DNA of 36,057 nt from Thermoanaerobaculia bacterium (GTDB lineage Bacteria > Acidobacteriota > Thermoanaerobaculia > Multivoradales > JAHZIX01). The translations under genes were made by a program, and so were the position numbers. The notes under the pieces were generated by a model that did no database searches, was not told the DNA's origin, and saw only the letters and a program-made list of their open reading frames with translations. Of the stretch, positions 1-36,057 are shown piece by piece (within the stretch, counting starts at the first letter, position 1; each line of letters begins with the position of its first letter). The DNA lies in assembly GCA_027069135.1 (NCBI GenBank), contig JALXFE010000583.1, forward strand, positions 1 through 36,057, written 5' to 3'.

Positions 1-287
1 GATCTGTAGACTCGACGCACTGCTTTCTTTTGCAATTTCAGAAAAACTTCTTGTTGTGACAAATTCTTGTCTCGAAACACCTATTCCAGGGCACTGGAGT
101 TGTTGAAATCGCCTTTAGCTAGAGGGGGCCGACCTCATCGATCCACTCGAGGCGGTTGAAAAAGGGGAAACAATGCGACGCATGGATCGGCAGTTCCGCC
201 TGCAATGGCTCGGTTGGTCAGTGGGACCGATCTTGGATCCGAACGGATGAGCCGGCCGAGACTCTTGAGATGCGGGGAGAGAAGAGC
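1..287. other. Non-coding leader upstream of the TPR gene
   Basis: I see no convincing gene here. The first 100 bases are AT-richer than the rest of the window and contain repeated TTCTTGT words and a small inverted repeat, TTGT-tgtg-ACAA, near position 52. This fits a promoter region for the downstream plus-strand gene, but no clean -35/-10 pair can be assigned. A TTG-initiated extension of the downstream frame from 156 is open, but it lacks a ribosome binding site and has no recognisable protein character. Confidence 0.4.
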
Positions 288-1667
288 ATGAGCGACAGCA
301 TGGATCAAACGCAATCCTGGCGGCGTCTCGCCCGAGGAGAGCTGTCTTTGGAGGATCGCAAGACGCTGATCCGAAACGCCCTCTCGGCAGCCTCGGCTTC
401 CTTGAGCCCGGGCGAAGAGGAAGACCTCCGCCGAAGACGAGCGAGAGAGGCCCATCTCCCTCCGAAGTCCCTCGAAGAAGCGGAGCCCGGGGAACGGCAA
501 GCGTACGAAGAGATGTGGCTCAAGGCACGAGGATTCCTGGGCCGGGAAGAACCCCTCCTGGAGATTTCTCAGGGCTCGGCTGCCCAGCTTCTCGACGAGC
601 TGCGTCGAACCAGCCGGTCTCGCCAGCGGATATTGGTGTGCGAAGATCCACGCTTTCAGAGCTGGTCGCTATGCGAGCTGCTCCTGCGTGAATCCTGGCA
701 CAGCGGATTCGACCGTCCCACGGAAGCCCTGGAGCTTGCAGAGTTGGCGGTGAGCGTGGCTGCGGAGCTCAATCTTCAGGCTTTGGTGCCTCAGCCCTTG
801 ATCTGTGATCTGAAGGCTCGAGCCTGGGCCTTTCTCGGCAATGCCCGACGGATCACCTCAGACCTTCGTGGCGCAGAGAAAGCCTTCGAGCTGGCGGAAT
901 CCCTGATCGATCGGGGGACCGGCGATCCCGTCGAAGAGGGGCGTATCCTCGAGCTTCGAGCCTCCCTTTCTTTGGCCACTCACCACCTGGATGAAGCTGG
1001 CCGGCTCCTCTCCCGAGCCAGCAGTCTCTATCGCCGGTCCGGCTCCCGACATCTTCGGGGACGTTGTCGGGTCAGTGAGGGCCTGCTCTGGGGGCAGCGG
1101 GAAGAGCCCGAGAAGGCCGTGACCTGTCTCAAGAAAGGGCTCGAAGAAATCGATGTCTCCAAAGAGCCCCGGCTACGGCTGGTGGCGACTCATAATCTCT
1201 GTCTGTATCTCAGTGAGCTCGGTCGTCGGGAGGAGGCCCTAGGGTTGCTCTCGCAAGCTCGTGAGCTTCATGGCGAGCTGGCCCATTCCCTGGATTTGGT
1301 CCGCCTTCGTTGGCTCGAGGGCCGCTTGGCCCTGGCTATCGGCAAGACCGAGGAAGCCGAGGCAGCCTTTCTTGAGGTGCGGGAGGAGTTTATCCGGAGG
1401 GGAATCGGCTATGACGTCGCTCTGGTATCCCTCGACCTTGCCGGCATTTACGCCCGTCAGGGGCGGGCTGGTGAGATGCGGAGCCTGGGAGAAGAGATGG
1501 TGCCAATTTTTAAGGCTAGAGATCTGGCACGGGAGGTCATGGCAGCGCTGATCATTCTGCAGAACGCGACCCGCATGGAGAGCGTTTCTGTAGGTTTGAT
1601 CGACGAGCTTTCGACACTCCTCAAGGCCTCTCGGGAATCCGATCCAGGGGAATACCAGGATTCCTAG
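288..1667 (+). CDS. TPR-repeat protein (MalT-like helical repeats), function unknown
   Basis: A 459-residue, apparently cytoplasmic protein with no signal peptide or membrane segment. From about residue 100 it consists of paired amphipathic helices with TPR-like A/L/G/Y spacing, for example LRGAEKAFELAESLI and GRREEALGLLSQARELHG, giving roughly six to eight repeats. The first 100 residues are charged and contain no DNA-binding or catalytic motif I can identify. The frame is open from a TTG at 156, but ATG 288 is preferred because GGGGAGAGAAG precedes it. TPR arrays are protein-interaction scaffolds, so a role as partner or adaptor is inference only. A small ORF follows 18 bp downstream on the same strand. 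The family resembles TPR proteins common in Acidobacteriota genomes, from memory. Confidence 0.8.
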   Translation: MSDSMDQTQSWRRLARGELSLEDRKTLIRNALSAASASLSPGEEEDLRRRRAREAHLPPKSLEEAEPGERQAYEEMWLKARGFLGREEPLLEISQGSAAQLLDELRRTSRSRQRILVCEDPRFQSWSLCELLLRESWHSGFDRPTEALELAELAVSVAAELNLQALVPQPLICDLKARAWAFLGNARRITSDLRGAEKAFELAESLIDRGTGDPVEEGRILELRASLSLATHHLDEAGRLLSRASSLYRRSGSRHLRGRCRVSEGLLWGQREEPEKAVTCLKKGLEEIDVSKEPRLRLVATHNLCLYLSELGRREEALGLLSQARELHGELAHSLDLVRLRWLEGRLALAIGKTEEAEAAFLEVREEFIRRGIGYDVALVSLDLAGIYARQGRAGEMRSLGEEMVPIFKARDLAREVMAALIILQNATRMESVSVGLIDELSTLLKASRESDPGEYQDS

Positions 1668-1685
1668 TTTACCTTTTCTTGGGCG

Positions 1686-1883
1686 ATGAAGCCTTCCGAC
1701 GGACCTCCGCGTATTCGCCATCGGAATCCGGTGTTGCGGGGTTGGCTTTTTCTTGTGGGTCGGCTCAAAGACCTGTGGATACGCTTTGATCAGAGCCATT
1801 CCATCATTGTCTACCGCAGTGGGGAAGTCCCCCCGGAGGCCCAAGAGAGATGGAAGTCTCTCAAGCCGAAGAAGAAAGATTAG
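1686..1883 (+). CDS. Small basic hypothetical protein
   Basis: A 65-residue reading frame starts 18 bp after the TPR gene and ends 12 bp before the convergent hybrid kinase, filling the gap neatly. The product is basic, with a central hydrophobic stretch (LRGWLFLVGRLKDLWIRF) and a Lys-rich end (KPKKKD). I recognise no domain. The fit between its neighbours and its position after the TPR gene favour a real gene. The weak ribosome binding site (only TTGGGCG upstream) and short length argue for caution. It could instead be chance coding in a 3' untranslated region. Confidence 0.45.
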   Translation: MKPSDGPPRIRHRNPVLRGWLFLVGRLKDLWIRFDQSHSIIVYRSGEVPPEAQERWKSLKPKKKD

Positions 1884-1895
1884 CCAATCGGGACA

Positions 1896-3890
1896 CTAGC
1901 TCTGATCGAGAATACGGCGGATCTCGAGGCTCAGGACCTCCATGCCGAAGGGCTTACGAAGAAATCCGCTCGCTCCGGCCCCGAGAAGATTACGGGTCAG
2001 TCGGTCCTGTTCGTAGGCACTGCAGAGAAGGATCTTGATCCGGGGCTGGGCGTCCACCAGCTGGGGAAATACCAGGTTGGCGCCGGGCGGGGAAATATGG
2101 GGATCGAGGAGTGATCCGTGGATGTCTCCGGGATACTGCCGGGCGATCCTCAAGCCTTCAGGCCCCGATGCGGCCACTAGAACTTCGTAACCCAACAACT
2201 CCAATACCTCGGCAGCGACCGAACGGAAGACTTCTTCTTCATCGATCAGGAGAAGGGTCTCGTTGCCTCGAGGCAGGTTCTCCCGGTCCGGCAGGGGGCG
2301 CGATGCGGTGACTTCCGGATCGACAGCGGGAAAAGAGATCTGGATCTCCGTGCCAGATCCTTCCCGGCTCCGAATGCTCAAGTGCCCACTATGGTGTTGG
2401 ACGATCCCCCACACCGCAGCCATCCCCAGGCCCCGGCCCTGAAACTTGGTCGTGAAAAAGGGAGTGTAAATTTTTTCCAAGGTCTCAGCGCTCATTCCGC
2501 AGCCGTTATCCTCTACGGTCAGGCAGACCCTCCGGCCTCGGGTTTCCGCGGGATTCTCCAACGCCTTCGGAGCCTGAAGGTTGCGGCTCTTGAGCCGGAT
2601 TTCACCCTCGCCATTCAAGGCCTCGATAGCGTTGCCCAGGACGTTCATCAGGACCTGCGTGATCTGGGTAGGGTCCGCCGCGATGCTCCAAAGATCTTTC
2701 TGCAGATCGAATTCGATCTCGATCGTCGGCGGCAGGTCCATCGGCCGGGAGTTGACGAGTTCCCGAATTCTTTGGTTGAGGTTCATCACGACCGGTTGGT
2801 AGTGCCCACGCCGGGCAAAGGCGAGAAGTTGCTGGACCAAATCGCTGGCTTTCTCTGCCTGCCGACGGATGATCTCCAAGCGGCCGATGGCGTCCGGGCG
2901 GTCTTCGAGGCGAATCTGGAGGAGTTCGGCGTTGCCCAGAACGCCGAAGAGGAGATTGTTGAATTGGTAGGCCACACCGTCGGCGAGAGTGGCGGTGGCA
3001 TCCAATCGGGCGGCCTCTTCCAAGGCTTGTCGGATTCGTAGACGGCTGGTGATGTCGCGCACGATGATGGTCAGGACATCCTCCTGACCGAGCCTGGAAA
3101 GAGAGAAGGAAATCTCTACCGGCACCTCGTGACCTTGCCTGTCGAGAAGGGACATCTCGAGAGCCCCAGGAATGGCGCTTCCTTCCAGCAGACTTCTCAG
3201 CTGCCGATGGAAGATATCCTGAAATCGCGGTGGCACCAGGGCCGAGACGGAAAGCTCCAGAGCTTGCCGTGCGCTATATCCGAAGATCGACTGAGCACTA
3301 CGGTTCCAGAGGAGAATCCTCCTCCTGGGAGAGAAGCTGATGATGGCGTCGCTGGCGGACTCCGTAATCTGGCGAAGCCGCTTCTCGCTCTGGCGAAGCT
3401 CTTCTTGAGCTTTGAGCTTCTCCTCTTGGAGGCGGTGTTTGTCGAGGAGTTTCTCGATGACCGACGGCAGGAGGCGGATATAGCCACCGGCGGTGTCTTT
3501 GACGATGTAATCGCTAGCACCCAATTTCAAGGCTTCTACGGCGAGAGCCTCGTCGCCGTTCGCGGTGAGCATGATCGTCGGGGGGATCCGCCCCCGGGCC
3601 GCCAAGAGTTGGATGACTTCCAGGCCGTCGCGCACAGGCATCTTGTAGTCCACCGCCAGGACGTCGTATTCCCCTTCATCGTAGAGAGCGAGGCCGGAGC
3701 TACCGTCCGAGGCCAGATCTACTTCGTAACCGGACCTCTCGAGGTGTTTTTGGAAGAGCCTGGCAAGGCCCGCGTCGTCTTCCATGTACAGGACCCGGAT
3801 CGGGCGGCGCCTCGGCGCGGTGGGTGTGGTAGGTGCAGTGGGCGCACCGGGGGCAGTAGGGGCGGAGAGATTCGCTTCGGGTAGCCGCAT
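1896..3890 (-). CDS. Hybrid signalling protein REC-PAS-HisKA-like-HATPase-REC lacking the phospho-acceptor His
   Basis: A 664-residue cytoplasmic two-component hybrid. In order: a Thr/Ala/Pro-rich leader (1-30); receiver 1 (about 31-150) with the acidic pair MEDD, phospho-acceptor Asp in LAVDYKMP and Lys in YIVKD; a PAS domain (about 170-285); a dimerisation region; a HATPase_c domain with N-box (NVLGNAIEAL), G1 (DNGCGM), F-box (PFFTTK) and G2 (GRGLGMA); and receiver 2 (about 545-664) keeping LLD and RKP but with the MPGxDG-type loop altered. The usual phospho-acceptor segment, which in relatives reads like GGIAHDFNN, here reads DGVAYQFNN. Tyr308 (codon 2967-2969, TAC) thus replaces His. ATP-binding boxes are intact, so loss of autophosphorylation is inference. 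It lies 5 bp downstream of the response regulator gene, in one operon. Confidence 0.9.
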   Translation of the reverse strand: MRLPEANLSAPTAPGAPTAPTTPTAPRRRPIRVLYMEDDAGLARLFQKHLERSGYEVDLASDGSSGLALYDEGEYDVLAVDYKMPVRDGLEVIQLLAARGRIPPTIMLTANGDEALAVEALKLGASDYIVKDTAGGYIRLLPSVIEKLLDKHRLQEEKLKAQEELRQSEKRLRQITESASDAIISFSPRRRILLWNRSAQSIFGYSARQALELSVSALVPPRFQDIFHRQLRSLLEGSAIPGALEMSLLDRQGHEVPVEISFSLSRLGQEDVLTIIVRDITSRLRIRQALEEAARLDATATLADGVAYQFNNLLFGVLGNAELLQIRLEDRPDAIGRLEIIRRQAEKASDLVQQLLAFARRGHYQPVVMNLNQRIRELVNSRPMDLPPTIEIEFDLQKDLWSIAADPTQITQVLMNVLGNAIEALNGEGEIRLKSRNLQAPKALENPAETRGRRVCLTVEDNGCGMSAETLEKIYTPFFTTKFQGRGLGMAAVWGIVQHHSGHLSIRSREGSGTEIQISFPAVDPEVTASRPLPDRENLPRGNETLLLIDEEEVFRSVAAEVLELLGYEVLVAASGPEGLRIARQYPGDIHGSLLDPHISPPGANLVFPQLVDAQPRIKILLCSAYEQDRLTRNLLGAGASGFLRKPFGMEVLSLEIRRILDQS

Positions 3891-3895
3891 CGCCG

Positions 3896-4339
3896 CTAGT
3901 TCCCAGAGGGGATCTTGACGATGGAGAGGGTTTCGCTCAATCGGCGGAGGGTGTCGGTAAACTCGGAGTAGTTTACGGGTTTGGTGAAGAACAGGCTGCA
4001 GCCGAGCTCGTAGCAGCGGTCGACATCCCGGGAGTCCTCCGTGGTCGTCAGGACGACGATGGGAATTTTCTGGGTTTCCGGGTCGGTCTTCAACCGATGT
4101 AGAACCTGATAGCCGTCGAGGCGGGGGAGATTGAGATCGAGGAGAATGAGGAGCCGTTCCGGTCGAATTCTTCCTGCGTAGTCGCCTTCAGAATAGAGAA
4201 AATCCAAAGCACATTGGCCATCCGGAATCTGGACGATCTCGTGGGTGATCTGGTTGCGTCGTAGATTCCTCTCGATCAACCGTGCGTGGCCAAGGTCGTC
4301 CTCCACCAGTAGAATGGTCACTGCAGGTAGCTCCGCCAT
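3896..4339 (-). CDS. Single-domain response regulator (CheY/Rcp1-like)
   Basis: A 147-residue stand-alone receiver with no output domain. It shows the acidic pair (LLVEDD), the phospho-acceptor Asp in LLDLNLPRLDG, the Thr in VVLTTT and the conserved Lys in FTKP. The extended loop around YSEGDYAGRIRPE and the LNLPRLDG signature resemble Rcp1-type regulators that partner phytochrome or PAS kinases. The open frame reaches 4366, but ATG 4339 is chosen because a strong GGGGGAG lies just upstream. The hybrid kinase follows after 5 bp, so the two are co-transcribed and probably translationally coupled. Since the kinase lacks its phospho-acceptor His, the phosphate source for this regulator is an open question. 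Confidence 0.9.
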   Translation of the reverse strand: MAELPAVTILLVEDDLGHARLIERNLRRNQITHEIVQIPDGQCALDFLYSEGDYAGRIRPERLLILLDLNLPRLDGYQVLHRLKTDPETQKIPIVVLTTTEDSRDVDRCYELGCSLFFTKPVNYSEFTDTLRRLSETLSIVKIPSGN

Positions 4340-4684
4340 CTGCTCCCCCAAGAAAGATAAGGTCAAGCTGCCGGAACATGGCTTCCGGGCTCATAACCTC
4401 CACCCAAGCTTCGAACGACTAGCAGACCCGTAAGGAGGAACATCGGCCACGGAGCGCTCTCGTTTTTCTAGGGCCCCGTCACCCTCGATCCCAAAAAACC
4501 AGTCTACCGCACCTCGAGCGGGGTTGGCCGAGGTGGGCTCGTGCTGGTAAGAATTGACGTGTGATAAACTAAGCGGCTAGCACGTAAGAAACCTAGGGTT
4601 CGAGCCCCGGCGACCCGCGGCACCTTAACGGGGCCTCAAAGATCCGGTCGAAGCTCTCAATCCATGGAAGATAGGGGGAATTGC
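4340..4684. other. Divergent intergenic region
   Basis: This 345-bp gap separates the minus-strand regulator from the plus-strand DUF3857 gene and should hold promoters for both. No open frame in it looks coding. A weak extended -10-like TGATAAACT lies at 4562-4570. Positions 4521-4616 have a distant resemblance to a tRNA (GGGTTG/CGACCC ends and a GGTTCGAG T-loop-like word), but no cloverleaf can be completed, so no RNA gene is called. Confidence 0.4.
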
Positions 4685-6625
4685 ATGACTCGTAGGCTCG
4701 TTGGCACTCTCGTTCTATTCCTACTCACGGCCTCTTCAGGGAATCGCCTCTTCGCGGCAGGTTGGCCGAAGATCCCCAAATCTGAATGGGAGCTCACGGC
4801 CTTTCCGGGCATCCCCAACGCGCCTGCCGTCGTGCTCCTCAATCGTGGAGAGCTACATTTCAACCACGAAGCCGTCTCCGCCTACTTCGAGGTCTATACC
4901 CGCATCAAGATTCTCAACGAAGAGGGGCGCAAATACGGCACAGTGGAGATTCCCTCGACGAAGTTCCGCCGGACCAAGAGTGTAGAAGCCCGGACGCTCT
5001 TGCCGGACGGCCGGGTCGTTGAGCTCGGGAAAGATGCCAAATTCGAGAAGAAATACTCCGCCTTCTATGACTACTCGATCCGATCCTTCGCCATGCCGGC
5101 GGTGGAGGTCGGCTCGATTATCGAATTTCGTTACCGACGGTACTTCGACTCCTTCTCCGTCGCGGAGCCGTGGTACTTCGATTCCGAGCTGCCGACCCTG
5201 CGCAGCGAAATCGAGTGTAACTATCCCCTGACTCTGGGTCTGGCGCCGGTGAAGTTTTCGCCCTTTGGCCGCGAGATCAAGGAGGAGACCAAGCGGAGTC
5301 CCAAAGCGATCCATGTCCTCTATTGGATGGAGAATCTACCACCGGTTCCGGACGAGCCCTCACGGCTCCCTTTCCCGGACGTAGCTTCCTGGGCGCTCTT
5401 TCTTCCCCGCGAGTATGCCTTCAGCGGTCGGATCTATGACTTCTTCAAAGATTGGCGAGCTACCGTAGATGTGGCGGAAGGGTCTGGGAAATACGGCTAT
5501 AAGGGCGCTCGTGGTGATGCAAGCGCCACCAAATCCAGGGCGAAGAAGCTGGCGGCTTCAGCAGCCTCTCCCCGAGCCCGAGCGGAATCTTTGTATCGCT
5601 TCGTCCGCGACGAAATCACCACCCAGCCTTATTACGGGGTCATGGTCGGGGACCATAGCTGTGACCAGACACTGAAGGAGCAACAGGGGGATTACGCGGA
5701 CAAGGCCCTGCTTCTGCAAGGAATGCTCAAGGCCATCAAGGTCGACTCCTCCCTCGGTTGGGTGAGGCCACGGAATCGAGGGCGGACACAGAAAAGAATC
5801 CCGACCCCCTACCAATTCGACAAGATCCTGGTCGTGGCTGAGCTGGACGGTCAACAGGTGTTCCTGGACCCGTCGGATCCGGATCTCCCCTTCGGAAACC
5901 TGCCGCCGGAAATGGAGGGGATTCCCTGCTTGTTGGTGGATAAGAAAAAGCCGGAGTGGGTGGACACTCCGGTGACCCCATTCCAAGAGAGTCAGAGAAA
6001 TGCGACCTTGAATCTCGCGGTCGATGACGAGGGTATCGTTGCCGGAAAGGGCCGCGTGGTCTTCGTCGGTCACAGTGCCTGGAGTGCCCGGCGGCGGGTC
6101 CGGTCGGCCCAGACGCCGGAGGAATATTGGCAGGAATGGTTGGAGAACCGGTTCCCAGCCTATGACATCACCGAAATCAAGACCGAAGCTCCTCCGGAGG
6201 AGCTTCGCCTGGAGCTCTCCTGGCAGCTGAGCCAAAGAGAAGAAGAAGCTCTCGGAGACGAGGTCGCTCTGGCGATGGCGGCTCCCTTAGGGGTCGTCAA
6301 CAATCCCTTCATCTTGCCACCGGGGCGCCGCCGTTCCCCCGTCCAACTCCGCTTTGCGGATGTCGACAGCGTCGAGCTGACCCTCAACTGGCCGGAGGGT
6401 TGGGAATTGGATAGCTCGCCCCGGCTCGAACCCTTCAGCAACGGCGCCGGTGCCTTCGAAGCCCAAGTCGCGACGGATCCGGCCCAGCGCCAGCTCAAAC
6501 TTCGACGCAGCTTCACAATTGGGCTCTCGAGATTTTTCGGCTCAGACGCCTATAGGGATCTCCACGAGCTCTACGGCAAGGCCGCGGCGGGAGATGCCGA
6601 GCAGATCGTCTTGGTGCGCAAATAG
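4685..6625 (+). CDS. Secreted DUF3857/transglutaminase-like protein, catalytic triad degenerate
   Basis: A 646-residue exported protein. ATG 4685 is preferred over 4664 because AGGGGGA sits 5-6 bp upstream and the product then opens with a signal peptide (MTRRLVGTLVLFLLTASSG). Residues about 45-230 form a DUF3857 beta-sandwich (EVYTRIKILNEEGR, GSIIEFRYRR). About 270-420 is a transglutaminase-like (papain-fold) domain, and the rest resembles the C-terminal beta domain of this family. In active relatives the core is GDCKDK, then NHA, then a D in VDP. Here these read GDYADK (Tyr337), FDKILV (Lys380) and FLDPSD (Asp395), so the Cys and His are gone. It probably acts as a non-catalytic binding partner. 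It is followed after 14 bp by an intact paralogue, suggesting an operon and a pseudoenzyme/enzyme pair. Confidence 0.88.
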   Translation: MTRRLVGTLVLFLLTASSGNRLFAAGWPKIPKSEWELTAFPGIPNAPAVVLLNRGELHFNHEAVSAYFEVYTRIKILNEEGRKYGTVEIPSTKFRRTKSVEARTLLPDGRVVELGKDAKFEKKYSAFYDYSIRSFAMPAVEVGSIIEFRYRRYFDSFSVAEPWYFDSELPTLRSEIECNYPLTLGLAPVKFSPFGREIKEETKRSPKAIHVLYWMENLPPVPDEPSRLPFPDVASWALFLPREYAFSGRIYDFFKDWRATVDVAEGSGKYGYKGARGDASATKSRAKKLAASAASPRARAESLYRFVRDEITTQPYYGVMVGDHSCDQTLKEQQGDYADKALLLQGMLKAIKVDSSLGWVRPRNRGRTQKRIPTPYQFDKILVVAELDGQQVFLDPSDPDLPFGNLPPEMEGIPCLLVDKKKPEWVDTPVTPFQESQRNATLNLAVDDEGIVAGKGRVVFVGHSAWSARRRVRSAQTPEEYWQEWLENRFPAYDITEIKTEAPPEELRLELSWQLSQREEEALGDEVALAMAAPLGVVNNPFILPPGRRRSPVQLRFADVDSVELTLNWPEGWELDSSPRLEPFSNGAGAFEAQVATDPAQRQLKLRRSFTIGLSRFFGSDAYRDLHELYGKAAAGDAEQIVLVRK

Positions 6626-6639
6626 TGGAGACGACACGG

Positions 6640-8520
6640 ATGTCTCCGGCGCGGGGATGGCGAGGGCTCGCCCTGAGCCTGGTACTGAGTTGTGTAGCGG
6701 CGACCGGAGCCTCCGGAGCCTCCATCGCCGAGCACCGAGTGGATCTGACCTTGAATGGGGATGAATACATTCAACAAGAGAGCCTGGTGGTGCGCATCAC
6801 GAGCGAAGCCGATCTCAGGACCTGGGAGTACTACCCCATCTTTCTCAGCGAGAGGGATGCCCTGATCGAAAGCCGGGCAGAAGTGATCTCTGCCGAGGGT
6901 CGGGTGATTCGAAAGATTCCCCGCCGAGATTTCGAGAAGATTCAATCGCCGGGTTCAGGGCTCTACAGCTCGGATGCAGTCCTGCGAGTCCCCTTTGGGG
7001 GGATCCAGGTCGGGGAAGAGCTCCATATGAGCTTCAAGACCCGTCGCCGCCCCGTCTATCCGGCGACCTCGGTCCTTCTCTCCGAGGCCTCGCGGCAGGA
7101 GAATCTCCGGGTTCGAGTCTCCGGCAGCTCCTTTCGCTGGCATCTGCGGGGAGCGGGAGAGTTCCTGCGGGTCACGGCCTCGCCGGACTCCGGAGACAGC
7201 GTCTTGGAGATCGTGGGCGAAGGCGTTCCGGACTTGGATTTCCCCCCCTGGTCCCCGTCGGTGGCCAGTGCCGCTCCGGCCCTGTTACTGACCTGGGGCA
7301 AAGAGACCGAATGGAGTCAGATCGGCGAGTGGTACCAACGGATCAGCTCCGGGCTCCCGACGAGGAGCTCCGAGGTCGCCTCGAAGGCTCGGGAGCTCAT
7401 CGCTGGAAAAGAGACTCCCCGACAACAATTGGAGGCCCTCGTCGGCTACGTGAAAGACAAGATCCGCTACGAAGCCGTGGAGATCGGCGTTGGGGGCTGG
7501 GTGCCCTCTCCCAGCGGCGAGGTGTTGGGCCGGGGGTGGGGAGACTGCAAGGACAAGAGCGAGCTGTTGGTACAGCTCATGGCGGAAGCCGGAATCCCTG
7601 CCCATCTGGCATTGCTGAGAGCCGGTTTCGGTCAGCGCATCGAGCAGGACTTTCCGTCGCCGTTTCAGTTCAACCACGCCATCGTGGCGATACCCGCTGC
7701 AGCGGTGTCCAATTCCGAGGAGGACCCGGTCTCCGGAGGCTACCTCTTCGTCGATCCCACCAGCGAGCAGGGTGGCGTGCGTTGGCTGACCCCGGCCAGC
7801 CAGGGGCGTCATGCCCTGGTGGTCGAGGGTACCGGTGGCCGTCTGGTCCGGACCCCCCAACAATCGGAAGACGACGGACGGGTATTGAGGGTCGAGGGCC
7901 GGGTTTCCGAGGAAGGTGTCTTGGAGGGCGTCGTCGAGTATCGGTTGCAGGGTAGCCGTGCCCTTCCGTGGCTCCGGGACCTCAAGGAGCGTTCCCTGGA
8001 TCGGACCCTGGAAGACCTTCAACGGGTCGTTCACCGGGTGGCGCCGGGAGCAGAAGTGACCCGGGCCGGGTTCAAGAAAGAGGAGGCCCCGGTGCCGGGC
8101 CTTCGTCTCTTCGCCAAGGTTCGGCTGCCGGGCGCTGTGCGCGGTGAGGCCGGCCGCCGATGGCTGCGTCTCGGCTCCTTGGGCTCCCTGCCGGGATCTC
8201 GGGAGCTTGCAGACCGCGAGGGAATGCCCGTGGCCCTGGCTCCCGGGTTCAATCGCACAGAGTGGAAATTGACCCTTCCTAAGAGCTGGTGCCCGGCAAA
8301 GATCTCGGAGGGCGAAGCGGTGAACCCGGTGGGACGGGTACGATCCCGGACGGGCCCCGCGGAAGGGGTCGCGCTCTGGGTCGAGCGGGAGACGCGGATT
8401 CACCAACGTTGGGTCGAAGCTGAGTCTCTGCCGGCCCTGCGGGAGCTGGCCATCGCCGAGAATCGCTTCGCCAAGCGGAGAGTGAGGCTCGAGTGTCCGC
8501 AGCCGGAGGTCTCGAAATAA
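6640..8520 (+). CDS. Secreted DUF3857/transglutaminase-like protein with intact Cys-His-Asp
   Basis: A 626-residue exported paralogue of the preceding gene. A GTG at 6625 overlapping the upstream stop is possible, but ATG 6640 is preferred because GGAG lies 9 bp upstream and the product then begins with a signal peptide (GWRGLALSLVLSCVAATG). A DUF3857 domain occupies about residues 25-190 and the transglutaminase-like core about 230-400. The catalytic residues are visible: Cys303 in GWGDCKDKSELL, His346 in FNHAIV and Asp372 in FVDPTS. The C-terminal third is beta-rich. Family knowledge supports thiol chemistry on peptide or amide substrates in the periplasm or at the cell surface, but no physiological substrate is established. 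The tight spacing implies co-expression with the degenerate partner. Confidence 0.9.
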   Translation: MSPARGWRGLALSLVLSCVAATGASGASIAEHRVDLTLNGDEYIQQESLVVRITSEADLRTWEYYPIFLSERDALIESRAEVISAEGRVIRKIPRRDFEKIQSPGSGLYSSDAVLRVPFGGIQVGEELHMSFKTRRRPVYPATSVLLSEASRQENLRVRVSGSSFRWHLRGAGEFLRVTASPDSGDSVLEIVGEGVPDLDFPPWSPSVASAAPALLLTWGKETEWSQIGEWYQRISSGLPTRSSEVASKARELIAGKETPRQQLEALVGYVKDKIRYEAVEIGVGGWVPSPSGEVLGRGWGDCKDKSELLVQLMAEAGIPAHLALLRAGFGQRIEQDFPSPFQFNHAIVAIPAAAVSNSEEDPVSGGYLFVDPTSEQGGVRWLTPASQGRHALVVEGTGGRLVRTPQQSEDDGRVLRVEGRVSEEGVLEGVVEYRLQGSRALPWLRDLKERSLDRTLEDLQRVVHRVAPGAEVTRAGFKKEEAPVPGLRLFAKVRLPGAVRGEAGRRWLRLGSLGSLPGSRELADREGMPVALAPGFNRTEWKLTLPKSWCPAKISEGEAVNPVGRVRSRTGPAEGVALWVERETRIHQRWVEAESLPALRELAIAENRFAKRRVRLECPQPEVSK

Positions 8521-8542
8521 GTGCCTTCCGGAAGACCTGGCT

Positions 8543-10024
8543 TCAGCCTTCGGCGAGCTGTCGACCTCTCTCGACCACGTCGTGAACGAGAGCTTCGATG
8601 TGCTCGGCTCGGGTTTGGTGGCTGAGAATGGCGACCCGTAACACCGGCCGGTTTTCAAGACGCGTCTCCGAGAGATAGAAACTTCCGGCTCGCTGCAGGT
8701 CTTGGCGGATGAGTTCGTTGAGTCGATCGACAGCAGCCTCTTCCATCGGTTCGGTAGGGCGATAGCGGAAACACAAGATCGAAAGCTCGGGAGCTGCGAT
8801 CAATTGAAGCTCCGGGTGCTCCAGGACGAGAGCTGCCAAGTACTCGGCGCAAAGGACGTTGTGCTCCACGTTGCGGCCTAAGCGACTCGCCCCGTAGTGG
8901 AGCAGAGCCAGCACCGCCGGTAGGGCGCGGGCCCGCCGGGAAGTCTCCGGCCCGTGGTGGAAGAAGGCGAATTGTTCCGGCGGCGGCTCTTGGGGGATCG
9001 GAACGTAATCTGCCGAGGTGTAGAAGACGCGGCGGGCGTCCTTGGGATTCTTGAGCACGAGGGCACTGGCGTCGAAGGCGAGAAAGGCCCATTTGTGGAG
9101 GTCGAAGGTGACCGAGTCGGCCTCGTCGAGTCCGGCGAGCCGGGGGCGCAGCGCATCGCTCAAACAAGCCGCCGCCCCGTAGGCACCGTCGACGTGAAAC
9201 CAGATCTCGTGGCGTCGGCAAATCTCGGCGATGTCCTTCAGGGGGTCAATCGCGCCGGTGGCGGTGGTTCCTGCCGAGGCCACGACGCAAAACGGGCGCC
9301 GGCCCTGGGAGCGATCCTCTGCCAGCAGGGCCTCGAGGGCCTCCGGGTCCATTCTCCGGCGCTCATCCTCTGGGACGGTTCGAAAGGCGTTGCGCCCGAG
9401 ACCGGCGAGCACCGCCGCCCGGGGAACGGAAAAATGTGCTTGGTGGGTGCCGTAGAGAGTCAGGGGCCCCTCAGACCAGACTCCGGGAAGCCCCTCTTGA
9501 AGGATCTGCGGTCCCGCCTTGCGTACCAGAGCCGTGAGGATCGCCGTGAAATTGGCAGAAGATCCACCGCCCAGGAGCAGACCTCCTGCCCCTTGCGGAA
9601 ACCTCAGAATTTCTGCCAGCCAGGAAATCAACTTCTTCTCCATGGCCACGGCGCCGGGTGCCGAAGAAAAGCTGGTGACGTTCTGATTCAGAGCCGCCCC
9701 CAGAGCGTGAGCCCAAGGATCTGTGGGGAGACCCGGAGAGCAGACGTAGCCGAAAAAACCGGGATGGGCATTGCGGCGGGCGTAGGGTAGGGCCAACCCC
9801 AGGAGCTCCTCCCAGGCTTCTCCGAAAGGCAGCCCTCGGCGGGGCATCTGCGGCGGAAGAAGCGGATCCAGATCCTTGGCGGCAATCGGTAGCTGCAGAA
9901 TGGATCCGCTTCCTTCTCGCTGCCGGATCTCTTCCAACGCGGCCTCCAGGCGATCCATACCGTCCCGCGGCGCCAAGAGCTGGTCTCTCTTATCGAGCCT
10001 CGGTGGTAGAGCGGGATTCTTCAC
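8543..10024 (-). CDS. PLP-dependent group II amino acid decarboxylase (AADC/GAD-like)
   Basis: About 493 residues, a normal length for aromatic-L-amino-acid/glutamate/diaminobutyrate-type decarboxylases. Visible fold-type I PLP residues are the cofactor Lys in TFDLHKWAF, the Asp contacting the pyridine nitrogen in HVDGAYGAA, the ring-stacking His in THQAHFSV, and the Gly-rich phosphate site LLLGGGSSANF. The substrate cannot be fixed by eye. An open frame reaches ATG 10135 inside pdxJ, but that extension has no family character. GTG 10024 is a likely start, 25 bp past the pdxJ stop, and ATG 9961 (after GGGACGG) is an alternative. It is the third gene of a minus-strand operon with an ABC exporter and pdxJ, so cofactor synthesis and a cofactor user are co-expressed. 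Confidence 0.88.
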   Translation of the reverse strand: MKNPALPPRLDKRDQLLAPRDGMDRLEAALEEIRQREGSGSILQLPIAAKDLDPLLPPQMPRRGLPFGEAWEELLGLALPYARRNAHPGFFGYVCSPGLPTDPWAHALGAALNQNVTSFSSAPGAVAMEKKLISWLAEILRFPQGAGGLLLGGGSSANFTAILTALVRKAGPQILQEGLPGVWSEGPLTLYGTHQAHFSVPRAAVLAGLGRNAFRTVPEDERRRMDPEALEALLAEDRSQGRRPFCVVASAGTTATGAIDPLKDIAEICRRHEIWFHVDGAYGAAACLSDALRPRLAGLDEADSVTFDLHKWAFLAFDASALVLKNPKDARRVFYTSADYVPIPQEPPPEQFAFFHHGPETSRRARALPAVLALLHYGASRLGRNVEHNVLCAEYLAALVLEHPELQLIAAPELSILCFRYRPTEPMEEAAVDRLNELIRQDLQRAGSFYLSETRLENRPVLRVAILSHQTRAEHIEALVHDVVERGRQLAEG

Positions 10025-10049
10025 GGCATGGCTCGGAGCGCTGGCAGAC

Positions 10050-10793
10050 TCATGGAGTCTTCTTCTGAGAAGCCCGTCGGCCCAAGGCGAGGCGGTAGTT
10101 TCGAATCGTGGGTTTGAAGCCATCGACCAGGGCATCGCAGGTGATGGCGTGACCTATGGAGACTTCGGCGAGACCGGGCAGCTGACGGAAAAGACTGAGG
10201 TTTCTTTGATTCAAATCATGGCCCGCGTTGACTCCGAGCCCCAAAGTCACGGCGGCCTCGGCGGCAGCGGCATAGGGTTGATAGGCGGCCAGGCCATCCC
10301 CTCGATCGAAGGCCTCGGCGTAGGGGCCGGTGTAGAGCTCGATGCGGTCAGTGCCGGTCTCTTTGGCGGCTTCGATCTGCGCGAGATCGGTTTCCATGAA
10401 GATCGAGACCCGCGCTCCGTAGCCGTGGAGCTCGGCGATGACCTCCCGCAGGAAGTCCCGGTGGCCTCGGGCGTCCCAACCGGCGTTGCTCGTCAGGACA
10501 TCCGGAGGGTCCGGCACGAGAGTCGCTTGATCCGGACGGGCCTCCCGAACGATCTCCAGGAATCGCCGGTCCGGATATCCCTCGATATTGAATTCGACCC
10601 CGCCGATGACCTCCTGGAGCTCGAAGACATCCGCCCGGCGAATATGCCGTTCATCCGGCCGAGGGTGAACCGTAATGCCGTCGGCGCCGGCCTCGATGGC
10701 CGCTCGGGCGAAGGCGGTGACGGATGGCTCCGAACCCCCCCGGGCGTTGCGCAGGGTGGCGATCTTGTTGACGTTGACACTGAGGGCGATCAC
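10050..10793 (-). CDS. pdxJ: Pyridoxine 5'-phosphate synthase
   Basis: A 247-residue TIM-barrel enzyme of the DXP-dependent vitamin B6 route. It condenses 3-amino-1-hydroxyacetone phosphate with 1-deoxyxylulose 5-phosphate to give pyridoxine 5'-phosphate. Recognisable signatures are VNVNKIATLRNARGG at the N-terminus (the NK variant of the more common DH form), DGITVHPRPDERHI, FNIEGYP, and the C-terminal GLGVNAGHDLNQ followed by EVSIGHAI. The start is GTG 10793, preceded by AAGAGGA that overlaps the stop of the ABC transporter gene, so translation is probably coupled. A PLP-dependent decarboxylase follows directly. Length and motif order match the family closely. Confidence 0.95.
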   Translation of the reverse strand: MIALSVNVNKIATLRNARGGSEPSVTAFARAAIEAGADGITVHPRPDERHIRRADVFELQEVIGGVEFNIEGYPDRRFLEIVREARPDQATLVPDPPDVLTSNAGWDARGHRDFLREVIAELHGYGARVSIFMETDLAQIEAAKETGTDRIELYTGPYAEAFDRGDGLAAYQPYAAAAEAAVTLGLGVNAGHDLNQRNLSLFRQLPGLAEVSIGHAITCDALVDGFKPTIRNYRLALGRRASQKKTP

Positions 10794-10808
10794 GGTTGAA
10801 CGATCCTC

Positions 10809-12665
10809 TTAGAGTCGCGGGCGACGGGAGCCGGTGGCCTTCTGGGGCACCTCGACCTTGGGCCGCTCCGGAGTGAAATCCTCACCCGGGTTGATGAACC
10901 GGTTGAGCTCCAGCCGGTATTGTTTGTCGTAGAGATCTTTGTAGCGCCTCCCGAGGGCCAAGAGCTCGTCGTGGTTGCCTCGTTCGACGATCTTGCCGTC
11001 GTCCAAGACCAGGATCTGGTCGGCGTCCCGAATCGTCGAGAGGCGGTGAGCGATGACAAAGGTCGTCCGACCTTTGAGGAGGGCCGCGAGGCCCGATTGG
11101 ATCTTCTCTTCGCTCTCGCTGTCCAAGCTGGAGGTCGCCTCGTCCAGAATCAGGAGACGAGGATCTTTGAGGACCGCCCGGGCGATGGCGACCCGTTGCC
11201 GCTGTCCCCCGGAAAGCTTGATGCCCCGCTCCCCGACCACCGTGTCGTAGCCTTTAGGGAAGCTCTCGATGAACTCGTGACAGTGGGCCACCTTGGCGGC
11301 TTCTTGGATCTCTTCGAAGCTTGCCCCGGGGCGGCTGTAGGCGATGTTTTCTCGCAGTGTTCCGGCGAAGAGGAAGTTGTCCTGGAGGACGATCCCCAGC
11401 TGGGACCGGTAGTCGGCGAGCCGGACCGTCGCCAGGTCTTTGCCGTCCACGAGGATGCGTCCCTTCTTGGGCTGGTAGAAGGCCATCACCAGGCCGATGA
11501 GGGTGCTCTTGCCGGAGCCGCTGGGCCCAACCAGGGCCGTGGTCGTCCCGGCCGGAGACTTGAAGCTGATTCCCTTGAGGACCGGGAGATCCTTGTTGTA
11601 CTCGAACCACACATCCTCGAAAGCCAGGTCCCCATGGATGCTATCCAGACGTCCACGCCCCTTTTCGCCTTCCAACTCCGTGGGTTCTTCCAAGATCTCC
11701 CGGATCCTATCGAGGCCCGCGAAGGCCTCGGTGATCTGGGTGCCGATGGCGCTGATCTGGATGAGAGGGGTCACCACCAAGCCGGTGAACACCAGGTACA
11801 TGAAGATATCGCCCAAGCTCATGCGCCCGGCCAGGACCTCCCGAGCGCCGATCACCCCCATGCCCAAACCCATCAGGCCGAAGAGGAGGCTGGCCAAGGA
11901 GGAGATGGTGGAAACGCCGACCATGGTTTTCACCACGTTGCGCAACACCCGGTGGGCGCCGTGAGCGAAGGTCCGTTCCTCGCGCTTTTCGGCGGTGTAG
12001 GCCTTGACCACCCGGATACCGCCCAAGGTTTCCACCAGGCGCCCGTTGAGATCTGCTTGCAGCTTGCTGCGCTCGCGAAAGAGCGGCCGGAGACGGCCGA
12101 AACCGAAGCCCATCATGACGGCGAAGGCCAAGAGGAGGACCAGCGTCACGGAGGTCAGCCGCCAATTCAGCCAGAAGAGCACCGTGAGGCCTATGATCGA
12201 AGTGAAGAGCCCCCCCACCAACTGGACCAAGCCGGTGCCTACGATGTTCCGGATTCCTTCCGCATCGTTCATGATGCGGGTCACCAACTCGCCGGATTTG
12301 TGGGTTGTGAAGTAGCTCACGGGCAGCCGGCCGACGTGGGATTGGACCTTCATACGCAATTCGTTGATGGACTTTTGAGCGGCGACGCCCAGGACCATGG
12401 AGAGGCTGAAGGAGCTCGCCGCGGAGATCAGGGTCGCGGCTCCCGCGGCCAAGGCGATCCAGGGCAGCAGCTCGGCCCTTTGCTTCTGGATGACTTCGTC
12501 GATGAGCCATTTCGAGGAGGCGGGCATGACCATGCCCGCCAGACGGCCGACCAGGAGCAGGAATAGGCCCAGGAGCAAGCGGTATCGCCGGGTCCAAATG
12601 AGGCTCTTGGACTCTCGCCAAACGACGGCAAGGCCCGGGGGTTTCTTTTTTGGCGTTTCACTCAT
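10809..12665 (-). CDS. ABC exporter, fused membrane and ATPase domains (MsbA/MDR-like)
   Basis: A 618-residue half-transporter expected to act as a homodimer in the inner membrane. Six transmembrane helices (type IV exporter fold) occupy about residues 20-320. The ATPase follows with Walker A GPSGSGKST (about 381), the Q-loop region, the signature LSGGQRQRVAIARA (about 480), Walker B LLILDEATSSLD and the H-loop IAHRLSTI. The length suits MsbA-like lipid or drug exporters, but the substrate cannot be told from sequence. ATG 12665 is preceded by a GAGGT-containing stretch. The gene lies only 21 bp from the start of the divergent NRAMP-like gene, so the two promoters must overlap coding sequence or each other. 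pdxJ follows after 15 bp. Confidence 0.95.
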   Translation of the reverse strand: MSETPKKKPPGLAVVWRESKSLIWTRRYRLLLGLFLLLVGRLAGMVMPASSKWLIDEVIQKQRAELLPWIALAAGAATLISAASSFSLSMVLGVAAQKSINELRMKVQSHVGRLPVSYFTTHKSGELVTRIMNDAEGIRNIVGTGLVQLVGGLFTSIIGLTVLFWLNWRLTSVTLVLLLAFAVMMGFGFGRLRPLFRERSKLQADLNGRLVETLGGIRVVKAYTAEKREERTFAHGAHRVLRNVVKTMVGVSTISSLASLLFGLMGLGMGVIGAREVLAGRMSLGDIFMYLVFTGLVVTPLIQISAIGTQITEAFAGLDRIREILEEPTELEGEKGRGRLDSIHGDLAFEDVWFEYNKDLPVLKGISFKSPAGTTTALVGPSGSGKSTLIGLVMAFYQPKKGRILVDGKDLATVRLADYRSQLGIVLQDNFLFAGTLRENIAYSRPGASFEEIQEAAKVAHCHEFIESFPKGYDTVVGERGIKLSGGQRQRVAIARAVLKDPRLLILDEATSSLDSESEEKIQSGLAALLKGRTTFVIAHRLSTIRDADQILVLDDGKIVERGNHDELLALGRRYKDLYDKQYRLELNRFINPGEDFTPERPKVEVPQKATGSRRPRL

Positions 12666-12686
12666 GGCTTGACTCTACCTCACCTC

Positions 12687-14078
12687 ATGGATCGTCGCGG
12701 CTTCCTGAGACCTGGTAAAATACCGCCGGATGAAGAATACAAGGTGGTGTTTCGAGGCAAGGCCTTGAGGCGGCTTCTGACGGTCGCTTTCTGGTCGGTG
12801 ATCGCGGCGGCCTTCATCGGCCCCGGTACGGTGACGACAGCGGCCTCGGCGGGGGCCGGCTATGGTCCTGCGCTGCTCTGGGCGTTGGTGTTTTCCACTG
12901 TCGCCTGCTTTCTCCTGCAGGAGGCCAGCGCCCGGCTGACGGTCATCTCCGGCCTCAGTCTCGGGGAAGCCCTGCGGAATCGCTTTCGTCGAGGCTTCTC
13001 GGGAGCGGCGGTCCTGGTGCTGGTCCTGGGTGCCATCGTGTTGGGTTGCGCCGCCTACGAAGCCGGGAATCTTCTCGGGGGTGTGGCCGGAGCGGTTCTT
13101 GCCGTCGATCTTTCGCCCAAACTTCTGACTCTTCTCTGCGGCTCCGGCGCGGCGGTGCTGCTCTGGCTCGGAGCCCCCCGCGTCGTCGCTCTGGTCCTGA
13201 GCCTCCTGGTGGCGGTGATGGGGTTGACCTTCACGTTCACCGCCTTGGCGTTGCAGCCGGACTTCACGGCTCTCTTGCGGGGGAGCCTTCTGCCGTCTTT
13301 CCCCTCGTCTTCCGGCTTGTTGGTCTTGGGGCTTGTCGGCACGACGGTCGTCCCCTACAACCTCTTTTTGGGCTCCGGTCTCGCCAAGGGCCAGCGTCTG
13401 GAGGATACCCGTTTCGGTCTCGCCGTGGCGGTGGGGGTGGGAGGTCTCATTTCGATGGCGGTGGTCGTGGTGGGAGCCGCCGTCGAACCGCCGATGCAAT
13501 TCGAGGCCTTAGCCCAGGTACTGGGAACCGAGTTGGGTTCCTGGGCCGGCACTCTCTTCGCCGTGGGGCTCCTTGCGGCGGGTTTTTCGTCTGCCGTGAC
13601 GGCTCCCATGGCTGCGGCGATCACCGCCCGAGGTCTTTTTGGAACCTCGCAGCATCCGGAGCTCTGGAGTCATGAGAGCTGGAGGTACCGGGTCGTGTGG
13701 GGGGCGGTCCTGGCGGCCGGCGTCGGATTTGGCTTCGCCGGGATCTCGCCGATTCCGGCCATTATCTTGGCCCAGGCCTTCAACGGGGTCCTTCTTCCCT
13801 TCGTCGCGATCTTCCTGCTCCTGGCCGTCAACGACCGCCGGCAGATGGGGAAAGAAGGCCTCAACGGTCTTTGGGCGAACCTTGCGACCTCCGCCGTAGT
13901 CTTCGTCGCCTTGGTTCTGGGGGCTGCGGGCATTGTCCGAGCAGGGGCCCGGGCTCTCGATCGGGCCCCTCCAGCAGAGTCGACGCTCCTCGCCCTGGGC
14001 GTCACGGCGGCGGCCGTTCTAGCCATCCCCGTGACCCGACGCTTGGTGTACCTCCGGCGCGGAACTGCCCCGCTCTGA
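12687..14078 (+). CDS. NRAMP-family-like transporter with non-canonical metal-site motifs
   Basis: A 463-residue integral membrane protein with about eleven hydrophobic helices and the inverted-repeat LeuT-like layout of SLC11/NRAMP. In canonical NRAMPs, helix 1 carries DPGN and helix 6 a Met-Pro-His motif that binds Mn2+ or Fe2+. Here helix 1 reads GPGTVTTAASAGAGYG (Gly45 and Thr48 in place of Asp and Asn) and helix 6 reads TTVVPYNLFLGSG (Val222-Pro-Tyr). It therefore belongs to an NRAMP-related clade whose substrate may not be a transition metal. The start is uncertain: TTG 12669 and ATG 12687 are both open, neither with a clear ribosome binding site. It is divergent from the ABC exporter, 21 bp away. 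Confidence 0.85.
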   Translation: MDRRGFLRPGKIPPDEEYKVVFRGKALRRLLTVAFWSVIAAAFIGPGTVTTAASAGAGYGPALLWALVFSTVACFLLQEASARLTVISGLSLGEALRNRFRRGFSGAAVLVLVLGAIVLGCAAYEAGNLLGGVAGAVLAVDLSPKLLTLLCGSGAAVLLWLGAPRVVALVLSLLVAVMGLTFTFTALALQPDFTALLRGSLLPSFPSSSGLLVLGLVGTTVVPYNLFLGSGLAKGQRLEDTRFGLAVAVGVGGLISMAVVVVGAAVEPPMQFEALAQVLGTELGSWAGTLFAVGLLAAGFSSAVTAPMAAAITARGLFGTSQHPELWSHESWRYRVVWGAVLAAGVGFGFAGISPIPAIILAQAFNGVLLPFVAIFLLLAVNDRRQMGKEGLNGLWANLATSAVVFVALVLGAAGIVRAGARALDRAPPAESTLLALGVTAAAVLAIPVTRRLVYLRRGTAPL

Positions 14079-14108
14079 AGGGGCCCCTCGGAAGGAACCG
14101 GTGTCGGC

Positions 14109-16535
14109 TCAATCCCGCATCAGGGCTCGTACCGGATCGAGGCTCGCGGCCCGCCGGGCGGGGATGATGCTGGCGGCGACGGCGACCAGGAAGAGCAGCA
14201 CGGCCACGATCCCGGCGCTGCTGGGGGAGACGGTGCCGAATCCCTTCAGGAGACTCTCGATGCCGAGGATCAGGAGCCCGACGACGGGCAGGCCAAGGGC
14301 GAACCCGACGAGGGCCAGGAGCACGCCTTCCCAGGTGATTTGTCGCAGCACATCGCTACGCCGGGCACCCAAGGCCATGCGAATCCCGATCTCCCGAGTG
14401 CGCTGGCTGACGGAAAAGGCGATCACCCCGTAGATTCCCACCGCCGCGAGGATCAAGGCGACCAGGCCCGCCGCGATCAGCAGCTTGTTGATGAGGATCA
14501 TCCCAAGGAAGAATTTTTCCGTGTACTCCTCCATGGTCAGGGGCCGGGCGGCGGAAAGGTCCGGATCCATCTTGAGGAGGGTGAGCCGTACCTCCGGAAG
14601 CAGAGTCTTGGGCGGAGCTTGTGAGCGGATCATCACAGCCATCGCCCGCGACGGGGATTGCCCCTGGGGCAAGTAGAAGATCGGAGCGAATCCACTGCTG
14701 GTGCCGAGGAGCAGATCCTGTTGGATATTGCCGGTAATCCCCACGATCTCCCGAGTTTGATCGCCCACGGTGATGCGCTGGCCGAGAGGATCGGAGTCCG
14801 GCCAGAATCTCTGGGCCATGGAATGATTGATGAGGGTTACCGGTAGCGCCTCCGCATGGTCTCTTTCGATCAGAGGGCGGCCTCGGAGGAGGGGGACCTC
14901 GAGGGTTTCTAGGTATCCCGGGCCGATGGTCACGGCGGTGGCAGAGTGTTGGGACGGTTCCTGGGTGGGCTCCCCTTCCAGATAGAAGGCCAGGGATGCC
15001 GGGAGCGGTGTGCGGGGTAGAAAATTCGTCACCGTCGCCTTCGTGGCTCCCGGCAGCGCCTCCATTTTTCGCACCAGTCGATGGTAGAAGTCCGCGACTT
15101 GCCGGTCCTCGCCGTAGCGGTCCTCCGGCAGGGAGAGCTGGTAGGTCAGAAGGCCCTTGGTCTCGAATCCCGGGTCAGCGTTCTGAATGTCCAGGAAAGA
15201 CCGGACCAAGAGGCCCGCTCCGCAGAGCATGACCAGGGCACCGGTGATCTCTACCACCACCAGCCCGCGGGTCAGCCACCGTCGCCGTTTGCCCCCGGCC
15301 CCTCCTCTGCCACCTTCCGAGAGCGCTTGGCCCAGGTGAGGGGTCGAGGCTTGCAGCGCCGGAACCAGTCCGAAGATAGCTCCGGAGAGGACGGCGATGC
15401 CGGCGGTGAAGAGGACGACGCGAAGGTCCATGGTGGGAGTGAAGCTCTTCGGCAGTTGGGTGGCGAAGGCGGAGAAGAGGGATCGCATTCCGGCCCACCC
15501 CAACAAGAGCCCCAGTAGGCCGCCAAAGAGGGAGAGCATTAGGCTCTCGGTGAGGAGTTGACGAAAGATACGGGCTTTGCCGGCGCCCAAGGCAGCGCGC
15601 AGGGCGAGCTCCTTGCGACGCTGCTGACCCCGGGCCAGAAGAAGATTGGCGACGTTGATGCAGGCGATGAGGAGCACCATGACCAGCAAACCCTGGAGGA
15701 CCACAAAGAGCTTTTGGTTGATCTCGCCGGGGAATTGCTGCGGCAGGCTCAAGACTTTGGCGCTGTAGTCGCGGTTCTCCTCCGGGTACTCCTGGGCCAG
15801 CGCAGCCATGATGGTCTGCATTTCCGACTCGGCTTCCTCGAGGGTGACCTCAGGCTTCAGCCGAGCCATGGTGAGGAGCTCCTTGCGACTCCGAGAGAGG
15901 TTCTCGTCGTCCAAGACGATGGGGACGAGCATCTTCACCGGGGCAAAGATGAACTCGAAGGTCGCGGGTAGGATCCCCAGCACCGTGTAGGCGGAGCCTC
16001 CAAGCTCCAGGGTCGAGCCGACGATATCGGGATCCGCCCCGAAGTGCTGGGTCCAGAATTCATGCTCGAGCACCACCGTGCGGTGCCGGCCCCGAATCTC
16101 ATTCTCGGGTCCGAAGGCCTGTCCGAGGATGGGTTGGATGCCGAGGAGGGGGAAAATATTTGCCGAGACTTCCCCGGCCACGACGGCCTCCGGCGTGTCG
16201 CCGCCGGTCAGGGTGAGCGATGTGGGGCGGAAGGCGGTCCACTCTTCTAAGGAGAGGCTGCGGTCTTTCCAGTCGACGAAGTTGGCCGGCGTTGGGGGTG
16301 TTTGGCCCAGGAACTCGCCCTCCTTGCTCTGCCAGACGAAGGCGAGGGTGTCGGGGTCCTTGTAGCTCCAGGAGTGCATGAGCCAGCTGCTCACCATGCT
16401 GAACACCACGGCATTGCCAGCGATGGCCAGGGCCAGGGATAGGATGGCCAGGCCGCTGACGGTCGGATGCTTGATCAGGCTGCGCAGAGCCCCGCGGAGA
16501 TCCTGAAAGAAGGGGAGCAGGCTGCCTTGGAACAT
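14109..16535 (-). CDS. Duplicated FtsX/MacB-type permease (ADOP family)
   Basis: An 808-residue membrane protein with the MacB periplasmic core plus FtsX permease unit present twice. A first transmembrane helix near residue 25 is followed by a periplasmic domain (about 50-235) and an FtsX segment with several helices (about 275-390). The second unit begins near residue 420 (RRRWLTRGLVVVEI), with a periplasmic domain and a C-terminal three-helix FtsX segment ending ARRAASLDPVRALMRD. The motif SVSQRTREIGIRMALGA is typical of MacB permeases. No ATPase is encoded next to it, which fits 'acidobacterial duplicated orphan permeases', usually annotated as ABC transporter permease. The PadR regulator often found beside such genes is absent. 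GGAG lies 8 bp before ATG 16535. Substrate unknown. Confidence 0.92.
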   Translation of the reverse strand: MFQGSLLPFFQDLRGALRSLIKHPTVSGLAILSLALAIAGNAVVFSMVSSWLMHSWSYKDPDTLAFVWQSKEGEFLGQTPPTPANFVDWKDRSLSLEEWTAFRPTSLTLTGGDTPEAVVAGEVSANIFPLLGIQPILGQAFGPENEIRGRHRTVVLEHEFWTQHFGADPDIVGSTLELGGSAYTVLGILPATFEFIFAPVKMLVPIVLDDENLSRSRKELLTMARLKPEVTLEEAESEMQTIMAALAQEYPEENRDYSAKVLSLPQQFPGEINQKLFVVLQGLLVMVLLIACINVANLLLARGQQRRKELALRAALGAGKARIFRQLLTESLMLSLFGGLLGLLLGWAGMRSLFSAFATQLPKSFTPTMDLRVVLFTAGIAVLSGAIFGLVPALQASTPHLGQALSEGGRGGAGGKRRRWLTRGLVVVEITGALVMLCGAGLLVRSFLDIQNADPGFETKGLLTYQLSLPEDRYGEDRQVADFYHRLVRKMEALPGATKATVTNFLPRTPLPASLAFYLEGEPTQEPSQHSATAVTIGPGYLETLEVPLLRGRPLIERDHAEALPVTLINHSMAQRFWPDSDPLGQRITVGDQTREIVGITGNIQQDLLLGTSSGFAPIFYLPQGQSPSRAMAVMIRSQAPPKTLLPEVRLTLLKMDPDLSAARPLTMEEYTEKFFLGMILINKLLIAAGLVALILAAVGIYGVIAFSVSQRTREIGIRMALGARRSDVLRQITWEGVLLALVGFALGLPVVGLLILGIESLLKGFGTVSPSSAGIVAVLLFLVAVAASIIPARRAASLDPVRALMRD

Positions 16536-16699
16536 GATCCGTCTCCGATGGAATGGGTGATCGGATAAGGGCTCCGTCCGCTGCTGGTATCTCCTTTATC
16601 CTTCAATAGACTACGCGCCGGGGCTGCGAAAGATTCACCGGCAGGCTCGAGAAGTACCGCTCGCCTAAGTCCCCCGGGTCCAAGGGGAAGGGGTTTTCG

Positions 16700-16728
16700 A
16701 AGGCACCCGGGAAAGATCCGGGTGCCTT
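16700..16728 (-). terminator. Hairpin terminator after the MBL-fold gene
   Basis: A perfect 11-bp stem (AAGGCACCCGG / CCGGGTGCCTT) with a 7-nt loop lies 12 bp beyond the stop codon of the metallo-beta-lactamase-fold gene. The following U-tract is poor on both strands, so it may need help from a factor or act as an mRNA-stabilising 3' hairpin. It separates the MBL gene from the ADOP permease transcribed in the same direction. Confidence 0.65.
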
Positions 16729-16740
16729 TCAAGGCCCGAT

Positions 16741-17640
16741 TTACTTCATGCTCGAGTACACGATGCCCACGAAGGCGTCGGCTTTGAGGAATCCGTTCCC
16801 CCAGACTTCGTCCAGCGCGGCGGTCGGCTTCGCGGCGACAGCCTCCTCCTGAGTCTTGCCATTCTCGATCAGGGTCGCGACGTTCCCGCGAACGGTCTTG
16901 AGCATCGCCAGATAGCTCATCATCTCCTTGCGATTCGAGAGGGGGCCGTGGCCGGGGATGATCTTGGTCTCATTGCCCACGATGCCTAAGATCTCCTCGA
17001 CGGCAGCGATGACCCCGTCGATGCCGCCGCCGGTGGAGACGTCGATAAAGGGGTACATGCCGTTGAAGTAGACGTCTCCCGCATGGACCACATCAGCCTT
17101 GCGAAAATGGACTACGGAATCACCGTCCGTGTGGGCCGGCTCAACGTGGAAGGCGTGGATTTCGTCACCATTGAGATGAAACGTGACCTGGTCGTTGAAG
17201 GTCACCACCGGCAGCGCTGCGGCCGGCGACGGGGGGACTCGGTTGTTGAAGGCAGCCAGGAATTGCTCGCTGCTCATGCGTTCCCGGACATTGTCGTGAG
17301 CGACGATGAGGGTGCCGGCCTTGCCGAGATTTTCGTTGCCTCCGGTGTGGTCTCCATGCCAATGGGTGTTGAAGACGAATTTGATGGGATCCGCCGAGAG
17401 CTTCTTGATGGCGGCCGTGATTTTCTCCGTCAAGGGGGCGAATTGGTCGTCGATCATGAACACGCCATCTTCACCCACCGAGACGCCGATATTTCCACCG
17501 GAACCTAGGAGCATGTAGATCCCGTCGGCGACCTCCACGGTCTCGATCTTGACGTCATCGAGGTTCGGCTGGGCCGCAGTGGGGCTGAAGGCGGAGAGGA
17601 CAAGAGCGCTGGCGATGGCGCCGAGCACGAATCTGCGCAT
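16741..17640 (-). CDS. Exported metallo-beta-lactamase-fold hydrolase
   Basis: A 299-residue zinc hydrolase. The frame is open to 17706, but ATG 17640 is clearly the start: AAAGGAG precedes it and the product begins with a signal peptide (MRRFVLGAIASALVLSAFSPTAAQ). The dinuclear zinc ligands are visible: HWHGDH (site 1 and 2), the His in PAHTDGDS, the Asp in HAGDVYF and the His in IIPGHGPLS. This resembles the exported MBL-fold proteins often annotated as cyclase or beta-lactamase-like. The substrate is not determinable, and true carbapenemase activity should not be assumed. It is divergent from a Crp/Fnr-type regulator with a 221-bp shared control region carrying inverted repeats, so regulation by that protein is plausible. 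Confidence 0.92.
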   Translation of the reverse strand: MRRFVLGAIASALVLSAFSPTAAQPNLDDVKIETVEVADGIYMLLGSGGNIGVSVGEDGVFMIDDQFAPLTEKITAAIKKLSADPIKFVFNTHWHGDHTGGNENLGKAGTLIVAHDNVRERMSSEQFLAAFNNRVPPSPAAALPVVTFNDQVTFHLNGDEIHAFHVEPAHTDGDSVVHFRKADVVHAGDVYFNGMYPFIDVSTGGGIDGVIAAVEEILGIVGNETKIIPGHGPLSNRKEMMSYLAMLKTVRGNVATLIENGKTQEEAVAAKPTAALDEVWGNGFLKADAFVGIVYSSMK

Positions 17641-17763
17641 ATTACTTTCTCCTTTGGGCTGGTAGATCTCCGGCGAAACCGAAGGGAGTGAGCATAACAG
17701 GGACAAGCTTCGGTGGTGCCTCAGGTCCTCGGTCGATGACCAGGGTGGTTTTCATATGGAAAT

Positions 17764-17781
17764 CCATAGACCGCTCTATGG
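17764..17781. promoter_or_regulatory. Perfect inverted repeat, candidate operator
   Basis: CCATAGA-CCGC-TCTATGG is a perfect 7-4-7 inverted repeat in the control region between the MBL-fold gene and the Crp/Fnr-type regulator. If transcription of the regulator starts about 7 bp after the -10-like TAGAAT at 17833-17838, the repeat centres near -72, a classic class I position for Crp-family activators. The binding protein is inferred, not shown. Confidence 0.5.
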
Positions 17782-17831
17782 TTTGCGTCAGGGAGGGCAA
17801 GGACTCCGGGTCCAGTCCTGCTCGTCGTAGA

Positions 17832-17849
17832 ATAGAATTTTGATTCTAT
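17832..17849. promoter_or_regulatory. Second inverted repeat overlapping the regulator's -10 region
   Basis: ATAGAAT-TTTG-ATTCTAT is another perfect 7-4-7 inverted repeat, ending 12 bp before the regulator's start codon. Two overlapping TAGAAT words (17828-17833 and 17833-17838) are good -10 candidates inside or next to it, so a bound protein would block the promoter. The shared ATAGA/TCTAT half-sites with the upstream repeat, at different spacing, suggest autoregulation. Confidence 0.45.
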
Positions 17850-17861
17850 GGAGATAGAGCT

Positions 17862-18536
17862 ATGCAAGGCCAAGAACTGCTCGAGAGACTGCAGAGCTTT
17901 CCGGATTTCCAGGAGCTTCCTGAGGAAGTCGCGAGGGATTTGGTACGTGAGACCCGGGTGCAGTCGGTTTCCACCGAAACGATTCTAACGGTTCAAGGAT
18001 CCCCCTGCAGTTTTTTCCACGTGGTCCTGCGTGGACGAGCGCGGATCTTCGTGACCAGCATCGAAGGGCGGGAGATGACCCTCTATCGCCTGGGGCCTGG
18101 AGAGGGCTGTGTTCTGGCCGCTGCCTGTGCCGTCAGCGAAGAGCCTCTTCCCGGTTCCGTGGTGGTCGAGGCGGGGGCCGAGGGCCTTTTCATCCCCGCT
18201 GTTACCTTGAGGGATTGGGTGGAGAAGCATCCTTTTTGGCGTCGGTACGTTTTCTCCCTCATTGCCCAGCAACTCGGTCGGGTCCTGGCGATTACCAACA
18301 ACCTCGCCTTCCAACATCTGGATGCTCGGATCGCCAACTTTCTACTGCAGGAAGCGGAAGCGTCCGCCGGCATCGTGCGGGCCACTCACCAGACCATCGC
18401 CCTCGAGCTCGGTACCCGCCGCGAGGTGACCAGCCGCATTCTCAAGAGATTTGAGCAGGACGGCCTCGTGCGCCTGGAACGGGGAGCCGTGCGGCTGCTG
18501 GACCGGGAGCGGCTGGCGGATCAGGCCGGGGAATGA
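17862..18536 (+). CDS. Crp/Fnr-family transcriptional regulator
   Basis: A 224-residue regulator with an N-terminal cyclic-nucleotide-binding-like beta-roll (about 15-125), a dimerisation helix (FWRRYVFSLIAQQLGRVLAIT) and a C-terminal winged helix-turn-helix with recognition segment ELGTRREVTSRILKRFEQDGLV. The phosphate-binding cassette is not a good cAMP site, and only scattered Cys are present (CSFF, GCVLAAACAV), so neither cAMP nor an Fnr iron-sulfur cluster can be claimed. GGAG lies 8 bp before ATG 17862. Inverted repeats upstream suggest that it controls itself and possibly the divergent MBL-fold gene. A stem-loop with a T-run follows downstream. Confidence 0.92.
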   Translation: MQGQELLERLQSFPDFQELPEEVARDLVRETRVQSVSTETILTVQGSPCSFFHVVLRGRARIFVTSIEGREMTLYRLGPGEGCVLAAACAVSEEPLPGSVVVEAGAEGLFIPAVTLRDWVEKHPFWRRYVFSLIAQQLGRVLAITNNLAFQHLDARIANFLLQEAEASAGIVRATHQTIALELGTRREVTSRILKRFEQDGLVRLERGAVRLLDRERLADQAGE

Positions 18537-18659
18537 CCGGCCGAGTCGATCTCTTGGTGACAAAAGGTACTGACGGCTCCCGCCCTGGTTTTCTAAGCTG
18601 AAAGTATTCACCCTGAGGTGGTGGACCGCCGGGAACCAGGTCCCTTTGGGCTTGCCTCC

Positions 18660-18694
18660 GTAAAGACACCGCCTCCGCGGTATTTTTTCTTTAC
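18660..18694 (+). terminator. Intrinsic terminator or attenuator ahead of the secreted Pro-rich protein
   Basis: A nested hairpin: inner stem ACCGC-ctcc-GCGGT (18668-18681) followed by ATTTTTT, flanked by outer arms GTAAAGA (18660-18666) and TCTTTAC (18688-18694). It lies 123 bp after the regulator stop and only 14 bp before the next start codon, so it either ends the regulator transcript or acts as an attenuator in the leader of the next gene. The next gene's AGGAG immediately follows it. Confidence 0.6.
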
Positions 18695-18708
18695 TTAGGA
18701 GACGAGCT

Positions 18709-19623
18709 ATGACCTACCCGACAACATCGCAGCAGAATCCCGACCCACCAAGAACGGCTCGACGCCGGTGGGTTCTCCTGGTGGCCGTCTTGATGGCGAG
18801 TGTTCTGAGCGCCGACGCCTCCGCCTCCCATGTGGTGCTGGACGAGACCCTCGATATGGTCTGTTTTCCGCCCAATGCCATGCAACCTCCGCCGTGTCCG
18901 GTACCGGTGGGAATCGATCCGGATCTCGTCGCCCCAAATCCCTCCGGAACCCTGCGGATCCGGGTTCGGGACGATGATCGGACGACCTTCTCGATCCGTC
19001 TCGACGGTATGTCTCCCCACCAGGTGGCGACCGCCTTCTTTGTGCACTTCCCCCCGAATCAGCCACCCCCGCACCCGATCTTCGCGCCGATCGGTCCGGG
19101 CCAGCCACCGGTGGCCCATATGGACACCCCCGTAGCCCGGACCACCGCCCGGTACAGTGAAGGCTTGGGGCGAGAGCCGAACCAGGTTTGGATCCGGCCC
19201 AACGGCCAGGGCCGGCTTACCTCCTGGCTCGATTTCAACCCCCTCAAATCCGGCCAGGTGCCGCTGGTCAACGGCATGGTGCTCACGCAGCAGGGCCTGG
19301 CGCCGGCAGGCTCCCCGGCGCAGCAGCCGACCTGCTGTCCGGATTTTCCGGCGGGCCCTCGGCTCGAGCCCGTGGGTGGGTCCTTTCTGCGTCGATTCGA
19401 CCCGTTGACGGGGTACCAGGTCAAGGGCCCGAACGGTCGTCCGGAGCTCCTTCGAAGCCCGACTCGACCGGTGGCCGTGGCGGTTTTCATCCACATCGAC
19501 AGCACAACTTCCGGCATCGTGCCGGGAATCCCGACACCGCCGTTTCTCGTCGACCCGCCGGTCACCACCGGCACCTTCTACCTTCTGGGCATCTTCCCGC
19601 TGGGATCTCTGGGAATGGATTAA
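18709..19623 (+). CDS. Secreted or membrane-anchored Pro-rich protein, unknown function
   Basis: A 304-residue protein starting at ATG 18709 after TTAGGAGACGAGCT, a strong ribosome binding site. A basic N-terminus (PRTARRRW) and hydrophobic segment (VLLVAVLMASVLSADASA) make a signal peptide likely. The mature part is beta-prone and rich in Pro and Gly, with PP and PxP runs (NQPPPHPIFAPIGPGQPP) and four or five Cys including CCP. I recognise no catalytic motif or named domain. A terminator hairpin follows 23 bp after the stop, so it is probably a single-gene unit. A structural or binding role outside the cytoplasm is a guess. Confidence 0.8.
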   Translation: MTYPTTSQQNPDPPRTARRRWVLLVAVLMASVLSADASASHVVLDETLDMVCFPPNAMQPPPCPVPVGIDPDLVAPNPSGTLRIRVRDDDRTTFSIRLDGMSPHQVATAFFVHFPPNQPPPHPIFAPIGPGQPPVAHMDTPVARTTARYSEGLGREPNQVWIRPNGQGRLTSWLDFNPLKSGQVPLVNGMVLTQQGLAPAGSPAQQPTCCPDFPAGPRLEPVGGSFLRRFDPLTGYQVKGPNGRPELLRSPTRPVAVAVFIHIDSTTSGIVPGIPTPPFLVDPPVTTGTFYLLGIFPLGSLGMD

Positions 19624-19646
19624 GAGAGAAGGTTCGATGGGTTTTT

Positions 19647-19693
19647 GACCTGCCGGTCGGTCCGCGGATGCGAATCGGCCGGCGGGTCTTTTT
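19647..19693 (+). terminator. Intrinsic terminator of the secreted Pro-rich protein gene
   Basis: A ten-pair stem, GACCTGCCGG (19647-19656) with CCGGCGGGTC (19679-19688), including one G-U pair, is followed directly by TTTTT. It lies 23 bp past the stop codon on the same strand. The 22-nt loop can fold further. A strong candidate for factor-independent termination. Confidence 0.75.
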
Positions 19694-19773
19694 CTGCAAT
19701 CCGGCAGCCAGTTGCTAGCCGGCTCGGCCGTTGGGCCGGTAGGCACGGGAATGGAATCCCTATGGGGAGGCTT

Positions 19774-19806
19774 GAACCATGCCCCCTCTGGGAGGAGGAA
19801 TGGTTC
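19774..19806 (-). terminator. Hairpin at the stop codon of the glycosidase-like gene
   Basis: GAACCAT (19774-19780) pairs with ATGGTTC (19800-19806), and the interior CCCCTC/GAGGAGG segments extend the helix with two mismatches around a TGG loop. It abuts the TGA of the minus-strand glycosidase gene. No U-tract follows, so it may be a 3'-end stabiliser or weak terminator. Confidence 0.5.
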
Positions 19807-21336
19807 TCAGCGGGGCCCGAGCGTGCTGCTACAGGTAGCGAACGCCTGGGTGTCGGTGATGGCCGGGGACGAGGTCCCCAGGGCGTTCGAGTAGGAGGAG
19901 ATCGCGCCGGTGAGCGTGTCCCGGACAGTGAGCGTGTAGGCGACGTTGGTGGTGGCGGCGGCAAAGACCCAGAAGTGGTCGTTCAAGGCGCAGCCGTCGA
20001 GAACCTTGACCATGAGCTCCCAATTATCCGGATTGAAGAAGTAGAAGATCCCGGAGTTCCCGGTCGCCCCGGGGGTGACCCGGCCGGTTCCTCGGTTGCC
20101 AGCAAAGTTCTGCCAATCCACACGGACCTCGAAGCGATCGTCGGCGAGGCAGAGAGACTCTGCCGAGGCGTCGCAGAAAGATGGGCCGGCGCCGATGGGG
20201 ATGTGGGGTAGCGCCAGCCAGGAATCCCAGGTGGAAAGCCCCCGGCGGGGCCTTCCATCACCGGCCACGAGACCGATGTCTTTCCAGATCAGGAAGGACG
20301 GGTCGTCGATACCGTGGTCGACCAGGAATTGATACCCCAGATCGTAGTCGCGAACCTGCCAGTAGGTGATGAATTCAGTGTTCAGCTGAGCTGCCTTTTG
20401 AAGCAGGAATCGGACATAGAGATCCTGCCACTCCTCGCGGCCTTCCGTATCGATGAGGAACTCCGGGATGGTGAGGGTCTCCGCGATATACCCGGTCTCG
20501 GTGATGGCGAAGGGTTTGTCCGGGGCGAGCTGGGACATTCGGCGGAACCAGTCTTCGGGCAGGTAGCTCATATCCGCCTGGTCCGGCCGGAAGAGACCCC
20601 CGACCAGGTACGGGTAGGTGCTCAGGCCGATGAGATCCGTGTAGGGCACCAGGGCTTCCTCCACCTCCCGTTGCTGGTCCGGGGTGGACACAAAGCTGCC
20701 GGTCTGGAAGGTCAGGAAGATCGGTAGCTCCGGAAAGTCGGCTTTGAGCCCCCCGTAGATTTCCGCCACGAAGGTCTCGAAGGCGGCGAAAGCCGGGGAG
20801 TCCGGCAGGTGGTTGGCGTTGACCTCGATGCCGTAGGCGAAGTAGTCCGGGTTGAAGAAGTCGATGATCCGGCGACAATAGGCCAGATAGGCGGCGATGA
20901 CCTCCGGGTCGTCGAAGGCTCGAGCTTGCCATTCCGGTGGCAGGTGGCCGTCGGTCTCCTCTCCCCAATAATTGGCCAATGAGACACGATCCGTCGATTG
21001 GGCCGTCACCGCCAGGTAGACGGCCGGGAAGCGATGGGCTTCGGCGAGCTTGCCGTCCAACTCGTCCTGCACGTTCGGGTGAAACGGGGCACCCGAGGCC
21101 GCTTCAGGCCAGGGGACGCCGTGATCGAAATGGAAAGCAATGAGGTCGCCGTGGGCTTCGATGGCGTCATAGGTTTCGTCCACCGCCTCCGGGGTGAAGT
21201 CATAGGGCCAGGATGTGAATCCCATATAGAAGCTTCGATGGTCCGGAGGCTGTCCCCAGGCGGCTCCCGCCCGGATCACGAGCACGGTGAGAAGGCTCAG
21301 AAGGACGATGAGGCGGGCTCTTTTTGTCGTAGTCAT
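19807..21336 (-). CDS. Secreted glycoside-hydrolase-like TIM barrel with C-terminal beta module
   Basis: A 509-residue exported protein. An N-terminal signal peptide (LIVLLSLLTVLVIRAGAAWG) is followed by a clan A-like (beta/alpha)8 barrel at about 30-375, with candidate acid/base Glu in YGIEVNAN and candidate nucleophile Glu in FAITETGY. Other barrel landmarks are LIAFHFDHGVPWP and DLIGLSTYPYL. Residues about 390-509 form a separate beta module (FEVRVDWQNFAG, FYFFNPDNWELMVKVLDGC, FWVFAAATTNVAYTLTV) that I recall on many exported proteins of Acidobacteriota-like genomes. The polysaccharide target is unknown. GGAG lies 9 bp upstream of ATG 21336. It converges on the secreted Pro-rich protein, with terminator hairpins between. 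Confidence 0.85.
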   Translation of the reverse strand: MTTTKRARLIVLLSLLTVLVIRAGAAWGQPPDHRSFYMGFTSWPYDFTPEAVDETYDAIEAHGDLIAFHFDHGVPWPEAASGAPFHPNVQDELDGKLAEAHRFPAVYLAVTAQSTDRVSLANYWGEETDGHLPPEWQARAFDDPEVIAAYLAYCRRIIDFFNPDYFAYGIEVNANHLPDSPAFAAFETFVAEIYGGLKADFPELPIFLTFQTGSFVSTPDQQREVEEALVPYTDLIGLSTYPYLVGGLFRPDQADMSYLPEDWFRRMSQLAPDKPFAITETGYIAETLTIPEFLIDTEGREEWQDLYVRFLLQKAAQLNTEFITYWQVRDYDLGYQFLVDHGIDDPSFLIWKDIGLVAGDGRPRRGLSTWDSWLALPHIPIGAGPSFCDASAESLCLADDRFEVRVDWQNFAGNRGTGRVTPGATGNSGIFYFFNPDNWELMVKVLDGCALNDHFWVFAAATTNVAYTLTVRDTLTGAISSYSNALGTSSPAITDTQAFATCSSTLGPR

Positions 21337-21522
21337 CGAGGGCGTCTCCGGTCTTGACCTCCATGGTTGCCGGGGACGGGGCCAAGAGAAGTGGACCGCA
21401 GTCGTTCACAGCCCACCTGATCTGATAAGCGGATTCTGACGACAAAGCTGATACCGACAGCTGCCGAAACGGACCCCGGCTCCGATCCCGATCAGGCCAC
21501 TTCGGCGGCGAACCACCGATGC

Positions 21523-22941
21523 TCACCGTTGCAGGGATTTGACCTCGAGATATTCGTCGAGGCCCCATTTCCCGAACTCGCGACCGTTGCCGCTTTGCTT
21601 GTAGCCGCCGAAGGGGGCGAAGATGTTGAAGTTTCCACCGTTGATGTCCACCTGGCCGGTGCGCAGCCGCCGGGCTACCCGGAGAGCGCGGTCCGGATCC
21701 TCGGACCAGACGCCGCCGGCCAATCCGTAGGGCGAATCGTTGGCGATGGCGACGGCATCGTCTTCGCCGTCGTAGGGGATGATGGAGAGGACCGGGCCGA
21801 AGATCTCTTCGCGAGCGATGGTCATGGAGTTGTCGACATTGCTGAAGACCGTCGGCCGGATGAAGAACCCTGTCTCGAGCCCTTCCGGAGCTTCCGGACC
21901 TCCGGCCACCAGGGTGGCGCCTTCTTCGATCCCTTTGCGAATATAGCTTCGAACGCGGTCTCGCTGGCGCTCGGACACCAGCGGACCGAGCTTCGCCTCG
22001 CCGGTGACGGCGTCGCCGACGGTGAATCGTTCCGCGGTTCCCTTGGCGATCTCGGTCGCTTCTGCCAACCGTTCCCGGGGCACCAGCATGCGGGTCCAGG
22101 CAGAGCAGGTCTGGCCGGAGTTGAAAAAGCAGTTGTTGACCCCGGACCGCACGGCCTTGACCAAGTCCGCATCGTCCAGGATGACGTTGGCGGACTTCCC
22201 GCCGAGCTCCATGGCCACCCGCTTCACCGTCGCCGCGGCCAGCTCACTCACCCGGCGACCGGCGGCGGTGGAGCCGGTGAAGGAAACCATGTCGACCTCC
22301 GGATGTCTTGCGATGGCCTCACCGACGACGGGTCCTTCCCCGGATACGAGGTTGAACACTCCAGCGGGCACCCCGGCTTGGTGGACGATCTCCGCTAAGA
22401 GGAAGGCCGTTAAGGGGGTGATCTCGCTGGGTTTGAGGACTACCGTACAACCCGCCGCCAGAGCCGGGGCCACCTTGGCGACGATTTGGTGGAGCGGAAA
22501 GTTCCACGGGGTAATACAGCCGACGACCCCCACCGGCTCCCGGACCACCAGAGAGTTTCCGATCTCTTCTTCCCAAGGGAAGTCACCGAGAATTCTCGCG
22601 TAGGAGCCCATTACCGCCGAAGGCATCCCCACCTGCACCGTGCGGGCCATGGGCAACGGCATGCCGAGCTCCGTGGCGATGGTGAGGGCGAGGTCCTCCT
22701 GACGCTTCCGGATCCCCATCTTCAAGGCCGTGAGGAGGGCCGCTCGCTCGTCCGGTGACGTTACCGACCAAGACTCGAAGGCCTTGCGGGCCGCCGCGAC
22801 GGCCCGGTCGACATCGTCCGCCGTCCCCTCCGGTACCCGGCCCGCGATCTCTTCCTTCGAGGGGTTGATGACATCGCGGGTGGCGCTGCCCGATGGTGTC
22901 TGCCAGGTGCCGTCGATATAAAACGCTGAGTGAATCTTCAT
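21523..22941 (-). CDS. NAD(P)-dependent aldehyde dehydrogenase
   Basis: A 472-residue ALDH superfamily enzyme. Catalytic Cys is in [12 protein letters not shown], general-base Glu in [10 protein letters not shown], the nucleotide-binding Gly motif in [11 protein letters not shown], and conserved [10 protein letters not shown] and EEIFGPVLS are present. The substrate specificity is not evident: it resembles the broad group annotated as aldehyde dehydrogenase family protein. AGGAG precedes ATG 22941. It is a single minus-strand gene, 186 bp upstream of the glycosidase-like gene. Despite the proline dehydrogenase elsewhere in the window, nothing here marks it specifically as a P5C dehydrogenase. 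Confidence 0.95.
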
Positions 22942-23238
22942 TGCGGAATCTCCTGAGCTCGAATCTCGTCCGTCCCCAAGCCGCGGAGGTACATGCGAAG
23001 CTGGAAGGTTCTTACGGGGCGTCTTCCGCGGCCTAAAGCTCAGTGTAACCCAGGTTCAGGAGGCCCAGGCTTACGGTGGTGGCCGTCGAGAAAGATGGCT
23101 CCGAGTTGATAGAAGTGCGGAAGTTCGAAGGGTCTGGTATCGTCGGGCTAAGTACGTGAAGATTTCTCCTGTGGTTCGGGCCTTCCGGAAACAGGCCTGG
23201 GGTTCGGGGTAAAAGAGACCTCATCGGAGGGCAAGCGC
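22942..23238. other. Divergent intergenic region before the CHAT protein
   Basis: About 300 bp between the divergent aldehyde dehydrogenase and CHAT-protein genes. No open frame here looks coding. A TTGATA word (23106-23111) is a possible -35 for the plus strand, but no properly spaced -10 follows. The CHAT gene has GGAGGG before its start at 23239. Confidence 0.35.
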
Positions 23239-26200
23239 ATGGCCGGGGAAACGAAGAACCGAGAGATTCGCGAGATAAAGATTCAGGGTGGTCGCGAGGT
23301 ACAGCGGCCCGGGGCGGCTCGGGGGGGCGTTGCCGGGGACGCCGGGGAGGCTCCATCCGACGCTGCCGGACTTGGCCGTTTCGGAGACCTGGTCGGCGCG
23401 ACATTGGCGACGGAGGTGCGGGTCGACGCCGCCCGGGGCGCCTCTTCGGGGAGTGTTTCGGAGAGCCTCGATGGGGTGCGGGACGACACGGTCTTGCAGC
23501 TGGAGCTTGAAGGTGGCGTCGAATGGTGGACGACGGCGGGCGAGCTGGCCGAATGTATCGCCGAGGCTTCGATGGCGGATGGGCGGGGCGGGGAGGACTC
23601 AGGGCTGCTGCGCGGCATCCTTACGATCCCGCAATTTCTGCCCTTCGGCGATCGAACTCGGGGCGGCGGCGGTCTACTGCTCCGGGTTCTGCGCCGTTTC
23701 GACGTCGACCCACCGGCCGGGGGGGCCAAGGCCCTGGCCCGTCGGCTGGAGGACCGTTTGGATCCGGCGCCGGGCCTCTACCGCTGCCCACGCCCGGACG
23801 GCCTTGGGGCTCGGATCGAGAGCTTCTCCGAGATCTCCGGCCGGGGTCCGGTGTTGATTCTGCTCCACGGTACCGCTTCGTCGACGGAGGGGAGCTTCGG
23901 CGCCTTCGGTACGGACGAACGGCTTCCGGATTGGAGTCGGTTACAGGAGACCTACGGTGACCGGATCCTCGCCTTCCAACACCGGACTCTGTCTCAAACC
24001 CCAGGGGAGAATGCCCTGGAGCTGGCGCGCCTGCTGCCCCAGGATGCCGAGATCCATCTGGTCTCCCACTCCCGGGGTGGCCTGATCGGGGAGCTCCTGT
24101 GCCGAGGTTCTTTCGGCGACGGTCGTACCGCGTTCTCCGATGCCGAGCTGGAGCTCTTCTCCGGCGAGGACCGGCGCCGGGACCGGCAAGCCCTCCGTGA
24201 TCTGCGCCAGGTGCTGGAGGAAAAGGCCTTCCGCATCGAGCGCTTCGTGCGGGTCGCCTGTCCGGCCCGGGGCACCCTCTTGGTATCCCGTCGATTGGAC
24301 CGCTACCTATCCCTGATGCTCAACGCCCTGGGGCTGGCGGTGGGCAGCAAACTCAACCCGGCCTACCAATTCCTCAAGGCTCTGCTCATCGGCCTGGTCA
24401 AGACGCGTACAGACCCGACTCTCCTGCCGGGGCTGGAGGCCATGATGCCCGGCTCGCCGTTGATCAAGCTGCTCAACCTCCGGGACGGGACGAGCGACGC
24501 CGACTTAACGGTGATCGCCGGTGACGTCGAGGGCAGCGGTGTCTTGAACCGACTCAAGGTCTTCGCCACGGATATGTTCTTTCGCCACGACCATGACCTG
24601 GTGGTGGATAGCGCCTCCATGTTCGGCGGAGCCCAACGCTCCCCAGGCCGTGCCCGCTACTTTTTCGAAAAGGGAAGCTCGACCCATCACTTCAACTACT
24701 TCAGCAATGCATCTACCAGCGCAAAGCTGGTCGCGGCCCTGAGGGCTGAAGGGCGCAAGATCGAGGGCTTCGAAAGCCTCGACGTCCGCCGCCGGCCGGA
24801 AGGGGTGCGCGGGATCGCCGCCAAAGGTGTGGTGGAACCCGGGCGTCTTCAGGAGTTGGAGCCGGACCGGCCGGTGGTCATCCTGCTGCCGGGAATCATG
24901 GGCAGCCGGCTCAAGGCCGACGACAATGTCATCTGGGCCGATCTCAGTGACCTGCTCAAGGGGCGCTTTACGGAGCTCGCCCGGACCTCCGAGGATCGGG
25001 TGTCGACCGCCGGCCTCCTCGAACGCGGCTACCGGGACCTTGCGCGCTTCCTGGCCCAAAGCTATGAAGTCGTACCCTTCGCCTACGATTGGCGGCAGTC
25101 CCTGAACACAGCGGCGGACGAGTTGGCTGGAGTGCTCGAGGATCTCCTGCAGCGCACCGACCAGCCGATCCGTCTGCTGGCCCACTCCATGGGCGGTCTC
25201 GTGGCCCGCCGCCTGCGTTCCCGCCACGAGGATCTTTGGAAGAAGTTGGGGGAGCGCCCGGGTTTTCGCTTGGTGATGCTCGGCACCCCCAATGGCGGCT
25301 CTCATTCCATCGCCGGCATCCTGTTGGGACGGGAGAAAGTGCTGCGCTTTCTCACCCTGGTGGGACCTAGAAAAAAGACGCGGCGGATCATTGGCGATTT
25401 CCCGGGGATCTTCGACATGTTGCCCTCCACTGCAGATGCCCTCGATGAGGCTTCCGAGGATCTCTACAAGGCGGAGACTTGGAGCTCCTGGCGAAAGATC
25501 GACGACGACGTCTTCGTACCCTCGGCAGAGATCCTAGAAGGGGCCCGGAGCTTTCGCTCGCAGCTCGACCAAGAGTCTCTGGACGACAAGTCCATCCTCT
25601 ACGTCGCCGGTCAATCCGCTAAGGGTACTCCGGTCGCTGTACGGCAAGGCCAGAACCGCTTCGGCCGGCCCCGTCTGGAGCTTCTCCTGAACCCCCGCGG
25701 CGACGGCCGAGTGCTGTGGGACACGGGGATCCCGGAACCCGTCAAGACCGGCCGTCGGGTCTGGTACGCGGCGGGGGTCAGCCACGGGGCGCTGGCCAAC
25801 GAGGAGCGAATCTTTCCCGCCCTGCGCGAGCTCTTGGAGCAGGGTCGGACCAGCAAGTTGGATCACAACGAGCCCCAGCTTCGCGGGGTCGCCGTCGGCG
25901 CCCGCAGCCTCGAAGAACCGGTTCTGCTGCCGGACGACGAAGACCTGGTGGCCGCGGCATTGGGCTATTCCCCGCGGCCTCCGGGGCGAGCCCGCGGCGG
26001 CGAGGTGCTGCGGGTGATGGTCACCCACGGCAGCCTGAGCTACGCCCGGGGGCCGGTCGCGGTGGGGCATTACGAGCGAGACCTCATCGTCGGTGCCGAA
26101 TCCTTTCTCGACTTCACCCTCGGAGGGAGATTGCGCGAGCGCCACAGCCTGGGCCTCTATCCGGGTGCGGAGAATACCGGTGAGGCGATCCTCGACGCCA

Positions 26201-28923
26201 ACGACCCGACCCGGGGCGCCTTGGTCCTGGGCCTCGGCCCCATCGGTGGTCTGGCGCCGGCCAAGATCTCTCGGGGAATGCGCCAGGCGGTGCTGCGGTA
26301 TGCGACGTTGATCGCTACCCTCGACGAATGGCCCGACATCGACGAAAGCGGTCGGCGATGCATCCGCCTGAGCTCCTTACTGGTCGGGACCGGCCAGGGC
26401 ACCGGTCTGCTGGTCGACGACGCCCTCTTGGCCATCATCCAGGGGGTGAGTAGCGCGGTCAGTCTCCTGCGGGGAGTCCTCGGAGACAAGGCTCCTTACG
26501 TTGGGTGTCTGGAATTTATCGAGCTCTACGAGCATCGGGCGGTGTGCGCCACGGAAGCCTTGCAACGATTGGCTTCGGTGGTCCAACCCGGGGAGTATCA
26601 GGCTCTCGAGTTGGAGCCCCTACTCCAGCGGGTCGAAGGGGGCCAGAGTGATATCACCTGCAGCAGCTCGGGTTGGTATCGGCGCCTGCAGATCGTCCAT
26701 GAGAAGCAGCCGGAGGGCACCTCCGAGAAGGATGGTTTCCGCGCTCTACGGTTCACCTCCCTGACCGAGCGTGCCCGAGCGGAAGTGCTCATGCTCCCCA
26801 CCCAGCGGAAGCTGGTGGATCGTTTCGTCCAGCATTCCATCGGTGATAGCGCGTGGCGTCCGGAAACAGCGCGAACGCTCTTCGAGCTCTTGGTCCCCAA
26901 CCAGCTCAAGGAATACGCACCGGACGACCTGGACCTGCTCTTGGTCCTCGACGAACACTCCGCAAGTTATCCCTGGGAGTTGATCGCTGATGGGCTGGGG
27001 GAGCGCGAGCCGCTGTCGGTACGGGCCGGTATGCTTCGGCAGCTCGCTTCCGAGACCTTCCGCGAGCAGCCCGTAGCCGCCGTCGGAAATACGGCCTTGG
27101 TGGTTGGCGATCCGCCCACCGGAAGCGCGATCTTCCCACCCCTGCCCGGCGCCCGCCGCGAGGCCCAGGATGTCGCCAGCGAGCTTCGCAGCCACGATTG
27201 GAAGGTCAATTCCCGGATTGGAAGCGCTCCGGAAGGCATCATCAGCGCCCTTTTCGCCGAGCCCTACCGGTTGCTTCACATCGCCGCTCACGGCACCTAC
27301 GACCCGCTGCACCCGGAGGCCACCGGCGTGGTCCTGGCCGAGGGCATGCTGCTCACCGCGGCGGAGATCGGGCAATTGCGCCAGATCCCGGAATTAGCGT
27401 TCATCAACTGCTGCCACCTGGGCCGCATCGAAAGCCCGGCTCCGAAAGCCGTCGCCTACCGCAACCGGATTGCCGCCAACCTGGGGTTGGAGCTGATCCG
27501 CATTGGCGTTCGGGCGGTCGTCATCGCCGGCTGGGTGGTGGACGACGGCGCCGCGGACACCTTTGCTAGTACTTTCTATAGTGCCTTGTTGGAGGGCGAG
27601 GAGTTTGGCAACGCCGTCAAGCGGGCCCGGCGCGCCACTTATCGCTATCATCCGGAGACCAACACCTGGGGAGCCTACCAATGCTACGGCGACCCATCCT
27701 ACAGTCTGGCGAAACGGCAGAAGCGCTCGGAAAGCGCTGTGCCCCATTGGGTAGCCCCGGTGCGACCGATCCACCTCCTGCGCAATATCCGCAGCCGAGC
27801 CCGTACAGGATCCCGGGCCGAGGATTTGCGGCGGGAGGTCGAAGCCATCGAGACCGCCTTGGTCGAGCGCTATCCGAGCTGGATGCAGCTGAGCCAGGTT
27901 CGTGAGGCTCTCGGCCGGGCCTGGGCCGAGTTGGCGGATCTGACCGCCTGGACTCTCGACGAAGCGGGATCGAAGAAAGGCTCCGGAAGGCTCCGGGCCT
28001 ACGATCGCGCGGTGGAGAATCTGCGGATCGCCCTGCGTTGCGAGGACGGTGAAGTCGGATTCAACGTGCGGGGCGAGCTCGCCAACCTGGAGGTCCGAGG
28101 CAAGACCGTGGCGTGGAGGCTGCGGCGCCGACCGCAGATCCTGGAGCTCCGGAAGCTACAGAAAGAGCAGCGCTCGATCGAGGCGGCTCTGGGCAATGCC
28201 ACCTCGGCCGAGCGCCCGAAATACGAGGCCAAGAGGCAGCGTCTCGAGGAGCAGGTCGCAAAGAAACTCCGGGACTGCGCCGCCGTCGACGACAAGGCCG
28301 CCTCCGAGATCGAGGGCCTATTGCAACGCCTCATGGCCTACGCCGATGAAGACAGCTCCTCCCGACGCTGGACGATGGTGGGTAGCGCTTCGAAGCGCAA
28401 GGCGGCGGTTTGTGGCGGCACGCGGGAGGCTGCACTAGAGCAAGCCTGCGAGGCCTATATTCAGGCCGACGAGTTGTCCCGAAGGACCTGTGGCCACCTC
28501 TCCCCCTACCCCGCCGGAAACTGGGCTTTGCTCAAGGTCGTGATGCACCTGGCGGACGGCAGGAAGAGTTGCGCCGGAGTAGTGGAGGTCCTCGACGAGC
28601 TCGAGGCCCCACGCCCCACCACTTCCTTCTGGGATCGCCTGATGCCGGTCCAGGTGAACCTCATCCGTGTCCTGATGAACATCGGCAAGGTAGATCCGGT
28701 GAATCTTGCCCCCATCCTCGCAGCCGTACGTCAGGCGGGCCGGCGGGGACCGTCGATCCACCAATTTGCACTCCTGCTCGAAAGTCTGGATACCCTGAGC
28801 GATATTCTCGATGATCGATGGCAAACATCCCGCGCCGGCGCCCAACGTCTGGCCACCGCCCGCCGCCTCGTCCGCCAGATCCGCTCCGAGCTGGCCACCC
28901 GAGTCGCCGCGAGTCGGCGTTGA
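23239..28923 (+). CDS. Giant CHAT protease / dual alpha-beta-hydrolase protein, probable conflict-system effector
   Basis: 1,894 residues with no signal peptide. Domains in order: a variable N-terminus (1-190); an alpha/beta hydrolase (about 200-500; VLILLHGTASS, nucleophile Ser in LVSHSRGGL near 276), like the one often paired with CHAT (DUF7379-type); an LCAT/PGAP1-like lipase (about 540-880; VVILLPGIMGSRL, FAYDWRQSLN, Ser650 in LAHSMGGLV, LGTPNGGS); a region with GALVLGLGPIGGLAPAKIS (about 920-1120) recalling the macro-like N-domain of M17 aminopeptidases; a CHAT domain (about 1230-1495) with His1351 in HIAAHGTYD and Cys1392 in FINCCHLG; and a helical TPR/coiled-coil tail (about 1515-1894). 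CHAT proteases are caspase-like and common in bacterial conflict systems. GGAGGG precedes ATG 23239. A toxin-antitoxin pair lies downstream. The biological role is inferred. Confidence 0.93.
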   Translation: MAGETKNREIREIKIQGGREVQRPGAARGGVAGDAGEAPSDAAGLGRFGDLVGATLATEVRVDAARGASSGSVSESLDGVRDDTVLQLELEGGVEWWTTAGELAECIAEASMADGRGGEDSGLLRGILTIPQFLPFGDRTRGGGGLLLRVLRRFDVDPPAGGAKALARRLEDRLDPAPGLYRCPRPDGLGARIESFSEISGRGPVLILLHGTASSTEGSFGAFGTDERLPDWSRLQETYGDRILAFQHRTLSQTPGENALELARLLPQDAEIHLVSHSRGGLIGELLCRGSFGDGRTAFSDAELELFSGEDRRRDRQALRDLRQVLEEKAFRIERFVRVACPARGTLLVSRRLDRYLSLMLNALGLAVGSKLNPAYQFLKALLIGLVKTRTDPTLLPGLEAMMPGSPLIKLLNLRDGTSDADLTVIAGDVEGSGVLNRLKVFATDMFFRHDHDLVVDSASMFGGAQRSPGRARYFFEKGSSTHHFNYFSNASTSAKLVAALRAEGRKIEGFESLDVRRRPEGVRGIAAKGVVEPGRLQELEPDRPVVILLPGIMGSRLKADDNVIWADLSDLLKGRFTELARTSEDRVSTAGLLERGYRDLARFLAQSYEVVPFAYDWRQSLNTAADELAGVLEDLLQRTDQPIRLLAHSMGGLVARRLRSRHEDLWKKLGERPGFRLVMLGTPNGGSHSIAGILLGREKVLRFLTLVGPRKKTRRIIGDFPGIFDMLPSTADALDEASEDLYKAETWSSWRKIDDDVFVPSAEILEGARSFRSQLDQESLDDKSILYVAGQSAKGTPVAVRQGQNRFGRPRLELLLNPRGDGRVLWDTGIPEPVKTGRRVWYAAGVSHGALANEERIFPALRELLEQGRTSKLDHNEPQLRGVAVGARSLEEPVLLPDDEDLVAAALGYSPRPPGRARGGEVLRVMVTHGSLSYARGPVAVGHYERDLIVGAESFLDFTLGGRLRERHSLGLYPGAENTGEAILDANDPTRGALVLGLGPIGGLAPAKISRGMRQAVLRYATLIATLDEWPDIDESGRRCIRLSSLLVGTGQGTGLLVDDALLAIIQGVSSAVSLLRGVLGDKAPYVGCLEFIELYEHRAVCATEALQRLASVVQPGEYQALELEPLLQRVEGGQSDITCSSSGWYRRLQIVHEKQPEGTSEKDGFRALRFTSLTERARAEVLMLPTQRKLVDRFVQHSIGDSAWRPETARTLFELLVPNQLKEYAPDDLDLLLVLDEHSASYPWELIADGLGEREPLSVRAGMLRQLASETFREQPVAAVGNTALVVGDPPTGSAIFPPLPGARREAQDVASELRSHDWKVNSRIGSAPEGIISALFAEPYRLLHIAAHGTYDPLHPEATGVVLAEGMLLTAAEIGQLRQIPELAFINCCHLGRIESPAPKAVAYRNRIAANLGLELIRIGVRAVVIAGWVVDDGAADTFASTFYSALLEGEEFGNAVKRARRATYRYHPETNTWGAYQCYGDPSYSLAKRQKRSESAVPHWVAPVRPIHLLRNIRSRARTGSRAEDLRREVEAIETALVERYPSWMQLSQVREALGRAWAELADLTAWTLDEAGSKKGSGRLRAYDRAVENLRIALRCEDGEVGFNVRGELANLEVRGKTVAWRLRRRPQILELRKLQKEQRSIEAALGNATSAERPKYEAKRQRLEEQVAKKLRDCAAVDDKAASEIEGLLQRLMAYADEDSSSRRWTMVGSASKRKAAVCGGTREAALEQACEAYIQADELSRRTCGHLSPYPAGNWALLKVVMHLADGRKSCAGVVEVLDELEAPRPTTSFWDRLMPVQVNLIRVLMNIGKVDPVNLAPILAAVRQAGRRGPSIHQFALLLESLDTLSDILDDRWQTSRAGAQRLATARRLVRQIRSELATRVAASRR

Positions 28924-28987
28924 GCGGAACTGTTGAGAGCAAGAAACCTTCGAGATCGCCGAGAGTGCACCAGCCTCGGCTGTCGCC

Positions 28988-29029
28988 TTGCGCCCGACGG
29001 CTCGTTCATGCATACTGAATGTGTATGAA
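28988..29029 (+). promoter_or_regulatory. Candidate brnTA promoter with overlapping palindrome
   Basis: TTGCGC (28988-28993) and CATACT (29011-29016) are separated by 17 bp and make a plausible, weak -35/-10 pair. An imperfect 25-bp palindrome (29005-29029, outer arms TTCAT/ATGAA, nine of twelve pairs matching) covers the -10 and the start codon. BrnA-type antitoxins repress their own operon, so this is the likely BrnA or BrnTA operator. Confidence 0.45.
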
Positions 29030-29291
29030 GGTTGCCTGGAATCCTGACAAGGCTCGGACGAATCGAACGAAGCATGGAGTCGAGTTTGAAGAGGCCGCGA
29101 CTTGCTTGCTCGACCCGAACGCGCTTGCATTCGAAGATCGATCAGCGGAAGGCGAATCGCGGTGGATCCTGGTGGGCCTGAGTACGACCCTGAGACTCCT
29201 CACAATCGTCTACACGCTTCGGGGTGAAGAGCGGGTCCGTCTTATTTCTGCGAGGAAAGCAACCAGAAGGGAGGCTGAGAGTTATGCGTGA
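29025..29291 (+). CDS. brnT: BrnT-family ribonuclease toxin
   Basis: An 88-residue toxin of the type II BrnT/BrnA system (RelE-like fold ribonuclease). Family hallmarks are VAWNPDKARTNRTKHGVEFEEA at the N-terminus, in relatives FEWDxxKAxxNxxKHGVSFEEA, then the central ALAFEDRSAEGESRWILVG and the C-terminal RLISARKATRREAESY. The Arg/His/Lys residues associated with RNA cleavage in this family are retained. ATG 29025 is preferred over 29019 because family proteins begin just before this point. No ribosome binding site is present and the predicted transcription start falls almost at the ATG, so the mRNA may be leaderless. It overlaps brnA by 8 bp. Confidence 0.93.
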   Translation: MKVAWNPDKARTNRTKHGVEFEEAATCLLDPNALAFEDRSAEGESRWILVGLSTTLRLLTIVYTLRGEERVRLISARKATRREAESYA

Positions 29292-29550
29292 CGAATACGA
29301 TTTTTCGAAGGCGAAGCGGGCGAAGGACGTACCTCATCTCGCCAAGCTTCAGGCTGAGACCCGCGGCAAGAGCCGCATCACCATCATGCTGGACAACGAC
29401 CTTCTTGTCGCGTTTCGCTCGAGGGCGAAAGTAGAAGGAATCGGCTATCAGACCCTGATCAATCAGACCCTCCGGCAGACCTTGGGATCCCATCCGGTGG
29501 ACGAGGAAACGCTTCGCAAAGTGCTGCGGGAAGAGCTCGTATCCCGATGA
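29284..29550 (+). CDS. brnA: BrnA-family antitoxin (ribbon-helix-helix)
   Basis: An 88-residue antitoxin. It starts at ATG 29284, inside the last codons of brnT (8-bp overlap), so expression is translationally coupled. The N-terminus has the family word YDFSKAKRAK, and the C-terminal half is a CopG/Arc-like ribbon-helix-helix: ITIMLDNDLLVAFRSRAKVEGIGYQTLINQTLRQTL. In the family this protein binds and neutralises BrnT and represses the operon. AGAAGGGAGG in the end of brnT provides a ribosome binding site. Length is normal and no damage is visible, so the pair looks functional. Confidence 0.93.
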   Translation: MRDEYDFSKAKRAKDVPHLAKLQAETRGKSRITIMLDNDLLVAFRSRAKVEGIGYQTLINQTLRQTLGSHPVDEETLRKVLREELVSR

Positions 29551-30046
29551 CCGCGGCCCGTGGTGGCTCGCGGGAAAAATGAGGGACATGAGACGACGAT
29601 AGGTCGGGGGATCGTGCCTCATTTGCCGATGGACCTCGACGACGACACCCGTCTCGAGACTGCTGAGGTAGTCGGTCTCTCTCTCATCTATCGCCTACAC
29701 CACGACCGATCAAGACGGTGTCGAGCTAGCGACCGTCGACATCACTCCGGGAATGTTTCCCTAGGGCGCTACGATGCACCGGTATACGACTTCTCCCAGG
29801 GATACCATAGGCGGGTGGGACTCAAATACCATTGGGGCGATGAGACCCGTTGCACAGCATTCGAGGGAACGATCCGTTCCGCGAGGAGTTTCTCCTACCG
29901 ATGAAACTCTCCCAGTCTCGACTCGCCAAGACCCTAGCCAAGATAAGACCTTGGGAGGACTCGCAGGCCACGGGAGCCTGAAACGGCACGTCGTCGCGCT
30001 AGAATGGCGCGGGAGGCCGTGTCGGCCGGAGCGTGGAGGTGAAGTG
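29551..30046. other. Gene-free accessory stretch containing decayed sequence
   Basis: Nearly 500 bp without an intact gene between brnA and the GNAT gene. Base composition is visibly less GC-rich than the flanking core genes. Short open frames exist on both strands, but none has a ribosome binding site plus recognisable protein character. The only identifiable coding remnant is the higA-like fragment near 29862-29936. The last 15 bases supply the GGAGGTGA ribosome binding site of the next gene. Confidence 0.5.
29862..29984 (+). pseudogene. Relic of a HigA-type HTH antitoxin
   Basis: Between in-frame stops, this reads RGNDPFREEFLLPMKLSQSR followed by LAKTL. That closely matches the N-terminal helix-turn-helix of HigA/VapI-type XRE antitoxins, whose consensus looks like HPGEILREEFLxPxxxSxxxLAKxL. 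After LAKTL the frame departs abruptly from the family (AKIRPWEDSQ) and stops near 29984, so the recognition helix and the rest of the antitoxin are missing. No start codon precedes it sensibly and no HigB toxin is recognisable nearby. This is a truncated remnant of a second toxin-antitoxin locus. Confidence 0.7.
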
Positions 30047-30493
30047 ATGGTGGCCCGAGAAGACATCCGGATCCGTTCCTTGAGCGAAATAGATATCGGG
30101 GACATCGTCGAGATCGACGAGAAGATCGGCGGCGAGTACCGGCCGCAGGTGTGGGAGCGGCGGATCGGCTATTACCTTCGGCGGGACCCGGAGGTTTCCG
30201 TCGTGGCGGTGGAGGGGGATCGGGTTCTCGGGTTCATGCTCGGGGAGGTACGATCCGGGGAGTTCGGTCTCGAGGAGCCCGCCGGCTGGGTGGAGGTCCT
30301 GGGGGTCGATCCGGATTGCCAGGGCCGGTCCATCGGGCGAGCGCTGGGAGAAGCCATGCTCCTTCGGATGAAAAAGCGGGGCGCGGCCACGGTCCGGACC
30401 CTGGTGGAAGAGCCGATGGAGGATCTGGGCCGTTTCTTCGTCTCGTTGGGCTTCTCTCCCGCGCCCTTGGTCGCCTACGTCCGGGAGCTATGA
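30047..30493 (+). CDS. GNAT-family N-acetyltransferase
   Basis: A 148-residue GCN5-related acetyltransferase. The frame is open back to 29774, but that extension is low-complexity noise. ATG 30047 has GGAGGTGA 6 bp upstream and begins a complete GNAT fold. The acetyl-CoA-binding segment is VEVLGVDPDCQGRSIGRALG (motif A, Q-x-x-x-I-G-R/A), followed by a helix and the C-terminal strand and helix LGRFFVSLGFSP. N-terminal IRIRSLSEIDIGDIVEID is typical of RimI-like proteins. The acceptor, whether protein N-terminus, antibiotic or metabolite, cannot be told. The BoxB-like gene follows after 44 bp on the same strand. Confidence 0.9.
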   Translation: MVAREDIRIRSLSEIDIGDIVEIDEKIGGEYRPQVWERRIGYYLRRDPEVSVVAVEGDRVLGFMLGEVRSGEFGLEEPAGWVEVLGVDPDCQGRSIGRALGEAMLLRMKKRGAATVRTLVEEPMEDLGRFFVSLGFSPAPLVAYVREL

Positions 30494-30537
30494 GCCAAGG
30501 CCAGCTTCGGATCGCCAGCTAGGAGTACACTCCCATC

Positions 30538-31869
30538 ATGAGCATGCCGACTACAACGGAAACGTCGACCCTCCCGAAGAACTTCCACGACGCCGTCGTG
30601 CGTTGGAAGGACACCTACCTCTCGGATTTCGATTTCCTGATCGAGAATTGGGATCAGCATTTCCCCAACGAGCCACAGCTTGAGCTTTGCGCCTACCGGG
30701 AAAAGGGGATGTGCGATCGTATCGAGTGCGGCGAACAGGTTGGAGATCCGAAATTCCTGCGTGCCGGTGACCTCGACGCGAAGCGCGGGCACCAGCTTCT
30801 AGGAGCGATACGTGCCCAGGCGAGCACGGAGTTTGGCTCTATCCAGCAGCATCGCCTGACCCTGGCCCGGGCACCGGATGAGCAGGACCAGATGTGGGTC
30901 CTGCGGATGATGGCGGAGGAGCTTCGGCACGGATATCAGATGCTCCACCTGCTGCTGGACGACGATTGGAGCTCGGTATCCGAGCTCTCCAGCGCAGATA
31001 TGGTCGAGGAAATCCTCTCCATGACCACCGGCTCTCACGTCCTGGGCGCCTTCAATATCGACTTCGATTCCTTCGTCGACAACGTCGTCTTCTGCGCTCT
31101 CATCGACCGGGTGGGCAAGTACCAGTTGGCGATGCAGAAGCAGAGCGCCTATCTGCCCATGGCCGAGAGCATGCCCCAGATGCTCCGGGAGGAGGCCTTT
31201 CATCTGGCCACCGGCGTGGTTCCCATGCGCAAATGGGTGACCCAGGCCGCTGCGGGAGAGGTCTACGTGACCCTCGGCAGCCTCCAGAAGGCCATCAACA
31301 AATGGCTACCCCGAGGTCTCGAGATGTTCGGCGACGAGCGCGGCGGAGGCACCAATGTGCGCTTGGGTCTCAAGCCGCAAAAGAATCGGGAAGCGCAGGA
31401 GCTGTACTACAAAGAGGTCGCGAAGGTCGTTGCCGATCTCAACATGCGCTACCTCCGAGCTCGGCTTCCGGATCTGAGTCTGGCGCAAGCCAAGAAGACC
31501 CTGGCGCGCATCGTCGAAGGCGGCGAGGTCGTCGGGGGCATCGCTCCGGAGAGGCTTCTGCGGGCGCCTCATGCGCACTTCTTTCGGCGGCGGGGCGAGC
31601 CAGCCTTCGAGATGGTGGGGGTTGACGGGGAGGAATTTACCGATGTTGACGAGTACTCTAGGCACCTCTCCCAGCATCTCCCGGAGTCCTATCTGGCGAG
31701 CCGTGACTTTCGCTCGTTTCTCGAGTTGCTTCGCCAAGTCGATGTCGGGGATGTCGCCGCGGCGGAGGCCTCGCGCCAGGCGCCTTCCCTACGGCGGGTC
31801 GGCGGGACCTGTCCTTGTTCCAAATCCGTACGCTGGGTGGTCGAAGCCACGGCTCCGGCCGTGATCTAG
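30538..31869 (+). CDS. BoxB/PaaA-like diiron oxygenase (benzoyl-CoA epoxidase-like)
   Basis: A 443-residue ferritin-like protein resembling BoxB, the oxygenase of benzoyl-CoA 2,3-epoxidase, and more distantly PaaA. Diiron ligands are visible in the expected order: Glu in ASTEFGSIQQHR, EExxH in MAEELRHGYQ, and EExxH in LREEAFHLATG. The segment ALIDRVGKYQLAMQKQSAYLP and the C-terminal DGEEFTDVDEYSRHLSQHLP align with BoxB landmarks. Near the end is an extra CPC motif (GGTCPCSKS). No BoxA reductase, BoxC lyase or paaBCDE is in the window, so the substrate may differ. AGGAG lies 12 bp before ATG 30538. The stop codon TAG lies inside the left end of a MITE-like element. Confidence 0.82.
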   Translation: MSMPTTTETSTLPKNFHDAVVRWKDTYLSDFDFLIENWDQHFPNEPQLELCAYREKGMCDRIECGEQVGDPKFLRAGDLDAKRGHQLLGAIRAQASTEFGSIQQHRLTLARAPDEQDQMWVLRMMAEELRHGYQMLHLLLDDDWSSVSELSSADMVEEILSMTTGSHVLGAFNIDFDSFVDNVVFCALIDRVGKYQLAMQKQSAYLPMAESMPQMLREEAFHLATGVVPMRKWVTQAAAGEVYVTLGSLQKAINKWLPRGLEMFGDERGGGTNVRLGLKPQKNREAQELYYKEVAKVVADLNMRYLRARLPDLSLAQAKKTLARIVEGGEVVGGIAPERLLRAPHAHFFRRRGEPAFEMVGVDGEEFTDVDEYSRHLSQHLPESYLASRDFRSFLELLRQVDVGDVAAAEASRQAPSLRRVGGTCPCSKSVRWVVEATAPAVI

Positions 31870-32032
31870 CAGCCCGTGGCAAAAGTCGAACCGCGCTCCG
31901 AGCGGTTCTATTCGGCCGACTCTTCGTTGTCAAACCTCGATGATTCTAAGAATCATCTGCGGTTTTCCGCCTTGATTCGGCTCGAATACTCCTCGCTCTC
32001 GCTAGCGCCTGACTTCTGCCACGGGCTGCTAG
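31866..32032. mobile_element. 167-bp MITE-like element with 22-bp terminal inverted repeats
   Basis: The ends 31866-31887 (CTAGCAGCCCGTGGCAAAAG, then TC) and 32011-32032 (its reverse complement with one mismatch, A versus G) form near-perfect 22-bp inverted repeats. The interior carries no ORF but three more perfect hairpins: GAACCGC/GCGGTTC (31888-31908), GATGATTCT/AGAATCATC (31939-31957) and GCGG-TTTT-CCGC (31959-31970). If the CTAG ends are read as a TA target flanking GCAGCCCG...CGGGCTGC, the target duplication would be TA, as in IS630/Tc1-mariner elements. It lies between the BoxB-like gene and proline dehydrogenase. No transposase is encoded, so it would be mobilised in trans. Only one copy is in this window. 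Confidence 0.8.
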
Positions 32033-32070
32033 AATCTGGCCATGGTCAATAGAGAGCTCTTTTTGAATTC

Positions 32071-32982
32071 ATGAGAGTGTTCAGTCGGTTGGTGGTGACC
32101 ACGTTGCCCTTGGTGCCGAAGCTCATCGTGGGCAAGGTCGCCTCGCGGTACGTCGCTGGCTCCACCCTGGAGGAAGCCTTGGGCACCGTGGAGCGGCTCA
32201 ACGGGGACGGGGCGATGGCCACTCTGGACATCCTGGGGGAGGAAGTCCGGGATGTCGATCGTGCCCAAGCCGCCGTAGAAGGGTACCTGAGCCTCTACCG
32301 AGCCATCGCGGACCGAGGGCTCGATGCCAACGTCTCCGTCAAACCCACTATGTTGGGGCTGAAGATCGATGCGGCGGTCTTCAAGGGCCATATCGCCCGA
32401 CTCGCTCAAGCGGCGAAGAAACGCGGCAATTTTCTGCGCCTCGACATGGAAGACCGGACCACGACCGATCGCACCCTCGAGACCTACCGCGAGCTCCATC
32501 CCCGCTTTCCCGATATCGGTGTCGTGCTTCAGGCCTATATGCGGCGCACCTTGAGGGATATCGACGAGCTCCCCGCGGAGGGGGCCAACGTACGGTTGTG
32601 CAAAGGGATCTACATCGAGCCACGGAAAGACTCCTTCAAGGGATACGAGACGATCCGACTCAACTTCCTGGCGGCACTCGAAAAGCTTTTGCGGCGCGGG
32701 GCTTATGTCGGTATCGCAACCCATGACGAGCACCTGGTCTGCGGGGCCTTGGGCCTGATCGACCGCTTAGGGGTCGATCGGGATCGTTATGAATTCCAGA
32801 TGCTTCTCGGAGTGGATCGAACTCTGCGCCGGATTCTCTTGGACGAAGGCCATAGATTGCGGGTGTATGTTCCCTTCGGCCCGGATTGGTACCATTACTC
32901 TATGCGGCGCCTTCGGGAGAATCCGGAGGTCGCCCGGCATGTGATCCGGGCGATGCTGCCGTGGAATCGGGAGACATCATGA
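32071..32982 (+). CDS. Proline dehydrogenase (PRODH)
   Basis: A 303-residue monofunctional FAD-dependent proline dehydrogenase that oxidises L-proline to pyrroline-5-carboxylate and passes electrons to quinone at the inner membrane. Barrel signatures are NVSVKPTMLGL, FLRLDMEDRTTTD, GVVLQAYMRRT, VRLCKGIYIEP, GIATHDEHLV and the C-terminal FQMLLGVDR plus YVPFGPDWYHYSMRRLRENP. The length matches monofunctional PRODH rather than the large PutA fusion. ATG 32071 begins 38 bp after the MITE-like element with only a weak GAGAG upstream. A -10-like TAGAAT sits at the element's right junction (32030-32035). It overlaps proC by 4 bp. Confidence 0.93.
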   Translation: MRVFSRLVVTTLPLVPKLIVGKVASRYVAGSTLEEALGTVERLNGDGAMATLDILGEEVRDVDRAQAAVEGYLSLYRAIADRGLDANVSVKPTMLGLKIDAAVFKGHIARLAQAAKKRGNFLRLDMEDRTTTDRTLETYRELHPRFPDIGVVLQAYMRRTLRDIDELPAEGANVRLCKGIYIEPRKDSFKGYETIRLNFLAALEKLLRRGAYVGIATHDEHLVCGALGLIDRLGVDRDRYEFQMLLGVDRTLRRILLDEGHRLRVYVPFGPDWYHYSMRRLRENPEVARHVIRAMLPWNRETS

Positions 32983-33806
32983 AAGCAGGTCGCATCGCGG
33001 TCATCGGCGCCGGCAAGATGGGGGAGACTCTGATTCGTGCCATGGTGGCTACCGGGACGTTTGCCCAGGACCAGATCGTCGCCACCGTCCAGCGGCCCGA
33101 GCGCCGAGAGCAGTTGCGCCACGATCTCGGCGTGTCCGTCGCCCGGGACAACCGCCAGGCGGTTCAAGATTCCGAGCTCGTCTTGCTCTGTGTGAAGCCG
33201 CAGGGAGCGAACGCTGTGCTGACGGAGATCGGCGACGCGCTGGGGCCGCAGCATCTGCTCATCTCGATCCTCGCCGGAGTGCCCACGGCGAATCTGGAAT
33301 CGGTTCTGCCGGCATCGGTGCCGGTGGTACGGGCCATGCCCAACACGCCGAGCTTGGTGAAGGCCGGAATGACCGCCCTATGCGCCGGCCGTCACGCCTC
33401 CGAGGACCATATCGCCGCGGCTCAGAGGATCTTCGATGCGGTGGGGCGCACCGTCACCCTCGATGAAAAGCATTTCGACGCTGTCACCGGGCTTTCGGCC
33501 AGCGGACCGGCTTTTCTCTACATCGTGATCGAGGCCTTGGCGGAAGGCGGCGTCAAGGTGGGGCTTCCGAGGAGTGTGGCCACGGAGCTGGCGGCTCAAA
33601 CCTGCCTCGGAGCTGCCAAGATGGTCATCGAGACGGGACAGCATCCGGCGGTCCTCAAGGATGCGGTCACCACCCCCGCAGGCTGCACCGTCGACGGCAT
33701 CCTGAAGCTCGAAGAGGGAGGGCTTCGGGTCACCCTGATCAAGGCCATCGTAGAAGCCAGCGGACGGGCCCGTGGACTGCTGGAGGTCGCCGCGGAACCG
33801 CGTTGA
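32979..33806 (+). CDS. proC: Pyrroline-5-carboxylate reductase
   Basis: A 275-residue NAD(P)H-dependent reductase making L-proline from pyrroline-5-carboxylate in the cytoplasm. It starts at ATG 32979 in an ATGA overlap with the proline dehydrogenase stop, so translation is coupled. The Rossmann motif is IAVIGAGKMGETLIRAM. Family signatures are VVRAMPNTPSLVKAGMTAL, VTGLSASGPAFLYIVIEALA and the C-terminal VLKDAVTTPAGCTVDGI with LEEGGLRVTLIKAI. Length is typical. The frame is open further upstream inside the dehydrogenase gene, but that part has no ProC character. Pairing with the opposite-direction enzyme is notable. Confidence 0.95.
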   Translation: MKAGRIAVIGAGKMGETLIRAMVATGTFAQDQIVATVQRPERREQLRHDLGVSVARDNRQAVQDSELVLLCVKPQGANAVLTEIGDALGPQHLLISILAGVPTANLESVLPASVPVVRAMPNTPSLVKAGMTALCAGRHASEDHIAAAQRIFDAVGRTVTLDEKHFDAVTGLSASGPAFLYIVIEALAEGGVKVGLPRSVATELAAQTCLGAAKMVIETGQHPAVLKDAVTTPAGCTVDGILKLEEGGLRVTLIKAIVEASGRARGLLEVAAEPR

Positions 33807-33942
33807 CGGCCCCTCTGAGGCAGTGGTAACCTGCCCTTTACCGATAGGATCTCTAACGGGCTCTGCGTCCCATTCGTAAGCCCTGGAGTAGGGGGTTCTA
33901 ACCCTCAAACTCTAACAGCCCCTAGCCTCAAAGCCACGCAGA

Positions 33943-34923
33943 ATGATTGTGGAACCCAAAGACCCAGACGTCTCCACCGACAGCATCGATTTATCCGGCC
34001 TGGAGGAGAGCGGGCAAACGCAGACCTGCGACACCTTGGAAGGCGCTGAACGGCTTCTGCGGGTGGACCGAGAAGAGGCTGAGGCGAATATCATCGTCAT
34101 TGCCCATCCGGACGGAAAGCGTCTGGGTTCCCGGTTTCGGCTACGGCCCGGGGAGCAGATGACCTTCGGCCGTTCCATCGACGTGGACGTCAGCATGCCG
34201 GAAGTCCTCTCCCTGTCTCGGCGCCACGCTCGCCTGCGCCACCGGGGCCCCCGGGTCAGCCTGCGGGATCTCGGCAGCACCAACGGAACCTATGTCAACG
34301 GCAACCTGATCGTGGGCGATGCGCCGCTGGAAAGTGGCGATCGGTTCCAGGTTGCGAGCGTCCACTTCAAATTCCTTCACGAGATGGATGTGGAGCATGC
34401 CTACTACGAGGCGATCCACCACCTCGTCACCCGCGACGGCCTGACGGACATCTTCAACAAGCGGAAATATGATGAGGAGTTCGCTCGGGAGCTGGCCCGT
34501 GCCCAGCGCCACAAGCGCCCGCTGTCCTTGGTCCTCGTCGACATCGACAATTTCAAGGAAGTCAACGATACCTACGGCCACCTCTGCGGAGATTTTGTCC
34601 TCAAGGAATTCACCAACCGGGTGCAGGACAAGCTTCGACCGGAGCAGATCTTTGCCCGTTTGGGGGGAGATGAGTTCGTCATCCTGGCTCCCGAGACCCA
34701 GGCCGGCGGAGCTTCGATCCTAGCGGAGAAAATCAGCGCTGCCCTAGCGGAACCTCCCGTGCGCTACACCGATATCGACGTCCGGGTGACCTGCTCCTGT
34801 GGAGTCGCCGAGCTCGGTGGCGATCTGAATTCTCCGACGTTGTTATACGAAGCGGCAGACCGGGCCCTTTACGCCGCCAAGGCCGCGGGCCGCAACCGGG
34901 TCTCGGTACACTCGCCGAGCTGA
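33943..34923 (+). CDS. FHA-domain diguanylate cyclase (FHA-GGDEF)
   Basis: A 326-residue cytoplasmic protein that should make cyclic di-GMP from two GTP. An acidic N-terminus (1-45) precedes an FHA domain (about 48-145) with the phosphothreonine-binding words MTFGRS, SRRHARL and DLGSTNGTYVNG. A short linker helix leads to a GGDEF domain (about 165-320) with DGLTDIFNKRKYD, LVDIDNFKEVNDTYGH and the intact active site ARLGGDEFVIL. The usual inhibitory I-site RxxD five residues before the active-site motif reads RPEQ, so product inhibition is probably lost. FHA input suggests control by Ser/Thr phosphorylation, a known link in Acidobacteria-type and myxobacterial signalling. The ribosome binding site is weak. 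recN follows 11 bp downstream. Confidence 0.93.
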   Translation: MIVEPKDPDVSTDSIDLSGLEESGQTQTCDTLEGAERLLRVDREEAEANIIVIAHPDGKRLGSRFRLRPGEQMTFGRSIDVDVSMPEVLSLSRRHARLRHRGPRVSLRDLGSTNGTYVNGNLIVGDAPLESGDRFQVASVHFKFLHEMDVEHAYYEAIHHLVTRDGLTDIFNKRKYDEEFARELARAQRHKRPLSLVLVDIDNFKEVNDTYGHLCGDFVLKEFTNRVQDKLRPEQIFARLGGDEFVILAPETQAGGASILAEKISAALAEPPVRYTDIDVRVTCSCGVAELGGDLNSPTLLYEAADRALYAAKAAGRNRVSVHSPS

Positions 34924-34934
34924 CGGTAGACGCC

Positions 34935-36057
34935 GTGCTGCGGGAGCTTCACGTCAAGAATCTGGCGGTGCTGGCCGGGGCTTCCGTTCAGCTCGGGGAC
35001 GGCCTTAACACTCTCACCGGAGAAACCGGCGCGGGGAAGTCCATCGTCGTCGACTCCCTGGGCCTGCTGGCCGGGGGGCGGGCCAACAACGATCTGATTC
35101 GCACCGGGGCTGACCGTCTTACCGTTACCGGAATTTTCGAGCCGTCAGGGACGGCCTTTATGCCCCTGCTCGAGGAAGCCGGTTTGGAAGGGGACGAGGG
35201 GGAGCTCATCGTCCGCCGTGAAGTGAGCCGCGGTGGCCGCAATCGGGTTTTCATCAACGATCAGCCGACCACGTTGCGACTCCTTGCGGATCTGGCACCG
35301 TTTCTTCTACGGATCCACGGCCAGCGGGACGAGCTGAGCCTGCTCAGCGGGGATCTTCAACGGGCCTGGTTGGACCGTTCCGGGGGAAAGGGGAGCGGAC
35401 CGCTCCTCAAGCGCTGTGCTCAAGGCTACCGTCGGTACGCCGAGGCCGCCCAGCGGCTCAAGAACCTCGTCGGAAACGAGCGCCTGCGCTTCGAGCGGAT
35501 CGATTTGCTCCGCTTCCAGGTACGAGAGATCGAGGCCGCGAACCTGGAAGCGGGGGAGGATGAAACCCTTCGCCAGGAGCGCGACCAGCTGCGCCACGGG
35601 GAGGCCATCGAGGCGGCCCTGGGCGGCGCCGTCGATCATCTCCTCGAGGACGAGGGAGCCGCCGCAGAGCGGATGGCCCGAAGCATCGCGCTTCTTCGGG
35701 GCATCGCTTCCTGGGAGCCGGAGGTCGAGGAATGGTGCCGGGAACTCGAGGATGTCCGGATCCGGGCGGAAGAAGTCGCGAGCGCCCTACGCCAGCGGCT
35801 TGCAGGCCTGGACCCGAGCCCCGGTCGCCTCGACGCGGTGGAGACGCGGCTCGCTGCGATCGAACGTCTCATGGCCAAGTACGCTCCGTCGACCGGGGAA
35901 ATTCTGGAGCTCCAAGGGCGGTTGGCGGAGGAGCTCGCGGCCCTCGAGGGGGATAGTGAAAGTGCCGAAGAGCTGCGTCAGGAGGCCTCGAAGGCCCTGG
36001 CCGAATACCGTCTGGCGGCGAGCTCTCTGTCCGAAGCCCGCCAGCGGTGGGCCAAGG
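34935..36057 (+). CDS. recN: DNA repair ATPase RecN, 5' part (runs off the window)
   Basis: The first 374 codons of recN. RecN is an SMC-like ATPase acting in double-strand-break repair by recombination. The start is GTG 34935 (VLRELHVKNLAVLAGASVQL), 11 bp after the FHA-GGDEF stop, suggesting co-transcription. Walker A is LTGETGAGKSIVVDSLGLL, followed by the family words INDQPTTLRLL, LRIHGQRDELSLL and FQVREIEAANLEAGEDE. From about residue 150 the sequence becomes a long heptad-rich coiled-coil arm. The signature motif and Walker B lie beyond the end, so completeness cannot be judged. No frameshift is seen in the visible part. Confidence 0.95.
   Translation, partial: MLRELHVKNLAVLAGASVQLGDGLNTLTGETGAGKSIVVDSLGLLAGGRANNDLIRTGADRLTVTGIFEPSGTAFMPLLEEAGLEGDEGELIVRREVSRGGRNRVFINDQPTTLRLLADLAPFLLRIHGQRDELSLLSGDLQRAWLDRSGGKGSGPLLKRCAQGYRRYAEAAQRLKNLVGNERLRFERIDLLRFQVREIEAANLEAGEDETLRQERDQLRHGEAIEAALGGAVDHLLEDEGAAAERMARSIALLRGIASWEPEVEEWCRELEDVRIRAEEVASALRQRLAGLDPSPGRLDAVETRLAAIERLMAKYAPSTGEILELQGRLAEELAALEGDSESAEELRQEASKALAEYRLAASSLSEARQRWAK

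Follow-up and report, generated by a model that had tools for sequence, protein, structure and literature searches.

The stretch between a PaaA/PaaC-like gene and a proline dehydrogenase gene in the analysed window (the whole 36,057-nucleotide stretch from contig JALXFE010000583.1, Thermoanaerobaculia bacterium) is almost certainly a copy of a MITE family. It is 159 bp long and non-coding, ends in 18-bp terminal inverted repeats (TIRs), and would be moved in trans by an IS1182/IS5-like transposase encoded by insertion sequences (ISs) with the same ends. The element is of an ordinary kind, a MITE, but belongs to a new family of that kind. Its insertions were found on stop codons more often than other potential target sites were. 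The coordinates of the features in the window are listed in Table 1.

Table 1. Features at the insertion locus, in window coordinates
Feature	Positions	Strand	Basis or remark
PaaA/PaaC-like (BoxB-like) gene	30538-31869	+	ORF of 443 aa; PF05138, E 3.5e-9; G003 orthologue 76% identical
Left CTAG (YTAR) target duplication copy	31866-31869	.	Direct reading; 4-bp rule from asymmetric copies
MITE body	31870-32028	+	159 bp; copies as given in the text; bodies in G002 158-159 bp
Left TIR, CAGCCCGTGGCAAAAGTC	31870-31887	+	First 16 bases identical in the full-length IS G325:C5:45040-46521
Internal CTAG of the MITE	32002-32005	.	Landing site for a second MITE in at least 5 other copies
Right TIR, CAGCCCGTGGCAGAAGTC (read on the - strand)	32011-32028	-	One mismatch against the left TIR
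Right CTAG target duplication copy	32029-32032	.	As for the left copy
TAGAAT, -10-like hexamer	32030-32035	+	Already in the empty site (joined flanks CTAGAAT); no matching -35
Proline dehydrogenase gene, downstream	32071-32982	+	PF01619, E 5.6e-32

Structure of the element

Inverted arms of 23 nt with 96% complementarity were located at 31865-31887 and 32011-32033; according to shuffled sequences, none are expected by chance, and no chance counterpart was detected within the window. The earlier note had described an element of 167 bp with 22-bp TIRs and one mismatch; the inverted ends are real, and when the CTAG duplications are set aside, the body is reduced to 159 bp and the TIRs to 18 bp, still with one mismatch. 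The region between the arms folds back over its full length (-89 kcal/mol, z = -9 against shuffles), and the MITE matches its reverse complement at 72% identity, so that a single imperfect foldback of full length replaces the three internal hairpins proposed before. All six frames were checked, and no ORF of note was obtained, in agreement with the same note. The element is thus short (<500 bp) and non-coding with TIRs, occurs in multiple dispersed copies on many contigs, is flanked by a 4-bp YTAR duplication for which asymmetric cases were decisive, and has ends in common with autonomous ISs (in G325, G187, G128, G362 and G394; none in its own assembly).

The TAG stop codon of the PaaA/PaaC-like gene (31867-31869) falls inside the left CTAG duplication. 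Deletion in silico of the element together with one CTAG gave GTG ATC TAG AAT, in which this stop is unchanged; the proposal that the insertion split the TAG of the BoxB-like gene and recreated the same stop, with ATC TAG AAT remaining after excision, was therefore upheld. Elsewhere in the window, positions 23239-28923 encode an 1894-aa protein with DUF7379, LCAT/lipase-like, CHAT protease and TPR-S domains, which resembles an effector or defence protein.

Genomic distribution

Other copies were sought, as had been proposed, in the genome and in relatives. In the own genome (G000; 7.17 Mb in 626 contigs), approximately 40 full or near-full copies were scored in addition to truncated ones, with identities of 82-99%; copy counts for this genome refer to the scored set, compiled from search output and fetched sequence stretches. 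MITE ends (≤2 mismatches) were present at 142 places in the same genome, against 8 for a reversed control. Genome G002, from the same family, gave 43 matches at approximately 80% identity, and G001 and G003 gave a single match each. Of 396 genomes of the phylum, 13 contained exact MITE ends, as did two Hydrogenedentota MAGs; in one of these MAGs, the core shares 66-68% identity with the copy in the window, compared with approximately 47% for shuffled sequence.

G003, a member of the same genus, keeps the acetyltransferase (GNAT), PaaA-like and proline dehydrogenase genes in this order at the orthologous locus, without the MITE; the element is therefore not an ancient conserved part of the locus. 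The PaaA-like gene of G003 stops at a different stop codon, and the intergenic gap that the MITE occupies in the window contains a 17-bp tandem repeat there (CTTCCCAAGATTACAGG, 7.5 copies; L175:1273-1397). Comparison with an empty site in a relative succeeded in part: the G003 locus lacks the MITE but is too diverged to provide a clean pre-insertion site, and no empty site was obtained from a close strain. A repeat restricted to this locus and conserved in all relatives would, according to the earlier note, have spoken against mobility, whereas the repeat is multi-copy and missing from G003; these two properties, together with the autonomous IS relatives described below, support the mobile, MITE-like nature that had been suggested.

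Two further forms were observed among the copies. A second MITE (~153 bp, ends TGTCCCGATTG and CAATCGGGACA, CTAG flanks) was nested in the internal CTAG of the first (window equivalent 32002-32005) at G000 L177, L192, L203, L204 and L206, and also at L180, L195 and L200; it occurs in both orientations, which indicates at least two independent nested insertions. A 65-bp copy at L188:1465-1529 (G000:C196), consisting of both ends and a few inner bases with CTAG on each side, is a further deletion product.

Target site duplication

Asymmetric flank pairs were CTAA/CTAA (six copies), TTAG/TTAG (one) and TTAA/TTAA (one) in G000, and TTAG/TTAG (four), CTAA/CTAA (two) and TTGG/TTGG (one) in G002; off-consensus flanks, CTAT/CTAT and CTAC/CTAC, were observed at full-length ISs of G187. 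Because asymmetric direct repeats flank both copies and ISs, the duplication is assigned as 4 bp of YTAR (here CTAG), which sets the limits of the body in Table 1. This is the IS5-like choice of target, and it displaces the earlier assignment of TA as the duplicated sequence.

Read in the orientation of the element, seven of the eight TTAG-left copies of G000 (L002, L005, L007, L014, L017, L191 and L204) are followed by CTAG on the right, in contrast to G002, where TTAG/TTAG is the rule. A plain 4-bp duplication does not account for these one-sided copies, and they count against the explanation favoured here.

Insertion sequences with the same ends

Related genomes contained complete ISs of approximately 1.46-1.52 kb that have the ends of the MITE and are flanked by 4-bp duplications of YTAR type. 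The IS at G325:C5:45040-46521 (1482 bp, TTAA on both sides, ends CAGCCCGTGGCAAAAG) begins at both ends with the same 16 bases as the MITE and encodes a 444-aa transposase with DUF772 and DDE_Tnp_1_6 domains, whose scores against the IS1182 and IS5_4 models were 178 bits (cut-off 270) and 78 bits (cut-off 140), respectively. Its relatives with matching ends (56-87% identity) were located in G187, G128, G382, G362, G394 and G002. The model of the IS1182 family (NCBIfam NF033551), with which the partner shares DUF772 and DDE_Tnp_1_6, scored best; four partner transposases, however, reached 174-192 bits, under the family cut-off of 270. With the IS5 model (NF033581), transposases of ISs with type A ends (see below) gave 78-115 bits against a cut-off of 140, which was passed solely by the type B IS of G002:C251 (254 bits). 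Because the scores lie below the cut-offs, the partner is called IS1182/IS5-like and is not filed as an IS1182 member. Fragments of the same transposase group were detected in Hydrogenedentota MAGs, and genomes carrying MITE ends often, not always, carry the IS.

An autonomous IS with these ends, suggested earlier as a check, is thus present in related genomes (G325 and others) but not in the own assembly, where a search for a full-length partner transposase yielded no more than an IS1182 member in C559 with 30% identity. This absence is weak evidence because the assembly is divided into 626 contigs and many copies lie at contig ends.

Several elements of the own genome were considered as partner and rejected. 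The IS1182 of C559 has similar but different ends (CTAGGAGCCTGTCGCA), and the IS630, IS1380 and IS701 elements have other ends. At the IS4-family (DUF4372) element of G000:C396 (4171-4541, L212; the contig stops within its transposase), a MITE-like end runs directly into CACTCCTGTCC, which resembles the G002 IS4 end CACTGCTGTCCC, and a 61% identical relative is without CAGCCC ends; to judge from the sequence, this appears to be an IS4 element inserted into a MITE end and not a partner.

In the mechanism proposed, the transposase of the IS would bind the ends common to IS and MITE, and the element would be cut out (or copied) and inserted at YTAR through a staggered cut of 4 bp; filling of the gaps would leave YTAR duplicated on each side. 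Where YTAR overlies a stop codon, the upstream gene would retain its last codon and stop, the MITE becoming downstream non-coding DNA; stop-codon and intergenic insertions would survive, and those within genes would mostly be lost.

Insertions at stop codons

Positions 2-4 of YTAR are TAA or TAG, and YTAR is its own reverse-complement pattern. Since duplication copies this triplet as well, the stop is regained after every insertion on a stop codon, on either strand, as an automatic outcome of target duplication and not as a lucky accident.

For the count of such insertions, elements were cut out by script under a strict element definition, genes were called, and each target site was classed; gene calling was performed with a simple script using a codon-usage score trained on the window. 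A stop codon of a called gene was hit by 22 of 80 distinct insertions from several genomes (G000, 9/36; G002, 11/31; others, 2/13); for the other YTAR sites of these flanks the count was 30 of 443 (G000, 16/226; G002, 9/83; others, 5/134; pooled Fisher p = 5e-7). Only three of the 80 insertions lay inside genes. With non-coding sites only and matching by 4-mer, the 22 stop-codon insertions compare with 8.9 expected. For G000 with controls kept 500 bases from edges, the proportions were 9/33 and 9/172 (p = 4e-4; non-coding sites, p = 0.006), whereas the comparison among non-coding sites gave no significant difference (p = 0.24) when only the 36-kb window served as control. The excess relative to non-coding YTAR sites thus varies with the control chosen. 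Of 20 such genes tested, 17 had a Pfam domain in the called frame, one of them weakly (IS200-like, below cut-off), and in many the domain ends no more than approximately 20 residues from the stop (aconitase, gamma-glutamyltranspeptidase, uridine kinase, AcrB C-terminus, SspB and UnbV).

The simplest reading of the excess is selection, by which coding insertions would be lost and stop-codon insertions would be neutral. Active targeting, directed for example at the places where transcription ends or at a structure linked to the ribosome, would agree with the excess over non-coding sites and with its appearance in two genomes separately; as intergenic sites upstream of genes are also selected, however, selection alone may suffice, and the excess over non-coding sites does not reach significance against the small window control. 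Targeting is accordingly considered unlikely as the cause, and survival of harmless insertions is preferred. A literature search of partial coverage gave no report of a stop-codon bias for any bacterial MITE, and the words "stop codon" are absent from the main text of a 2024 review of prokaryotic MITEs (PMC10969869); the bias is apparently undescribed.

Two types of ends on one core

In G002, two types of ends, A (CAGCCCGTGG..) and B (GAGCYTGCTGAAAAAC..), occur on the same MITE core, with CTAG flanks in both, and a hybrid copy at L240 has one end of each type. The G002 cores are 95% identical within a group and approximately 82% identical to the other group. Type B ends correspond to those of an IS in G002:C251 (L232:590-1935; 1346 bp; IS5_4, 254 bits), and type A ends to those of an IS1182-like IS at G002:C4. 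Since there are two types of ends, each matching a different IS, the core is carried by two end systems. In a tree of short cores, type B groups with the type A copy of G001 and not with G002 type A, with modest support; it is possible that the ends were changed by conversion or stepwise. Type B-ended loci in G002 are L061, L213-L223, L228, L229 and L233.

A joint interpretation is put forward tentatively, with rather less than even confidence: that YTAR makes stop codons preferred and harmless landing sites, holding about a quarter of the surviving copies, and that the G002 core with two sets of ends (IS1182-like and IS5) and one hybrid represents a MITE core able to change its transposase.

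Upstream region of the proline dehydrogenase gene

The earlier note had pointed to new sequence placed upstream of a -10-like TAGAAT. The hexamer is present, and the MITE alters the sequence upstream of it, 36 bp before the ATG; TAGAAT itself predates the MITE, and in a promoter scan no hexamer pair made use of it and no -35-like hexamer was found at proper spacing. Inside the MITE, one 9-of-12 promoter-like pair was detected on the + strand (31927-31956). Even allowing that promoters of this phylum may depart from the sigma-70 consensus, it is very unlikely that the MITE provides a new promoter to the proline dehydrogenase gene.

Conservation of the foldback and other origins

In 22 diverse copies, 95% of the cells of the core helices are paired, and 35 double changes were counted against 10.8 in column shuffles; sliding the helix partners abolished the covariation signal. 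The core foldback is kept through sequence change and may serve transposition, RNA stability or neither. Covariation of the core helices across genomes, the strong foldback and the location after stop codons would suit a host structured RNA or bidirectional terminator spread for its function, but the covariation could also stem from a foldback element having to stay foldback, and the flanking duplications, the IS relatives with the same ends, the patchy distribution, the absence at the orthologous locus, the lack of a T run after the hairpin and the lack of any Rfam family (a chance-level match only, 15 bits against a gathering value of 40) make such an origin extremely improbable.

An IS630/Tc1-type MITE duplicating TA, like RUP and Correia elements, is given as little credence: most flanks are CTAG, where TA and CTAG duplications look alike, and the own genome holds one IS630 transposase fragment, but CTAA/CTAA, TTAG/TTAG, CTAT/CTAT, CTAC/CTAC and TTGG/TTGG require a 4-bp duplication, the full-length ISs with these ends encode DUF772/DDE_Tnp_1_6 transposases and not DDE_3, and the sole DDE_3 (IS630) locus is without the MITE ends (CAGCCCGTGG). 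A TA duplication would point to an IS630/Tc1 partner, whereas the partner found is IS1182/IS5-like.

Comparison with known elements and significance

As a MITE that would be mobilised by an IS1182/IS5-like transposase, the present element resembles MITEPsy1 of Pseudomonas syringae, which is short and non-coding (100 nt, 18-nt TIRs), uses a CTAG or YTAA target with a 4-nt duplication, and has ends like those of a resident IS, ISPsy2, from which it is likely derived (PMC3189936). MITEPsy1 differs in its own TIR sequence (GGAAGGTCTGAAAAAGCC) and size, and its transposition was caught on an entrapment plasmid, whereas mobility of the present MITE is deduced from sequence comparison; a stop-codon bias was not found in the passages of that account consulted. 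The IS5 group, with E. coli IS5 and its CTAA/CTAG targets (PMC11677980), shares the 4-bp YTAR-type target and differs in its ends and transposase group, the partner here scoring best, below the cut-off, with the IS1182 model. RUP of Streptococcus pneumoniae and the Correia elements of Neisseria are likewise high-copy non-coding MITEs of <200 bp, foldback and intergenic, but are A+T-rich, duplicate TA and, for RUP, have an IS630-type partner (PMC2229807). ISPsp10 (IS5 family, group IS427) inserts upstream of TAA in the target, which supplies a stop codon (PMC4133298); that stop serves its own transposase, whereas in the present MITE the stop of the host gene is kept.

Two results raise the finding above the routine, namely the stop-codon bias that was measured and the swap of ends in a related genome. 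A target that contains a stop and is duplicated provides a simple, testable rule for the spread of a DNA parasite in a gene-dense genome with the genes left unbroken. For annotation, stop codons before such MITEs are true stops, and such MITEs explain many contig breaks in assemblies of this kind. G002, with the same core, two types of ends and two ISs, offers natural material on how a MITE exchanges its transposase.
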